From the NCBI RefSeq assembly GCF_007556705.1, contig NZ_VJOL01000005.1, forward strand, positions 1 to 64,000: 64,000 nt of DNA. Direction: 5' to 3'. The notes beneath the pieces are model-generated. The model saw nothing but the letters and a program-made list of their open reading frames with translations, ran no database searches and had not been told where the DNA came from. Made by a program: the position numbers and the translations under genes. Positions 1-64,000 of this stretch are shown here, in pieces. This DNA comes from Tepidimonas thermarum (GTDB lineage: Bacteria; Pseudomonadota; Gammaproteobacteria; Burkholderiales; Burkholderiaceae_C). Position 1 is the stretch's first letter, and each line of letters begins with the position of its first letter.

Positions 1-764
1 GCAAAGACGACGACAGCGGCACGCCGCCTGGGCGCAACCCCGAGGTGGACTTCAAAGGGCAGGCGCGCTGCAACGACACCCACGTCAGCACCACCGACGC
101 CGATGCCCGGCTTTACAAGAAAGCCCCAGGGGACAAGTCCCGTCTGTGCCACATGGGCCACATCCTCATGGAAAACCGCAACGGCCTGATCGTGGATGTC
201 GAGATCACCCACGCCAGCGGCACCGCCGAGCGCGAGGCGGCGCTGGTGATGCTGGGACGCCGGAGCAACACAAACAAGCGGATCACCGTCGCAGCCGACA
301 AGGGCTACGACACCAAGGACTTCATCGCGGGTTGCCGCAAGATCAAGGTCACGCCGCACGTGGCGGCCAAGGACAAGCACTCTGCCATCGATGGCCGCAC
401 CAAACGGCACGAGGGCTACAAGACCAGTCTGAAGGTGCGCAAGCGCATCGAAGAGGCCTTTGGCTGGATCAAGACGGTGGGCGGTTTGGCCAAGACCAAG
501 CTCATTGGCCACGCCAAGCTCGCGGGCCAGGCGCTGCTGTGCTTTGCCACCTACAACTTGGGTAGCGCATGGGCTCCATGGGCGGCTGGTGGGATGCGCA
601 TCATGCGTGAGTGCTGGGGTACGTGCGCCCAAAATGGGCAAAACGGCCTGCAAACCGGCCGAAATGCACGTCGCAATCGCTGCGCAGCCACGTCTGGGCG
701 GCTCGTTTCTTCGAAAGCAGCGTCACTGGTGCGTTCGAAGGGTATTTTTTCAACGGCCTGTTAG
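1..764 (+). CDS. IS5-family transposase, 5' end outside window
   Basis: DDE transposase of the IS5 family. The reading frame is open from base 3, so the true start and the first catalytic Asp (normally in a DGT motif a little upstream) lie left of the window. Visible family marks are a KDDDSG...PGRNPEVDFKG linker, the second catalytic Asp in AADKGYDT (bases ~295-315) and the Glu region RKRIEEAFGWIKTVGG (bases ~440-485). The C-terminal tail is basic and ends in FSTAC-stop. The bases around the stop (TTTTTTCAACGGCCTGTTAG) look like a terminal inverted repeat, and IstB homology resumes immediately afterwards, so the right end of the element is probably at about 764. Whether it is intact cannot be judged without the left end. 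Confidence 0.85.
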   Translation, partial: KDDDSGTPPGRNPEVDFKGQARCNDTHVSTTDADARLYKKAPGDKSRLCHMGHILMENRNGLIVDVEITHASGTAEREAALVMLGRRSNTNKRITVAADKGYDTKDFIAGCRKIKVTPHVAAKDKHSAIDGRTKRHEGYKTSLKVRKRIEEAFGWIKTVGGLAKTKLIGHAKLAGQALLCFATYNLGSAWAPWAAGGMRIMRECWGTCAQNGQNGLQTGRNARRNRCAATSGRLVSSKAASLVRSKGIFSTAC

Positions 765-869
765 GCGTTGTGGCGCAGGCGATCTAGGGTGGCGCTGGCC
801 AGTAGGCGGTTGTTGGGGAAGGCCTGATCCCACTCTGGGAAGTCCAGGTTGCTCGTGACGATGGTTGAG
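765..869 (-). pseudogene. IstB (IS21-type helper ATPase) C-terminal remnant
   Basis: The minus strand reads TIVTSNLDFPEWDQAF, then NNRLLASATLDRLRHNA. This is the conserved C-terminal stretch of IstB, the AAA+ ATPase that assists IS21-family transposition. Only about 34 codons remain. The fragment is cut on the left by the IS5 end and on the right by the Rpn-type remnant near 865-870. There is no start, Walker A or stop, so it is dead. Confidence 0.8.
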
Positions 870-1223
870 GCCTCAGCGCCGCTGCGCCGGCACCTGACGC
901 TGTGGCTCAAGCAGTGGTTGCGCCGCACGCGGCGCAGGGGTAGGATAGGCGAGGAATTGGATCAATACGCGGACTGGCTGGAGCCGACGATGAAGCTGCA
1001 CGAAAAGCTTGACCTGTGGTACGAGCAGGCCTTGAGTGAGGGTATGGAGTAGGGCCAACACCAAGGCCTGGCCAAGGCAGTGGCCCTGCAGGCGCGGCTG
1101 CGATTTGGTGAGCTGCCGGCCTGGGCGCACGAGCGGCTGGCCAACGCCAGCGACGCTGAGCTCGAGGCCTGGCTGGGGGCGATGCTCAGCGCTGGCTCGC
1201 TCGAAGAGCTCTTGAATCGTTAG
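868..1223 (+). pseudogene. Rpn-family (DUF4351) putative nuclease, truncated and with a nonsense codon
   Basis: The C-terminal part of an Rpn/YhgA-like 'recombination-promoting nuclease / putative transposase'. The frame reads a helical region (LDQYADWLEPTMKLHEKLDLWYEQALSEGME), hits TAG at 1050-1052, then continues in the same frame (GQHQGLAKA...LRFGELPAWAHERLANASDAELEAWL...SLEELLNR) to TAG at 1221-1223. The downstream part is the typical DUF4351 tail, and family members usually have EGxEQGxxxG here, so the TAG is most simply a CAG-to-TAG change. The N-terminal PD-(D/E)XK nuclease domain is missing, replaced by the IstB fragment. A good terminator follows at 1274-1300. Confidence 0.7.
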
Positions 1224-1233
1224 TCCCAACAAC

Positions 1234-1263
1234 TTCCTTCCTTCCTTCCTTCCTTCCTTCCTT
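1234..1263. repeat. (TTCC)7 tetranucleotide repeat
   Basis: Seven perfect TTCC units plus TT, starting 10 bases after the stop of the Rpn-type remnant. On the minus strand it would read KEGRKEGRK. It is not inside a functional reading frame, so phase variation of a protein is unlikely. Confidence 0.95.
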
Positions 1264-1273
1264 GCTTGTGCGT

Positions 1274-1300
1274 GCCACCGCTGCGCCGGTGGCTTTTTTT
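1274..1300 (+). terminator. Rho-independent terminator after the Rpn remnant
   Basis: GCCACCG (1274-1280), a 6-base loop, CGGTGGC (1287-1293), then seven T. This is a textbook intrinsic terminator on the plus strand and the only one in the window with a full T tract. It probably belonged to the now broken Rpn-type gene. Confidence 0.85.
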
Positions 1301-1344
1301 GTTGGGTTGCCAAGAAGAAAGAGGTGTGCTGGTGAAAAAATCCT

Positions 1345-1850
1345 ATTGATCCGGCACGATGAAGTTTTCGTGCCGCGTACGTGACGATGGGGTCCTGGAA
1401 ATAGCTGGGGACGCGATCGGGATTGGCGGCGATGCATGGCACGTGCTCGTTGGCTGCGGCACGCAACCTGGCCTTGGTTCGCACGGGTACCTTCGAGCCG
1501 ATCGCCTGCTTGAGGTCGGCATTGAGCCGCTCGTCGGGGTTGAGTTCGGGGCTGTCGCTGGGCAGGTAGAAGACCTCGATGTCGGCCTTGTGGTGGGCCA
1601 GCCAGGCCTTGACGGGCCGGCCGTGGTGTACGCCCAGGTTGTCCAAGATCAGGAACACCTTCTTGCGCCGGCGCTGACCGTCGCGCACCAGGGCCTGCAA
1701 GAACTCAAGGAGCCTGTCGTGGTTGAACGCGCCGTCGATGATCATCCAGCTGACACGGCCCCGATTCGTGACAGTGCAGATCATGGAGAGCTTCTCTCGC
1801 GTGCCACCGACAGCCATCGTCACCGGCGTCTTGCCGCGCGGCAGACCTCC
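1345..1850 (-). pseudogene. IS630-family transposase remnant
   Basis: C-terminal DDE half of an IS630-type transposase. Reading on the minus strand it starts at PRGKTPVTMAVGGTREKL, passes the second catalytic Asp (FLILDNLGVHH), and continues to the Glu region (YLPSDSPELNPDERLNADLKQ) and RVPSYFQDPIVTYAA near 1360. The N-terminal helix-turn-helix and first Asp are absent. At its 5' side it is joined to an IS3 OrfA fragment in another frame near 1845-1850. The usual end of such proteins comes shortly after YAA, but here the frame runs on without a nearby stop, another sign of decay. Confidence 0.8.
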
Positions 1851-1933
1851 TCGATCAGTATTCCGCCTTCGGCCTGCAGCAGCAAGCCAATGGCCTGTTC
1901 CTCGGTGAATCTGGTCTTCCTCATGTCCGTCAT
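1843..1933 (-). pseudogene. IS3-family OrfA N-terminal remnant
   Basis: From the ATG at 1933 the minus strand reads MTDMRKTRFTEEQAIGLLLQ, then AEGGILIEEVCR. This is the typical start of an IS3-family OrfA helix-turn-helix protein (usual form MKKTRFTEEQIIG.LKQAE.G.P..ELCR). Homology stops after about 29 codons, where the IS630 fragment begins. The 182 bases between here and trkA carry no gene that I recognise. Confidence 0.75.
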
Positions 1934-2115
1934 TCTCCTGGTGGTTGACGGACTTCTCGAACTTCAGGCTGGTATGGCTGGCGGGCGGCAGGTCACCGCA
2001 GCCTTTCCAAGGGCCCATGCCGGTCCTCCAGGGCAGAGCCCATTGGAGGCGATGAGCCCCCGCTGCGCGTGTCCCCATGGTCGTCGGTGTGCGCCGACGT
2101 ATCATGCTGCCCAGT

Positions 2116-3507
2116 ATGAACATCATCATCTTTGGCGCCGGCCGGGTGGGCGAGAGCGTGGCCGAGAGCTTGGTGTCCGAGCAAAACGACATCACGGTGA
2201 TCGACCAGGACCCGGCGCGGGTGCGCGTGCTGGAGGAGCGCCTGGACCTGCGTGGCGTGGTGGGCAATGGCATACAGCCCTCGGTGCTGGCCGAAGCCGG
2301 CGCCAAGGACGCTGACATGCTGATTGCCTGCGCCGCATTGGACGAATCCAATCTGGTCGTGTGCAAGCTGGCACACGATGTGTTTCAGGTGCCCACGACG
2401 ATCGCGCGGCTGCGCTCGCCGGAGTTCGAAGAGGGCAGTGCGCTGCTGGGCAAAAGCGGCTTTGCGGTGGACCATGTGATCTGCCCGGAAGAGTCGGTGA
2501 TGCGCTACATCCACCAGCTCATCGACTATCCCGAGGCGCTGCAGGTGCTGGCGTTTGCCGAGGGGCGGGTGTGCCTGATCGCGGTGCGGGCGACGGCCGG
2601 CAGCGCCCTGGTGGGACACACGATAGGCGAGTTTCGGCAGCTGCTGCCCAAGGTGGAGATGCGGGTGGTGGCGCTGTACCGGCAGGATGCCGAGCTCGAT
2701 CCCGCGGCCGGCACGCGCATCCTGCCCGGGGACGAGGTGTTCATTTTGGCGGGCAACGACCAGATCCGGCAGGTATTGGCCGCGCTGCATGCGCGCGACA
2801 AGCCGGTGCAGCGGGTGATGATCGCCGGTGGCGGCAAGGTGGGGCTGCGGCTGGCGCGCTCGCTGGTGGGCCAGTGCCAGGTCAAGGTGCTGGAAGCCAG
2901 CGCCAAGCGCTGCGAATATTTGGCCAGCCAACTGCCGTCCAGCACCCTGGTGCTGCACGGCGACTGCACCGACGAGGAGCTGCTGTCCGACGAAAACGTC
3001 GCCGACATGGACCTGTTTTTGGCCCTGACGAGCGACGACGAGGACAACATCATGGCGGCGATGCTGGCCAAGCGGCTAGGGGCGCGGCGCGTGCTGGCGC
3101 TCATCAACCGCCGCGCGTATGCCGAGATGTTGCAGGGCAGCACGATCGACATTGCCGTGTCGCCCGCGCAGACCGTCATTGGCGAGCTGCTGGCCCACGT
3201 GCGGCGTGGTGACGTGGTGGCGGTGCACAGCCTGCGTCGCGGCGCGGCCGAGGCGCTGGAGGGTGTGGCGCGCGGCGACGCCAAGACCTCGCGCCTGGTG
3301 GGGCGGCGGGTGGAGGAGGTCAAGCTGCCGCAGGGGGCGCGCTTTGGCGCCATCGTGCGCGGGCAAGGGCGTGACGCCGAGGTGCTGATGCCCCACCACG
3401 ACACACTGATCCAGGCCGACGATCACGTGGTGATCTTCATCCCCAACAAGCGTCTGGTGCGCGAGGTGGAAAAGCTGTTCCAGGTCGGGGCGACGTTTTT
3501 CGGCTGA
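2116..3507 (+). CDS. trkA: Trk system potassium uptake protein TrkA
   Basis: Cytoplasmic NAD(H)-binding regulatory subunit of the Trk potassium uptake system, which gates the TrkH channel. It has 463 aa, close to the E. coli length. Two RCK_N Rossmann halves are visible, each with a glycine signature: IIIFGAGRVG at residues ~3-12 and VMIAGGGKVG at ~234-243. Each is followed by a TrkA_C domain. The start at 2116 (MNIIIFGAG) fits the family. Upstream in-frame codons back to 2077 would add a non-homologous basic leader. trkH follows after 54 bases, so the two probably form an operon. IS debris lies directly upstream, so its promoter may be new. A hairpin (CGTCGG/CCGACG, 2082-2099) and a TATCAT sit just before the start. 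Confidence 0.95.
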   Translation: MNIIIFGAGRVGESVAESLVSEQNDITVIDQDPARVRVLEERLDLRGVVGNGIQPSVLAEAGAKDADMLIACAALDESNLVVCKLAHDVFQVPTTIARLRSPEFEEGSALLGKSGFAVDHVICPEESVMRYIHQLIDYPEALQVLAFAEGRVCLIAVRATAGSALVGHTIGEFRQLLPKVEMRVVALYRQDAELDPAAGTRILPGDEVFILAGNDQIRQVLAALHARDKPVQRVMIAGGGKVGLRLARSLVGQCQVKVLEASAKRCEYLASQLPSSTLVLHGDCTDEELLSDENVADMDLFLALTSDDEDNIMAAMLAKRLGARRVLALINRRAYAEMLQGSTIDIAVSPAQTVIGELLAHVRRGDVVAVHSLRRGAAEALEGVARGDAKTSRLVGRRVEEVKLPQGARFGAIVRGQGRDAEVLMPHHDTLIQADDHVVIFIPNKRLVREVEKLFQVGATFFG

Positions 3508-3561
3508 CGGCCGGCACACGCGCGCGATCGATGGCCGCCCCGCATTGAAGGCAAAAGTGTC

Positions 3562-5022
3562 ATGCCGTATTTCGGTCCCGTTCTGTATGTTTTTTCGCAC
3601 GTGCTGATGGCATTTGCGCTGGCGTTTGCCGTGCCGATGGGATGGGCCTGGTTCCACGACGATGTGACGCACGAGCTGCAGTGGGCCATCTGCGCTGCCT
3701 TGACGCTGGCCAGCGGTGTGGTGCTGTGGCTGCTCACGCGGCGCCAGCGGGGCGAGCTGGCCACGCGCGATGGTTTTTTGCTGGTCAATCTGGTGTGGCT
3801 GGTGCTGCCCGCTTACGCGGCCGTGCCGCTGTATTGGATGGTGCCGGGCATCACGTGGCACCACGCGTATTTCGAGGCGATGAGCGCGCTGACCGCCACC
3901 GGTGCCACGGCCCTGTCGGGTCTGGACGCGCTGCCGGTATCGGTCAATGTCTGGCGCTGCTTCTTGCAATATGTGGGCGGCCTGGGGGTGATGCTGTTGG
4001 TGGTGGCGGTGCTGCCCATGCTGGGCTTGGGCGGCATGCAGCTCTACAAGGCCGAAACCCCCGGCCCGATGAAGGACCAAAAGCTCACGCCCCGCATCGC
4101 CGAGACCGCGCGCGGGCTGTGGACGGTGTATTTTGGGTTTTCGGTGGCGTGTTTGCTGGCGTACCGCTGGGCCGGCATGGGGTGGGCCGATGCGTTCATG
4201 CACATGTGCTCGACCATGGGGCTGGCGGGTTTTTCGTCGCACGACGCGAGTTTGGGCTACTTCCAGTCGCCGGCGGTGGAGTGGGTGGCGGTGGTGTTCA
4301 TGGCCCTGGCGGGCATCAGCTTTTTGCGCTACTTCATGGTGGTGCGCGGGCTGACCCTGCGCCCGCTGTGGTCGGATCGCGAGATCCGCACCTACGCGGC
4401 GGTGCTGCTGGCGGCCGTGGCGTGGGTGGCGGGGATGTTGGCGGTGGAGGGGGTCTACGCCGACTTTCCGACCGCGCTGCGGCACGCGGCCTTTCATGTG
4501 CTGTCGCTGGCCACCACCACGGGCTACGCCACCACCGATTATTTGCAGTGGCCGCCGTTCATCCCGGTGTTTTTGCTGTTTTTGGGGATGTTCGTCTCCT
4601 GCGCCGGCTCCACGGGGGGCGGCATCAAGATGGTGCGCATGGTGCTGCTGATCAAGCAGGCCCGGCGCGAGCTGGTGCGCATTCTGCACCCCCACGTCGT
4701 CAACCCGGTGACGCTGGGCGGCCAGGCGGTGCCGCCGGCGGTGATGAACGGGGTGTTGGGCTTTATGCTGATCTACGGCGCGGCCACCGTCGGGCTGGCG
4801 TTTTTGCTGCTGTTGTCGGGGCTGGATGTGGTGACGGCGTTTTCGGCGGTGGTGGCCACGGTCAACAACATTGGCCCCGGTCTGGGCGAGGTGGGGCCGG
4901 CGGGCAACTACGGGGGGTTGACGCCCTTCCAACTCGGGGTGCTGAGCTTTGCCATGCTGCTGGGCCGGCTGGAGCTGCTGAGCGTGTTGGTGCTGTTTAC
5001 GCGCGCGTTTTGGCGTCGCTAA
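3562..5022 (+). CDS. trkH: Trk-type potassium channel/transporter TrkH
   Basis: Inner-membrane pore subunit of the Trk potassium uptake system. It has 486 aa with many hydrophobic segments, as expected for four M1-P-M2 repeats. The four selectivity-loop regions can be picked out: SALTATGATALSG (~107-119), STMGLAGFSSHDASLGYF (~216-233), LATTTGYATTDY (~315-326) and TVNNIGPGLGEVG (~432-444). The Gly at each filter position is kept. The SCAGSTGGGIKMVR segment between repeats 3 and 4 is the flexible gating loop typical of TrkH. It lies downstream of trkA in the usual order. Confidence 0.95.
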   Translation: MPYFGPVLYVFSHVLMAFALAFAVPMGWAWFHDDVTHELQWAICAALTLASGVVLWLLTRRQRGELATRDGFLLVNLVWLVLPAYAAVPLYWMVPGITWHHAYFEAMSALTATGATALSGLDALPVSVNVWRCFLQYVGGLGVMLLVVAVLPMLGLGGMQLYKAETPGPMKDQKLTPRIAETARGLWTVYFGFSVACLLAYRWAGMGWADAFMHMCSTMGLAGFSSHDASLGYFQSPAVEWVAVVFMALAGISFLRYFMVVRGLTLRPLWSDREIRTYAAVLLAAVAWVAGMLAVEGVYADFPTALRHAAFHVLSLATTTGYATTDYLQWPPFIPVFLLFLGMFVSCAGSTGGGIKMVRMVLLIKQARRELVRILHPHVVNPVTLGGQAVPPAVMNGVLGFMLIYGAATVGLAFLLLLSGLDVVTAFSAVVATVNNIGPGLGEVGPAGNYGGLTPFQLGVLSFAMLLGRLELLSVLVLFTRAFWRR

Positions 5023-5033
5023 GGCCCACCCGC

Positions 5034-5068
5034 TGCCGCCGCAGGGGCGGGCGCGGCCTGCGGCGGCA
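5034..5068. terminator. Hairpin between convergent trkH and ahpD-like gene
   Basis: A perfect 12-bp inverted repeat, TGCCGCCGCAGG (5034-5045) and CCTGCGGCGGCA (5057-5068), lies between two converging genes. There is no T tract on either strand, so it is a candidate bidirectional terminator or RNA 3'-end stabiliser, not a classical intrinsic terminator. Confidence 0.55.
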
Positions 5069-5089
5069 AGGGGCGTGGTTGGGGACGGG

Positions 5090-5464
5090 TCAGGCCGTGG
5101 CCGCCGTGGCGCAGACCTGCTCGGCGGTCATGGCATCCCAGCATTTGAGGGCTTCGGCCGCGTACATCAGGGCCGGGCCGCCGCCCATGTAGGTGCAAAT
5201 CGTCAGCAGCTCCTCCAGCTCTTGGCGCGTGCCGCCCAGCTTGATGAGCGCGCGCACGTGGTAGCCGATGCAGCCCGAGCAGCGCTGCGTGATGCCGATG
5301 GCCAGCGCGATCAGTTCCTTGTGCTTGGCGCTGATGGCGCCGTCGGCCATCGAGGCTTGCGCCAGTTGGGAAAAGCCGCGCATGGCCTCGGGCTGGGCTT
5401 TGCGCAGTTGGTTGAGCTGGGCGCTGATGTCGCAAATCAGGTCGTTGTGGTCGACGATGGGCAT
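5090..5464 (-). CDS. Carboxymuconolactone decarboxylase / AhpD-like protein
   Basis: Small all-helical AhpD-fold protein of 124 aa. It carries the CxxC...H motif (CSGCIGYH, Cys62, Cys65, His69) typical of the CMD/AhpD family, whose members act as disulfide-based peroxidase partners or decarboxylases. The second helical half (TICTYMGGGPALMYAAEA) is also family-like. I chose ATG at 5464 because CAGGAG lies just upstream; an earlier in-frame start at 5509 would add 15 residues and swallow the palindrome at 5501-5518. It appears monocistronic and convergent with trkH. Substrate unknown; a peroxide-defence role is inference. Confidence 0.85.
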   Translation of the reverse strand: MPIVDHNDLICDISAQLNQLRKAQPEAMRGFSQLAQASMADGAISAKHKELIALAIGITQRCSGCIGYHVRALIKLGGTRQELEELLTICTYMGGGPALMYAAEALKCWDAMTAEQVCATAATA

Positions 5465-5500
5465 GGCGGGCTCCTGCAAGCAGATGACGAAAGGCATTAG

Positions 5501-5518
5501 GATACCCACATGGGTATC
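5501..5518. promoter_or_regulatory. Palindrome upstream of the ahpD-like gene
   Basis: GATACCC-ACAT-GGGTATC, two perfect 7-base half-sites 4 bases apart. It sits 37 bases before the ahpD-like start and just after the stop of the AraC-type gene. Position and symmetry suggest an operator for a dimeric repressor. No regulator can be assigned. Confidence 0.5.
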
Positions 5519-5536
5519 ATCCGGCGTTGACCGGGA

Positions 5537-6634
5537 TCAAGACCGGTGATCGTCGGTGGGGCCCGGTTCGGCACCGCGGTGCCGGGTGCGCCAGACGGCC
5601 GGGCTCATGCCGGTCCAGGCGCGAAACGCGCGCAAAAAGCTTTTGTCGTGGCCAAAGCCAGCGGCGGCGGCGACGCGTTTGATGGGCCAGTTGGTGCGCA
5701 GCAGGTGCTGCTCGGCCAGCTCGCGGCGCACGCGGTCGCGCAGCGCGTGCACGCTGGTGCCGGCCGTCGCCAGCTGGCGCTGCAGCGTGCGTGGCGAGAC
5801 GTGCAGCAGCGCGGCCAGTTGGCGGGTGTCGGCGTGGGGGTGGGCGCGCAGCGTCTGGCGGGCGCGCTCGAGCAACAAGCGGTCGTGGTAGGGGCGCACC
5901 ATCAGCCGGATGGCCTGCGGCAGCATGGCGCGCAGCGCCGCCTCGTCGCGCCGCAGCGGCTCGTCCAGCACGTCGGCGGCCAGCCGTGCCTGCGTGTGCG
6001 TGGCGCCAAAGCGCAGGCGCGCACCGGCAAACAGCAGCCCATACACGTCGGCGTGCGGCGGGGCGGGCCAGGCCAGATCCAGCTCCAGCAGCGGCAGCCG
6101 GGCATCGATCCACCAAGCCGCCAGCCCCAGCGCGTTGCGCAGCAGCGACACGTGGGCAAATTCGCGCAGTGTGGCGCGTTCGGCAACGTCGGCCAGCGCC
6201 GCGCCCGGGGCCAGCCGCTCGTGCAGCGTCAGGTGCGCGACGCCGCCGGTACGCTGCAGCGACAGCGTGATGTCGTCGGTGAGCAACGCGTGGTGGCGGC
6301 ACCAGCGCTTGAGCGCGACGTCCAGCGTTGGCGCGCTCAGCGACGCGCGTGCCAGCATGCCGTAGCTGCCCCAGGGCAGGCGGCGGCTGAACCAACCCAG
6401 GGCTTCGTCGTCGAGCTCGCGCATGGCGCGCAGGGCCAGGCGCTCGAAAGGCAGGCTGGTCAGCCGGGCATCGGGGTCGGCCAGGTCGGCCGCGTTCAAG
6501 CCAAGCTCGCGCAGCGCCTCGGTGGGGTCGGCGCCGCGCAGGCGGTAAGCCAGCGCGATGGCGCGCACGAACGCCATCGGGGTGGCGGCCACGGGCGGAC
6601 GGCGCGCGGCGCGGCGTTGCGCGGTTGGTGACAT
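5537..6634 (-). CDS. AraC-family transcriptional regulator (arabinose-binding-domain type)
   Basis: DNA-binding regulator of 365 aa. The N-terminal ~200 residues resemble the 'Arabinose_bd' ligand domain found in many AraC regulators of acyl-CoA metabolism ([16 protein letters not shown]... [17 protein letters not shown]). The C-terminal ~100 residues hold two helix-turn-helix motifs ([20 protein letters not shown] and [33 protein letters not shown]). I start it at ATG 6634, 78 bases from the divergent mcc operon, so it probably controls that operon. This is inferred from position and family habit; the ligand is unknown. Confidence 0.85.
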
Positions 6635-6712
6635 GGTTGGCGCATTATGCAACCTGGGGTTGGGGCTTTCGCCCTGGCGTCCACGCGGGCGCGCGGTCAC
6701 AATCGGCGCACC
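6635..6712. promoter_or_regulatory. Divergent promoter region, araC-type gene / mcc operon
   Basis: A 78-base gap between two divergent starts that must hold both promoters and any operator. I see no sigma-70 match good enough to place. Confidence 0.4.
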
Positions 6713-8320
6713 ATGAGCGTGTTGACCACCCAACTCAATCCCCGTTCGGCCGATTTCCAGGCCAATGCCGCTGCCATGCGAGCGTTGGTGGAGGACCTGC
6801 ACGCCCGCATCGCCCAGGTGGCGCAGGGCGGCGGCGAGGCGGCCCGTGCCAAACACACCGCGCGCGGCAAGCTGCTGCCACGCGAGCGCGTCGAGATGCT
6901 GCTCGACCCCGGCACGCCCTTCCTGGAGATCGCGCCGCTGGCGGCGCTGGACATGTACGGCAACGAGGCGCCGTGCGCGGGCTTGATCGCCGGCGTCGGG
7001 CGCGTCGCGGGCGTGGAGTGCGTCATCGTCTGCAACGACGCCACCGTCAAGGGCGGCACCTACTACCCCATGACGGTGAAAAAGCACCTGCGCGCACAGG
7101 AGATCGCGCAGCAAAACGGCCTGCCGTGCATCTACCTGGTGGACTCGGGGGGCGCCAACCTGCCCAACCAGGACGAGGTGTTTCCGGACCGCGACCACTT
7201 TGGCCGCATTTTCTACAACCAGGCCAACATGAGCGCGCAGGGCATCGCGCAGATCGCGGTGGTCATGGGATCGTGCACCGCCGGCGGCGCCTACGTGCCG
7301 GCGATGAGCGACGAGGCCATCATCGTCAGGAACCAGGGCACCATCTTTCTAGGTGGGCCGCCACTGGTGAAGGCGGCCACTGGCGAGGTGGTCAGCGCCG
7401 AAGACCTGGGCGGCGGCGACGTGCACACGCGCCTGTCGGGCGTGGCCGATCATCTGGCCGAAAACGACCTGCACGCGCTGAGCCTGGCGCGCGAGGCGGT
7501 GGCGCGGCTCAACCGCCGCAAAGACTGGCCGGTGGAGCGCCGTGCGCCGCGCGCGCCGCTGTACCCGGCCGAGGAGCTCTACGGCATCATCCCGACCGAT
7601 ACGCGCAAGCCCTTCGACGTGCGCGAGGTGATCGCCCGCATCGTCGACGGCTCGGCGTTCCACGAATTCAAGGCCCGCTATGGCACCACGCTGGTGTGCG
7701 GCTTTGCCCACATCGAGGGCATGCCGGTGGGCATCGTCGCCAACAACGGCATTTTGTTTGCCGAAAGCGCCGACAAGGGCGCGCACTTCATCGAGCTGTG
7801 CTGCCAGCGCAAGGTGCCGCTGGTGTTTTTGCAAAACATCACCGGCTTCATGGTCGGGCGCAAGTACGAAAACGGTGGCATCGCCCGCGCCGGTGCCAAG
7901 ATGGTGACCGCGGTGGCCTGCGCCCAGGTGCCCAAGTTCACCGTCATCATTGGCGGCTCGTTTGGCGCCGGCAACTATGGCATGTGTGGCCGGGCGTATT
8001 CGCCGCGCTTTTTGTGGATGTGGCCCAACGCGCGCATCAGCGTCATGGGGGGCGAGCAGGCCGCCAGCGTGCTGGCCACGGTCAAGCGCGATGGCATCGA
8101 GGCCAAAGGCGGCACCTGGAGCGCCGAGGAGGAGGAGGCCTTCAAGGCCCCCATCCGCGCCCAGTACGAGCGCCAGGGCCACCCCTACTACGCCACCGCG
8201 CGGCTGTGGGACGACGGGGTGATCGACCCGGCCGACACGCGGCGCGTGCTGGCGCTGGGGCTGTCGGCGGCGATGAATGCGCCGATTGCCGACACGCGCT
8301 TTGGCGTGTTCCGCATGTGA
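6713..8320 (+). CDS. mccB: Methylcrotonoyl-CoA carboxylase, carboxyltransferase (beta) subunit
   Basis: Transfers CO2 from biotin to 3-methylcrotonyl-CoA to give 3-methylglutaconyl-CoA in leucine degradation. It has 535 aa, the normal length. Both crotonase-fold halves are present: [23 protein letters not shown] and [27 protein letters not shown] in the N half, and [32 protein letters not shown] and [20 protein letters not shown] in the C half. The [16 protein letters not shown] motif separates MCC from propionyl-CoA carboxylase. Start ATG 6713. The usual isovaleryl-CoA dehydrogenase gene is not next to it. First gene of the mcc operon. Confidence 0.95.
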
Positions 8321-8330
8321 GGGGGCGACC

Positions 8331-9110
8331 ATGGCGAACCTGACCATCGACGTGAGCGGCCACCGCGCCACCGTCACGCTCACGCGCGCCGAGCTGCGCA
8401 ACGCCTTCAACGACGAGGTGATCGCCGAGCTGACCGCGGCCTTTCGCGCGCTGGGGGCACGCGACGATGTGCGCGCCATCGTGCTGGCGGCCGAGGGGCC
8501 GGCGTTTTGCGCCGGGGCGGATCTGAACTGGATGCGCCGCATGGCCGACTACAGCCGTGCAGAGAACCTGGCCGATGCCGGCCGGCTGGCGACCATGTTG
8601 CGCACGATTTTCGAATGCCCCAAGCCCACCGTGGCGCGCGTGCAGGGGGACGTGTACGCGGGCGGCATGGGCCTGGTGGCGGTCTGCGACATCGCGGTGG
8701 CGGTGCCCACGGCGGGCTTTTGCCTCAGCGAGGTCAAGCTGGGCCTGATCCCGGCCACCATCGGCCCCTACGTGGTGCGGGCGATGGGCGCGCGCGCTGC
8801 GCACCGCTACTTCCTGACCGCCGAGCGCTTTGACGCCGCCGAGGCGTTGCGCATCGGCTTCGTGCACGAGGTGGTGCCGGCCGAGGCGTTGGATGCGCGG
8901 GTCGATGCGCTGGTGCAGGCGCTGTGCGCCAACGGCCCGCAGGCGCTGCGCGCGTGCAAGCGACTGCTGCACGACGTGGCTGATGCGCCGTTGGACGATG
9001 CGCTGGTGACGCGTACCGTCGAAGCCATTGCCGACATTCGCGCCAGCGCCGAAGGGCGCGAGGGCGTCCAGTCCTTCCTGCACAAGCGCAAGCCCCAATG
9101 GCTGGCGTGA
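8331..9110 (+). CDS. liuC: Enoyl-CoA hydratase, likely methylglutaconyl-CoA hydratase
   Basis: Crotonase-family protein of 259 aa. By position it hydrates 3-methylglutaconyl-CoA to HMG-CoA. The oxyanion-hole segments are AFCAGADLNWM and DVYAGGMGLVAVCD. The segment CLSEVKLGLIPATIGPYV carries the Glu that aligns with a catalytic Glu of hydratases, and DLNWM with Met-Arg-Arg following is typical of the AUH/LiuC group. Start ATG 8331, 10 bases after mccB. Lying between mccB and mccA is the common liu order, which supports the specific role over a generic hydratase. Confidence 0.88.
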   Translation: MANLTIDVSGHRATVTLTRAELRNAFNDEVIAELTAAFRALGARDDVRAIVLAAEGPAFCAGADLNWMRRMADYSRAENLADAGRLATMLRTIFECPKPTVARVQGDVYAGGMGLVAVCDIAVAVPTAGFCLSEVKLGLIPATIGPYVVRAMGARAAHRYFLTAERFDAAEALRIGFVHEVVPAEALDARVDALVQALCANGPQALRACKRLLHDVADAPLDDALVTRTVEAIADIRASAEGREGVQSFLHKRKPQWLA

Positions 9111-9123
9111 TGGAGTAGCCCCC

Positions 9124-11163
9124 ATGTTTGCGAAGATTCTCATTGCCAACCGCGGCGAGATCGCCTGCCGCGTGGCCGCCACGGCGCGCCGCCTGGGCAT
9201 ACGCACCGTGGCCGTGTATTCCGAGGCCGATGCGCAGGCGCGCCATGTGAGCGCCTGTGATGAGGCGGTGTGCATCGGCGGCGCGGCGCCCCAAGACAGC
9301 TACCTGCGCTGGGAGCGCATCCTGGAGGCGGCGCGCGCCACCGGTGCGCAAGCCATCCACCCCGGCTACGGTTTTTTGAGCGAGAACGAGGGCTTTGCCC
9401 AGGCGTGCGCAGACGCCGGGCTGGTGTTCATCGGCCCGCCGCCTGCCGCCATCGCCGCCATGGGCCTGAAGGCAGAGTCCAAGCGCCTGATGGAGGCAGC
9501 CGGCGTCCCCCTGGTGCCGGGCTACCACGGCGCGGATCAGGACGCGCGCCTGCTCAAGGCCGAGGCCGAGCGCATTGGCTACCCCGTCCTGATCAAGGCC
9601 AGCGCCGGCGGTGGCGGCAAGGGCATGCGGCGGGTGGACGCGCCCGAGGCCTTCGACGACGCCCTGGCCTCGTGCCAGCGCGAGGCGCTCAACAGCTTTG
9701 GCGACGCGGCGGTGCTCATCGAAAAATACGTGCAGCGCCCGCGCCACATCGAAATCCAGGTGTTTGCCGATGCGCACGGCAACGTGGTGTACCTGTTCGA
9801 GCGCGATTGCTCGGTGCAGCGTCGCCACCAGAAGGTGCTGGAGGAGGCGCCCGCGCCTGGCATGCCGCCGCAGCTGCGCGAGCGTATGGGCCTGGCGGCG
9901 GTGGCTGCCGCGCGCGCCGTCGGCTACGTCGGCGCGGGGACGGTGGAGTTCATCGTCGAGCAGCCGCAAGGCTACGACCACCCGGAGGCGATGCGCTTTT
10001 ACTTCATGGAGATGAACACGCGGCTGCAGGTCGAGCACCCGGTGACCGAGGCCATCACCGGGCTGGACCTGGTCGAGTGGCAGTTGCGCGTGGCGGCTGG
10101 CGAGCGGCTGCCACTGGCGCAGCACGAGCTGCGCCTGCAGGGCCACGCGATCGAAGCGCGCATTTGCGCCGAAAACCCGGACAACCACTTTTTGCCCGCC
10201 ACCGGCACGCTGGCGGCCTACCGCAAGCCGGCCTGCAGCGCCTTTGCCGTGGCGGACGTGCGCATCGACGACGGCGTGGCCGAGGGCGACACCATCAGCC
10301 CGCACTACGACTCGATGATCGCCAAGCTGATCGTGCGCGGTGATACGCGCGAGCAGGCGCTGGCCCGGCTGGATCAGGCGCTGGCGCAGCTGCACATCGT
10401 CGGGGTGGCCAACAACGTGGCCTTTCTGCGCCAGGTGGTGCGCAGCGAGTCGTTTGCGCGCGCACGGCTGGATACCGCGCTCATCGAACGCGAGGCGGCC
10501 GTGTTGTTCCACCCACAGCCGGTGCCCTTGCCAGCTGCGGTGGCGATCGCCGTGGCCCACACCTTGCATAGCGAGGCGTGCAGCGCCGCTGCCGTGGCCG
10601 CGCACGACCCGTGGGACGCCCGCGACGGCTTTGCCAGCCACGGCGAGCGCAGCCGGCGCTTCGCCTTCCTGTGGGGCGACGACACCGTGCCCGCACGCCT
10701 GACGTGGCGCCGCGACGGCACGCACTGGCTGGTGGTGGGGGAGGGCGACGCCGCCGTGGCCGGGGCCCTGCGCTGGCGCGCGTCCCCGGGCGGGGGCTGG
10801 GCGCTGGGCGTGTCGTTTGCCGGCGCAGACTGGCGCACCAGCGTCTACGCGCAAGGCGAGCGTCTGCACCTGTTCACGCCGCAGGGGTCGGCCGCCATCG
10901 TCGAGGTGGACCTGCTGGCCCATGCGGGGGACACCGCGGCCGAGGGCGGGAGCCTGACCGCCCCCATGCCGGGCAAGGTGGTCGCGGTGCTGGTGCAGCC
11001 GGGCGACGCGGTGAAGAAGGGCCAGCCGCTGGCCGTGTTGGAGGCGATGAAGATGGAGCACACCATCGCCGCGCCGGCCGACGGCACGGTGGCCGAGGTG
11101 CTGTATGCGCCCGGTGAGCAGGTGCCCGAGGGCGCGGCGCTGTTGCGCCTGGGCGCCGAGTAA
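9124..11163 (+). CDS. mccA: Methylcrotonoyl-CoA carboxylase, biotin-containing (alpha) subunit
   Basis: Biotin carboxylase plus biotin carrier, 679 aa. The N-terminal FAKILIANRGEIACRV starts the carboxylase. The ATP-grasp glycine loop KASAGGGGKGMRR is at ~157-169, followed by VEKYVQRPRHIEIQVFAD (with I at the first position) and FMEMNTRLQVEHPVTE. The carrier domain ends with the biotinylation motif EAMKMEH (~639-645; biotin on the Lys). Start ATG 9124, 13 bases after the hydratase. A strong GC hairpin follows the stop. Confidence 0.95.
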   Translation: MFAKILIANRGEIACRVAATARRLGIRTVAVYSEADAQARHVSACDEAVCIGGAAPQDSYLRWERILEAARATGAQAIHPGYGFLSENEGFAQACADAGLVFIGPPPAAIAAMGLKAESKRLMEAAGVPLVPGYHGADQDARLLKAEAERIGYPVLIKASAGGGGKGMRRVDAPEAFDDALASCQREALNSFGDAAVLIEKYVQRPRHIEIQVFADAHGNVVYLFERDCSVQRRHQKVLEEAPAPGMPPQLRERMGLAAVAAARAVGYVGAGTVEFIVEQPQGYDHPEAMRFYFMEMNTRLQVEHPVTEAITGLDLVEWQLRVAAGERLPLAQHELRLQGHAIEARICAENPDNHFLPATGTLAAYRKPACSAFAVADVRIDDGVAEGDTISPHYDSMIAKLIVRGDTREQALARLDQALAQLHIVGVANNVAFLRQVVRSESFARARLDTALIEREAAVLFHPQPVPLPAAVAIAVAHTLHSEACSAAAVAAHDPWDARDGFASHGERSRRFAFLWGDDTVPARLTWRRDGTHWLVVGEGDAAVAGALRWRASPGGGWALGVSFAGADWRTSVYAQGERLHLFTPQGSAAIVEVDLLAHAGDTAAEGGSLTAPMPGKVVAVLVQPGDAVKKGQPLAVLEAMKMEHTIAAPADGTVAEVLYAPGEQVPEGAALLRLGAE

Positions 11164-11174
11164 AGCGCGGGACG

Positions 11175-11195
11175 GCGCAGCCGCCGCGGCTGCGC
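11175..11195 (+). terminator. Hairpin between mccA and the 2-hydroxyacid dehydrogenase
   Basis: GCGCAGCCG (11175-11183) and CGGCTGCGC (11187-11195) pair perfectly over 9 bp with a 3-base loop. There is no T tract. It may attenuate or end part of the mcc transcript, or protect the mccA 3' end. Confidence 0.45.
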
Positions 11196-11208
11196 TAGGC
11201 TGTGGCGC

Positions 11209-12129
11209 ATGCACGTCACCTTTTGTTGCACCGACACCAAGGCCGAGCCGTGGCTGGCCGGCCTGCGCGCCGCGCTGCCCGGCGCCACCGTCAGCGCATG
11301 GACGCCGGGGGCGCCCCCGGCGGACTATGCGGTCGTCTGGGCGCCGCCGCAGCGCTTCCTCGACGAGCAGCCGCGCCTGCGCGCCCTGTTCAACATCGGG
11401 GCTGGCGTGGACGCGCTGCTGCGCCTGCGGCTGCCCCCGGGCCTGCGGGTGGTGCGGCTGGACGACGCCGGCATGGCCGTGCAGATGGCCGAGTACGTGT
11501 GCCATGCCGTCATCCGCCACTTCCGCGCGTTGGACGCCTACGACGCCGCCCAACGCGAGGCGCGCTGGGCCTTTCGCAAACCGCAGCGGCGCGCCGACTT
11601 CACCGTCGGCCTGTTGGGTATGGGGGTGCTCGGCACGCGCGTGGCCCAGGCGCTGCAGGTGTTCGAATTTCCGGTCATCGGCTACAGCCGCAGCCCCAAG
11701 GCCGCGCCCGGCGTGACCAGCTTCCACGGCGAAGCGGGGCTGGCCCCGTTCCTGGCGCGCAGCCGCGTGCTGGTCAACCTGTTGCCGCTGACGCCGCAGA
11801 CGCACGGGATCCTCAACCGCCACACCCTGGGCCGCCTGCCGTCAGGGGCCTACGTGATCAACGTGGCGCGCGGCGCCCATCTGGTCGAGGAGGACCTGCT
11901 TGCGCTGCTCGACAGCGGCCATTTGAGTGGCGCCACGCTCGACGTCTTTGCCACCGAGCCGCTGCCAGCTGACCACCCGTTTTGGCACCATCCGCGCATC
12001 ACCGTCACGCCCCACACCGCCGCGCGCACCTTGCGCGAGGAAAGCATCGCCCAGATCGCCGGCAAAATCCAGGCGCTGGAGCGCGGCGAGCCGATTCGCG
12101 GCGTCGTTGACCCCGCGCGGGGATATTGA
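11209..12129 (+). CDS. D-2-hydroxyacid dehydrogenase, GhrA-like (glyoxylate/hydroxypyruvate reductase)
   Basis: NAD(P)H-dependent reductase of 2-oxo acids, 306 aa. The Rossmann glycine motif is VGLLGMGVLGTRVA (~132-145). The catalytic set is visible: Arg in VINVARGAHLVEEDLL, Glu in DVFATEPLPADHPFW, His in ITVTPHTAA. The short N-terminal part and the WAFRKPQ segment are typical of the GhrA subfamily. It sits inside the leucine-degradation cluster but has no obvious step there. A role on a branched 2-oxo acid or on glyoxylate is possible; neither is shown by the sequence. Confidence 0.85.
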   Translation: MHVTFCCTDTKAEPWLAGLRAALPGATVSAWTPGAPPADYAVVWAPPQRFLDEQPRLRALFNIGAGVDALLRLRLPPGLRVVRLDDAGMAVQMAEYVCHAVIRHFRALDAYDAAQREARWAFRKPQRRADFTVGLLGMGVLGTRVAQALQVFEFPVIGYSRSPKAAPGVTSFHGEAGLAPFLARSRVLVNLLPLTPQTHGILNRHTLGRLPSGAYVINVARGAHLVEEDLLALLDSGHLSGATLDVFATEPLPADHPFWHHPRITVTPHTAARTLREESIAQIAGKIQALERGEPIRGVVDPARGY

Positions 12130-12162
12130 GGGCACATCCATGACACGCAAGAGGATTCGACC

Positions 12163-13095
12163 ATGAGCACCGCGCACTACCCCGCCCGCGTTCGGCTGGT
12201 GGACGTCAGCCCGCGCGATGGGCTGCAAAACGAACCGCAGCCCGTGCCTGCGGCGGTCAAGATCGAACTGGTGCACCGGCTGCAGGCGGCGGGGCTCCAA
12301 GAAATCGAAGTGACGAGCTACGTCAGCCCCAAGTGGGTGCCGCAGATGGCCGACAACCACGAGGTGATGCAAGGCATCACGCGCCGGCCGGGCGTGCGCT
12401 ATGCGGTGCTCACCCCCAACCTCAAGGGCTTCGAGGCGGCGTTGCAGGACCGGCCCGATGAGATCGTGGTCTTTGGTGCGGCCAGCGAGGCGTTCAGCCA
12501 GAAAAACATCAACTGCAGCATTGCCGAGAGCATCGAGCGCTTTGCGCCGGTGGTGGAAGCCGCACGCCAGGCCGGCATCGCCGTGCGCGGCGCCATGAGC
12601 TGCACCGTGGGCTGCCCGTACGAAGGCGACGTGCCGCCCGAGCGCGTGGGCATGCTGGCCCGGTTGATGAAGGACATCGGCGTGCAACGCGTGGACGTGG
12701 CCGACACCATCGGCGTGGGCACGCCGCTGAAGGTGCAGCGCGCCATCGAGGCCACGCTGGCGCATTTCGATATCGACCACATCAGCGGTCATTTCCACGA
12801 CACCTACGGCCAGGCGCTGGCCAACACGCTGGCGGCGCTGCAGATGGGGGTGTGGAACTTTCAGTCCTCGGTCGCGGGGCTGGGCGGCTGCCCCTATGCC
12901 AAAGGGGCCACGGGCAACGTGGCGACCGAAGACGTGGTGTACCTGCTGCACGGCCTGGGGATCGACACCGGCATCGATCTGGAGGCGCTGGCCGACACCG
13001 GTGCCTGGATCAGCGAGCGGCTGGGGCGTCCAACCGGCTCGCGCGCCGGGCGCGCGCTGCTGGCGCGCCGCGCGGCCGCGATGGGGGGGTGCTAG
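12163..13095 (+). CDS. mvaB: Hydroxymethylglutaryl-CoA lyase
   Basis: Cleaves HMG-CoA to acetyl-CoA and acetoacetate, the last step of leucine degradation. 310 aa, TIM-barrel of the HMGL-like family. VRLVDVSPRDGLQNE at the N-terminus holds the metal-binding Asp and catalytic Arg-Asp. GAMSCTVGCPYEGDV and SGHFHDTYGQALAN supply further metal ligands. The GLGGCPYAKGATGNVATEDVVY segment carries the signature catalytic Cys loop. Start ATG 12163. It completes the mccB-liuC-mccA set. Confidence 0.95.
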   Translation: MSTAHYPARVRLVDVSPRDGLQNEPQPVPAAVKIELVHRLQAAGLQEIEVTSYVSPKWVPQMADNHEVMQGITRRPGVRYAVLTPNLKGFEAALQDRPDEIVVFGAASEAFSQKNINCSIAESIERFAPVVEAARQAGIAVRGAMSCTVGCPYEGDVPPERVGMLARLMKDIGVQRVDVADTIGVGTPLKVQRAIEATLAHFDIDHISGHFHDTYGQALANTLAALQMGVWNFQSSVAGLGGCPYAKGATGNVATEDVVYLLHGLGIDTGIDLEALADTGAWISERLGRPTGSRAGRALLARRAAAMGGC

Positions 13096-13096
13096 G

Positions 13097-13603
13097 GTGT
13101 GCGGCGCCGCAGTCAAACCCTTGCCCGCGGGCGTGCAGCGCGTGGCGGCCGCCCTGCAAGCGCTGGGCGCCCGGCACGCGCCGGTGCTGCTGGACGATGC
13201 GGCGCGCACCGCCCAGCAGGCGGCTGACGCGCTGGGCGTGGCGCTGGGCCAGATCGCCAAAAGCATCATCTTTCGCCGCCTGCCGGACGACGCGGCGGTG
13301 CTCGTCGTCACCAGTGGCGACCGGCGGGTGGACGAGGCCAAGGTGGCGGCGTTGGTCTGTGCGCCGGGCCAGTCACTCGGGCGGGCGGACGCCGCCTTCG
13401 TCAAGGCAGCCACCGGATTTTCGATCGGTGGCGTCGCGCCGCTGGCGCACGCGCGGCCGCCGGTCACGCTCATCGACGCCGAGCTGTTTCGCTTTGACGT
13501 CATCTGGGCGGCGGCAGGCCACCCGCACGCGGTTTTTGCGCTGACCCCGACCGAGCTGCGGGCATGGACCGGCGCGCCCGCGGCCGACGTGACCGCGCGC
13601 TAG
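13097..13603 (+). CDS. YbaK/EbsC-family aminoacyl-tRNA deacylase
   Basis: Single-domain protein of the YbaK fold (168 aa), relatives of which hydrolyse mischarged tRNA such as Cys-tRNA(Pro) made by prolyl-tRNA synthetase. The conserved Lys in LGQIAKSIIFR and the GFSIGGVAPLAH loop fit the family. The same fold occurs as the editing insert of ProS in this window. The likely start is GTG 13097, one base after the mvaB stop, implying translational coupling; a later start is possible because the first ~12 residues are not conserved. Its exact tRNA substrate cannot be told from sequence. Confidence 0.8.
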   Translation: MCGAAVKPLPAGVQRVAAALQALGARHAPVLLDDAARTAQQAADALGVALGQIAKSIIFRRLPDDAAVLVVTSGDRRVDEAKVAALVCAPGQSLGRADAAFVKAATGFSIGGVAPLAHARPPVTLIDAELFRFDVIWAAAGHPHAVFALTPTELRAWTGAPAADVTAR

Positions 13604-13612
13604 CATCGCGCC

Positions 13613-13855
13613 ATGACCGCCAAGCCCTCCGAGCGCCGGCGCGTGGCGCTGGCCGACGCCCTGGCCCGCCGCCCTGCCGGTGCGCCCGTGCCCTCGCCCT
13701 GCGTGGGGGTGTGCCGCATCGACGCGGCCACCGGCTGGTGTGCCGGCTGCTGGCGCACCCTGGATGAGATCGCGGCCTGGGGCGCGAGCGACGACGCCAC
13801 CCGCCTGCGCATTTGGCAGGCGGTCGAGGCACGGCAGGCTGGCACGCCGCCCTGA
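13613..13855 (+). CDS. DUF1289 family small Cys-rich protein
   Basis: 80 aa protein with the DUF1289 core SPCVGVCRIDAATGWCAGCWRT, then LDEIAAW. Four Cys are arranged as C-x3-C and C-x2-C, suggesting a metal or cluster site. Family function is unknown; related domains occur fused to oxidoreductases. The gene begins 10 bases after the YbaK-type gene and probably ends the operon. A TAGCAT just before the start could also be a local -10. Confidence 0.8.
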   Translation: MTAKPSERRRVALADALARRPAGAPVPSPCVGVCRIDAATGWCAGCWRTLDEIAAWGASDDATRLRIWQAVEARQAGTPP

Positions 13856-13883
13856 ACCTCGCCCGGGCTGGCCATGGCGCCGA

Positions 13884-13903
13884 ACATGATCTATAGTGCA
13901 TGT
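13884..13903 (+). promoter_or_regulatory. Possible promoter/operator upstream of formate dehydrogenase
   Basis: The 95-base gap before the fused fds gene holds an inverted repeat, ACATG (13884-13888) and CATGT (13899-13903), around TATAGT. The geometry is like a LysR-type T-N11-A site overlapping a -10. No lysR gene is nearby. A strong GGAAGGAG Shine-Dalgarno lies further down, before the GTG start. Confidence 0.3.
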
Positions 13904-13950
13904 CGATCGCCCCGTGACAGCAGACCTCCGGGGCTGGGAAGGAGTGATCG

Positions 13951-15708
13951 GTGAATTTACCTGCATTGGCTGCACCGCCGCTGGCGCCCAAGGGGCGGGC
14001 GACGCCCAAGGGACGGGTGCCCTCGGACGCCGCCCGTCAGGCCGTGGCCCATTGGTGCGAGGGGCTCGAACCCCGTCGCGATCTGCTCATCGAGCACCTG
14101 CACCGGCTGCAGGACGGGGTGGGCGGCTTGTCGCGCGACCATCTGGCAGCGCTGGCCGAACGCCTGCGTCTGAGCCAGGCCGAGGTGTACGAGGTCGCCA
14201 CGTTCTACCACCACTTTCGCGTGCTCGACGATGGCCAGGCGCCGCCGCGGGTGACGGTGCGCGTGTGCACCAGCCTGCCATGCGCGCTGGCGGGCGGCGA
14301 TGCGTTGCTGGCGCGGCTGCGCACCGCGCTGGCTGGGGATGCGCAGGTGGCGGTGCAAGCCGCCCCGTGCCAGGGTCAGTGCCACCGGGCGCCTGCGGTT
14401 TGCGTCGGGCAGCGACAACTTGCCCCCGCGTCGAGCGAGGCGGTCCAGGCATGTGTGCGGGCGGGCGACACCGCGCCGCGCCCCGTGCCGGCCAGCGCCG
14501 CCCCGGCGCGCGCCCAGGACTACGCGCAGCTCGAACGCCTGCTCAGCGGTGCGCCGCGCCCCATCGACGTGCTGCGCGAGCTCGAAGCCAGTGGCCTGCG
14601 CGGCCTGGGCGGCGCGGGTTTTCCGGCGTGGCGCAAATGGGCGACGGTGGCGGGGCAGCCCGGCCCCCGCCATGGCGTGGTCAACATCGACGAGGGCGAA
14701 GTCGGCACCTTCAAGGATTGGCACCTGCTCGCGCACGACCCGCGCCCGGCGCTGGAGGGCATGCTGATCGCGGCCGCAGTGGTCGGTCTGGAGCGTGTGT
14801 GGCTGTACGTGCGCGACGAGTACCACGACGTGCGCGTGCTGCTGGCGCGTGAGCTGGAGGACCTGCGCGCGCGCCTGGCCGCGTGGCAGCAGCGCTACCC
14901 GGCCGCCTTTGGCGATGTGACCGCGCGTACGTCAGGCGGCGGCCCCTTGCTGCCGCCGGGCGGCCCGGTCATCGAGCTGCGGCGTGGCGCGGGCGCCTAC
15001 ATCTGCGGCGAGGAGTCGGCCCTGATCGAGTCGCTGGAGGGGCGGCGCGGCATGCCCCGCCTGCGGCCCCCGATCACCGCCGTGCGTGGGGTGTTCGGCC
15101 GCCCCACGCTGGCGCACAACGTGGAGACGCTGTGGTGGCTGCCCACCCTGTTGCGCGACGGCGGGGCGGCCTGGGCCGCGGCGGGCGTGCGCGGCCGCAG
15201 CGGCTGGCGGCACTACAGCGTCAGCGGCCGCGTGCGCCAGCCCGGGTGTTACCGGTTGCCGGCGGGCAGCACCCTCAACGAGTTGATCGCCGCCGCCGGC
15301 GGCATGGCCGACGGGCATCGGCTCTATGCCTATTTGCCTGGGGGTGCCTCAGGGGGTATCCTGCCCGCGGCGCTGGCCGATGTGCCGCTGGACTTCGACA
15401 CCCTGGCCGATTACGGCGCGTTTGTCGGCTCGATGGCGGTGGTCGTGCTCTCCGAGGCCGACCGTGCGCGGGACGCCGCACTGTCGCTGATGCGCTTCTT
15501 CGAACACGAGTCCTGCGGGCAGTGCACCCCCTGCCGGGCGGGCACGACGCAGGCGGTGGCGTTGTTGCAGGCCCCGGTGTGGGACCGCGCGCGTTTGGAC
15601 GACCTTTCGCACACCCTGCGCGACGCCTCCATCTGCGGCCTGGGGCAGGCCGCGCCCAACCCGGTCGACAGCGTGCTGCGCTTCTTTCCCCACGAGGTGA
15701 CGCCATGA
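13951..15708 (+). CDS. NAD-dependent formate dehydrogenase, fused gamma-beta subunit (NuoE-NuoF type)
   Basis: Diaphorase subunit passing electrons from formate to NAD. 585 aa, a fusion of two subunits that are separate in FdsGBA enzymes. Residues ~1-165 are NuoE/FdsG-like with a 2Fe-2S Cys set (VCTSLPC ~104-110, APCQGQC ~137-143). The rest is NuoF/FdsB-like: GLGGAGFP (~218), NIDEGEVGTFKDW (~245, FMN/NADH site), AGAYICGEESALIESLEG (~346) and the 4Fe-4S Cys set ESCGQCTPC with a later ICGLG. Start GTG 13951, with GGAAGGAG upstream. The stop overlaps the next start (ATGA). Size and fusion match the beta subunit of the two-subunit Methylobacterium FDH1. Confidence 0.9.
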   Translation: MNLPALAAPPLAPKGRATPKGRVPSDAARQAVAHWCEGLEPRRDLLIEHLHRLQDGVGGLSRDHLAALAERLRLSQAEVYEVATFYHHFRVLDDGQAPPRVTVRVCTSLPCALAGGDALLARLRTALAGDAQVAVQAAPCQGQCHRAPAVCVGQRQLAPASSEAVQACVRAGDTAPRPVPASAAPARAQDYAQLERLLSGAPRPIDVLRELEASGLRGLGGAGFPAWRKWATVAGQPGPRHGVVNIDEGEVGTFKDWHLLAHDPRPALEGMLIAAAVVGLERVWLYVRDEYHDVRVLLARELEDLRARLAAWQQRYPAAFGDVTARTSGGGPLLPPGGPVIELRRGAGAYICGEESALIESLEGRRGMPRLRPPITAVRGVFGRPTLAHNVETLWWLPTLLRDGGAAWAAAGVRGRSGWRHYSVSGRVRQPGCYRLPAGSTLNELIAAAGGMADGHRLYAYLPGGASGGILPAALADVPLDFDTLADYGAFVGSMAVVVLSEADRARDAALSLMRFFEHESCGQCTPCRAGTTQAVALLQAPVWDRARLDDLSHTLRDASICGLGQAAPNPVDSVLRFFPHEVTP

Positions 15709-18572
15709 CCGCACCCGCTGCCGTGCCGACCCAGGAGGTATCGTTCACGCTCGACGGGCGGGTGGTGAGCGCCCATGCCGGCGAGACGATTTGGGACGTG
15801 GCGCGCCGCCTGGGCATCGAACTGCCCCACCTGTGCCACCGGCCCGGGCTGCCGCCGGCGGGCAATTGCCGCGCGTGTGTGGTGGAAGTGGCGGGCGAGC
15901 GCACCCTGGCGGCCGCCTGCTGCCGCGCGCCCCAGCCCGGCATGCAGGTGCGCACCGACAGCGCGCGCGCGCAGCGTGCGCGGCGCACGGTGCTGGAGCT
16001 GCTGGCCGCCGACGCCCCCGACAGCGCCGCCCTGCGCGCCGACAGCGAGCTGACGCGCTGGACCCAGGTGGTGGGGGCACGGCCGGGGCGCTGGCAGGCG
16101 CGCGGCGCCGCGCAGGCAGCGGCCGTGCCCGATGCCAGCCACCCCGCCTTCACCGTACGGCTGGACGCCTGCATCCAGTGCACACGCTGCGTGCGCGCCT
16201 GCCGCGACGTGCAGGGCAACGACGTGCTGGGCCTGGCCGGCCGGGGCGCGCACGCACGCATCGTGTTCGATCAGGGCGATCGCGTGGCCGACAGCACCTG
16301 CGTGGCCTGCGGCGAGTGCGTGCAGGCCTGCCCAACCGGGGCGCTGGCCCCCGCCAACGGTGCCTACACGCGCCGCGCCGACCGCGTGGTGCGCTCGGTG
16401 TGCCCGTTTTGTGGCGTGGGCTGCGCGGTGGACCTGCACGTGCGCGACGGCCGTCTGGACCGCGTCGAGGGTGCGCCGGGGCCCGCCAACGCGGGTCGCC
16501 TGTGTGTCAAAGGGCGCTTCGGCATGGACTATGTCCACCATCCGCAGCGCCTGACCACGCCGCTGATCCGCCGCCCCGATGCGCCCAAGGACCCGGCGCT
16601 GCTCACGCGCGGGCCGGGTGGGCGGCCCGATCCGCACGCGCTGCGCGCGCAGTTTCGCCCCGCCAGTTGGGACGAGGCGCTCGATGTGGCCGCCGCCGGT
16701 CTGGCGCGCGTGCGCGATGCGGCGCGCTCGCTCGGATTGCGCGGACGCGCGGTCCCGGTGGCGGGCTTTGGCTCGGCCAAGGGCAGCAACGAGGAAGCGT
16801 ACCTGTTCCAAAAGCTCATCCGCAGCGCCTTTGGCACCCACAACGTGGACCACTGCACGCGCCTGTGCCACGCCTCCAGCGTGGCGGCGCTGATGGAGGG
16901 CATCGGCTCTGGCGCCGTCAGCAACCCGGTGCGCGATTGCGCGCACGCCGACCTCATCGTCGTGATGGGTGCCAACCCGGTGCAAAACCACCCGGTGGCG
17001 GCCACCTGGATCAAAAACGCGGTGCGCCGTGGCGCGCGCCTGGTGCTGATCGACCCCCGGCGCACCGAGCTGTCGCGCCACGCGTGGCGCACGCTGACCT
17101 TTACCCCGGGCAGCGACGTCGCGCTGCTCAACGCCATGCTGCACGTGATCGTGACCGAAGGGCTGGTCAACGAGGCGTTCGTTGCCGCGCGCGTGCACGC
17201 TGGCGACGTGCAGGCGCTGCGCGCGCACCTGCAGGCCTTTGCGCCCGAGGCCATGGCGCCCCTGTGTGGCATCGACGCCGCGACCATCCGCGAGGTGGCG
17301 CGCGCCTACGCCACGTCGCCGGCGGCCATGATCTTTTGGGGCATGGGCGTGGCCCAGCACAGCCACGGCACCGACAACGTGCGCGCCCTGATCGCGCTGG
17401 CGTTGCTGACGGGCCACATCGGCCGCCCGGGCACCGGGCTGCACCCGTTGCGGGGGCAAAACAACGTGCAGGGTGCCAGCGACGCAGGGTTGATCCCGAT
17501 GGTGCTGCCGGACTATCGCCGCGTGGCAGACCCGGCCGCGCGCGCCGCTGCCGAGGCCGCGTGGGGGCTGCCCAACGGCTTTTTGCCCGACGAGCCGGGG
17601 CTGACCGTGGTGGAAATCCTGGACGCGGCGTACGACGGGCGCATCCGCGCGATGCTGATCCAGGGCGAAAACCCGGCCATGAGCGACCCCGACGCGCACC
17701 ACGCGCGCGCCGCGCTGGCGCGGCTCGAGCATCTGGTGGTGGCCGACATCTTCCTGACCGAGACCGCCGCGCTGGCCGACGTGGTCCTGCCGGCCACCGC
17801 CTGGCCCGAGAAAACCGGCAGCGTCACCAACACCGACCGCACGGTGCAGCTGGGCCGCCCAGCCCTGGCCCCGCCTGGCGACGCCCGTGCCGATGCCTGG
17901 ATCTTGGAGCAGCTGGCGCGCCGCCTGGGGCTGGACTGGGACTACGGCATCGACCCCCACGGTGGTGGGGGCGCGCCCGACAACGGCATCGGCCGCGTAT
18001 TCGACGAAATGCGCAGCCTCATGCCGGCGCTGGCAGGACTGTCGTGGGAGCGGCTGCTGCGCGTGGGCGCGATCACCCACCCGGTGCCCACCGCCGACGA
18101 CCCCGGCCACCCCATCGTCTTCACCGACCGCTTTCCCACCCCGGATGGCCGTGCCCGGTTGGTGCCGGCGTGCCTGGGGGCGCCGGCCGAGCCGCCGGAT
18201 GCGCACTACCCCTTTGTGCTCATCACCGGCCGCCAGCTCGAGCATTGGCACACCGGCGCCATGACGCGGCGCAGCGCGGTGCTGGATGCGCTGGAGCCCA
18301 CGCCCCACGTCAGCCTGCACCCGGCCACGCTGGCGCGCTTGGGGCTTGCGCCAGGTGCGCCGGTGCGCTTGCGCAGCCGGCGCGGCGAGGTGAGCGTGGC
18401 CACACGCGTGGACGAGGCGGTGCCGCCGGATGTGGCCTTTTTGCCGTTTGCTTATGTGGAGGCCGCGGCCAACGTGCTGACCATCGCGGCGCTCGATCCG
18501 GTGGCCAAGATTGCCGAGGTCAAGTACTGCGCGGTCGCCATCGAGCCCGTGACCAGCCCGGCCCTGGCTTGA
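15705..18572 (+). CDS. Formate dehydrogenase catalytic alpha subunit (Mo/W-bisMGD, Cys type)
   Basis: Oxidises formate to CO2 at a bis-MGD cofactor. 955 aa, cytoplasmic. Domains in order: NuoG-like 2Fe-2S ferredoxin (CHRPGLPPAGNCRAC, ~44-60), two 4Fe-4S clusters (CIQCTRCVRAC ~154 and CVACGECVQAC ~199), then the molybdopterin oxidoreductase starting with its own cluster (VCPFCGVGC ~231 and GRLCVKGRF). The active-site ligand is Cys388 followed by His389 in CTRLCHASS, in place of the selenocysteine of FdhF. The C-terminal dinucleotide-binding domain has GRQLEHWHTGAMTRR. ATG 15705 overlaps the previous stop. No fdsC/fdhD or fdsD gene follows. Confidence 0.93.
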   Translation: MTAPAAVPTQEVSFTLDGRVVSAHAGETIWDVARRLGIELPHLCHRPGLPPAGNCRACVVEVAGERTLAAACCRAPQPGMQVRTDSARAQRARRTVLELLAADAPDSAALRADSELTRWTQVVGARPGRWQARGAAQAAAVPDASHPAFTVRLDACIQCTRCVRACRDVQGNDVLGLAGRGAHARIVFDQGDRVADSTCVACGECVQACPTGALAPANGAYTRRADRVVRSVCPFCGVGCAVDLHVRDGRLDRVEGAPGPANAGRLCVKGRFGMDYVHHPQRLTTPLIRRPDAPKDPALLTRGPGGRPDPHALRAQFRPASWDEALDVAAAGLARVRDAARSLGLRGRAVPVAGFGSAKGSNEEAYLFQKLIRSAFGTHNVDHCTRLCHASSVAALMEGIGSGAVSNPVRDCAHADLIVVMGANPVQNHPVAATWIKNAVRRGARLVLIDPRRTELSRHAWRTLTFTPGSDVALLNAMLHVIVTEGLVNEAFVAARVHAGDVQALRAHLQAFAPEAMAPLCGIDAATIREVARAYATSPAAMIFWGMGVAQHSHGTDNVRALIALALLTGHIGRPGTGLHPLRGQNNVQGASDAGLIPMVLPDYRRVADPAARAAAEAAWGLPNGFLPDEPGLTVVEILDAAYDGRIRAMLIQGENPAMSDPDAHHARAALARLEHLVVADIFLTETAALADVVLPATAWPEKTGSVTNTDRTVQLGRPALAPPGDARADAWILEQLARRLGLDWDYGIDPHGGGGAPDNGIGRVFDEMRSLMPALAGLSWERLLRVGAITHPVPTADDPGHPIVFTDRFPTPDGRARLVPACLGAPAEPPDAHYPFVLITGRQLEHWHTGAMTRRSAVLDALEPTPHVSLHPATLARLGLAPGAPVRLRSRRGEVSVATRVDEAVPPDVAFLPFAYVEAAANVLTIAALDPVAKIAEVKYCAVAIEPVTSPALA

Positions 18573-18664
18573 TCCAGCGCAAATCCCAGGGGCGGCCCGG
18601 GGGCGTGCGCGCGGCGCCACCTGGGCTAAGATGCGCCCACCGACACCTCGCAGGAGACCGACCG

Positions 18665-19108
18665 ATGTTCCAGAAAATCCTCGTTCCCGTCGACGGCTCG
18701 CAGCTCTCCCACGCCGCCGGCGTGTTCGCCGCCGACCTGGCCAAGCAGCACGGCGCCCAGATCGTGGGCGTGTACGTGATCGACCCGTTCCCGTATATTG
18801 GCATCGGCGACGCCTCGGCCGTGGGGCTGCAGGCCTATCTGGCCGAGGCGCAGGCCGCGGCGGGCAAGGCGTTGGACGACCTGCGCCAGGTCTGCGTCGA
18901 GCGCGGCGTGCCGTTTTCCGGGGACACCATCGAGCGCAACGTCACCTACGAGGGAATTCTGGAAACCGCCGACGCCGAAGGCTGCGACCTCATTGTCATG
19001 GGCTCGCACGGCCGCAAGGGCGTGCAGGCCTTGATCCTGGGCAGCGTGGCGCAAAAGGTGCTCACCCACGCCAAGGTGCCGGTGCTCATCGTCAAGCCCC
19101 AGGCCTGA
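18665..19108 (+). CDS. Universal stress protein (UspA family)
   Basis: 147 aa single Usp domain. It opens with FQKILVPVDGS and has the ATP-binding motif G-2x-G-9x-G-(S/T) in GSHGRKGVQALILGSVAQKVL, so it is the nucleotide-binding type. It follows the formate dehydrogenase after 92 bases. A TAAGAT at ~18627 could be its own -10. In many bacteria such proteins respond to anaerobiosis or starvation; here that is inference. Confidence 0.9.
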   Translation: MFQKILVPVDGSQLSHAAGVFAADLAKQHGAQIVGVYVIDPFPYIGIGDASAVGLQAYLAEAQAAAGKALDDLRQVCVERGVPFSGDTIERNVTYEGILETADAEGCDLIVMGSHGRKGVQALILGSVAQKVLTHAKVPVLIVKPQA

Positions 19109-19115
19109 CGCCAGG

Positions 19116-19135
19116 GCGGCGCGCTCGGGCGCCGC
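19116..19135 (+). terminator. Hairpin after the universal stress gene
   Basis: GCGGCGC (19116-19122) and GCGCCGC (19129-19135) form a 7-bp stem with a 6-base loop, 7 bases after the stop. No T tract. A TAGAAT that could be the -10 for uvrA2 follows at 19157-19162. Confidence 0.45.
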
Positions 19136-19197
19136 ATGGGGTCACGGCGGCATGCCTAGAATGATCGGCCTTGCCGTTGCGCCGACCACCTGCCGCC

Positions 19198-22100
19198 ATG
19201 ACCGCCCGCCACCCCGATCCCTGCAGCCCCGCCCGTGACGACGATGAGGGTGCGCCCCTGCAGGGCGTCATCCGCATCCGCGGGGCGCGCCAGCACAACC
19301 TCCAAGGGATCGACCTCGACATCCGCACGGGCGAGCTGACCGTCGTCACCGGCCCGAGCGGATCGGGCAAGTCCAGCCTGGTCTTCGACACCCTGTTCGC
19401 CGAGGGCCAGCGCCGCTACGTCGAGACCTTCTCGGCCTACGCGCGGCAGTTTCTCGACCGCATGGACAAGCCGGCGGTGGACCGCATCGACGGTGTGCCG
19501 CCCGCCATCGCCATCGACCAGACCAACCCGGTGCGCTCCTCGCGCTCCACGGTCGGGACGATGACCGAACTCAACGACCACCTGAAGCTGCTGTTTGCGC
19601 GCGCCGGGCAATTGTTCGACCGCGTCACCGCGCTGCCGGTGCGCCACGACACGGTGGAGAGCATCGTCGCCGACCTGCGCGCGCGTGCGGCGGCGGCCGG
19701 TGACCCGCGCCTGGTGGTCACTTTCGCGGTCGAGCTGCCTGCGCACACCCCCGACGAGGAGGTGCAACAGTGGCTCTCGGCCAGCGGCTACACGCGCGTG
19801 CAGGCCGAGCAGATCGTGGGCGAGCGGCGGCGCCTGGACGTGGTGGCGGACCGCTTTCGGCTGGGCAGCGCCGATCCCGCGCGCGTGGCCGAGGCGGTGG
19901 AGACCGCGCTCAAGCGTGGCGGCGGCCGGCTGACCGTGTACGCGCTGGCCGACGCGGGCGAGCCGGCCCTGTGGCGCTACTCCACCGGCCTGCACTGCCC
20001 GGAGAGCGACATCCGCTACAGCGACCCGCGGCCATCGCTGTTTTCGTTCAACTCGCCCGCGGGGGCGTGCGAGACCTGCCGCGGCTTCGGGCGCGTCATC
20101 GGGGTGGACTGGGGGCTGGTCATCCCCAACGACAAGCTCACGCTGCGCGCGGGCGCCATCAAGCCCATCCAAACCCCGGCCTACCAGGAGTGCCAGGACG
20201 ACCTGATGCGCCACGCCGAAGCGGCCGGCATCCCGCGCGACACACCCTGGTACCAGCTCACCCCCGAGCAGCAGCGCTGGGTGCTGGAAGGCTCGCCGCA
20301 CTGGACGGGAGACTGGAAGCGCCAGTGGTACGGCATCCGACGCTTCTTTGACTACCTGGAGAGCAAGGCCTACAAGATGCACATCCGGGTGCTGCTGTCC
20401 AAGTACCGCAGCTACACCGAATGCCCGGACTGCGGCGGCGCGCGCCTGAAGACCGAGAGCCTGCTGTGGCGCATCGGCACGCGCGCGGACGCCGACGCCG
20501 TGCTGCCGCCCGAGCGGCGCTTCCGCCCGCGCGGCGTGGCCTGGAGCGACGCGCAGTTGCAGGCGCTGCCCGGGCTGTGCTTGCACGACCTCATGGGCCT
20601 GCCCATCGAGCGCTTGCGCCAGTTTTTCGAGCGCCTGCAGGCCCGGCTGGATACGCTGCCGGCGGGCGAGCGCCAGGCCCAGGCCCTGCTGTACGACGAG
20701 ATCACCACCCGCCTGCGCTACCTGTGCGACGTCGGCCTGGGCTACCTGACGCTGGACCGGCAAAGCCGCACGCTCTCCGGCGGCGAGGTGCAGCGCATCA
20801 ACCTGACCACGGCGTTGGGCACCTCGCTGGTCAACACCCTGTTCGTGCTGGACGAACCCTCCATCGGCCTGCACCCGCGCGACATGGCGCGCATCAACCA
20901 GGCGATGGCGCGGCTGCGCGACGCCGGCAACACCCTGGTGGTGGTGGAGCACGACCCCGCCGTGATGCTCGCCGCCGACCGCATTCTGGACATGGGGCCC
21001 GGCCCGGGCGAGCGCGGCGGGCGCATCGTGTTCGACGGCACGCCCGAGCAGTTGCGCCACGCCGACACGCTCACGGGCCAGTACCTGTCGGGGCGGCGCC
21101 AGATCGGCTTTGGCGTCAAGCGCATGGTCACGGACGCCACCCCGCGCCTGATGCTGGAGGGCGCGCGCGAGCACAACCTGCGCGCGCTGGACGTGGCTTT
21201 CCCGCTGCAGCGGCTGGTGGTGGTGACCGGCGTCAGCGGCTCGGGCAAATCCACCCTGGTGCAGGATATTCTGGCGCCCGCGCTGCTGCGCCACTTTGGC
21301 CAGGCGACCGAGGCGCCGGGGGCGCACGACCGCCTGCTCGGTGCCGACCACCTGGAAGGCGTGGTGTTCGTGGACCAGTCGCCGATCGGCAAGACGGCGC
21401 GCTCCAACCCGGTCAGCTACGTCGGCGCCTGGGACGCCATCCGCGCGCTGTTTGCCCAGACCCCGCTGGCGCAGCAGCGCGGCTACACGGCGGCCAAGTT
21501 CAGCTTCAACAGCGGCGACGGGCGCTGCCCCACCTGCGGTGGCTCGGGCTTCGAGCATGTGGAGATGCAGTTCCTCTCCGACGTCTATTTGCGCTGCCCG
21601 GACTGCCACGGACGCCGCTACCGGCCCGAGGTGCTGGAGGTGACCCTCGAGCGCGGCGGCCGCTGGCTGAGCGTGGCCGATGTGCTGGAGCTGACCGTGA
21701 CCGAAGCCGCGCAGTGCTTTGCCAGCGACCGCGACGTCATGCGCGCGCTGCAGCCGCTGCTGGACGTGGGGCTGGAGTACCTGCGCCTGGGGCAGCCCGT
21801 GCCCACGCTCTCGGGGGGCGAGGCGCAGCGCCTCAAGCTCGCTGGCCACCTGGCCGCTGCGGCGGCGGCCGAGCCGCGCACCACGCGCCGCGCCCGCACG
21901 ACGGCCAACGCGCCAGCGCCGCCGTTGCCCTGGGCGGGCAAGGCGCCGGCCCGGGCGCGCGGGACGCTGTTTTTGTTCGACGAGCCCACCACCGGGCTGC
22001 ACTTCGACGACATCGCCAAGCTGATGCGCGCGCTGCGCAAGCTGCTCGAGGCGGGGCACTCCTTGGTCGTCATCGAGCACAACCTGGACGTGATTCGCGC

Positions 22101-25029
22101 GGCGGACTGGGTGATCGACCTCGGACCGGAGGGCGGCGACGGCGGTGGCACGCTGGTCTTTGCCGGCCCGCCGGAGGAGCTGCGCCAACACCCCACCAGC
22201 CACACCGCCGCCGCGTTGCGCGAGTATGCCGAGGCGCTGGGCGAAGTCACGGCCGCGCACGAGCCGCGCCCGCCTGCACCGGCGCTCGTCACCCGGCCGG
22301 CTGCACCGCCGGAGGCCATCCGCATCGTCCACGCCCGCGAGCACAACCTGCGCGACCTGTCGGTGGACATTCCGCGTGGGCGCTTTACCGTCATCACCGG
22401 GGTCAGCGGTTCGGGCAAATCCACGTTGGCGTTCGACATCCTGTTCAACGAGGGGCAGCGCCGCTACCTGGAAAGCCTCAACGCCTACGCACGCAGCATC
22501 GTGCAACCCGCAGGCCGGCCCGAGGTGGACGCGGTCTGGGGCATACCGCCCACGGTGGCGATTGAGCAGCGCCTCTCGCGCGGCGGGCGCAAGTCCACCG
22601 TCGGCACCGTGACCGAGGTCTGGCACTACCTGCGCCTGCTCTACGTCAAGCTCGGGGTGCAACACTGCGTGCACGACGGCGCCCCCGTGCAGCCGCAGAC
22701 GCCCGAGAGCATCCTGGCGCAGCTCATGCAGCGCCACCGCGGCCAGACCGTGGGCATCCTGGCGCCGCTGGTGATCAATCGCAAGGGTGTCTACACCGAG
22801 TGGGCCGAGTGGGCGGCCCAGCGCGGCCACACGCACCTGCGGGTGGACGGCGAATTTTTGCCCACGCAGGGTTTTCCGCGCCTGGACCGCTTCAAGGAGC
22901 ACACGCTGGAGCTGCCCGTGGCCACCGTCCGCGTCACGCCCGCCGCCGAGGGTGAGCTGCGCGCCGCGCTGACCCAGGCCCTGCAGCATGGCAAGGGGGT
23001 GGTGCACGTGCTCACCGGCATCGACGGCTTGGCGGCGGCGCTGGCCGCTGGCGGCACCGGCCGCGGCATCGGCACGGTGACGGTTTATTCCACCTTGCGC
23101 GCCTGTCCGGTGTGCGGCACCAGTTATGCGGAGCTGGACCCGCGCCTGTTTTCCTACAACAGCAAACACGGCTGGTGCCCGGATTGCGTGGGCACCGGCG
23201 TGCAGCTGACGCGCGAGCAGCGCCGCGCGCTCGACGACAGCCAGCGCGACGACACCCGCGGGCGTGAACAAACCTTTGCCGAGCCGGAGCTCGAGGACCT
23301 GGGTGACCAGCCCTGCACCACCTGCGGCGGCACGCGGCTCAACCCGGTGGCGCGGGCGGTGCGCTTTCACGGACGGCCGATCACCGACATCGCGCGCCTG
23401 AGCGTGGGGGAAGTGCTGGACTGGGTGCGCACCCTGCAGGCACCCGGTGCGCTCTCGGCGCGTGAGGCCGACATCGCACGCGACCTGTTGCCCGAAATCG
23501 AAAGCCGCCTGCGCTTTTTGCTGCAGGTGGGTCTGGGCTACCTGACGCTGGACCGCGGCGCGCCCACCCTCTCCGGTGGCGAGGCGCAGCGCATCCGGCT
23601 GGCGGCGCAACTCGGCTCCAACCTGCAGGGCGTGTGCTACGTGCTGGACGAACCCACCATCGGCCTGCACCCGCGCGACAACCGCATCCTGCTCGACGCC
23701 CTGCACGCGCTGCGGCGCCACGGCAACACGCTGGTGGTGGTGGAGCACGACGAGGATACGATCCGTCGCGCCGACCACCTGATCGACATCGGCCCGGGTG
23801 CCGGCCGTCTGGGCGGGCGTGTGGTGGCGCAAGGCGGCATCGAGGATGTGATGGCCGCGGCCGACTCCCAAACCGGGCGCTACTTGGCGCAGGCCATGCG
23901 CCACCCGCTGCAGGCGCGCCGCCCGGTGACGCCCGATGGCCCCGCGCTGGTGGTGCGCGGCGCGCGCCGGCACAACCTGCAGGGCATGGACGTCACCGTC
24001 CCGCTGCACCGGCTGGTCGCGGTCACGGGCGTCAGCGGCTCGGGCAAGTCCACGCTGGCGCGCGACGTGTTGCTCACCAACGTGGCCGCGGCGGTGGCGC
24101 AGCGCCGCGCGCACGGCGCGCCCGACGCCGCCGTCGGCAAAGGCCGCGGCCGCCGCGCCGCCGCTGGCACGCGCGCCATCGTCTGGAGCGGTTGCGCGGG
24201 CCTGGAAGGCGCCGAGGCGGTGGACCGCGTGCTGGAAGTGGACCAGACGCCGATTGGCAAGACGCCGCGCTCGTGTCCCGCGACCTACATCGGTTTTTGG
24301 GACACCATTCGCAAGCTCTACGCCGAGACGTTGGAGGCCAAAGCGCGCGGCTATGGGCCGGGGCGCTTCTCGTTCAACACCGGCGAGGGTCGCTGCCCGG
24401 TCTGCGAAGGCCAGGGCCTGCGCACCATCGAGATGAGCTTTTTGCCCGACGTCAAGGTGCCCTGTGAGGCCTGTGGCGGGGCGCGCTTCAACCCGGAGAC
24501 GCTGGCCGTGACCTGGCGCGGCCAATCCATCGGCGAGGTGCTGGCCATGTCGGTGGACGAGGCCACCGACTTCTTTGCCTCCATGCCCACCATCGCCCAC
24601 CCGCTGCAACTGCTGCGCGACGTCGGCCTGGGCTACCTGACGCTGGGCCAGCCAAGCCCGACGCTGTCCGGCGGCGAGGCGCAGCGCATCAAGCTGGTGA
24701 CCGAGTTGGCCAAGGTGCGCGACGACGTCGGCCGGCGCGGGCAAAAGGCGCCGCACACCCTGTACGTGCTCGACGAACCCACCGTTGGCCTGCACATGGC
24801 GGACGTGGACAAGCTCATCCGCGTGCTGCACCGGCTGGTCGATGCCGGGCACAGCGTGGTCGTCATCGAGCACGACCTGGACCTGATCGCCGAAGCGGAC
24901 TGGGTGCTGGACCTGGGGCCCGAGGGCGGTGCCGGTGGCGGCCGCGTGGTCGGTGCCGGCACGCCGGAGGATCTGGTGCGCCTGGGCACCCACACCGGGC
25001 AGGCGCTGGCCGGGGTGCTGTCGCGGTGA
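19198..25029 (+). CDS. Tandem (double-length) UvrA-like excinuclease ATPase, UvrA2 type
   Basis: DNA-damage-recognition ABC ATPase related to UvrA, 1943 aa, about twice the usual ~940. It holds two complete UvrA-like units joined near residue 1040 (base ~22315). Four Walker A motifs are seen: GPSGSGKSS (~51), then GVSGSGKST at ~677, ~1066 and ~1610. Four LSGGE signatures and four Walker B/His-switch motifs follow ([48 protein letters not shown]). CxxC zinc-type pairs (CETC, CPDCGG, CPTCGG, CPVCG, CTTCGG, CPVCEG, CEACGG) interrupt each unit. Start ATG 19198. The stop overlaps the next gene. It is probably not the main UvrA; it may act on a special lesion class or in export or resistance. Confidence 0.92.
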
Positions 25030-25361
25030 CGCACCGCATCATCCACATCCACCCCTTGGCCCCACCGAAACCGGCGGTGGGCGCGCCCTGCAACGGCTGT
25101 GGCATTTGCTGCCTGGCCGAGCCATGCCCGCTGGGCATGGCGCTGTCCAAGCGGCGCACCGGCGCCTGCGCCGCGCTGCGCTGGGACGATGACCAGCGCC
25201 GCTACTGGTGCGGCGCCATCCGCGATGCCGAGGCGCTGCTGGGGCCGCGCTGGCGCTGGGCCGCGCCCCTGCTGCGGCGGCTGGCACGTCGCTGGACAGC
25301 GGCGGGCACGGGGTGCGACGCGACCCTGGAACCCGACCCGCAGGCCCCCGCCCCGCGTTGA
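25026..25361 (+). CDS. Small Cys-rich protein of unknown function (YkgJ-like cluster motif)
   Basis: 111 aa. The N-terminal third has a dense Cys motif, [18 protein letters not shown], with further Cys at ~53 and ~67 ([17 protein letters not shown]). The pattern resembles YkgJ/CxxCxxCC-type presumed metal-binding proteins. The GTG start at 25026 overlaps the uvrA2 stop (GTGA), so translation is coupled and a link to UvrA2 function is plausible. The C-terminal half is Arg/Trp-rich without a recognisable domain. Function not known. Confidence 0.7.
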
Positions 25362-25567
25362 GCGGCCGTCTGCCCCACACCCGTTTGAGGGCGGTCAGCC
25401 CGGACATGGGCAGGGTCGTGGGTGGTGGGGCGCTGACAAGGATACACCGGTGTGCGCGGGCGGGGGTACGCCCCCAACCCCAACGGTTGTTGCCGTGGAT
25501 CAAACCCCGGGCACGGCGCCAGGGTTAGCATGAGTCCTTGCGGATATACCGATGCAAGGAGAAGGCG
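25362..25567 (+). other. Intergenic region before yeeE/yedE-like gene
   Basis: 206 bases without a gene. It holds a palindrome ACACCGGTGT (25444-25453), a small GGGGG-TACG-CCCCC hairpin (25462-25475) that may end the uvrA2 transcript, and a near-palindrome CGGATATACCG (25541-25551) just before the AAGGAG of the next gene. The last could be a repressor site, but no regulator is known. Confidence 0.4.
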
Positions 25568-26677
25568 ATGGACTTGGCGGCGTGGATCGAGCGGTGGGGA
25601 GAGCCCGCCGTGCTGGCCTGGGGCGGGTTGATCCTGGGCTTGGGATTTGGCTTTTTCGGTCAGCGTTCCAAGTTCTGCCTGCGCGCCGCGGTGATCGAGT
25701 TCTGGCACCGCCGTTTCGGTGACAAGCTGGCGGTGTGGCTGTTGGCGTTTTCCACCGCGGTGGTGGCCGTGCAGGGCATGATCCTGCTGGGCTGGCTCGA
25801 TGTGTCCACGGCGCGCCAGCTCGCCACGCGCGGCAGTCTGTCGGGCGCGCTGGTGGGTGGGCTGCTGTTTGGCCTTGGCATGGTCATGACGCGCGGCTGC
25901 GCCAGCCGGCTGCTGGTGCTGTCGGCCAACGGCAACCTGCGCGCGCTGCTGTCGGGGCTGATATTTGCGGTGACGGCGCAGGCCTCGCTGGCCGGGGCGC
26001 TGGCGCCGTGGCGCCTGACCATCAGCGATTGGTGGCTGGTCGACGGCGGCCCGTCTCGCGACCTGTTGGCGCTGGTGGGCGGCGGCCCCAAGGTCGGGCT
26101 GCTGTTCGGGCTGGTGTGGATGGCTGCCGCGGTCTATTTTGCGGTGCGCAGTGGCTGGGGGTTCTGGAAGTGGTTTGGCGGCGCGGCCACCGGGCTCATG
26201 GTGGCGCTGGCCTGGGCGTTCAGCTACCAGGTCATGACGCACTCGTTCGAGCCGGTGCAGATCCAGGGCATGACCTTCAGCGGCCCCTCGGCCGAGTGGC
26301 TCATGCGCGTGCTGGCCGAACCCGACAAGCCGTGGTCCTTCGGGCTCGGGCTCATGCCGGGCGTGTTCCTCGGCTCGTTGGCCGGGGCGCTCGTGGGGCG
26401 GGAGTGGAAGCTGGAAGGCTTTGGTGGCGCCTACACCATGCCGCGCTACATCATCGGCGCGATCCTCATGGGCTTTGGCTCGATGCTGGCGGGCGGCTGC
26501 GCCGTTGGTGCTGGCATGACGGGCGGGGCGATCTTTGCGTTGACCGCGTGGCTGACCCTGGTCGGGATGTGGGTGGGGGGTGGCGTGGCCGATTGGCTGA
26601 TCGACCGCCCGCGCACCCGTGACGAACCCGCCGCGGCGGTCCCGGTGGCGATGGGCGACGTGGCCCGGGCGCCGTGA
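25568..26677 (+). CDS. YeeE/YedE-family membrane transporter (thiosulfate/sulfur compound uptake)
   Basis: Inner-membrane protein of 369 aa with roughly nine hydrophobic segments in two related halves. Family members (TsuA/YeeE) bring thiosulfate or related sulfur species into the cell using conserved Cys. Those Cys are visible here: SKFCLRAAV, TRGCASRLLVLS and AGGCAVGAGMTGG, each in a loop at a membrane segment. ATG 25568 has AAGGAG upstream. No TsuB/TusA-like or rhodanese gene is adjacent, so the exact substrate is open. Confidence 0.88.
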   Translation: MDLAAWIERWGEPAVLAWGGLILGLGFGFFGQRSKFCLRAAVIEFWHRRFGDKLAVWLLAFSTAVVAVQGMILLGWLDVSTARQLATRGSLSGALVGGLLFGLGMVMTRGCASRLLVLSANGNLRALLSGLIFAVTAQASLAGALAPWRLTISDWWLVDGGPSRDLLALVGGGPKVGLLFGLVWMAAAVYFAVRSGWGFWKWFGGAATGLMVALAWAFSYQVMTHSFEPVQIQGMTFSGPSAEWLMRVLAEPDKPWSFGLGLMPGVFLGSLAGALVGREWKLEGFGGAYTMPRYIIGAILMGFGSMLAGGCAVGAGMTGGAIFALTAWLTLVGMWVGGGVADWLIDRPRTRDEPAAAVPVAMGDVARAP

Positions 26678-26683
26678 GCCCAG

Positions 26684-26701
26684 TGTCCGCAGGGCCGGAC
26701 A
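26684..26701. terminator. Hairpin between convergent yeeE-like and MFS genes
   Basis: TGTCCG (26684-26689) and CGGACA (26696-26701) pair with a 6-base loop in the 44-base gap between two converging genes. No T tract. Candidate bidirectional terminator. Confidence 0.4.
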
Positions 26702-26721
26702 GGCAGCGCACGGCCTTGGTG

Positions 26722-27936
26722 TCACAACCGCCGGCCGGCCCGCGCGCGAGCCAGCAGCACCAGGCACACGGTCGCCACCGCACCCAGCAGCAGCGCAAAG
26801 CCCGCGCGCGGCGCCCATTGCAGCGCAGCACCCGCCAGTGAAGGCGCGAGCACACCGCCCAGGGTGTAGGCCATCACCAGCACGGCGGTGCTGTTGACCA
26901 GCGTCACCCCGCGCTCGCGCGCGCCGATGTCGATCATTGCCAGGGTGTACAAGCAGCCGCCGGCGCCGCCCCAGACGAACGCCACGGGCCAGGCCAGCCA
27001 GGGCGTGTCGGCCACCCACGGGATGGCCACCGTCGCCGCCAAGGTGGCCGCGGCGCAGGCGCGCATCAGGTGCAGCCGCGCGCCGGCCGCCCCACCGCGG
27101 CGGCCGGGCTGGCGGCCCAGCCGATCGGCCAAGGCGCCTGCGGGCAGCATCAGCACCGAGCTGCCCAGGCCACTGGCCGACACCAGCAGCGCCGCCGCGG
27201 CGGCACCCAGCCCCAGGGCCAGGCCATACAGGGGCAAAATGGACGTCAGGCCGCTTTCAAAAAAGCCGCCGCAAAAGCCCGCCGCCATGATCACGGGGTG
27301 GGCGCGCAGCGCGCGCCAGACACCCCGCCAGCCCACGTGCGCCTCGTGGGCGTCGGGCTCTGGCGGCAGTGGCGGCACCCACAACGCCCAGCCCAACCCC
27401 ACCGCCAGCAGCGCCACCGACAGCCACAGCGCCGCCGTCCCCGACGGCCCCACGGCCGCCAGCAGCAGCGGCCCGATGACGAACGTGGCGCCGACCATGG
27501 TCTCGAACAGCCCAACGGCGCGCCCGCGCCAGTGGGCGGGGGCGAACTCGGCCACCAGCGCCTCGGCCAGCACCCAGCGCAGGCCCGAGGCCATGCCCGC
27601 CAGCACCTTGAGTCCAAACCACAGTGCCAGCGCGGCCGTACCTTCCAATGGCAGGCCGTAGCCCAACCCCGCCAACACCGGCACGGCGCCCGACAGCCAC
27701 AGCGTGGGCCGGCGCCCGAGTGCGCGCGTCAGCGCCGAGGCAAAGGGCGTGATGAGCAGGATGCCAACCCAGGCGCTGGCGGCAAACAGCCCGATGAGCG
27801 CCGTCGGGGCGCCCAGTTCGGTCAGGCGCAGGATCAGCCATGGCGTGAGCATGAAGTAGCCCACCAGCTCGAAGAAGGTCGAGCCAAAAATCACGAACAG
27901 CCCGCGGCGCGAGGGGGCGGCATGGGCAAGGGTCAT
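26722..27936 (-). CDS. MFS transporter
   Basis: 404 aa with about 12 hydrophobic helices in two halves, typical of a major facilitator. The loop between helices 2 and 3 carries the family pattern in degenerate form (SALTRALGRRPTLWLSG), and the related loop of the second half reads GALADRLGRQPGRRGG. Start ATG 27936. It is transcribed away from rplU and alone. Substrate not predictable; the YcaD/MFS_1 group is the best guess. Confidence 0.85.
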   Translation of the reverse strand: MTLAHAAPSRRGLFVIFGSTFFELVGYFMLTPWLILRLTELGAPTALIGLFAASAWVGILLITPFASALTRALGRRPTLWLSGAVPVLAGLGYGLPLEGTAALALWFGLKVLAGMASGLRWVLAEALVAEFAPAHWRGRAVGLFETMVGATFVIGPLLLAAVGPSGTAALWLSVALLAVGLGWALWVPPLPPEPDAHEAHVGWRGVWRALRAHPVIMAAGFCGGFFESGLTSILPLYGLALGLGAAAAALLVSASGLGSSVLMLPAGALADRLGRQPGRRGGAAGARLHLMRACAAATLAATVAIPWVADTPWLAWPVAFVWGGAGGCLYTLAMIDIGARERGVTLVNSTAVLVMAYTLGGVLAPSLAGAALQWAPRAGFALLLGAVATVCLVLLARARAGRRL

Positions 27937-28024
27937 GGCGGACGGCAGACGGGTGACGGGCCGCGCAGGGGTGTAAGTGGCCCGTGTCCTATCCGGGTGG
28001 GCCTGGCGGTGCGCGGCCGGGATC

Positions 28025-28054
28025 TTGGCACGTTACCACAGTTGCCTGTAGAAT
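28025..28054 (+). promoter_or_regulatory. Sigma-70 promoter for rplU-rpmA
   Basis: TTGGCA (28025-28030), 18 bases, TAGAAT (28049-28054). This is one of the clearest housekeeping promoters in the window and would give an 80-odd-base leader before rplU. The leader ends in AAAGAGGACTCCT, which contains the Shine-Dalgarno. Confidence 0.75.
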
Positions 28055-28141
28055 TGTGGGTTCGGCGCGAAGCAAGGTGCCGAGTGTGTGGCCGGTTGGG
28101 GCGCGCTGTTCCCGCTGGTGTATTGAGCAAAGAGGACTCCT

Positions 28142-28453
28142 ATGTACGCGGTCATAAAAACCGGTGGCAAGCAGTATCGCGTCGCTGCCGGCGAAAAAAT
28201 CAAAGTAGAACAGATCGCTGCGGACGTAGGCCAAGAGATCGTGATCGACCAGGTGTTGGCCGTGGGCAACGGCGCCGACATCCGGGTGGGCACCCCCTTG
28301 GTCAGCGGCGCAACGGTCACGGCCAAGGTGGTGGCGCACGGGCGCGGCGAGAAGGTGCGCATCTTCAAGCTGCGGCGCCGCAAGCACTACCAAAAGCGCC
28401 AAGGCCACCGGCAAAACTACACCGAGCTGGAGATCGGCTCGATCAACGTCTGA
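28142..28453 (+). CDS. rplU: 50S ribosomal protein L21
   Basis: 103 aa, the standard length. Opens [20 protein letters not shown], with the [15 protein letters not shown] segment typical of the C-terminal signature. It binds 23S rRNA in the large subunit. First gene of rplU-rpmA, with AGAGGA upstream. Confidence 0.98.
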
Positions 28454-28467
28454 CGAGGTGACGCACC

Positions 28468-29953
<1,486 letters not shown>

Positions 29954-29978
29954 GGTTCCCGACGATCGCTTTGGCCCC

Positions 29979-31193
29979 ATGAGCATGACGACCGAGCCCG
30001 CTTCCACCCCTGCCGAGCCTGCCGCAGCGGTTCACCCCACCACGGGGTTGGCGCAGCCCCGGCGCAACCCTGTCGAGGTGCTGCGCAGCGCGCGCCGCAT
30101 CGTGGTCAAGGTCGGCTCCAGCCTGGTCACCAACGAAGGCCGGGGGCTGGACGCGGTCGCCATCGGGCAGTGGAGCCGCCAGCTCGCCACCCTGGTGCGG
30201 GAAGGACGCGAAGTGATCATGGTCAGCAGCGGCGCCATCGCCGAGGGCATGAAGCGCCTGGGCTGGCGCACCCGGCCCAAAGAGGTGCACGAGCTGCAAG
30301 CCGCCGCCGCCGTGGGCCAGATGGGGCTGGTGCAGATGTACGAGACGCAACTGCGCCAGCAGGGCGTGGGCAGCGCGCAGGTGCTGCTGACCCACGCCGA
30401 CCTGGCCGACCGCGAACGCTACCTCAACGCGCGCTCCACGCTGCTGACCCTGCTGGCGCTGGGGGTGGTGCCGGTCATCAACGAAAACGACACCGTCGTC
30501 AACGACGAAATCAAATTCGGCGACAACGACACCCTGGGCGCGCTGGTGGCCAATTTGGTCGAGGCCGACTTGCTGGTCATCCTGACCGACCAGCGGGGTC
30601 TGTACACCGCCGACCCGCGCAAGGACCCGGCGGCGGCCTTTGTGGACCTGGCCTGCGCCGGCGATGAGCGGCTGGAAGCCATGGCCGGTGGCGCGGGCAG
30701 CCGCGTGGGCACCGGCGGCATGATCACCAAGGTTTTGGCCGCCAAGCGCGCGGCCGGCTCTGGCGCCTCGACCGTGATCGCCTGGGGCCGCGAGCCCGAC
30801 GTGTTGCTGCGTCTGGCCGCGGGCGAGCCGATCGGCACCTGTTTGGTGGCCGATGCCCCCAAGCTGCAAGCGCGCAAACGCTGGATGACCAGCCACCTGC
30901 AGTTGCGCGGCGCCGTGACCGTGGACGAGGGCGCGGTGGACAAGATCGTGCGCGAGGGCAAGAGCCTGTTGCCGATCGGCATGATCGCCGTCGAGGGCGA
31001 CTTCCACCGCGGCGATGTGATCGCGGTGCGCGCGCCCGACGGGCGCGAGATCGCGCGTGGCCTGGCCAACTACGCCGCCGCCGAAGCCCGGCTGATGTGC
31101 CGCCGCGCCTCCAGCGAATTCGAGCGGCTGCTTGGCTACACCGCCGAGCCGGAGATGATCCACCGCGACAACCTGGTGGTCACGGTGCGCTAA
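29979..31193 (+). CDS. proB: Glutamate 5-kinase
   Basis: Phosphorylates glutamate, the first step of proline synthesis. 404 aa from ATG 29979 (or ATG 29985). The amino-acid kinase domain starts [16 protein letters not shown] (~42) and includes [43 protein letters not shown] and [20 protein letters not shown]. The C-terminal ~85 residues are a PUA domain ([24 protein letters not shown]). The first ~35 residues are a low-complexity Pro/Ala/Thr leader beyond the family norm, so the true start could be later. It follows obgE after 25 bases. Confidence 0.95.
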
Positions 31194-31236
31194 GCGGTTC
31201 CCCGCGTGCCCCGGCCGCAGCGCTTACCGTGGCGTC

Positions 31237-31260
31237 GCGCCGGGCCGTCACCCCCGGCGC
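31237..31260. terminator. Hairpin between convergent proB and CNP1-like gene
   Basis: GCGCCGGG (31237-31244) and CCCGGCGC (31253-31260) form a perfect 8-bp stem with an 8-base loop in the middle of the 93-base convergent gap. Further arms CCGTGGCG (31227-31234) and CGCCACGG (31267-31274) flank it and extend the structure. No T tract. Likely bidirectional terminator. Confidence 0.55.
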
Positions 31261-31286
31261 TGCATGCGCCACGGGCACCGGTTGCG

Positions 31287-31826
31287 TCAGCGTTCCGTGC
31301 GGCCTTGGCGCAGGGCGCGCAGCATGTCGGCCGGGCGGCCGTTGGGTGTGGCACCGTCGCAAAAACCGCCGCGCGCCAGGGCCACCGCGGGGCGTGACGC
31401 AAATTCGCCGCCCAGGCTGCGCCAGTTGGCCCCGGTATTCGGGCGCCATTGCGCGGGCGGCCCGGGGTTCCAGTGGGCGTAGGTTTTGACTTCGGCCGTG
31501 GCACAGCGCAGCCCCTCGTACCAGGCGTTGAGGGCGCCGCTGTCGTTTTGCGCCACGATCACGTAGCGAATCACGCCATCCGGCCCCAGGGTGACCGAGT
31601 CGGGCATGACCCCAAAGCGCAGCTGGCTGTGCACCGAGGGCGTAAAGGGCACCAGCCCGTCGAGCGTCAGCGCCGGCGGGGGCGGCACGTCGGCTTCGCG
31701 CCAGTCGCGGTTGGGGTCGGTGAGCAACTGGGCGCTGGCACCGCCGGCGCTGGCCGCGAGCACGGCGGCCAACACCAAGCCACGCCCCAAGGCGCGTGGG
31801 GTGGAGGGTGCAAAAGAGCAGGGCAC
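31287..31826 (-). CDS. CNP1-like family secreted protein
   Basis: 179 aa. An N-terminal signal peptide is likely (GRGLVLAAVLAASAGGASAQ, cut after ASA), placing the protein in the periplasm. The mature part matches the CNP1-like family, a group of unknown function: DWREADVPPPPALTLDGLVPF, LRFGVMPDSVTLGPDGVIRYV and GLRCATAEVKTYAHWNPG. I place the start at GTG 31826, which gives a proper signal peptide; no ATG fits. It lies 16 bases after rppH on the same strand, so the two are probably cotranscribed. Confidence 0.8.
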   Translation of the reverse strand: MPCSFAPSTPRALGRGLVLAAVLAASAGGASAQLLTDPNRDWREADVPPPPALTLDGLVPFTPSVHSQLRFGVMPDSVTLGPDGVIRYVIVAQNDSGALNAWYEGLRCATAEVKTYAHWNPGPPAQWRPNTGANWRSLGGEFASRPAVALARGGFCDGATPNGRPADMLRALRQGRTER

Positions 31827-31842
31827 GGGCAGCGTCTTCCGA

Positions 31843-32538
31843 TCAGGGCTGCGGGGGCGGCAGCGGCGCCCCGTCGGCGCCGGTGTGGGCGCTGGTGGGG
31901 TCGGGGTCGAAGCTGCCCCCGGGCGGCAGCTCCAGGTGGGTGGGCATGGCCAGGTGGGCGGGCAGCGCCCGCGCGCGTGCGCCTTTGCCGGCTGCGGGCG
32001 CTCGCGCGCGGTAGTTGGCGCGCAGGTAGCGGTTACGCGCGTCGCGCACGCCGTCGCCACGGCCCAGCGGCGGCAGGTAGCGCGAGAGCTCCTCGAGCGC
32101 GCGCTGGTAGACCTCGCGCTTGAACTCGATCACCAGGTCCAGCGGCACCCAGTAGTCGTTCCAGCGCCAGGCGTCGAACTCCGGGTGGTCGGTGGCGCGC
32201 AGGTTGAGGTTCCAGTCGCCGCCGATGAGGCGCAGCAGAAACCAGATTTGCTTCTGTCCGCGGTAGTGGCCGCGCGCGTCGCGGCGGATGTAGCGCTCTG
32301 GCACCTCGTAGCGCAACCAGTCCCGCGTGCGGGCGATGAGGGCCACGTGTTCGGGGCGCAAGCCGATTTCCTCGTGCAGCTCCCGGTACATGGCCTGTTC
32401 GGGGGTTTCGCCGCGGTCGATGCCGCCTTGCGGGAACTGCCAAGAGTGGGTGCGGATGCGCTTGCCCCAGAACACCTGGTTCTTCTGGTTGAGCAGGATG
32501 ATGCCGACATTGGGCCTGAAGCCGTCTCTGTCAAGCAT
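31843..32538 (-). CDS. rppH: RNA pyrophosphohydrolase (Nudix)
   Basis: Removes pyrophosphate from 5'-triphosphate mRNA ends, triggering decay. 231 aa. It begins [17 protein letters not shown], and the Nudix box is [23 protein letters not shown] (shown here as two overlapping parts: [13 protein letters not shown] and [10 protein letters not shown], ~38-60). WQFPQGGID precedes it and IGGDWNLNL follows, as in E. coli RppH. The C-terminal ~60 residues ([17 protein letters not shown] onward) are a Pro/Ala-rich tail absent from E. coli but common in this order. ATG 32538 lies inside the left arm of an inverted repeat shared with the proS leader. Confidence 0.93.
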
Positions 32539-32575
32539 AATCGACCCCAATTTTCAAAAACTGTCTCGATTATGC
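32535..32575. promoter_or_regulatory. 10-bp inverted repeat in the divergent rppH / proS promoter region
   Basis: GCATAATCGA (32535-32544) and TCGATTATGC (32566-32575) are a perfect inverted repeat 21 bases apart. Each arm contains CATAAT, a 5/6 match to a sigma-70 -10, directed across the gap: left arm towards proS, right arm (minus strand) towards rppH. The left arm also holds the rppH start codon. Possible shared promoter or operator. Confidence 0.45.
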
Positions 32576-32604
32576 ATCGCAGGTCGGGATTTGTGTCGCC
32601 ATGA
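32572..32604 (+). CDS. Possible 10-codon leader ORF upstream of proS
   Basis: ATG 32572 opens a frame reading [10 protein letters not shown] and stopping at TGA 32602-32604, which overlaps the proS ATG (ATGA). It ends in a Pro codon directly before the stop, a context known to slow termination. No strong Shine-Dalgarno is visible, so translation is unproven. It could be chance. Confidence 0.25.
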
Positions 32605-34346
32605 GAGCCTCTCAATTTCACATCAGCACCCTCAAGGAAGCCCCGGCCGATGCCGAGGTCGTCAGCCACCAGCTCATGATGCGCGCCGGCATGATCAAAA
32701 AGCTCGGCGCGGGCATCTACACCTACATGCCGATGGGCCTGCGCGTGATCCGCAAGGTCGAGCGCATCGTGCGTGAGGAGATGGAGCGCGCCGGCGCGAT
32801 CGAGCTGACCATGCCGATCGTGCAGCCCGCCGAGTTGTGGCAGGAGACCGGGCGCTTTGGCAAGATGGGGCCGGAGCTGCTGCGCATCCGCGACCGGCAC
32901 GAGCGCGACTTCGTCATCCAGCCCACCAGCGAGGAGGTGGTCACCGACATCGCGCGCCAGGATCTGCGCAGCTACAAGCAACTGCCCAAAAACTTCTATC
33001 AGATCCAGACCAAGTTCCGGGATGAGCGGCGGCCGCGCTTCGGGTTGATGCGCGGGCGCGAGTTCATCATGAAGGACGCCTACAGCTTCGACCGCGACGC
33101 CGAGGGCGCCCAGCGCAGCTACCAGATCATGGCGCAGGCCTACCGGCGCATCTTCGACCGCTTTGGCCTGCGCTACCGCGCCGTGGCGGCCGACAGCGGT
33201 GCCATTGGCGGCGACCTGAGCGAGGAATTTCAGGTCATCGCCGCCACCGGCGAGGACGCGATCGTCTACTGCCCCACCAGCGACTACGCCGCCAACCTGG
33301 AAAAGGCCGAGGCGCTGCCGCCGCAGGGTCCGCGCCCGGCGCCCACGCAGGCGCTCAGCAAGGTGCCCACGCCGGGCCGCAGCACCTGCGCCCAGGTCGC
33401 CGAGCTGCTGGGCGTGCCGCTGGCGCGCACCGTCAAGTCCATCGTCTTGGCCACCGACGAGATCAACGAGCGCGACGAAGTCGTCGCCACCCGCATCTGG
33501 CTGTTGCTGCTGCGCGGCGACCACGACATGAACGAGGTCAAGGTCGGCAAGCTGCCCGGACTGGCGTTGGGCTTTCGCTTTGCCACCGAGGCCGAGATCG
33601 TCGAGCACTTTGGCTGCCGCCCCGGCTACCTGGGGCCGGTGGGCACCCGCAAGCCGGTGATGGTGGTGGCCGACCGCGAGGTGGCGGTGATGGCCGACTG
33701 GATTTGCGGCGCCAACGAGGTCGATCACCACCTCACCGGCGTCAACTGGGGCCGCGATCTGCCCGAGCCGGACCTGGTGGCCGACATCCGCAACGTCGTC
33801 GCAGGCGACCCCTCGCCCGATGGCCAAGGGGTGCTGGCGATCGAGCGCGGCATCGAAGTGGGGCACGTGTTCTACCTGGGCACCAAGTACAGCCGGGCCA
33901 TGAACGCCACCTTCCTCGACGAAGACGGCAAGCCCAAGCCGTTCGAGATGGGCTGCTACGGCATCGGCATCACACGCCTGCCGGCGGCGGCCATCGAGCA
34001 AAACCACGACGAGCGCGGCATCATCTGGCCCGACGCGATCGCGCCGTTTACGGTGGTGCTGTGCCCGATCGGCATGGAGCGCAGCCCCAGCGTGCGCGAA
34101 GCCGCCGAGCGCCTGTACGAGACGCTGCGCGCCCACGGGGTGGACGTGATCCTGGACGACCGCGGCGAGCGCCCGGGCGTGATGTTTGCGGACTGGGAGC
34201 TGATCGGGGTGCCGCACCGCGTCACCCTGGGCGAACGCGGGCTCAAGGACGGTGTGGTCGAATACCAGCACCGGCGCGACAACGCGGCCACGCCGGTGCC
34301 GCTGACCGACATCGTGGAGTGGTTGCGCGGCCGCATCGCGGTGTGA
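32601..34346 (+). CDS. proS: Prolyl-tRNA synthetase
   Basis: Class II synthetase charging tRNA(Pro), 581 aa, bacterial type with an editing insert. Motif 1 is in [23 protein letters not shown], motif 2 in [24 protein letters not shown] (cited as [16 protein letters not shown]) and motif 3 in [20 protein letters not shown]. The YbaK-like INS domain lies between motifs 2 and 3 (~250-390; [19 protein letters not shown]) and removes Ala from mischarged tRNA. The C-terminal anticodon-binding domain ends near RIAV. Start ATG 32601 ([13 protein letters not shown]) fits the family. The 62-base gap to rppH holds the inverted repeat. Confidence 0.97.
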
Positions 34347-34349
34347 GGC

Positions 34350-35030
34350 ATGGACGGGGTGCCAGGCGCAGCGCTGCAGCGGCGCGGCTGCCTGCGCCGC
34401 ATGGTGGCCGGGGCGCTGCCGGTCCTGGTGCCACGGGCGCTGCCCACGCTCGTCGGGGGGCTGGCCGCGGCAGCGGCTGCGCCGGCCCGGGCCGGCGCGC
34501 AAATCGAGGAACCCTTGTCCGACGCGGTGCGGCACGCGCTGCGCGCGGCGGTCGAGCAGCTCGACCCGCCCGAGCCGGTGTTTGCCACCCCCGAGGCGCG
34601 GCTGGCCTATGTGCACTGGTTGACCCGCGCGAGCTGGCAGCTGCGCCGGCGCAAGCCAGAGCCGCAGGCGCGTCTGGATTTTTTGCAGACCGTGTGGTAC
34701 GAGAGCCGGCGCGCCGGCTTGGACACGGCGCTGGTGCTGGGTTTGATCGAGGTCGAGAGCGCCTTTCGCAAGTACGCCATCTCGCGCGCTGGGGCGCGCG
34801 GCTACATGCAGGTGATGCCGTTTTGGACGCGGCTCATCGGCGACGGCGACCCGGACAAGCTGTTTCACCTGCAGACCAACCTGCGCTACGGCTGCGTCAT
34901 CCTGCGCCACTACCTGGACCGCGAGCGCGGCGACCTGTTTTTGGCGCTGGGGCGCTACAACGGCAGCCGCGGGCGTGCGGCATACCCCAACGCCGTCTTT
35001 GCCGCCGAGCGCCGTTGGCGCCTGGCGTGA
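34350..35030 (+). CDS. Lytic transglycosylase (SLT domain)
   Basis: Cuts peptidoglycan glycan strands in the periplasm. 226 aa with an export signal (RRMVAGALPVLVPRALPTLV, ending ...APARAGAQ; the paired Arg make a Tat route possible). The SLT domain includes ALVLGLIEVESAFRKYAISRAGARG (catalytic Glu in the VESAF motif), GYMQVMPFWTRLIG and LRYGCVILRHYLD, ending with LALGRYNGSRGRAAYPNAVF. ATG 34350 lies 3 bases after the proS stop, so the two are cotranscribed. Confidence 0.9.
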   Translation: MDGVPGAALQRRGCLRRMVAGALPVLVPRALPTLVGGLAAAAAAPARAGAQIEEPLSDAVRHALRAAVEQLDPPEPVFATPEARLAYVHWLTRASWQLRRRKPEPQARLDFLQTVWYESRRAGLDTALVLGLIEVESAFRKYAISRAGARGYMQVMPFWTRLIGDGDPDKLFHLQTNLRYGCVILRHYLDRERGDLFLALGRYNGSRGRAAYPNAVFAAERRWRLA

Positions 35031-35063
35031 GGGGCGCGCCGCCCCCCACCCGGCGCGGGCCGC

Positions 35064-36071
35064 TCACTGCAAAAAGCCGATGCGCGTGCGCGTGCTGCCG
35101 CTGGCGGGCAGGTCGCGCGGCTCGATGCGCTCGCGCCGCTCCAACCGCGCATTGCCAAAGGCGGTCATGAGGGCGCGGCGCATCTCGCGCGGGGCCAGCG
35201 CCGCCAGCTGATCGAGCACGTCGTCGCCCGGTTCCTCGTCGAACAGCCGGCCCCAGTCGTGCGCCGCGCGCAGGCGTTGGTAGAGCTGGCGCGCGATGCC
35301 ACGTGCCTCGTCGCGCGTCGGCGGCGCGATCTCGAACACGTTCATGCGGTTGAGGATCGGCTCCGGGATCGAGCGCTCGTCGTTGGCCGTGGTGATCCAG
35401 ATGACCTGGCTGGCGTCGATGGGCACCTCGGCAAACTCGTCCACAAAGCGCTGCGCCGTCTGCGGCTCGAGCAGCCCGTAGAGGGCGCCCAGCGGGTCGT
35501 ACTGCGCCGCCTCGCTGGCCTTGTCGATTTCGTCCACCACGATCACCGGGTTGGCGTAATTGCCCTCGATCAGCGCCTCGAACACCTTGCCGGGTTTGGC
35601 GCCCTTCCACTGCGAGGACGAGCCCGACAGCAGCCAGCCGGCGGTCATCGAGCTCATCGGCACCAGCGTCATGCTGGTGGCCAGCAGCTCGGCGAGCTGG
35701 TGCGCAAAGTGGGTTTTGCCCACGCCGGGCGGCCCGAGCAGCAGCAGCGGCGTGATCTCCAGGCTGTCGCGGCTTTCCTGCGCCAGCGCGATGTGGCGCC
35801 GCACGTCGTCGAGCACGGCGCGGAAGTTGGGCAGTTGCTCGTACAGCGGCTCGACGTCCGGGATGCCCGAGGGCTTGACCGCAAAGCGCTGCGGGCCGCG
35901 TTCGAGCATGCGCTCGTAGGTTTGGCACAACACGGCCTGCTCGCGCTCGTTGCCCTGGGCCTTGAGGCGCCGCAAGCGCTGCTCGACCTCGTCCGGGCTG
36001 AAGACGTCGCGCACGTGCGCGATCGGCAGGCCGCGCGGGGTGGGGATGGCGGGAACGGGGTTCGCTTCCAT
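35064..36071 (-). CDS. Lon-like AAA+ ATPase without protease domain
   Basis: 335 aa AAA ATPase. Walker A is LLLLGPPGVGKTHFA (~113), Walker B PVIVVDEIDKAS, sensor 1 VIWITTANDERSIPEPILNRM, and the sensor-2 region PREMRRALMTAFGNA. The DEIDK and 'NxxxIPxPILxRM' wording is that of Lon protease AAA domains, but no proteolytic Ser-Lys domain follows. Start ATG 36071 with AAGGAG upstream. Transcribed in the same direction as grxD, 107 bases downstream of it. Role unknown; a chaperone-like function is inference. Confidence 0.85.
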   Translation of the reverse strand: MEANPVPAIPTPRGLPIAHVRDVFSPDEVEQRLRRLKAQGNEREQAVLCQTYERMLERGPQRFAVKPSGIPDVEPLYEQLPNFRAVLDDVRRHIALAQESRDSLEITPLLLLGPPGVGKTHFAHQLAELLATSMTLVPMSSMTAGWLLSGSSSQWKGAKPGKVFEALIEGNYANPVIVVDEIDKASEAAQYDPLGALYGLLEPQTAQRFVDEFAEVPIDASQVIWITTANDERSIPEPILNRMNVFEIAPPTRDEARGIARQLYQRLRAAHDWGRLFDEEPGDDVLDQLAALAPREMRRALMTAFGNARLERRERIEPRDLPASGSTRTRIGFLQ

Positions 36072-36128
36072 GGCACGTTCTCCTTCGACGACCGGTGTTG
36101 CGGTCATTGAAGCATGGACCATGCCAGC

Positions 36129-36193
36129 GCTCCAACCCGGGCTATCCCCGATGGGGCTGCCCCGGCCGCACAACCGGCTCAGTGGGTTGGAGC
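36129..36193 (-). repeat. Interrupted inverted repeat at the grxD 3' end
   Basis: GCTCCAACCC (36129-36138) and GGGTTGGAGC (36184-36193) are perfect 10-base arms with a 45-base spacer, the second arm lying in the last grxD codons. The spacer holds a CCCC-GAT-GGGG hairpin. Together they could end or stabilise the grxD transcript. Confidence 0.45.
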
Positions 36194-36505
36194 CGTCAGG
36201 AGCTTTTGCAGTTCACCGCTTTCGTACATCTCCATCATGATGTCCGAGCCGCCGATGAACTCGCCGCGCACATAGAGCTGCGGGATGGTGGGCCAGTTGC
36301 TGTATTCCTTGATGCCTTGGCGGATTTCGGGGTCTTCCAGCACGTTGACCGTCACCAGGGTCTTGGGATCGACGCCGCAGGCCTTCAGGATCTGGACCGC
36401 GCGGCCGGAAAAGCCGCACATGGGAAAGCTGGCCGTGCCCTTCATGAACAGCACGATGTCGTGGTTCTTGACGAGTTGGTCGATGCGCTGTTGAACGTCG
36501 CTCAT
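36179..36505 (-). CDS. grxD: Monothiol glutaredoxin, Grx4/GrxD type
   Basis: 108 aa, CGFS-type glutaredoxin that binds a glutathione-ligated 2Fe-2S cluster and takes part in Fe-S delivery. The active site is [13 protein letters not shown] (single Cys ~30), with the conserved Lys in [14 protein letters not shown] and GGSDIMMEM glutathione-binding segments. It lies last in hemA-prfA-prmC-grxD, 36 bases after prmC, the usual betaproteobacterial order. Confidence 0.96.
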
Positions 36506-36541
36506 GGCGTCCCTGTGGAAAAAGTCGTGAACGTGTGCGAA

Positions 36542-37543
36542 TTATCGCCACTGACGGGGCGCGCCGCTGGCGGCGCGCGGGATATCCGTGTCGGCAGGGG
36601 TGTCGTGGGGCCAGCGGCCGCCGGTGCAGCGCCGGTGCCCACCCAGGTCGTGTCGGTGGTCGATGTCGGCAAAGCCCCGCGCGCGCAGCAGGGCGGCCAC
36701 GGCGTCGGCTTGGTCCCAGCCGTGTTCGAGCAGCAGCCAGCCTCCGGTGGCCAGGCGCGCCGGCGCCCCCGCAATGATGGCCCGCAAGTCGGCCAGGCCA
36801 TCGTCGCCGGCGACCAGCGCCGAGCGCGGCTCGTGCCGCAGCGCGGGTAGGTGCGGGTCGTCGGCGCGCAGGTAGGGTGGGTTGGCCAGCACGAGGTCGA
36901 AGCGCGCCGGCCAGGCGGGCGCATCGCGAGGGGCGTGGGTGGCGGCTGGCGCCGCGCCGGCTGCGGCGGGCCACGCGGCCCAGTCCGCCCACCAGTGGCC
37001 GCACAGCCAGCGCACCGGCAGCCCCAGCCGCCGGCCGTTGGCGGCGGCCACCTGCAGGGCGTCGGCGCTGCTGTCCAGGCCCCACACGCGGGCACGGGGC
37101 CGCGCGTGCTGCACGGCCAGCGCGATGGCGCCGCTGCCGGTGCCCAAATCCAACACCTGCGCGTGCGCGTCGGCGGGCAGCAGCGCCAGCGCCCAGTCCA
37201 CCAGCGTTTCGGTATCGGGGCGGGGGTCGAGCACACGCGCATCGACCTGCAGCGTCAAACCGTAAAACCCCCGCTGGCCGGTCAGGTAGGCCAGTGGCTC
37301 GCCGTCCAGCCGGCGCTGGCACAGCGCGGCATAGTGGTCGGCGGTGGCGGCGTCCAGGGGGGCATCGTCGTGCGCCAGCAGCCAGGCGCGGTCACTTGGC
37401 GGCCGCCCCAGGGCGTGCAGCAGCAGCCATTGCGCGTCCAGGCGTTGCAGCCCACGGGCCTGCGCGTGCTGCAAGGCGGCGCGCAGCGTCGCGCCTGCGG
37501 GGGCGCCAGCGCGGGGTTGCGGGGGGAGGGGGACAGCCGCCAT
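36542..37543 (-). CDS. prmC: Peptide chain release factor glutamine methyltransferase
   Basis: Methylates the Gln of the GGQ motif in release factors RF1 and RF2. 333 aa, longer than the ~277 of E. coli because of Ala/Trp-rich inserts. The SAM-binding motif is VLDLGTGSGAIALAV, the catalytic one LVLANPPYLRADD. The N-terminal helical domain with RRLDGEPLAYLTGQRGFYGL docks the release factor. ATG 37543, 14 bases after prfA whose product is its substrate. Confidence 0.95.
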   Translation of the reverse strand: MAAVPLPPQPRAGAPAGATLRAALQHAQARGLQRLDAQWLLLHALGRPPSDRAWLLAHDDAPLDAATADHYAALCQRRLDGEPLAYLTGQRGFYGLTLQVDARVLDPRPDTETLVDWALALLPADAHAQVLDLGTGSGAIALAVQHARPRARVWGLDSSADALQVAAANGRRLGLPVRWLCGHWWADWAAWPAAAGAAPAATHAPRDAPAWPARFDLVLANPPYLRADDPHLPALRHEPRSALVAGDDGLADLRAIIAGAPARLATGGWLLLEHGWDQADAVAALLRARGFADIDHRHDLGGHRRCTGGRWPHDTPADTDIPRAASGAPRQWR

Positions 37544-37557
37544 GGCCCGTGCCGCGC

Positions 37558-38670
37558 TCAGGCGGGCTGGCCCGCGCGCGCCTCCAGCTCCGCCATCAGC
37601 TCGGCGCCGCGGGCCAGTTGCAGGCCGTGCACCAGCTCGTCCAAATCCCCCTCCAGCACCGCCGGCAGCTTGTACAGCGTCAGGTGGATGCGGTGGTCGG
37701 TGACGCGGCCTTGCGGAAAGTTGTAGGTGCGGATGCGGTCGCTGCGATCGCCGCTGCCGATGAGGCCCTTGCGCGTGGCGGCCTCCCGCGCCTCGCGCTC
37801 GCGTCGCTCGCGCTCTTGCAGGCGGGCCAGCAGCACCTGCAGCGCCTTGGCGCGGTTGCGGTGCTGGCTGCGGTCGTCCTGGCATTCGGCGACGATCCCG
37901 GTGGGCAAGTGGGTGATGCGCACCGCCGAGTCGGTCTTGTTGACGTGCTGGCCGCCGGCGCCGCTGGCGCGAAAGGTGTCGATGCGCAGCTCGGCCGGGT
38001 TGATCTGCACCGCCTGGGCTTCGTCCGGTTCGGGCAGCACGGCGACGGTGCAGGCGCTGGTGTGGATGCGGCCCTGCGATTCGGTGACCGGAATGCGCTG
38101 CACGCGGTGCCCCCCCGACTCGAAGCGCAGGCGGCCATACGCGCCGTGCCCGACGATGCGCAGCACGACCTCCTTGTAGCCACCCAGCTCGCTGGGCGAT
38201 TCGCTGATGACTTCCACCCGCCAGCCGTTGCGCTCGGCGTAGCGGGTGTACATGCGCGCCAGGTCGGCGGCAAACAGCGCCGCTTCCTCGCCGCCGGTGC
38301 CGGCGCGGATTTCGACGAAAGCGTGGCGCTCGTCGTCCGGGTCGCGCGGCAGCAGCCGTGTCTGCAGCTCGGCGGCCAGGGCGTCGAGTTCGCTTTGCAC
38401 ACTGGCGATTTCGTCTTCGGCCAGCGCGGCCAGCTCGGCGTCGCCACCGGCTTGAGCGTCCGCCGCGAGCTGGCGCGCGTGCGCCAGCGCGGCTTCGCAC
38501 TGCAGGTAGCGCAGGTAGGGCTGCACGATGGCGTCGGTGTCGGCGTGCTCGCGCGTGAGGGCCCGAAAGCGCTCCCGGTCGGCGGTGGCATCGGCCGCGC
38601 AGAGCTGGGCGTCGAGCTCGTGCAGCCGCAGGCGCAAGCGCTCGAGCGATTCGCGGACGAAGGGCTTCAT
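37558..38670 (-). CDS. prfA: Peptide chain release factor 1
   Basis: Releases the peptide at UAG and UAA. 370 aa. The GGQ motif is in [18 protein letters not shown]; its Gln is the PrmC target. The codon-recognition region (PxT) reads [19 protein letters not shown]. The start ATG 38670 overlaps the hemA stop by 4 bases, so translation is coupled. Confidence 0.97.
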
Positions 38671-39983
38671 CGGGGCATCGCGCTCGGCTCGGGCGGGGTC
38701 GCGGCCCCTTGCGGCCGTCCGCGCAGGAACAGGCGCGCCACCACGTCGGCCGTGTGGCGCCGGCTGGCTTCGTCGCCGCTGTGCAGCTCGGCCAGCGCAC
38801 CGTGCAGCATCTTGTGCGTCAGGCCGCGCGCTAGGGCTTGCAGCGCCTCTTCGGGGCTGGCGCCCTTGGCCAGCAGCCGCCGTGCGCGCGCCAGCTCGGC
38901 CTGTTGCCAGGCCTCGGACTGGGCCTGCAGGTCGCGGATCAGCCCCACCACCCCGGCGTGCGGGTCGCGCTGGCGCAGCCAGTGCATGAAGCTCTGCACC
39001 CCGGCGTCGATGATGGCCTCGGCCTGCGCCACGGCGGCTTGCCGGTGGTCCTTGCCGGCCTGCACCACGGCGGCCAGATCGTCCACGGTGTAGAGGTAGA
39101 CGTCATCCAGCGCCTTGACCTCGGCCTCGATGTCGCGCGGCACCGCCAGATCCACCATGAAGATCGGGCGGTGGCGCCGGCGCTTGAGCGCGCTCTCCAC
39201 CATGCCCAGGCCGATCAGCGGCAGGGTGCTGGCCGTGCAGCTGATCACCGCGTCGAACTCGTGCAAGCGCGCCGGCAGGTCGGACAGGCGCATGACCTCG
39301 GCGCCAAAGCGGGCGGCCAGCTTTTCGCCGCGCTCCAGCGTGCGGTTGGCGACCGCCATCGCGCGCGGCTGGCGCGCCGCAAAGTGCGTGGCGGCCAGCT
39401 CGATCATTTCGCCCGCGCCCACGAACAGGATGCGGATGTCGCGCAAATCCTCGAACAGCTGGCTGGCCAGACGCACGGCCGCTGCCGCCATGCTGATCGA
39501 GTGGGCGCCGATGTCGGTGCTGGTGCGCACCTGCTTGGCCACGGCAAACGAGCGCTGAAAGAGCTGGTGCAGCGTGGTGCCCAGGGCCCCGGCGGCATCG
39601 GCGGCGCGCACCGCGTCCTTGAGCTGGCCCAGGATTTGCGCCTCGCCCAGCACCATGCTGTCGAGCCCGCTGGCGACGCGAAACGCGTGGCGCGCCGCCG
39701 CGTCCTCGCGCAGCACGTAGGCGTGCTGCATCAGCGTGTCGGCGCTGACGCCGCCGGTTTGGGCCAGCCAGTCGATGGCCGGTTCGATCAGCGGTTCGTC
39801 GGCCGCGCAATACAGTTCGGTGCGGTTGCAGGTGGACAGCAGCGCGGCTTCCGGCTGGCGCGCCAGCGCGGCGCGAAAACGCCGCAGCGCCTCGGGCACT
39901 TGGTCGAGGGCGAACGCAAACCGCCCGCGCACATCGAGCGGGGCCGTTTGGTGGTTGATGCCGAGCGCCCAGACTGCTGCCAT
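38667..39983 (-). CDS. hemA: Glutamyl-tRNA reductase
   Basis: Reduces Glu-tRNA(Glu) to glutamate-1-semialdehyde, the first step of C5-pathway haem synthesis. 438 aa. [19 protein letters not shown] starts the catalytic domain; [13 protein letters not shown] carries the active-site Cys (~52). The NADPH domain has [16 protein letters not shown], and the C-terminal dimerisation helix ends the protein. ATG 39983 is only about 8 bases from a perfect TATAAT on the same strand (39997-39992). Confidence 0.97.
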
Positions 39984-39991
39984 GGTGTCGG

Positions 39992-40001
39992 ATTATAAAA
40001 T
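39992..40001. promoter_or_regulatory. Shared AT-rich -10 core between hemA and the divergent small gene
   Basis: GATTATAAAATTG is the only AT-rich patch in the gap. On the minus strand it gives a perfect TATAAT (39997-39992), which would start hemA mRNA within a few bases of its ATG (near-leaderless). On the plus strand TATAAA overlaps it. No clear -35 is seen on either side. Confidence 0.5.
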
Positions 40002-40017
40002 TGCGCCCCTTGTGGAT

Positions 40018-40290
40018 ATGCTGGCCTTGTTTTGGCATGGGCTCAACCTCGTGGCGCCGGCCTGGGGTGTGGCGGCCCTGCTTGCCCCCGCGCTGGCGTG
40101 GCGCGCGCTGCCCGGCACACGCGCGCGCGCCCTGCTGGCGCATGGGGCCTGGCTGGGGCTGACGGGCTCGGCGGTGATGGTGGCGGGCCTGGTGCTGCAG
40201 GGGCGCGATGGCCGCATGGTCACCTACGCGGCCCTGGTGGCGGTGATGGGCGCGCTGGCCGCCTGGCGCGACCGCGGCCGCACCCGATGA
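40018..40290 (+). CDS. Small membrane protein of unknown function
   Basis: 90 aa from ATG 40018 (ATG 39981 or GTG 40012 in frame are alternatives). Three hydrophobic stretches are visible (FWHGLNLVAPAWGVAALLAPALAW, cited as its first part FWHGLNLVAPAWGVAALLAP; AHGAWLGLTGSAVMVAGLVL; YAALVAVMGALAAW), so it is an inner-membrane protein. I recognise no family. It is divergent from hemA and 132 bases before the giant oxidoreductase. Confidence 0.65.
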   Translation: MLALFWHGLNLVAPAWGVAALLAPALAWRALPGTRARALLAHGAWLGLTGSAVMVAGLVLQGRDGRMVTYAALVAVMGALAAWRDRGRTR

Positions 40291-40422
40291 TCCCTACCGC
40301 CGGGAGGGACGCCGGACCCCGCCCGCCCCGCGGCCGTGTTGCGCTGCGGTAACATCCACAGCCCGTGTCGGCCGCCGCGCCCCCAGGCGGGGCGACGCGC
40401 GGTCTGCCAGCCGCTTTCGCCC

Positions 40423-43400
40423 ATGAACGCTCCGACGCCCCTCCACGCCCTGCTCGACGCCGCGCCCGACGCCCCCCGCCTGCGCGAAATTCCCTACAAC
40501 TACACCTCGTTCTCGGACCGGGAAATCGTCCTGCGGCTGCTTGGCGAGCGCGCCTGGACCGTGCTCGAGCAGCTGCGCCGCGAGCGCGCCACGGGCCGCT
40601 CCGCGCGCATGCTGTACGAGGTGCTGGGCGACATGTGGGTGGTCCAGCGCAATCCGTACCTGCAGGACGACCTGCTGGCCAACCCCAAGCGCCGCGCGGC
40701 GCTCATCGAAGCGTTGCACCACCGCTTGGGCGAAATCGAAAAACGCCGCCGCCCGCAGGAGGACCGGCAGCGCGATGCGCTGGTTGGGGAACTGCTCGAC
40801 CATGCCCGGCGCGCGGTGCAGGCGTTTGCGCAGTCGTTCGACGAGATGGCGGCGCTGCGCCAGCGCGTCGTCAAGGTGCTGCGCCGCCACACCCACAAGG
40901 ACAACATCAAGTTCGACGGTCTGAGCCGCGTCAGCCATGTGACCGATGCCACCGACTGGCGGGTGGAGTACCCGTTCGTCGTGCTGACCCCCGACACCGA
41001 GGCCGAGGTCGCCGGCCTGGTGCAGGGGTGCATCGAGCTGGGCCTGACCATCATTCCGCGCGGCGGCGGCACCGGCTACACCGGCGGCGCCGTGCCGCTG
41101 ACCTGGAAGAGTGCGGTCATCAACACCGAAAAACTGGAGGCGATGACCGAGGTCGAGCACGTGCAGCTGCCCGGCCTGGCGCAGCCGGTGCCCACAATCT
41201 GGACCGAAGCTGGGGTGGTGACGCAGCGCGTGGCCGATGCGGCCGAGCGCGCCGGTTTCGTCTTTGCGGTTGACCCCACCTCGGCCGAGGCGTCGTGCAT
41301 CGGCGGCAACATCGCCATGAACGCCGGCGGCAAAAAAGCGGTGCTGTGGGGCACGGCGCTGGACAACCTGGCCAGCTGGCGCATGGTCACGCCCAATGCC
41401 GAATGGCTGGAGGTGCACCGCATCGGCCACAACCTGGGCAAGATCCACGACACCGAGGTGGCCAGCTTCGAACTGCGCTACTTGGCGGCCGATGGCAAGA
41501 CGCCGCTGCGCACCGAGCGGCTCGACATCCCGGGCCGAAGCTTTCGCAAGGCCGGTCTGGGCAAGGACGTCACCGACAAGTTTTTGAGCGGCCTGCCGGG
41601 CGTGCAAAAAGAAGGTTGCGACGGCATCATCACCAGCGCCCGCTGGGTGGTGCACCGCATGCCCGCGCACACCCGCACCGTGTGCTTGGAGTTCTTTGGC
41701 AACCCCAAGGATGCGGTGCCCTCGATCGTCGAGATCAAAGACTTCATGTTCGCCGAACAAAAGCGCACCGGCACCGTGCTGGCGGGCTTGGAGCACTTGG
41801 ACGACCGCTACCTCAAAGCGGTGGGCTACACCACCAAGAGCAAGCGCGGCACGCTGCCCAAGATGGTGCTGATCGGCGACATCGTGGGCGACGACCCCGA
41901 CGCCGTGGCGCGTGCCACCAGCGAGGTGGTGCGCCTGGCCAATGCGCGCGCGGGCGAGGGCTTTGTCGCGGTCAGCCCCGAGGCGCGCAAGAAGTTCTGG
42001 GCCGACCGCAAGCGCACCGCGGCCATCAGCCGCCACACCAACGCCTTCAAGATCAACGAGGACGTGGTGATCCCGCTCGAGCGCATGGGGGAGTACACCC
42101 TGGGCATCGAGCGCATCAACATCGAGCTGAGCCTGCGCAACAAAATCCGGCTCTGCGACGAGCTGGAGGCGTTTTTTGCGCGCGGCGCGCTGCCGCTGGG
42201 CAAGGCCGAAGACCCCAACGACATGCCCGGGCCCGAGTGGTTGGCCGAGCGCACCGAACAGGCGCTGGCGCTCATCCGCGCGGTGCGCGCCCAGTGGCAG
42301 GCGTGGAAAGAGGGCCTGGACGACCCCGCGCCGCCGGGCGGGCGCAGCCTGTTCGAGCAGTTGCAGGACCACAGCCTGCGCGCAAGCTGGAAGACCCAGT
42401 TGCGCCAGCCGCTGCGCGACCTGTTCACCGGTGCGGTGTTCGCCCCCGTGCTGGCGGAGTGCGAGGCCATCCACCAGCGCGTGCTCAAGGGGCGCGTGTG
42501 GGTGGCGCTGCACATGCACGCGGGCGACGGCAACGTGCACACCAACATCCCCGTCAACAGCGACGACTACGACATGCTGCAGACCGCGCACGAGGCGGTC
42601 GCTCGCATCATGGCGCTGGCGCGCAGCCTCGACGGTGTCATCTCGGGTGAGCACGGCATCGGCATCACCAAGCTCGAATACCTGAGCGACGCTGAGCTGG
42701 CGCCGTTTGCCGAGTACAAGCGCCGCGTGGACCCGCAAGGGCGCTTCAACCGCGGCAAGCTGTTGCGCGACGCCGCCGCGCTTGGCCCCGATGTGCACGC
42801 CGCCGACCTGAGCCAGGCGTACACGCCGAGCTTTGGCCTCATGGGCTACGAGTCGCTCATCATGCAGCAAAGCGACATCGGCGCCATTGCCGACAGCATC
42901 AAAGACTGCCTGCGCTGCGGCAAGTGCAAGCCGGTGTGCTCCACCCACGTGCCGCGCGCCAATCTGCTGTACAGCCCACGCAACAAGATTTTGGCCACCA
43001 GCCTGCTGATCGAGGCCTTTTTGTACGAGGAACAGACGCGCCGCGGCGTGTCGCTGCAGCACTGGGAGGAGTTCGAGGACGTGGCCGACCACTGCACGGT
43101 GTGCCACAAGTGCCTCAGTCCGTGTCCGGTCAAGATCGACTTTGGCGACGTGTCCATGAACATGCGCAACCTGCTGCGCAAGATGGGGCGCAAGTCGTGG
43201 CGGCCGGGCAATGCGCTGGCGATGGCCTTCCTCAACGCCACCAACCCCGAGACGATCAAGCTCATGCGCACCGCCATGGTGGACGTGGGCTACAAGGCGC
43301 AGCGCCTGGCGCACGAGGCGCTCAAGGGCTTGGCGCGCCGCCAGACCAGCGCGCCGCCGGCCACCGTGGGCACCGCCCCCATCAAAGAGCAGGTGATCCA

Positions 43401-44331
43401 CTTCATCAACAAAAAGATGCCGGGCAACCTGCCCAAGAAAACCGCACGCGCGCTGCTGGACATCGAGGACAAGGCCTACGTGCCCATCATCCGCGATCCG
43501 CAGCGCACCAGCGCCGACGCCGAGGCGGTGTTTTACTTCCCCGGCTGCGGCTCGGAGCGGCTGTTCAGCCAGGTGGGTCTGGCCACGCAGGCCATGCTGT
43601 GGCACGTGGGCGTGCAGACCGTGCTGCCACCCGGCTACCTGTGCTGCGGCTACCCGCAGCGCGGCAGCGGCCAGTTCGACAAGGCGGAAAAAATCATCAC
43701 CGACAACCGGGTGTTGTTCCACCGTGTGGCCAACACGCTCAACTACCTCGACATCAAGACCGTGGTGGTGAGCTGCGGCACCTGCTACGACCAGCTGCAG
43801 GGCTATGAATTCGACAAGATCTTCCCCGGCTGCCGCATTGTCGACATCCACGAGTACCTGCTGGAAAAGGGTGTGAAGCTGGAAGGCAAGGGCGCCTACC
43901 TCTACCACGACCCCTGCCACAGCCCCATGAAGCAGCAAGACCCGCTCAAGACCGTCAAGGCCCTGGTGGGCCCGGCCGTGGTCGCCAGCGACCGCTGCTG
44001 CGGCGAGTCCGGGACGCTGGCGGTCACGCGCCCGGACGTGTCCACCCAGGTGCGTTTCCGCAAGGAGCAGGAGCTGCGCAAAAACGAGCGCGAGCTTGCC
44101 GCGGTGGCCGAGCGCCATGGGGTGGCGACCACGCCAGGGCGGACCAAGATTCTGACCTCGTGCCCGAGCTGTCTGCAGGGGCTGAGCCGCTACGGCGAGG
44201 ACCTGAGCAACGGGCTGCTGGAGGCCGACTACATCGTCGTCGAGATCGCGCGCCAGGTGCTGGGCGAAAACTGGCTGCCCGATTACGTGGCGCGCGCCAA
44301 CGCCGGTGGCATCGAACGGGTGCTGGTGTGA
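40423..44331 (+). CDS. DUF3683 FAD-linked oxidoreductase with Fe-S and CCG domains
   Basis: 1302 aa fusion that looks like a D-lactate/glycolate-type dehydrogenase joined to its electron-transfer subunit. In order: N-terminal DUF3683 (~1-170), FAD-binding domain ([14 protein letters not shown] ~213), FAD-oxidase C-terminal domain ([26 protein letters not shown]), two 4Fe-4S motifs ([11 protein letters not shown] ~829, [12 protein letters not shown] ~891), then two CCG-type cysteine modules ([45 protein letters not shown]). Start ATG 40423. The HIT gene overlaps its stop. Substrate unproven; a 2-hydroxy acid is most likely. Confidence 0.92.
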
Positions 44332-44789
44332 GCGAGGTTGGGGCCGACTGCCCGCTGTGCCGCGACGACGGCGGGCTGCTGCTGTGGCGCGGTCGCGACT
44401 GGCGCGTGGTGCGCGCGCTGGGCGCCGAGGTGGCCGAGGCCCCGGCGTGGTACCGGGTCATCGCCACCGACCATGTGGCCGAATGGTCCGATCTGCCGCC
44501 GGCCGCGCAGGCCGACGCCATGGCCATCGTCACCGCCGTGGAGCGCGCCGTGCGCCGCACCCTGCAGCCGACCAAGGTCAACCTGGCCGCGCTGGGCAAT
44601 GTGGTGCCGCATCTGCACTGGCATGTCATCGCCCGCTTTGATTGGGACAGCCGTTTTCCGGCGCCGGTGTGGGACGCCCCGCGCCGCAGCGCCGACGGCA
44701 CCCGGTTGGCGGCGCTGCGGGCGGCGTTGCCCGCGTGCGACGCCGCGATCGTTGAGGCGCTCACCCCGCGAGCGTCCGCCCACCCTTGA
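44328..44789 (+). CDS. HIT-family protein
   Basis: 153 aa nucleotide hydrolase/transferase of the histidine-triad superfamily. The triad motif is [11 protein letters not shown]. An N-terminal CPLC motif precedes the HIT domain. GTG 44328 overlaps the previous stop (GTGTGA), so it is translationally coupled to the DUF3683 gene, a pairing that is frequent in this order. Substrate unknown. Confidence 0.88.
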
Positions 44790-44807
44790 CCGCTGACGGA
44801 AACCGCT

Positions 44808-45221
44808 ATGGCTGCCCATCCCGCTACCGCCCCCGTGCCCGAGTCGATCACCGTTCACGGCGCCTCGCGCGTGCTCGAGATTGCGTTTGCCGACGGCGCG
44901 CGCTTTCGCATCCCGTTCGAGCTGATGCGCGTGTATTCGCCGTCGGCCGAGGTGCAGGGCCACGGCCCCGGCCAAGCGGTGCTGCAAACCGGCAAGCGCA
45001 ACGTGGACATCGTGGCGCTGGAGCTGGTGGGCAACTACGCGGTGCAGCCAACGTTTTCGGACGGCCACGACTCGGGCATTTTTACCTGGGATTATTTGTA
45101 CTTCCTGGGTTCGCAGCAGGAGGCGCTGTGGGCCGACTACGAGCGACGCCTGGCCGAAGCCGGCGTCGACCGCGATGCGCCCATGCCCCCCAAAGCCGGC
45201 CACGGCTGTGGCCAACACTGA
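44808..45221 (+). CDS. DUF971 (GBBH-like N-terminal domain) protein
   Basis: 137 aa with a single DUF971 domain, related to the N-terminal zinc-binding part of gamma-butyrobetaine hydroxylase: [40 protein letters not shown] (seen in pieces), [24 protein letters not shown]. The His/Cys near the end (GHGCGQH) could bind metal. It lies just before ubiE, a fixed neighbour in betaproteobacteria, but its role is unknown. Confidence 0.88.
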
Positions 45222-45244
45222 GCGAAGCCCGCTACGATAGCGGC

Positions 45245-45976
45245 ATGAGCCAAACCCACTTCGGATTCCAGACCGTCGACGAGCGCGAAAAAGCGCACCG
45301 CGTGCGCGCCGTGTTCGACTCGGTCGCGCCGCGCTACGACCTGATGAACGACCTGATGTCGGCCGGCCTGCACCGCTGGTGGAAGGCCTACACCGTGATG
45401 GTCGCCAACCCGCAGCCAGGGCAGCGCGTGCTCGACATCGCAGGCGGTACGGGCGACCTGGGGCTGGCCATTGCGCCCAAGGTGCGGCCGGGCGGCACCG
45501 TGGTGCACACCGACATCAACGAAGCCATGCTGCGCCACGGGCGCGACCGGCTGCTCGACCACGGCATCGTGCTGCCCACGGTGGTGTGCGACGCCGAAGG
45601 CCTGCCGTTTCCGGATGGCCACTTCGACCTCGTGACGGTGGCGTTTGGCCTGCGCAACATGACGCACAAGGAACTTGCGCTGCGCGAGATGCATCGAGTC
45701 CTCAAGGTCGGCGGCAAGCTGCTGGTGCTCGAGTTTTCCAAGGTCGCGCCCCCGCTGCAAAAAGCCTACGACTGGTACAGCTTCCACGTGTTGCCGCGCC
45801 TGGGCCGCTGGGTGGCGAACGATGAGGCCAGCTATCGCTATCTGGCCGAGTCGATCCGTATGCACCCCGATCAGGAAACGCTGCGCGCCATGATCCGCGA
45901 CGCCGGTTTCGGTCATGTCGACGTGCACAACCTGAGCGCTGGCGTCGTTGCGCTGCACGTGGGTTTGAAGGTCTGA
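45245..45976 (+). CDS. ubiE: Ubiquinone/menaquinone biosynthesis C-methyltransferase
   Basis: SAM-dependent C-methyltransferase of quinone synthesis, 243 aa. It opens [25 protein letters not shown]; motif I is [14 protein letters not shown], and [36 protein letters not shown] is the family signature region. Here it most likely works on the ubiquinone pathway, since ubiJ and ubiB follow. TACGAT just before the start may be a -10. Confidence 0.97.
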
Positions 45977-46011
45977 TATCTGCGCCCCGTGCGGGGCATG
46001 ACGGAGGCACC

Positions 46012-47046
46012 GTGAACACAAAACTCGGGACGTGGCTGTTGGTGGCGGCGATGACGCTGTCGTCGGCCGAGGTGTGGGCCAAGCGCCTGGGTGGCGGTGG
46101 CTCGCTGGGCAAGCAGTCCAGCAATGTGGTGCAGCGCAACAGCGCCCCGCAGCCGCCTGCGCCCGCCCCGGCGCCCGCGCAGGCGCAGGCGCAGGCGCAG
46201 GCGCAGTCCGCCCCGGCCGCGCCTGCTGGCGCGGCGGCTGGGGCCGCCGGTGCGGCGGCCAAGCCGCAGCGCCCCTGGGGTGCCATGCTGGGGGGATTGG
46301 CGGCGGGCCTGGGCCTGGCGTGGCTGGCCTCGGCGCTGGGCTTGGGCGAGGCGTTTGCCCAGTTTTTGCTGATCCTGCTGCTGGTGGTGGCGGTGTGGGC
46401 GGTCGTCGCCTGGGTGCGCCGCGCGCGCACGGGCGCGGCGCGCTCGCCCCTGGCGTGGCAGGGCGCTGGCGCCGGTGCGGGCACCCCGCCCGTGACGCCG
46501 CGCAGCTACCAGCCAGGCCATGTCGGCAACGACGCTTCCGCGCGTCCGTGGGAGCGCACGCAGTTCGGTGGTGACGCGGGGGCGTCTGGCGCCTCGGGCA
46601 GCCTGATCGGCAGCGCGCTCGGCGCGGGCGCGGCGTTGACCGGCGCGCAGACGTGGGGCATTCCGGCGGACTTCGACACCGAGGGCTTTTTGCGCGCCTC
46701 CAAAGACAACTTCGTGCGCCTGCAAGCCGCCTGGGACCGCGGCGATATCCCCGCCCTGCGCGCGCTCATGACCGACGAGATGCTGACGCAAATCGAGGCC
46801 CAGCTGGCCGAGCGCGAAGCCGCCCAACCCGGCGTGCCCAACGTCACCGAGGTCGTGACGCTGGACGCCCAACTGCTGGGCATCGAGGACCTGGGCCACG
46901 CGTACATGGCCAGCGTCGAATTCTCCGGCCTGATCCGCGAGAACCCGGCGCTGGGGCCGCAGCCGTTTCGCGAGGTCTGGAACATCACCCGCCCCAAAGA
47001 CGGGCGCGGGGGCTGGTTGGTGGCGGGCGTGCAGGCCCTGCAATGA
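46012..47046 (+). CDS. Tim44-like domain protein
   Basis: 344 aa. Signal or membrane anchor at the N-terminus (TWLLVAAMTLSSAEVWA), then a Pro/Ala/Gln-rich linker containing five AQ repeats, a membrane segment (~90-140; LGGLAAGLGLAWLASALGLG and FLLILLLVVAVWAVVAWV), and a C-terminal Tim44/MRPL45-like domain (FLRASKDNFVRLQAAWDRGDIPALRALMT, ending EVWNITRP...GWLVAGVQAL). GTG 46012 has ACGGAGG upstream. Position between ubiE and ubiJ is conserved in the order; function is unknown. Confidence 0.88.
   Translation: MNTKLGTWLLVAAMTLSSAEVWAKRLGGGGSLGKQSSNVVQRNSAPQPPAPAPAPAQAQAQAQAQSAPAAPAGAAAGAAGAAAKPQRPWGAMLGGLAAGLGLAWLASALGLGEAFAQFLLILLLVVAVWAVVAWVRRARTGAARSPLAWQGAGAGAGTPPVTPRSYQPGHVGNDASARPWERTQFGGDAGASGASGSLIGSALGAGAALTGAQTWGIPADFDTEGFLRASKDNFVRLQAAWDRGDIPALRALMTDEMLTQIEAQLAEREAAQPGVPNVTEVVTLDAQLLGIEDLGHAYMASVEFSGLIRENPALGPQPFREVWNITRPKDGRGGWLVAGVQALQ
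46177..46206 (+). repeat. (GCGCAG)5 in-frame hexanucleotide repeat
   Basis: Five exact copies of GCGCAG inside the Tim44-like gene encode (Ala-Gln)5 in its linker. Unit gain or loss would change length without a frameshift. Confidence 0.95.
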
Positions 47047-47088
47047 GCGCGCGGTGCGGGCGCGGTCCAATCCGGCAGAATCGGGGGC

Positions 47089-47733
47089 ATGAGCGAGCCC
47101 CCGTTTTTCTTTCGATCCCGCCCCGCGGCGGGGCCGTGGCCCCTGCCCACCCCGCCGGCGTGGTTGCGCGACGAGTTGCGCAACCGCCTCGTGCTTGGGC
47201 TCAACCACGTGCTGCAGCAGGAGCCCGAGGCCACCCAGCGCCTGCGCCGGCAGGCGGGCAAGCGCGTGCGCCTGTGCCTGCGTGCCGGGCCGGACGCGGC
47301 CATGCCGGTGCAGCTGCCGACGCTGGAGCTGCCCCTGGACATTTCGCCAGCGGGGTTGCTCCAGATCAGCCGTGAGGAGGGGCGTGCCAACGACCTGGTG
47401 CTGACCGTCACCGAGCCCTCCCCGCTGGCCTTGGCCGGCAAATTCGCGCGCGGCGAAAAGCCCACGGTGGCCATCGAAGGCGATGTGCAGCTGGCCGCCG
47501 AGGTGGCGTGGCTGGTCGACAACGTGCGCTGGGACGTCGAGGAGGACTTGGCACGCCTGATGGGCGATGCCATGGCCCACACCCTGGTGCAGACGGTGCG
47601 CCGTGCGGTGGCGGCGTTGCGCTCCGGGCTGCAACCCGCCGTGCAGGCCGCGCGCGAGCGCGCGCAGGCCCTGCGCGCGGGTGTGCGGCCAGCGCCGCCG
47701 TCGGCGGCGCCCGCGGGCGGAGCCGACGCATGA
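47089..47733 (+). CDS. ubiJ: Ubiquinone biosynthesis accessory factor UbiJ (SCP2 domain)
   Basis: 214 aa lipid-binding protein that helps assemble the soluble Ubi complex. The N-terminal ~110 residues form the SCP2-like domain ([21 protein letters not shown]... [20 protein letters not shown]), followed by the C-terminal helix [20 protein letters not shown]. Its stop overlaps the ubiB start (ATGA). CAGAAT upstream may be a -10. Confidence 0.9.
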
Positions 47734-49283
47734 GGCGCTGGCTGCGCGGCTGGTTCATTGTCTGGGTCGTGCTGCGCTACGGCCTGGACGAGTTGGCGCT
47801 GTCGGGCTTTCGGCACCCGGTGCTGGGGCTGGTGCGCCGTGTGCTGACCATCGGGCGCGACCTGTCGGCCCCGCGCGGTCAGCGCCTGCGCGAGGCGCTG
47901 GAGCGGCTGGGGCCGATCTTCGTCAAGTTTGGCCAGGTGCTCTCCACCCGGCGCGATTTGCTGCCGGCCGATATCGCGGACGAGCTCGCACGGCTGCAGG
48001 ACCGCGTGCCGCCGTTTCCGAGTGACGTGGCCATCGCCACCATCGAGCGCGCCTTTGGGCGGCCGCTGGATGCGGTCTTTGCCCATTTCGAGCGCCAGCC
48101 GGTGGCCAGCGCTTCGATTGCCCAGGTGCATTTTGCCACCCTGCGCGATGGGCGCGAGGTGGCGGTGAAGGTGCTGCGCCCGAACATGCTGCCGGTGATC
48201 GAAAAAGACCTGGCCTTGATGCGCACCATGGCCGCATGGCTGGAGCGTTTGTCGCGTGACGGCCGCCGTCTCAAGCCACGCGAGGTGGTGGCGGAGTTCG
48301 ACAAATACCTGCACGACGAGCTCGACCTCTTGCGCGAAGCGGCCAACGCCGCCCAGTTGCGCCGCAACATGGCCGGGCTGGACCTGGTGCTCATCCCCGA
48401 GATGTATTGGGACTGGTGCCGCAGCGACGTGCTGGTGATGGAGCGCATGCGCGGCGTGCCGATCAACCAGGTGCAGCGCCTGCGCGAGGCGGGCGTGGAC
48501 ATCCCGCGCCTGGCGCGCGACGGCGTCACGATCTTTTTCACCCAGGTGTTTCGCGACGGCTTTTTCCACGCCGACATGCACCCGGGCAACATCCAGGTCT
48601 CGCTCGAGCCGGCAACCTTTGGGCGCTACATTTCGCTCGACTTTGGCATCGTCGGCACGCTCACGCAGTTCGACAAGGAGTACCTGGCGCAAAACTTCAC
48701 GGCGTTTTTTCGGCGCGACTACAAGCGCGTGGCCGAGCTGCACATCGAATCGGGTTGGGTGCCGGCCGGCACGCGTGTCGACGAGCTCGAAGCCGCCATT
48801 CGCGCCGTGTGCGAGCCGTACTTCGATCGGCCGCTCAAGGACATTTCGCTGGGGCTGGTGCTGATGCGGCTGTTTCAAACCTCGCGCCGCTTCAATGTCG
48901 AAATCCAGCCGCAGCTGGTGCTGCTGCAAAAGACGCTGCTCAACATCGAGGGGCTGGGCCGCGAGCTCGACCCCGACCTCGACCTCTGGAGCACGGCCAA
49001 GCCCTTCCTGGAAAAGTGGATGCTCGAGCAGGTTGGGCCGAAAAAATTCTGGCGCCAGCTCCAGGCCGAGGCGCCGCATTACGCCAAGCTGTTGCCCGAG
49101 CTGCCACGCTTGCTGCACGACTACCTGCGCCAGCGGCCCACCGACTTGCGTCACGAGATCGACCGCCTGGTGCGGGAGCAGCGGCGCACCCAGCGCCTGC
49201 TGATGATGGTGATCTACGTGCTGTTTGGGTTCGTCGCCGGCCTCATGGCCATGCAGTGGTGGTTGCGGCTGCGCCTGTGGTAG
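47730..49283 (+). CDS. ubiB: Ubiquinone biosynthesis kinase-like protein UbiB
   Basis: Membrane-associated atypical kinase/ATPase (ABC1/ADCK family) needed for ubiquinone synthesis, 517 aa. The invariant KxGQ motif is [16 protein letters not shown]; the Ala-rich loop is [13 protein letters not shown]; the Lys is in VAVKVLRP; catalytic motifs are FHADMHPGN and LDFGIVG. Two C-terminal membrane helices ([20 protein letters not shown]) anchor it. ATG 47730 overlaps ubiJ. Confidence 0.97.
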
Positions 49284-49316
49284 GTGGGCTTGAAGGGTGG
49301 GGTGGTGCGCCCCACT

Positions 49317-49322
49317 TATAAT
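49317..49322 (+). promoter_or_regulatory. -10 element before the FmdB-type gene
   Basis: A perfect TATAAT in an otherwise GC-rich gap, 54 bases before the start. TTGAAG lies 21 bases upstream, a long spacer. It probably drives the FmdB / DUF502 / aspS unit. Confidence 0.5.
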
Positions 49323-49375
49323 GCAAAGTTTTGCTGAATCCCGGTTCCAACCCAGACTTCCTTGCAGGTGCAGCC

Positions 49376-49681
49376 ATGCCCATCTACGCGTACAAGTGCG
49401 AGTCCTGTGGCCACGCCAAGGACGTGTTGCAAAAGGTGTCGGACGAGCCGCTGACCACGTGCCCGGCGTGCGGCGCGTCGACGTTTCGCAAGCAGTTGAC
49501 CGCTGCCGGTTTTCAGCTCAAAGGGACCGGCTGGTACGTGACCGATTTCCGCAACAGCGGCGACTCGGGGGCGGCCGCGGGTGCGGGCGCTGCGGCCACG
49601 ACGGCGAGCGCGCAAAGCAGCGCGTCGTCCAGCAGCGATGCAGGCGCGACGCCGTGCGGGGCCGCCTGTGGCTGTCATTGA
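49376..49681 (+). CDS. FmdB-family zinc ribbon protein
   Basis: 101 aa. The N-terminal zinc ribbon has Cys8, Cys11, Cys29 and Cys32 (MPIYAYKCESCGHAKDV..., TCPACGAS). GTGWYVTDF is family-typical. The tail is Ser/Ala-rich and ends in CGAACGCH. Function is unknown (putative regulatory protein FmdB). The start at MPIYAYKC is the family's usual one. It overlaps the next gene by 14 bases. Confidence 0.9.
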   Translation: MPIYAYKCESCGHAKDVLQKVSDEPLTTCPACGASTFRKQLTAAGFQLKGTGWYVTDFRNSGDSGAAAGAGAAATTASAQSSASSSSDAGATPCGAACGCH

Positions 49682-50342
49682 GCGGTCGCGGGTCGTGGGC
49701 GCCCTGCGGCGCTGGCTGCTGTCCGGGCTGCTCGTCCTCGTCCCCCTGATCGTCACCCTGTGGGTGCTGGACTGGGTCGTCTCGACCCTGGACCAGACGC
49801 TCAACATCCTGCCCGCGGCCTGGCAGCCGGAGCGCTGGCTGGGCATGCGGTTGCCCGGCATGGGTGTGCTGCTGGCCCTGGCCATCGTGCTGGGCATCGG
49901 CGCGATCGCGTCCAACTACGTGGGCAACCAGCTCATCGCGTGGTGGCACGCGTTGCTGCAGCGCATCCCCGTGGTGCGCTCGATTTATTCGGGCGTCAAG
50001 CAGGTGTCGGACACGTTGCTGTCCGAGAAGGGCAATGCCTTTCGCCAGGCGCTGCTGGTGCAGTGGCCGCGCGAGGGCATGTGGACCATCGCTTTTTTGA
50101 CCGGCGCCCCGGGCGGCGATGTGGCGCGCCACCTGCCGCCGCAGGACTACTACAGCGTGTACGTGCCGACCACGCCCAACCCGACCGGCGGCTACTTCGT
50201 CATGGTGCACCGGCGCGATGTCGTGCCGCTGGCGATGAGCGTGGACGAGGCGCTGACCTACGTCATTTCCATGGGGGTCATCGTGCCCGGGGGGCGCAAG
50301 CCCCCGCTGGCGGCCCCGGTGTCACCCGCCGGGCCGGCATGA
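49668..50342 (+). CDS. DUF502 family membrane protein
   Basis: 224 aa from GTG 49668 (GTG 49695 also possible). Two membrane helices (WLLSGLLVLVPLIVTLWVLDW and GVLLALAIVLGIGAIASNYVG), then the DUF502 soluble part RIPVVRSIYSGVKQVSDTLL and YYSVYVPTTPNPTGGYFVMV. The family is a constant neighbour of aspS in betaproteobacteria but has no proven role. GTG start and overlap suggest coupling to the FmdB-type gene. Confidence 0.88.
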   Translation: MAVIERSRVVGALRRWLLSGLLVLVPLIVTLWVLDWVVSTLDQTLNILPAAWQPERWLGMRLPGMGVLLALAIVLGIGAIASNYVGNQLIAWWHALLQRIPVVRSIYSGVKQVSDTLLSEKGNAFRQALLVQWPREGMWTIAFLTGAPGGDVARHLPPQDYYSVYVPTTPNPTGGYFVMVHRRDVVPLAMSVDEALTYVISMGVIVPGGRKPPLAAPVSPAGPA

Positions 50343-50385
50343 GCCGCCCGGACCCTGTTGACCGTTGCTATCGAAGGTTATTTCC

Positions 50386-52179
50386 ATGCACATGCGCACC
50401 ACCTACTGCGGTCTGGTGACCGAGGCCCTGATGGGGCAGACCGTGACCCTGTGCGGTTGGGTCAACCGGCGCCGCGACCACGGCGGCGTCATCTTCGTCG
50501 ACCTGCGCGACCGCGAGGGCACCGTGCAAGTCGTTTGCGACCCCGACCGCCCCGAGATGTTTGCCACCGCCGAAGGGCTGCGCAACGAGTTTTGCATTCA
50601 GGTCAAAGGGGTGGTGCGCGCCCGGCCCGAGGGCACGGTCAACGAATCGATCCGCAGTGGCAAGGTCGAGGTGCTGTGCCACGAGATCGCGGTGCTCAAC
50701 CCCTCGGTGACGCCGCCGTTTCAGCTCGACGACGAGCACCTCTCCGAGACCACGCGCCTGACCCACCGCGTGCTGGATCTGCGCCGGCCGTACATGCAGC
50801 GCAATTTGATGCTGCGCTACCGCGTGGCGATGGAGGTGCGCAAGTTCCTGGACGCCAACGGCTTCATCGACATCGAAACGCCGATGCTGACCAAGAGCAC
50901 GCCCGAGGGCGCGCGCGACTACCTGGTGCCCAGCCGCGTGCACGACGGCATGTTCTACGCCTTGCCGCAGTCGCCGCAGTTGTTCAAGCAGCTGCTCATG
51001 GTGGCGGGGTTTGACCGCTACTACCAGATCACCAAGTGCTTCCGCGACGAGGACCTGCGCGCCGACCGGCAGCCCGAGTTTACGCAAATCGACATCGAAA
51101 CGTCGTTCATGACCGAGCAGGAGATACGTGACCTGTTCCAGGGCATGATCAAGACCGTGTTTGCCAACACCTTGGGCGTGGACCTGGGGACGTTTCCGGT
51201 CATGCCGTATGCCGAGGCGATGGCGCGCTTTGGCTCGGACAAGCCGGATCTGCGCGTCAAGCTCGAGTTCACCGAGCTCACCGACGTCATGAAGGACGTG
51301 GACTTCAAGGTGTTCTCGGCGCCGGCGCAAATGGCCGGTGGGCGCGTGGTGGCCCTGCGCGTGCCGGGCGGCGGGGCGTTTACGCGCAGCGAGATCGACG
51401 CCTACACCGAGTTCGTCAAGATCTATGGCGCCAAGGGGTTGGCCTGGATCAAGGTCAACGACGTGGCGGCCGGCCGCGACGGGCTGCAGTCGCCCATCGT
51501 CAAAAACCTGCACGACGCGGCGCTGCAGGCGATTGTGCAGCGCACCGGGGCGGCCAACGGCGATTTGCTGTTTTTCGGCGCGGACAAGGCCAAGATCGTC
51601 AACGACGCGATGGGGGCGCTGCGCGTCAAGATCGGTCACAGTGCCTTTGCCAAGGCTCATGGCCTGTTCGAAGACCGCTGGGCACCGCTGTGGGTGGTGG
51701 ACTTCCCGATGTTCGAGTACGACGAGGACGAGCAGCGCTGGGTTGCGGTGCACCACCCCTTTACCGCGCCCAAGGACGGCCATGAGGACCTGATGGACAC
51801 CAACCCCGGCGCCTGCCTGGCCAAGGCCTACGACATGGTGCTCAACGGCTGGGAGCTCGGCGGCGGCTCGGTACGCATCCACCGCGCCGATGTGCAAAGC
51901 AAGGTGTTTGCGGCGCTCAAGATCGGGCCGGAGGAGGCGCGCGCCAAATTCGGCTTCCTGCTCGACGCGTTGCAGTACGGCGCGCCACCGCATGGCGGGC
52001 TGGCCTTTGGGCTGGATCGCCTGATCACGCTCATGACCGGGGCGGAGTCGATCCGCGACGTGATCGCCTTCCCCAAAACCCAGCGCGCCCAGTGCCTGTT
52101 GACCCATGCTCCCAGCCCCGTGGACGAAAAGCAGTTGCGCGAGCTCCACATCCGGCTGCGCAACCCGCAGCCGGCGTGA
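50386..52179 (+). CDS. aspS: Aspartyl-tRNA synthetase
   Basis: Class IIb synthetase, 597 aa, bacterial type with a GAD insert. N-terminal OB-fold ([19 protein letters not shown]), motif 2 [20 protein letters not shown], the long GAD insert (~300-420) and motif 3 [14 protein letters not shown] take ATG 50386 (MHMRTTYCG); ATG 50392 is equally possible. Whether it also charges tRNA(Asn) depends on an AsnS elsewhere. Confidence 0.97.
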
Positions 52180-52224
52180 TACAGTGAGCCGAGTTCCCCA
52201 TCAACGCACAGGAAGGAGCGTGTC

Positions 52225-52536
52225 ATGACCGATACCACGATGGCCCCGAAAGACAAGCTGGTTGCCGACCTCAAGGTCGTCGTCTCCGACGCGGAGGAGC
52301 TGCTCGCGGCCACCGCCCATTCGACGGGCGAGAAGGTGGCCGAGCTGCGCGAGCGGCTGCAGGAAAACCTGCGCTCGGCGCGCTACCGCCTGGCCGATGC
52401 CGAAGCGGCGCTGCGCGAGCGCACGCGCGAAGTGGCCAAGGCCACCGACCACTACGTACACGAACACCCCTGGAAAGCGATCGGCGTGGCCGCGGGCATT
52501 GGCCTGCTGGTGGGCATGCTGATCGGTCGTCGCTGA
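52225..52536 (+). CDS. DUF883 / ElaB-YqjD family membrane-anchored protein
   Basis: 103 aa. A charged coiled-coil region (~10-70) is followed by HPWKAIGVAAGIGLLVGMLIGRR, the membrane anchor typical of E. coli YqjD/ElaB, which tether ribosomes to the membrane in stationary phase. AAGGAG precedes ATG 52225. First of three genes resembling E. coli yqjD-yqjE-yqjK. Confidence 0.88.
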   Translation: MTDTTMAPKDKLVADLKVVVSDAEELLAATAHSTGEKVAELRERLQENLRSARYRLADAEAALRERTREVAKATDHYVHEHPWKAIGVAAGIGLLVGMLIGRR

Positions 52537-52576
52537 TCCTGCCGACCGAGGCAGGGATTGCGGGTACGCCGCCGGC

Positions 52577-52993
52577 ATGGCACGGCAAACCGACGCGGCG
52601 CACGATGCCGCGACGCGCGAGTCGCTCTGGAGCGCCAGCCGCGGCTGGCTGCGCGACGCGGCGGAGCTGCTGCGCGTGCGCCTGGCGCTGCTGGGCGTCG
52701 AGGCTGGCGCGCATGCACTCGATGTCGTCCAGGCGCTGGCCGCCGCCGTGGCGGCGGCGGTGTTGCTCTGCCTTGGGCTGGGGTTTTTGGCCGTGCTGCT
52801 GACCGTGCTGCTCTGGGAGGGGCAGCGCGTGCTGGCGCTGGCGCTGTTTGCGGCCGTCTTCCTCACGCTGGGGGTGGTGACGCTGTTGTGGGCGCGCCGC
52901 CGCCTGCTGGGTGTGCGCTGGTTTGCCGCCAGCGCCGCCGAGCTGCAGCGCGACGTGCAGCGGCTGCGCGGTGACCGAGATGGCGCCGCCTGA
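52577..52993 (+). CDS. Phage-holin-like membrane protein, YqjE family
   Basis: 138 aa with two adjacent hydrophobic helices (ALAAAVAAAVLLCLGLGFLAVLLTVLLW and LALALFAAVFLTLGVVTLLWA; both long) and a YqjE-like cytoplasmic N-terminus (SASRGWLRDAAELLRVRLALL). It is the second gene of the YqjD-YqjE-YqjK-like set. No holin role is implied without a lysin gene nearby. Confidence 0.82.
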   Translation: MARQTDAAHDAATRESLWSASRGWLRDAAELLRVRLALLGVEAGAHALDVVQALAAAVAAAVLLCLGLGFLAVLLTVLLWEGQRVLALALFAAVFLTLGVVTLLWARRRLLGVRWFAASAAELQRDVQRLRGDRDGAA

Positions 52994-53309
52994 CCTGCGC
53001 GAGCGCCTGGCGGCGCGCCAGCACACGCTGCAGCAGCGCTCGGCCGAGTTGCGCGAACGCCTGGCCGGGCACGCGGTGGCGCTGGCGCCGGCCTTTACCT
53101 GGGCCGACCGTGCGCGCGACGGCTGGCGCTGGGTGCGGGCGCACCCCTGGGTGCCGCTGGCGCTGACGGGCGTTTTGGTGCTGCGCCGGCCGCGGCTGCT
53201 GTGGCGCGGTCTGCGACTGTCCTGGCGCGGCTGGCGGCTGTGGCTGCTCTACGGTGGCATGGTGCGGGGCTGGCGCGCTGGCGCTGGCGGTCGTTGGCCG
53301 CCCCGTTGA
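52980..53309 (+). CDS. Small basic membrane protein, YqjK-like position
   Basis: 109 aa from ATG 52980 (GTG 52971 is an alternative). A charged N-terminal helix (DLRERLAARQHTLQQRSAEL) leads to a hydrophobic WVPLALTGVLVL segment and an Arg/Trp-rich end. It overlaps the YqjE-like gene by 14 bases. Similarity to YqjK is in layout more than in sequence. Confidence 0.7.
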   Translation: MAPPDLRERLAARQHTLQQRSAELRERLAGHAVALAPAFTWADRARDGWRWVRAHPWVPLALTGVLVLRRPRLLWRGLRLSWRGWRLWLLYGGMVRGWRAGAGGRWPPR

Positions 53310-53322
53310 GCCGCACGCCGCT

Positions 53323-53349
53323 TCATGATGCATCCGTCCATGCCGATAG
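53323..53349 (+). promoter_or_regulatory. Sigma-28 (FliA) promoter for motA
   Basis: TCAT (53323-53326), 15 bases, GCCGATAG (53342-53349). The -10 matches the consensus GCCGATAA in 7 of 8 positions and the spacing is exact; the -35 is weaker (TAAA expected). Confidence 0.7.
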
Positions 53350-53381
53350 AATGGGTTCGACTGACTAGTTGAGACGCGTCC

Positions 53382-54239
53382 ATGTTCGTCATCGTCGGCT
53401 GGCTGGTGGCCATCGGCTGTATTTTTGGTGTCTTCATCATCCACGGTGGCAACATCGGGGTGATCATGAAGGCGCTGCCCTTCGAGATGATCACCATCTT
53501 CGGGGCGGCGATCGGCGCTTTCATCGCCGGCAACCTGATGAAGGTGCTCAAGGGCGTGGGCCGCGGCCTGGGCGCGTGCTTCAAAGGCTCCAAGTACACC
53601 AAAGCGCGCTTCATGGATCTGCTGGCGCTGCTCTACGACATCTTGCAAAAAGCGCGCAAAGAAGGGCTGATGGCGATCGAGGGCGATGTGGAAAACCCCG
53701 ACGCCTCGCCGCTGTTCCAAAAATACCCCACCATCGCCAGCGACCACCACACGGTGGAGTTCATCACCGATTATTTGCGGCTCATGGTCTCGGGCAACCT
53801 CAACGCGCACGAGATCGAGTCCATCATGGACGCCGAGCTCGAAACCCACCACGCCGAGGAGCACGCGGCGGTGGCGGCGCTGCAGCGCCTGGCCGGTGCG
53901 CTGCCGGCATTCGGTATCGTGGCGGCGGTGTTGGGGGTGGTCAACACCATGGGGTCGGTGGGCCAGCCGCCCGCCGTGCTGGGCGGGATGATCGGCTCGG
54001 CGCTGGTGGGCACATTCCTTGGCATCTTGCTGGCGTACGGTTTTGCCGAGCCGTTGGCCAGTTTGCTCGAGCAAAAGGTGGAGGAGGCCAGCAAGGAGTT
54101 TCAGTGCGTCAAGACCACGTTGCTGGCCAGCATGCAGGGGTACGCGCCGATGACGGCCATCGAATTTGGTCGCAAGGTGTTGTTCTCGACCGAACGGCCG
54201 ACCTTCAGCGAACTCGAAGCCCACGTCAAGAAGAAGTGA
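53382..54239 (+). CDS. motA: Flagellar motor stator protein MotA
   Basis: Proton-channel stator subunit, 285 aa, four membrane helices. The cytoplasmic loop has RKEGLMAIEGDVENP, with the charged residues that meet FliG, and the third-helix region holds LPAFGIVAAVLGVVNTMG with the conserved Pro. The C-terminal helix precedes FSELEAHVKKK. It has its own sigma-28 promoter and forms a unit with motB-cheY-cheZ. Confidence 0.97.
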   Translation: MFVIVGWLVAIGCIFGVFIIHGGNIGVIMKALPFEMITIFGAAIGAFIAGNLMKVLKGVGRGLGACFKGSKYTKARFMDLLALLYDILQKARKEGLMAIEGDVENPDASPLFQKYPTIASDHHTVEFITDYLRLMVSGNLNAHEIESIMDAELETHHAEEHAAVAALQRLAGALPAFGIVAAVLGVVNTMGSVGQPPAVLGGMIGSALVGTFLGILLAYGFAEPLASLLEQKVEEASKEFQCVKTTLLASMQGYAPMTAIEFGRKVLFSTERPTFSELEAHVKKK

Positions 54240-54307
54240 TGCGGCGCAGCGTCTGACCCCGTTGCGCCCACCGATCCCCTACCCCAAACCCCGTTACCGC
54301 ACCGCCC

Positions 54308-55294
54308 ATGGCCGCCTCCGGCAAGCCGCTGCAACCGATCATCGTCAAGCGCGTCAAAAAAGGCGGGCACGGCGCGCACGGGGGGGCGTGGAAGATCGCG
54401 TACGCCGACTTCGTGACGGCGATGATGGCGTTCTTCCTGCTGATGTGGCTGCTCGGCTCGACCACCGAAGGCGACCGCAAGGGGATTGCCGACTACTTCA
54501 ACCAGCCGCTCAAGGTCATGCTCTTTGGCGGGCCGGGCTCGGGCGGCGCCACCAGCATCCTGGACGGCGGCGGCGACGACCTGACCAAGAGCGTGGGTGA
54601 AGTGGCCAGCGGCGAAGTCGAGCAAAAGGTGCGCGAGCTTGGCGCCCAACTGGCGCGTGCCGAAGCCATCCGCCAGGACAAGCAGCGCATCGCCACGCTG
54701 CGCGACAAGATCGAAAACATCATCAACATCAACCCCCAACTGGCGGAATACAAAAACCAGATCCGCCTGGAGATGGTGCAAGACGGCCTCAACATCCAGA
54801 TCGTCGACGACCAAAACCGCGCCATGTTCGACACCGGCAGCGCGCTGGTCAAACCCTACATGCGCGACATCCTGCGCGCCATCGCGCAGGCGCTGGCCGA
54901 GGTGGACAACCGCATTTCGCTCTCCGGCCACACGGACGCCACGCCGTACGGCAGCGGCGAACGCGCCTACAGCAACTGGGAGCTGTCGGCTGACCGGGCC
55001 AACGCCAGCCGGCGCGAATTGGTGGCTGCCGGCCTGCCGGAGGGCAAGTTGGCGCGCGTGGTGGGCATGGCGGACAAGCAGTTGCTCCTGCCCGATCAGC
55101 CCTTCGACCCGCGCAACCGTCGCATCAGCATCCTCGTGCTCACGCGGGAGGCGGAAGAGCGCATGTCCAAGTCCCTCGAGGCCGCGCCGGTGGTGGACGA
55201 CGCGCAGGACGTGCCGGCGGCCGTTCAGGGCCAGGGAAAACCCGCTGCGCCGCCGCCGGGCGCTGCCGCACGCCAGAGCGTGCCCTTAAACTAA
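54308..55294 (+). CDS. motB: Flagellar motor stator protein MotB
   Basis: Peptidoglycan-anchoring stator subunit, 328 aa. A basic N-terminus leads to the single membrane helix with the proton-binding Asp ([20 protein letters not shown]; Asp ~36). An OmpA-like domain follows ([21 protein letters not shown], with [15 protein letters not shown]). The C-terminal tail is Pro/Ala-rich. Confidence 0.97.
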
Positions 55295-55317
55295 GAGGAT
55301 CCCGGACGGAGTCTTCC

Positions 55318-55704
55318 ATGGCCGATGTGCGTTTTCTGATTGTCGATGACTTTTCCACGATGCGCCGCATCGTGCGCAACCTGCTCAAGGAGCTCGGGCA
55401 TGCCGACGCCGACGAGGCAGAGGACGGTGCGGCGGCGCTGCACAAGCTGCGCAACGGCAAATTCGACATGGTGATCACCGACATCAACATGCCGAACATG
55501 AACGGCTTTGAGCTGCTGACGCAGATCAAGTCGGACGAAAAGCTCAAGCACCTGCCCGTGCTGATGGTGACCGCCGAAGCGCGCAAGGAGGACATCATCG
55601 CTGCCGCGCAGGGCGGCGCGGCCGGCTACATCGTCAAGCCGTTTACCAAAGCAACCTTGGAAGAAAAGCTCACCAACATCTTTCGCAAGATGGGCTGGGC
55701 CTGA
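55318..55704 (+). CDS. cheY: Chemotaxis response regulator CheY
   Basis: 128 aa receiver domain that binds the motor switch when phosphorylated. The acidic pair is Asp10-Asp11 ([16 protein letters not shown]), the phosphorylation site Asp55 ([14 protein letters not shown]), and the switch Thr and Lys are in [12 protein letters not shown] and [15 protein letters not shown]. cheZ follows after 23 bases. Confidence 0.98.
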
Positions 55705-55727
55705 GGATGGGTCCGGAAGGGGAGGCC

Positions 55728-56378
55728 ATGACCGACACCACGTCCGAAGCGCCCAAGACCGATGGCAAGGGCGACATTTACCAACGGCTTGGCGAAATCA
55801 CGCGCGAGCTGCACGAGGCCCTCAAAGCGTTGGGCTACATGCCCGCGCTCAAGGATGCGGTGGGTGAGCTGCCCGATGCGCGCAGTCGGCTCGAATACAT
55901 CGCGCGCCTGACCGGCGAGGCGGCAGAGAAGGTGCTCAACCGGGTCGATGAGGCCAAGGCCGAGCAGCAGGTCGTCATCGACAGCAGCCGCCAACTGGTC
56001 GAAACGATCGGCGCCGTCCCGGGCCTGAAGTGGGCGATGCCCGAGCTGCTGGAGTGGTCGCACAAAATCCAGACGGCGGCCGAGCGCACCGACCACCACC
56101 TCACCGAAATCATGATGGCGCAGGATTTTCACGACCTCACCGGTCAGGTGATCAAAAAGGTCGTGGCGCTGGCCGGCACGCTCGAGCAGCAGTTGGTGCA
56201 GCTGCTCATCGAGACCGCCCCGCCCGGCTCGATGGAGCCGGTGGCCCCCACCGAGCACCCGTCACCCAATGAACGCCGCTCGGAGCTCTCCGGCCCCGTG
56301 GTCAACCCCGAAGGCCGCAGCGACGTCGTCACCAACCAGCAACAGGTGGACGACCTGCTGGCCAGTTTGGGGTTTTGA
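55728..56378 (+). CDS. cheZ: CheY phosphatase CheZ
   Basis: 216 aa helical protein that dephosphorylates CheY-P. The catalytic Gln is in FHDLTGQVIKKVVALAGTLE (~140-160), and the C-terminal CheY-binding peptide is QVDDLLASLGF at the very end, near-identical to that of E. coli. GGAGG stands close to ATG 55728; an earlier in-frame start at 55707 would add seven residues. Confidence 0.96.
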   Translation: MTDTTSEAPKTDGKGDIYQRLGEITRELHEALKALGYMPALKDAVGELPDARSRLEYIARLTGEAAEKVLNRVDEAKAEQQVVIDSSRQLVETIGAVPGLKWAMPELLEWSHKIQTAAERTDHHLTEIMMAQDFHDLTGQVIKKVVALAGTLEQQLVQLLIETAPPGSMEPVAPTEHPSPNERRSELSGPVVNPEGRSDVVTNQQQVDDLLASLGF

Positions 56379-56492
56379 GCGTTCGGTTCTGGCGATCCCA
56401 GCGGGGAAAGTAGCCGGTTTTGACCGCCTTTTGGCGCTTTAGAAACCCCGGCCACGCCGGGACAATGCGGCCGTCAGACCCGATCGGCCGCC
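56379..56492 (+). other. Intergenic region between cheZ and flhB
   Basis: 114 bases. It holds a small hairpin CCCGGC-CAC-GCCGGG (56447-56461) and a TTGACC (56420-56425) that could be a -35, but no clear matching -10 and no sigma-28 or sigma-54 consensus that I can see. flhB expression control is therefore unclear. Confidence 0.4.
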
Positions 56493-57632
56493 ATGGAATC
56501 CACCCAGGACAAGAACCAACCCGCCACGCCGCGGCGCCTGCAAAAGGCGCGCGAAGAGGGCCAGGTGCCGCGCTCGCGCGACCTGACGCACCTGGCGGTG
56601 CTGGGCGGCGGGCTGCTCTTGCTGTGGACGACGCTGCCCTGGGCGTACGAACGGCTGCGCGGCGTCATGCGCGTGGGGTTGCGCTTTGATGCCGCCACGG
56701 TGCGTGAGCCGCGCCTGATGCTCGAGCGTCTGGCCGACGCGTTGCAGCTGGCGCTGGCGTATTACCTGCCGCTGGGGGCGGCGGTGCTGGCCATCGTGGT
56801 GGCGGCGCTGGTGGCGGCCGGCTCTTATGCTTTCAGCACCAAGCCGCTGATGCCCGACTGGTCCAAGATCGGCCTGATCGCCGGGTTCAAGCGCCTGTTT
56901 TCGCGCCAGCAATTGGTCGAGGTGCTCAAGCTGCTGGCGATCACGGCGTTGATCGCGGTGATCGGGGCGCTCTACGTCGAGTCGCACATCCAGGCGTTTG
57001 CGGCGCTCTTGCTGCGGCCCCTGGAGGCGGCCTTGGTGCAGACGGGTGAGTGGTTCACCACCGGTGTGGCCTGGTTGCTGGCGGTGGTGCTGCTGGTGGC
57101 CGCCATCGACGTGCCGCTGCAGCAATACCTCTACCGCCACCGCCTGCGCATGTCGCTGCAGGAGGTCAAGGACGAGTACAAGGAGACCGAGGGCAACCCG
57201 CAGCTCAAGGCCAAGCGCCGCCAGCGCGCGCGCGAGATTGCCCATGGTCAGAGCATCCGGCGCGTGCCCGAGGCCGATGTGGTCGTGATGAACCCCACCC
57301 ACTACGCCGTGGCGCTGCGCTACGACGAGCGCACCATGGCCGCCCCGCACGTGATCGCCAAAGGCACCGATTTGCTGGCGCTGCGCATTCGCGACGTGGC
57401 GCGCGAGGCCAAAGTGCCGGTGCTGGAGTCGCCGATGCTGGCGCGCGCCCTCTACGCGCACACCGAACTCGACGAGCCGGTGCCGGCCGCGCTGTTTGCC
57501 GCCGTGGCGCAGGTGCTGGCCTATGTGTACCGGTTGCGCGCCGCGCTGCGCGGGCAGGGGCCGATGCCACGCCCGCCGCAACCTGAGGTGCCGCCAGAGC
57601 TCGACCCGCTGCACGGCCGATCAAGCGCTTGA
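56493..57632 (+). CDS. flhB: Flagellar export gate protein FlhB
   Basis: 379 aa inner-membrane component of the flagellar type III export gate. It begins DKNQPATPRRLQKAREEGQVPRSRDL, has four hydrophobic helices, and a cytoplasmic domain with the autocleavage motif NPTH at 267-270 (VVVMNPTHYAVAL), which switches export specificity from hook to filament. flhA follows after 23 bases. Confidence 0.97.
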   Translation: MESTQDKNQPATPRRLQKAREEGQVPRSRDLTHLAVLGGGLLLLWTTLPWAYERLRGVMRVGLRFDAATVREPRLMLERLADALQLALAYYLPLGAAVLAIVVAALVAAGSYAFSTKPLMPDWSKIGLIAGFKRLFSRQQLVEVLKLLAITALIAVIGALYVESHIQAFAALLLRPLEAALVQTGEWFTTGVAWLLAVVLLVAAIDVPLQQYLYRHRLRMSLQEVKDEYKETEGNPQLKAKRRQRAREIAHGQSIRRVPEADVVVMNPTHYAVALRYDERTMAAPHVIAKGTDLLALRIRDVAREAKVPVLESPMLARALYAHTELDEPVPAALFAAVAQVLAYVYRLRAALRGQGPMPRPPQPEVPPELDPLHGRSSA

Positions 57633-57655
57633 CCACCCGATCCCATCGAATTGCC

Positions 57656-59746
57656 ATGAACGCCGTTTTGCAATCGCTGCAACAGTCGCTCGGGCCCCTG
57701 CGCGGGCACGGGAAGGCGCTGGCCGCACCGGCCTTGGTCATGCTGGTGCTGGCCATGCTGGTGCTGCCCCTGCCGCCGTGGCTGCTCGACACCTTTTTCA
57801 CGCTCAACATCGGCATTGCGCTGACCGTGATGATGGTGGCGGCCTACATGCGGCGGGCGCTGGATTTCGCGGTGTTCCCGACCGTGCTGCTGCTGACCAC
57901 GCTGCTGCGGCTGTCGCTCAACGTGGCCTCCACGCGCGTGGTGCTGATGGAAGGCCACACGGGGCCGGGGGCGGCTGGCGCCGTGATCGAGGCCTTTGGC
58001 ACCTTCCTGATCGGGGGCAACTTTGCGGTTGGCCTGATCGTGTTTTTGATCTTGGTGGTGATCAACTTCGTCGTCATCACCAAGGGCGCCGAGCGCATTG
58101 CCGAAGTGGGCGCGCGCTTCACGCTCGACGCCATGCCCGGCAAGCAGATGGCGATCGACGCCGACCTCAACGCGGGTCTGATCGATCAGGCCGAGGCCAA
58201 ACGCCGGCGCGCCGAGGTGGCGGAGGAGGCCGACTTCTTTGGCAACATGGACGGCGCGTCCAAGTTCGTGCGCGGGGATGCGATCGCGGGCATTTTGATC
58301 CTTCTCATCAACATCGTGGGGGGCTTTGCGATCGGCATGCTCCAGCACGGCCTGAGCCTGGAGGATGCCGCGCGCAGCTACATCACGCTGTCGGTGGGCG
58401 ATGCGCTGGTGGCGCAGGTGCCGGCGCTGCTGATTTCGGTGGCGGCCGCGATGGTGGTCTCGCGCGTGGGCAAAGAGGAGGATTTGGGCCAGCAAATCGT
58501 CTCGCAGATGCTGGCCTCGCCCAAGGTGCTGGGCGTGACGGCGGCGGTGCTGGCGGTGCTGGGCAGCATTCCCGGCATGCCCAACCTGGTGTTTCTGGGC
58601 TTTGCGGCGCTCGTGGGCTCGGTGGCGTACTGGATCGTGCGTGAGCGGCGCCGCGCCGTCGCGCAGGAGCAGGCCACGCAGCAGGCAGCGCAAGCGCCCA
58701 CCGAGACCGAAGCCACCTGGGACGACTTGCAGCCGGTCGATTTGCTGGGGTTGGAGCTGGGCTATCGGCTCATCGCGCTGGTCGATCGCACGCGCCGCGG
58801 TGACCTGCTCACCCGCATCAAAGGGGTGCGCAAAAAGTTTGCGCAGGAGGTCGGCTTTCTGCCGCCGCCGGTGCACGTGCGCGACAACCTGGAACTCAAG
58901 CCCAACGGCTACCGCATCACGCTGCGCGGCGTGGTGGTGGGCGAGGGCGAGGTGATGCCGGGGCAGTTTCTGGCCATCAACCCGGGGCACATCAGCACAC
59001 CGTTGCTGGGCCAGCCCACCGCCGACCCGGCCTTTGGCCTGCCCGCGACGTGGATCGACGAGCGCCAGCGCGAAAACGCGCAAATGGCGGGCTATACCGT
59101 GGTTGATGCCGAGACCGTGCTGGCCACGCATTTGTCACACTTGATGCAGGTCCACGCGGCCAAGCTGCTCAGCCGCACCGAGGTGCAGGAACTCGTCGAG
59201 CACGTGCGCAAGCGGGCCCCGAAGCTGATCGAAGAAGTGATTCCGACCATGGTGCCCATCGGTGTGTTCCAAAAGGTCCTGCAGCTGCTGCTGGAGGAGT
59301 CGGTGCACATCCGCGACATGCGCACCATCATCGAGACGCTGGCCGAGCACGCGGGGCAGACGCAAGACCCGATCGAGCTGGCGCGCCGGGTGCGCCAGGC
59401 GCTCGCGCCCGCCATCGTGCAGCAGATCTACGGCCCGGTGCAGGAGCTCGAGGTCATCGCGATCGAGCCCGGCTTGGAGCGGCTGCTGACCCAGGCGCTG
59501 GGCGGGCAGGGCATGAGCGCGCTCGACCCCGGCGTGGCCGACATGTTGACGCAGTCCGCCGCCCAGGTGGCCGCGCGGCAGGAGGAAAACGGCGTGCCGG
59601 CCGTGCTGCTCGTGCCCGATGCCATCCGCCAAGCCATCGCGCGGCTGCTGCGCCGCGCCGCCCCTCGGCTGCAGGTGCTGGCGCACAGCGAAATTCCTGA
59701 CACCCACACCATCCGCATCGGCCCGATCATTGGAGAGCCCGCATGA
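57656..59746 (+). CDS. flhA: Flagellar export gate protein FlhA
   Basis: 696 aa. About eight N-terminal membrane helices with the FHIPEP loop: TKGAERIAEVGARFTLDAMPG and KQMAIDADLNAGLI. The C-terminal ~350 residues form the cytoplasmic ring that docks chaperone-substrate complexes. The start is ATG 57656; an upstream in-frame TTG is less likely. The stop overlaps flhF (ATGA). Confidence 0.97.
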   Translation: MNAVLQSLQQSLGPLRGHGKALAAPALVMLVLAMLVLPLPPWLLDTFFTLNIGIALTVMMVAAYMRRALDFAVFPTVLLLTTLLRLSLNVASTRVVLMEGHTGPGAAGAVIEAFGTFLIGGNFAVGLIVFLILVVINFVVITKGAERIAEVGARFTLDAMPGKQMAIDADLNAGLIDQAEAKRRRAEVAEEADFFGNMDGASKFVRGDAIAGILILLINIVGGFAIGMLQHGLSLEDAARSYITLSVGDALVAQVPALLISVAAAMVVSRVGKEEDLGQQIVSQMLASPKVLGVTAAVLAVLGSIPGMPNLVFLGFAALVGSVAYWIVRERRRAVAQEQATQQAAQAPTETEATWDDLQPVDLLGLELGYRLIALVDRTRRGDLLTRIKGVRKKFAQEVGFLPPPVHVRDNLELKPNGYRITLRGVVVGEGEVMPGQFLAINPGHISTPLLGQPTADPAFGLPATWIDERQRENAQMAGYTVVDAETVLATHLSHLMQVHAAKLLSRTEVQELVEHVRKRAPKLIEEVIPTMVPIGVFQKVLQLLLEESVHIRDMRTIIETLAEHAGQTQDPIELARRVRQALAPAIVQQIYGPVQELEVIAIEPGLERLLTQALGGQGMSALDPGVADMLTQSAAQVAARQEENGVPAVLLVPDAIRQAIARLLRRAAPRLQVLAHSEIPDTHTIRIGPIIGEPA

Positions 59747-61320
59747 ACGCGCAACGATTCGTCGCCCCCAACTCGCGCGAGGCCATGGCGCTGGCGCGCG
59801 CCGCCTTCGGCGAGCAGGCCGTGATCCTGTCGAGCCGCTCGACCGACGACGGGTTCGAGGTCGTGGCCACCTCCGAAGACCAGCTCGCGGCGCTGGCCGC
59901 GCACGTGGCGTCGCCGGCTGCCCAGACGGGTCAAGCCCAGCGCAGCGTGCTGCCGCAGACCCCCGCGGCGCGCTCGGGCCGCGCCAGCCTGGGCCTGCAG
60001 CAGCGCGCCGCGGCGCAGTTGCCGCCGGTGTCGCCCGACAGCACGGTGGCGCAGGACACGGAAACCCTGGCCATGAGCACCCTGTCGTTCCAAGAATACG
60101 TGCGCGAGCGCATGCTGCGCAAGCGCCGTGAGGCGCTGCAAGGCAAGGCGCCCGAAGCGACGCCGCGCCCTGCCGCTGCCCCGGTGGCGGCCGCAGGCCC
60201 CCGGCCCCCGGTCGCGGCCGACGGGGAGGAGGTGGTTTTGCCCTTTGGTCGTGCCGCGCAGCCGGCCCCGGCGCGCGAAGCGGTCGCGCGTCCCGCAGCC
60301 GCCGGGGCCAAGCCGGTGCGCCCCGCTGGCGGCACGGCGGCACAGGCCAGCGCGAGCGCCGCGCAGACGCAGGCGCAACTGGCGGCGCAGCTCGATGCGC
60401 TCAAGGCCATGATGGAAGAGCGCTTCCAGACCCTGGCCTGGCTGGGGCAGTCGCGCCTCAACCCCATCCAGTCGCAGCTGATGCACAAGTTCGTGCGCGC
60501 CGGCTATTCGCCCACGGTTGCGCGTGCGGTGCTGGAGCGGCTGCCGGCGCAACTCGGCGCGGCCGAGGCCTGGCGCTGGACGCTGGAAGTGCTTGCGCGC
60601 AATCTGCGCGTGGCGCGCGAGCCCGGGCATTTGTGTGATGAGGGCGGCGTGTTCGCGCTCATCGGCTCCACCGGCGTGGGCAAGACCACCACCGCCGCCA
60701 AGCTGGCCGCGCAGTGCGTCAAGGCCTACGGCGCCAACAGTGTGGGGCTGATCACGCTGGACACCTACCGCGTCGCCGGCTACGAACAACTGCGCGCCTA
60801 CGGCCGCATGCTGGGCGTGGTGGCGCACTTGGCGCACGACCGCGCAGCCCTGCAAGACCTGCTGGAGCTGCTGGCCAACAAGCGCATGGTCATCATCGAC
60901 ACTGCGGGGCTGGGGCAGAAAGACCCGCGCGTCCAGGAAATGGCGGCGCTGCTGCAAGCGCCCCAGATCAAAAAGCTGCTCGTGGTCAACGCGGGCAGCC
61001 ACGGCGACACGCTCGACGACGTGTTCCAGGCCTATCGCGAAACGCCGCTGCACGGGGTGATCCTGTCCAAGGTGGACGAGGCAGCCAAGCTGGGGCCCGC
61101 GGTGGATGCGCTGATCCGCCATCAGGTGGTGCTGCGTGGGTTGACCACCGGCCAGCGCGTGCCGGAGGACTGGCAGCGGCCCGACGCCATGGCGTTGGTG
61201 CGCCTGTCCATGGGCGGGCGGGGCAAATCGGCCTTGGACCCGACCCCGGCGGAGTTGCCGTTCTTTTTCACCGATCCGGTGCAAACGGGCTGGCAGCCCG
61301 AGGGGGCGGCCCATGCTTGA
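59743..61320 (+). CDS. flhF: Flagellar GTPase FlhF
   Basis: SRP-type GTPase that directs flagellar placement at the pole, 525 aa. An N-terminal region (~1-220, Ala/Pro-rich in the middle) precedes the NG domain: G1 IGSTGVGKTTTAAKLAA (~306), G2 DTYRVAGYEQLRAYG, G3 DTAGLGQKD, G4 LSKVDEAAKLG. It overlaps both flhA (4 bases) and the next gene (8 bases). Its partner FlhG would normally be the next product. Confidence 0.96.
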   Translation: MNAQRFVAPNSREAMALARAAFGEQAVILSSRSTDDGFEVVATSEDQLAALAAHVASPAAQTGQAQRSVLPQTPAARSGRASLGLQQRAAAQLPPVSPDSTVAQDTETLAMSTLSFQEYVRERMLRKRREALQGKAPEATPRPAAAPVAAAGPRPPVAADGEEVVLPFGRAAQPAPAREAVARPAAAGAKPVRPAGGTAAQASASAAQTQAQLAAQLDALKAMMEERFQTLAWLGQSRLNPIQSQLMHKFVRAGYSPTVARAVLERLPAQLGAAEAWRWTLEVLARNLRVAREPGHLCDEGGVFALIGSTGVGKTTTAAKLAAQCVKAYGANSVGLITLDTYRVAGYEQLRAYGRMLGVVAHLAHDRAALQDLLELLANKRMVIIDTAGLGQKDPRVQEMAALLQAPQIKKLLVVNAGSHGDTLDDVFQAYRETPLHGVILSKVDEAAKLGPAVDALIRHQVVLRGLTTGQRVPEDWQRPDAMALVRLSMGGRGKSALDPTPAELPFFFTDPVQTGWQPEGAAHA

Positions 61321-61918
61321 GTCGGTCCACGATCAGGCCGCAGGGCTGCTGGCGTGGCGCTTGCAGCCCCCGGCCCGGGTGCTGGCCGTGGTGGCGAGCG
61401 GCCGCGGTGCGGCCTCGCTGGAGCTGCTGTGGCGGCTGCGGCAGGGGTGTGCCGGGCTGGGGCTGGAGGTCGCCGTCGTGGAAGACGAGCCCGGCCGCTG
61501 GGGCGCTGGCCCTGAGCGCGGCGGCGTGTGGCTGTGGCACACCCCGCCCGAGGAGGTGCTGCGCTGGTGGCCGCCCGAGGCCGGACGTCCCCTGGTCGGC
61601 TGGACGCTGGACCCGGCGGCGCTGGTGGCGGCCTACCAAGCGGTCAAAACGCTGTGGCGCGGTGGCCTGGCGCCCGTCGTGGTGGCGTTGCCCGATGGCG
61701 CAGCGTCGGCCGCTGGCGCTGCCTGGCAGGCCGCGCGTTCGGCCCTGGAGCGCACCTGCGCCACCCATTTGGGTTGGGTGCCGCCCGTGTGGACGCTGGG
61801 GTATGATGAGCGCGTACCGGCCGATCCTGCGGTCGAGTCCGTGCTGTGCAAGGCGCTGGATGCCGCCTGGATGTGGGACACCCCGGCGGGGGTGGGGAGT
61901 GTCGTGCGGCCATGCTGA
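61313..61918 (+). CDS. Degenerate FlhG/FleN-like protein lacking the P-loop
   Basis: 201 aa at the exact place of flhG. The N-terminus (SVHDQAAGLLAW...PPARVLAVVASGRG) has the look of an FlhG start (DQA.GLR..., RVLAVVSGKGGVGKT), but the Walker A region reads VASGRGAASLELLWRLRQG, with no GK(T/S). The next part (LGLEVAVVEDEPGRWGAG) could correspond to the strand leading to Walker A' / Asp. The protein is also shorter than the usual 270 or so. It overlaps flhF by 8 bases. Either a non-ATPase FlhG derivative or an unrelated protein in that slot. Confidence 0.65.
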   Translation: MLESVHDQAAGLLAWRLQPPARVLAVVASGRGAASLELLWRLRQGCAGLGLEVAVVEDEPGRWGAGPERGGVWLWHTPPEEVLRWWPPEAGRPLVGWTLDPAALVAAYQAVKTLWRGGLAPVVVALPDGAASAAGAAWQAARSALERTCATHLGWVPPVWTLGYDERVPADPAVESVLCKALDAAWMWDTPAGVGSVVRPC

Positions 61919-61971
61919 TGTCCAGCCCGGTCTCGTCACCGTCCCGGCCGGTTGGGATGCCGGAGTTTTCG

Positions 61972-62691
61972 ATGTACACGCCCAAGGGCACGCTCGACCG
62001 CGATGCGCAACTGCGCCAGTATGCGCCTTTGGTGCACCGCCTGGCCCACCTGATGATTGCGCGCGTGCCGGCCAGCGTCGAAATCGACGACCTCATCCAG
62101 GTTGGCATGATCGGTCTGACCGAGGCGCTGGCCCGCTACGAGCCATCCATGGGGGTGCAGTTCGAGACCTTTGCCACCCAGCGCATACGGGGCGCGATGC
62201 TCGACGAACTGCGCGACGCGGACTGGATGTCGCGCGGCTCGCGCAAGCTGCAAAAAGACATCGAGTCTGCGATCCACCGCCTGGAGCAGCGGCTGCAGCG
62301 CGCGCCGTGCGAATCCGAGATTGCGCAGGAGCTGGGCATGTCGCTGGCCGAGTATCAGGAGACGCTGTCGCGCATGCGCGGCACGCAGCTCGTCTACCTG
62401 GAGGACTTGGGCGGCCGTGGCGATGACGAGGAAGGCTTTCTCGACCGCTTTTTGCCCGACGACGGGGACAACAGCCCCGAGGCGATCCTGGCCGACCAGC
62501 GCATGCGTGCCGCGCTGGTGGAGGCGATCGGCAAATTGCCCGAGCGCGAGCAGCACGTCATGAGCATGTACTACGAGCACGACATGAACCTCAAGGAGAT
62601 TGCGGCCGTGCTCGGCGTGACCGAATCGCGTGTGAGCCAGCTCCACTCGCAGGCGGTGGCGCGCCTGCGCGCACGGCTGCGCGAGCACTGA
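61972..62691 (+). CDS. fliA: Flagellar RNA polymerase sigma factor FliA (sigma-28)
   Basis: 239 aa from ATG 61972, the same length as E. coli FliA; CGGAG stands 6 bases before it. In-frame ATGs at 61912 and 61918 would add up to 20 residues. Region 2 is VEIDDLIQVGMIGLTEALARY, then QRIRGAMLDELRDADWMSR; region 4 is EAIGKLPEREQHVMSMYYEH and LKEIAAVLGVTESRVSQLHSQA. It directs late flagellar genes, including flgM and motA of this window, and is bound by FlgM. Confidence 0.96.
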   Translation: MYTPKGTLDRDAQLRQYAPLVHRLAHLMIARVPASVEIDDLIQVGMIGLTEALARYEPSMGVQFETFATQRIRGAMLDELRDADWMSRGSRKLQKDIESAIHRLEQRLQRAPCESEIAQELGMSLAEYQETLSRMRGTQLVYLEDLGGRGDDEEGFLDRFLPDDGDNSPEAILADQRMRAALVEAIGKLPEREQHVMSMYYEHDMNLKEIAAVLGVTESRVSQLHSQAVARLRARLREH

Positions 62692-62692
62692 C

Positions 62693-62713
62693 GGGGCGTG
62701 CCCCGGGCGCCCC
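62693..62713. terminator. Hairpin between convergent fliA and flgN
   Basis: GGGGCG (62693-62698) and CGCCCC (62708-62713) with a 9-base loop, in the 34-base convergent gap. No T tract. Candidate bidirectional terminator. Confidence 0.4.
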
Positions 62714-62725
62714 TGTTGGGGGGGG

Positions 62726-63109
62726 TCAGCCGTAGCCGCCGCGCCCCATGCCGGGGCGGCGACGGCCCAGTTGGGCGTAGGCCTGGAGGTCGTCTTGCGG
62801 CAGCAGTTGCGCCAGTGCCTGCCGGTTGGCGGCCGACAGGCGCGCCTGCTGCTCGTGCAGCCACTGCATCCGCTGTCCGATGTCCGACAAGAGCGCCGCC
62901 ACCTCGGGTGTGGGCGGGGGCTGTACGCGGCCGGCTTGGGCCCAGGACCGCACATCCGCAAACGCCTGCGCCAACGCGGCGCACGCGTGCGCCCATTCTT
63001 GCGCATCGACCTCACCACCCGCGTGGCGGGCGGCCAGGGCCAGGGTGTGATCGAGCTGCTGCCGCAGCGCTTGAAGCTTGGCTGGCCAGTCGGTCTCCGC
63101 GGCGGTCAT
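62726..63109 (-). CDS. flgN: Flagellar export chaperone FlgN
   Basis: 127 aa helical protein, chaperone for hook-filament junction proteins FlgK and FlgL. Typical features are a leading amphipathic helix (WPAKLQALRQQLDHTLALAA), a second helical region (LLSDIGQRMQWLHEQQARL), and a flexible end. Sequence conservation in this family is low; the call rests on its position next to flgM on the same strand. Confidence 0.8.
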   Translation of the reverse strand: MTAAETDWPAKLQALRQQLDHTLALAARHAGGEVDAQEWAHACAALAQAFADVRSWAQAGRVQPPPTPEVAALLSDIGQRMQWLHEQQARLSAANRQALAQLLPQDDLQAYAQLGRRRPGMGRGGYG

Positions 63110-63133
63110 CGACGGTTGTGGGAGGGCGCCCGG

Positions 63134-63469
63134 TTAGCCTTGGCGGCGCGCGCCGCCGGCGATGCCCAGCAGTTCGCGCGCGCTGCCCAGCAGTTTGTCC
63201 GCAATCGCCTCGGCGTTGACCGAGAAGCTGCCGTTTTGGATGGCGGTGCGCATCGCCTCGACCTTGGCGGCGTCGAAGCTGTCCGTGCCCGAACGCGCCA
63301 CCCCGTTGGTCATGACCTGCGTGACGGGCGAAAACGTGACACTGGTGCCAGACGGGCTGGCCGACGAACCGCCCACGCCTTTGGCAGGCGCGCCGGCGCC
63401 CTCCGCGGTGCGCGAGGGCACCGAAGCTGGCAAACCGAACTTGGATTCAGGCGATTGGTTGACTTTCAT
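63134..63469 (-). CDS. flgM: Anti-sigma-28 factor FlgM
   Basis: 111 aa, mostly disordered. The C-terminal FliA-binding part is SFDAAKVEAMRTAIQNGSFS then VNAEAIADKLLGSARELL, the FlgM signature. It is exported once the hook is complete, freeing FliA. It has a perfect sigma-28 promoter upstream, so FliA drives its own inhibitor. flgN lies 24 bases downstream. Confidence 0.95.
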   Translation of the reverse strand: MKVNQSPESKFGLPASVPSRTAEGAGAPAKGVGGSSASPSGTSVTFSPVTQVMTNGVARSGTDSFDAAKVEAMRTAIQNGSFSVNAEAIADKLLGSARELLGIAGGARRQG

Positions 63470-63508
63470 GGCACGCTCCGGATCCCGTCTTGAGACCTCT
63501 TGAGAGCG

Positions 63509-63535
63509 TTATCGGCACGATGCGGTCGGACTTTA
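63509..63535 (-). promoter_or_regulatory. Perfect sigma-28 (FliA) promoter for flgM
   Basis: On the minus strand: TAAA (63535-63532), exactly 15 bases, GCCGATAA (63516-63509). Both elements match the FliA consensus in every position. The distance to the flgM ATG (63469) is 39 bases. Confidence 0.92.
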
Positions 63536-63557
63536 CCCCTTTTTTGCGGGGTTGTGT

Positions 63558-64000
63558 TTACAAGGGCAGCGCCACCGTCTGGGCGTCCACCACGGTGCCG
63601 ACCAGCACACGCCGGTTGGCCAGGCGCACACGCACCGGCTCACCCACGCGGCCATCGCCCAAGGCTTCGCCCGTGGCCGTGAGGATAAAGCCTTGGCCCT
63701 CGACCCGCAAGCGCACGGTGGCGCCCGCCTCGAACACCTGTGGCGCGCGCACCACAGTCGCGCGCAGCACCTGGCCTGCGGCCAGCGCCCGCGCCGCTTC
63801 GCGCCCCTGCCAGTCTTGCGGGCGCGCCAAGACCGGGTCGCGGTGGAGGGTCCAATCGACCTCGGTCAGTTCGGCAACATCCGGGGTCAGGGTGTCGCCG
63901 GGCGCCACGGGGCGCCGCAGCACCCAGCCGGGACCCCAGACGCGCACATAGATGGGCAAAAACACGTTCCACGCCACTGGGCCTTCGGTGCAGCGCAGTC
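63558..64000 (-). CDS. flgA: Flagella basal body P-ring formation protein FlgA, 5' end outside window
   Basis: Periplasmic chaperone for P-ring assembly. Only the C-terminal ~147 codons are in the window; the frame is open to the right edge, reading LRCTEGPVAWNVFLPIYVRV (family: C..G...W...LPV.V). The SAF/beta-clip domain includes VLRRPVAPGDTLTPDVAEL and AAGQVLRATVVRAPQVFEAG, and the end is TVVDAQTVALPL. The signal peptide and N-terminal domain lie outside. It is directly upstream of flgM. Confidence 0.93.
   Translation of the reverse strand, partial: LRCTEGPVAWNVFLPIYVRVWGPGWVLRRPVAPGDTLTPDVAELTEVDWTLHRDPVLARPQDWQGREAARALAAGQVLRATVVRAPQVFEAGATVRLRVEGQGFILTATGEALGDGRVGEPVRVRLANRRVLVGTVVDAQTVALPL

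Follow-up and report, generated by a model that had tools for sequence, protein, structure and literature searches.

Which type of formate dehydrogenase is encoded by the two genes at positions 13,951 to 18,572 of this Tepidimonas thermarum DNA, which metal does it hold, and to which acceptor does it pass its electrons? The window, that is the whole stretch of 64,000 nucleotides analysed herein, carries both as real genes on the plus strand. The first, fdh1B (13951..15708), starts with GTG, 6 nt after a Shine-Dalgarno-like GGGAAGGAG (13936..13944, plus strand) read from the sequence, and encodes a diaphorase subunit of 585 aa. Using Pfam, we identified in this single chain a NuoE-like thioredoxin-fold [2Fe-2S] domain (residues 38-169; 14062..14457; PF01257, 2Fe-2S_thioredx), a NuoF FMN/NADH domain (residues 212-395; 14584..15135; PF01512, Complex1_51K), an SLBB domain (residues 423-470) and the NuoF C-terminal [4Fe-4S] domain (residues 508-583; 15472..15699; PF10589, NADH_4Fe-4S), in agreement with the fused gamma-beta protein described in an earlier sequence-only reading of the locus. 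The second, fdh1A (15705..18572), encodes an alpha subunit of 955 aa with a [2Fe-2S] domain (residues 10-86; 15732..15962; PF13510), a proximal [4Fe-4S] domain (residues 227-279; 16383..16541; PF04879) and a molybdopterin dinucleotide binding domain (18213..18533), all on the plus strand, and scores 685.2 bits against the NCBI model TIGR01591 (Fdh-alpha; cut-off, 666.25). The mechanical open reading frame of alpha opens at 14883, inside the beta gene, but its start is likely the ATG at 15705, which overlaps the beta stop by 4 bases (ATGA).

Upstream of the pair lie MCC-alpha-like, GhrA-like, HMG-CoA lyase-like, YbaK-like and DUF1289 genes, the last directly preceding the beta gene, and a universal stress protein (Usp) gene (18665-19108) directly follows the alpha gene. 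Inspection of these flanking genes detected neither fdsC nor fdsD adjoining the pair, as the sequence-only reading had stated. The Cys388-His389 site of alpha (16866..16871, plus strand), named there as the active ligand, was confirmed by position: Cys388, the predicted metal ligand, aligns with Cys436 of FDH1 from Methylorubrum extorquens AM1 (MeFDH1), a residue named as tungsten ligand in the part of PMC10869683 at hand.

The likeness to Methylobacterium FDH1 proposed in the same reading was examined by comparison with solved structures and by phylogeny. Alpha matched MeFDH1 with 1134 bits and two FdsA chains with 564 and 554 bits; beta matched the MeFDH1 beta with 574 bits and FdsB with 231 and 224 bits. 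In a tree of 45 alphas (the window's and 44 relatives, L175 being omitted as it gave no alpha), built by a quick search with warnings for one long row (L109) and for unusual composition in five rows including the window's, FdsA (8 rows) and FDH1 (37 rows) were split with an SH-aLRT of 100, and the window's alpha stood outside FdsA, among FDH1. MeFDH1 was represented in this tree through its Methylobacterium orthologues; as an anchor, the alpha of Methylobacterium radiotolerans, which falls in the FDH1 part, matched MeFDH1 with 2102 bits. Alpha carries the cysteines for one [2Fe-2S] and three [4Fe-4S] clusters besides the Cys metal ligand, and three extra cysteines of one FdsA stretch are absent from it and from the other FDH1 alphas printed, which agrees with MeFDH1 having one [4Fe-4S] cluster fewer than FdsA, as given in the available part of PMC13397495. 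When the AlphaFold model of beta (mean pLDDT, 84.3; pTM, 0.86) was searched with Foldseek, the first four matches were all MeFDH1 entries. The assignment of the pair as an FDH1-type formate dehydrogenase, predicted from sequence, is thus supported by the structure match, the tree, the fused beta and the cluster ligands.

The assembly of this genome (2.7 Mb, 129 contigs, estimated completeness 99.99%) gave no match to the profile model of FdsD, and neither did the control genomes, while the model matched 89 of 399 genomes sampled from the family. Its four other molybdopterin-enzyme matches include an FDH3-type enzyme, NarG and a NasA-like nitrate reductase, and none is FdsA-like. The narG of this genome is split over two frames (L103, 31-2430, covering NarG positions 286-1024, and 2571-2918, with the dinucleotide-binding domain), a frameshift or an assembly fault. 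The outcome named in the sequence-only reading as refuting it did not arise, since alpha is not among FdsA and FdsD was not found. Membership in FdsGBACD was rejected on the basis of the tree, the missing FdsA-only cysteines, the absence of unfused FdsG and FdsB and the failure to find FdsD; that the pair is a rearranged FdsGBACD, with fdsG and fdsB fused and fdsC/fdsD relocated, is hardly credible, because the location of an FdhD-family gene on another contig speaks for it but the position of alpha outside FdsA, an FdsA score about half of that to MeFDH1, and the same missing cysteines, FdsD and second FdsA-like enzyme all speak against it.

The sequence-only reading had taken FdsGBACD as the rule among betaproteobacterial enzymes, a view that does not hold for this family. 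An FDH1-type beta was detected in 197 of the 399 genomes at E <= 1e-90, a threshold at which the NuoF of Tepidimonas (only about 1e-78 to 1e-73) is left out, the 30 best matches being checked as sequences and the remainder counted by score. FdsD was detected over its curated cut-off in 86 (of the 89 matching at E <= 0.001). The fused two-gene layout is therefore not unusual for the group. Both were found together in 16 genomes, and FDH1 and FdsD tend toward mutual exclusion in the sampled family. By a scan of genome contigs, at least 591 relatives were confirmed.

For identification of the metal, we searched the genome for transporters and cofactor genes, as the sequence-only reading had suggested. 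A TupA-like protein is indeed encoded, but ModA is as well, making molybdate uptake also likely; the part of the proposed check that did not come through is the rest of a tungstate transporter, since tupB and tupC were not located beside this TupA (L098). The neighbouring genes are unlike TupBC, the adjoining ABC ATPase scoring 191.8 bits with LolD versus 124.2 bits with ModC. Two MoeA are encoded, one with the canonical M-K-P-G-K and P-V-S motifs, the other with M-R-P-G-R and P-V-A. The latter carries both residues, Arg291 and Ala312, that favour tungstate in the M. extorquens tungstate insertase MoeA1 according to the available text of PMC13197769. The R-P-G-R-type motif was found in 131 of 189 FDH1 genomes versus 33 of 197 others, being associated with FDH1 but not exclusive to it. 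The search for fdhD, likewise proposed, yielded a single FdhD-family gene, located on another contig beside the FDH3-type operon; from this location, its shared use with FDH1 appears likely, and fdhD is essential for MeFDH1 (PMC13197769, same part). Near the FDH1 genes of Methylobacterium radiotolerans, a MoeA-PBP_like fusion is encoded (L106, 8528-10516), alongside glp, mobB and ABC transporter genes.

In order to examine the link with tungsten in the family, the 399 genomes were screened with the TupA model (NCBIfam NF041772, E <= 1e-30). A TupA-like protein was detected in 223 genomes, none reaching the curated cut-off of 400 bits, the protein of this genome itself scoring 229 bits; the model matched only 2 of the 14 control genomes, which speaks against a mix-up with PstS, a related phosphate-binding protein. 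TupA-like proteins are present in 185 of the 197 genomes with FDH1 versus 38 of the 202 without (Fisher p 3e-58), and twelve FDH1 genomes gave no TupA match; of genomes with FdsD and no FDH1, 6 of 70 carry it. As kinship inflates this table, the comparison was repeated within genera for the 386 of 399 genomes with genus codes. Within the 31 genera mixed for FDH1, TupA was commoner with FDH1 in 16, rarer in 2 and tied in 13 (p 0.0013), whereas the same test for FdsD gave 2 higher, 15 lower and 14 tied. No earlier published report of this family-wide link was found in the literature covered. As FDH1 is common in the sampled genomes and travels with a TupA-like protein, tungsten may well be in ordinary use across the family. 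Other tungsten enzymes may also draw on TupA, for example aldehyde oxidoreductases, one of which is annotated in a betaproteobacterium (PMC5023235, in the part available). One Tepidimonas genome (G001) shows no FDH1 beta, yet TupA still matches there, though more weakly (E 1.5e-44).

These observations bear on whether the enzyme, although of FDH1 type, is loaded with molybdenum in this host. ModA and the canonical MoeA are compatible with such loading, and so are three genomes (G041, G318 and G372, with loci L156, L148 and L149) that carry FDH1 with the nearest, Thiomonas-like sister type of beta but give no TupA match, perhaps a return to molybdenum. On the other hand, TupA and the R-P-G-R/P-V-A MoeA are encoded in the same genome as the pair, TupA is present in 17 of the 17 survey genomes in which a beta with Trp at position 227, as in the window, was seen (five Tepidimonas among them), and molybdenum in MeFDH1 was below detection in the portion of PMC13197769 at hand. 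We therefore consider molybdenum loading unlikely, and tungsten is predicted as the most likely metal at the Cys388 site.

The diaphorase end of the enzyme raises the question of the acceptor. Among the NADH-site residues of the MeFDH1 beta, given as F232, K237, E334 and K351 in the available part of PMC10869683, the window's beta keeps F, K and E and has Arg for Lys351; Arg is also the consensus residue there in an alignment of 27 FDH1 betas. The subclade to which it belongs differs from 70 other FDH1 betas at five key positions of the FMN/NADH region (G227W, P251V, R257W/G, F/Y375I and A495M), which in the window, on the plus strand, are Trp227 (14629..14631; Gly in 66/70), Val251 (14701..14703; Pro in 70/70), Trp257 (14719..14721; Arg in 66/70), Ile375 (15073..15075; Tyr or Phe in 70/70) and Met495 (15433..15435; Ala in 68/70). 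The 70 rows were those left after omission of the short, missing or distant L020, L021, L026, L028, L030, L041, L047, L050, L066, L077, L109 and L110. Of 272 beta columns conserved in at least 85% of these rows, 22 carry a different residue in every one of the 6 full-length clade members, versus 13 of 457 conserved alpha columns in 8 clade members (Fisher p 0.002, the clades being unequal in size, 6 vs 8). Clustering of the 22 sites is weakly supported: the permutation p value is 0.0088 for a window of 31 conserved columns, a width picked after the fact, but 0.13 for one of 20 and 0.05 for one of 40.

In a beta tree computed after removal of eleven of the replaced columns, a single branch sets apart the rows with Val/Ile251 (29 rows), and another branch within this group sets apart those with Trp227 (22 rows), so that G227W and P251V have one origin each and were then kept, except for one Ile at 251. 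The nesting suggests that Pro to Val, Arg to Gly/Trp and Ala to Met came first and Gly to Trp later; intermediate states at the key positions were observed in Thiomonas-like betas and three further loci. In 11 Tepidimonas genomes the FDH1-type betas found numbered eight, including two fragments (identity, 74-100%), and all eight are of the Trp type, whereas the NuoF proteins seen in Tepidimonas genomes, and a more distant fused protein therein (L131; 42%), are canonical. No earlier published report of this one-origin pocket signature was found in the literature covered. The Trp motif alone is not diagnostic, since its DNA pattern also matches a NuoF-like protein of another kind (L160-L168), which occurs in two further families of the order: of 11 genomes matched by the pattern, 2 carried FDH1 betas and 9 this other protein. 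The latter has a GFP(A/T)WRKW motif; in the three printed, R-Y-I-G-G-E-E replaces G-A-Y-x-C-G-E-E, and the best solved matches of the one searched were NfnB/StnB-like chains.

A Usp gene lies 3' of the alpha gene in four subclade loci, the window, L017 (9916-10395), L018 (9831-10379) and L022 (9845-10339); the reading frames tested for Usp in L019 and L023 gave no Pfam match. Upstream of the FDH1 genes and in divergent reading, L022 (4106-5185) and L023 (4042-5154) encode a LysR-type regulator with a PBP_like domain (PF12727), possibly a metal- or formate-responsive regulator.

The pocket changes could mean that the FMN/dinucleotide pocket of the Tepidimonas-Hydrogenophaga subclade was rebuilt stepwise for an acceptor other than plain NAD+ or for an altered NAD(P) preference, a proposal which we regard as rather improbable. 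If true, it would give Burkholderiales tungsten enzymes with a new diaphorase end. In its strict form, in which the site no longer works with NAD+ as usual and prefers NADP+ or a protein partner, it is equally doubtful. In its favour are the excess of replaced columns in beta over alpha, the single origin and retention of G227W and P251V, the canonical NuoF of Tepidimonas, and the location of three key positions next to residues that bind NADH in Aquifex NuoF, those at 251 and 257 adjoining the counterparts of its E95, E97 and D103, which contact NADH according to the accessible part of PMC6560083. Loss of NAD+ use is, however, weakened as an explanation by NAD-using homologues: StnB (8oh5_B) and NfnB (9bov_B), both solved with NAD, have Trp at the position of G227; FdsB, which uses NAD, has Ser and Leu at those of 251 and 375; the MeFDH1 beta itself has Gln at 257; and the Lys351-to-Arg change is common, the other NADH-site residues being kept. 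The clustering is also weak. Among the alignments compared, A495M is the only key change without parallel in an NAD-using enzyme. Because four of the five key positions also vary in NAD-using homologues, NAD+ is predicted to be the likeliest electron acceptor.

Taken together, we hold it probable, with good confidence, that the pair forms a cytoplasmic heterodimeric FDH1-type formate dehydrogenase with most likely a tungsten site, which reduces NAD+ and obtains its cofactor through TupA, the MoeA1-like copy and FdhD. Formate would be oxidised to CO2 (the presumed direction) in alpha at the bis-MGD metal site with Cys388 as ligand and tungsten as the most likely metal. By analogy with MeFDH1, the electrons would pass from the proximal [4Fe-4S] cluster through two further [4Fe-4S] clusters to the [2Fe-2S] cluster of alpha, and from there enter the fused NuoE-NuoF subunit with its [4Fe-4S] cluster and FMN, where they would reduce NAD+. 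Tungstate for the cofactor is probably taken up through TupA and inserted by the MoeA1-like copy, and the cofactor is probably finished by the single FdhD, acting in trans.

FDH1-type enzymes are sought for the conversion of CO2 to formate, and the structurally solved enzyme is alphaproteobacterial; herein the type proves to be common among the sampled members of a single large betaproteobacterial family, alongside a likely tungstate-binding protein. Tepidimonas is a thermophilic genus, and its FDH1 may be a heat-stable version. With the pocket changes of the subclade, the determinants of nucleotide use in NuoF-type sites could readily be tested. A literature search, in which some results were only partly covered, found neither a pairing of Tepidimonas with an FDH1-type enzyme nor a link between TupA and FDH1 in Burkholderiales.

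Among known systems, MeFDH1 (PDB 7vw6, 7e5z, 7xqw and 8j83) likewise consists of two subunits with a fused NuoE-NuoF beta, and has the same Cys ligand and cluster ligands. The window's alpha (955 aa) is 58% identical to the Methylobacterium radiotolerans orthologue, and the MeFDH1 alpha (989 aa) is longer at its N-terminus; unlike MeFDH1, the window's beta has Trp227, Val251, Trp257, Ile375 and Met495, and it is extended in the region of residues 303-338. The FdsABGD enzymes of Rhodobacter capsulatus and Cupriavidus necator likewise oxidise formate at a Cys-coordinated bis-MGD metal and have a NuoEF/NuoG-like electron transfer to NAD+, but in the parts of the sources available they differ by having gamma and beta as separate subunits, FdsC and FdsD as partners, one more [4Fe-4S] cluster in alpha, and molybdenum. 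In the betaproteobacterium Methyloversatilis universalis FAM5 (Rhodocyclaceae), a two-gene NAD-dependent "tungsten-containing formate dehydrogenase" is annotated beside a separate FdhGBACD in the available part of PMC5023235, and is likened to the window's enzyme by the name and gene count given in a table. Nearest are the FDH1-type enzymes of Tepidimonas ignava, Tepidicella, Malikia and Hydrogenophaga, which form the subclade with the window's, have full-length betas with Trp227 and are otherwise of the same type, their alphas showing 66-86% identity, with Tepidimonas ignava (86%), Tepidicella xavieri (73%) and Malikia spinosa (73%) as the closest among the matches listed.
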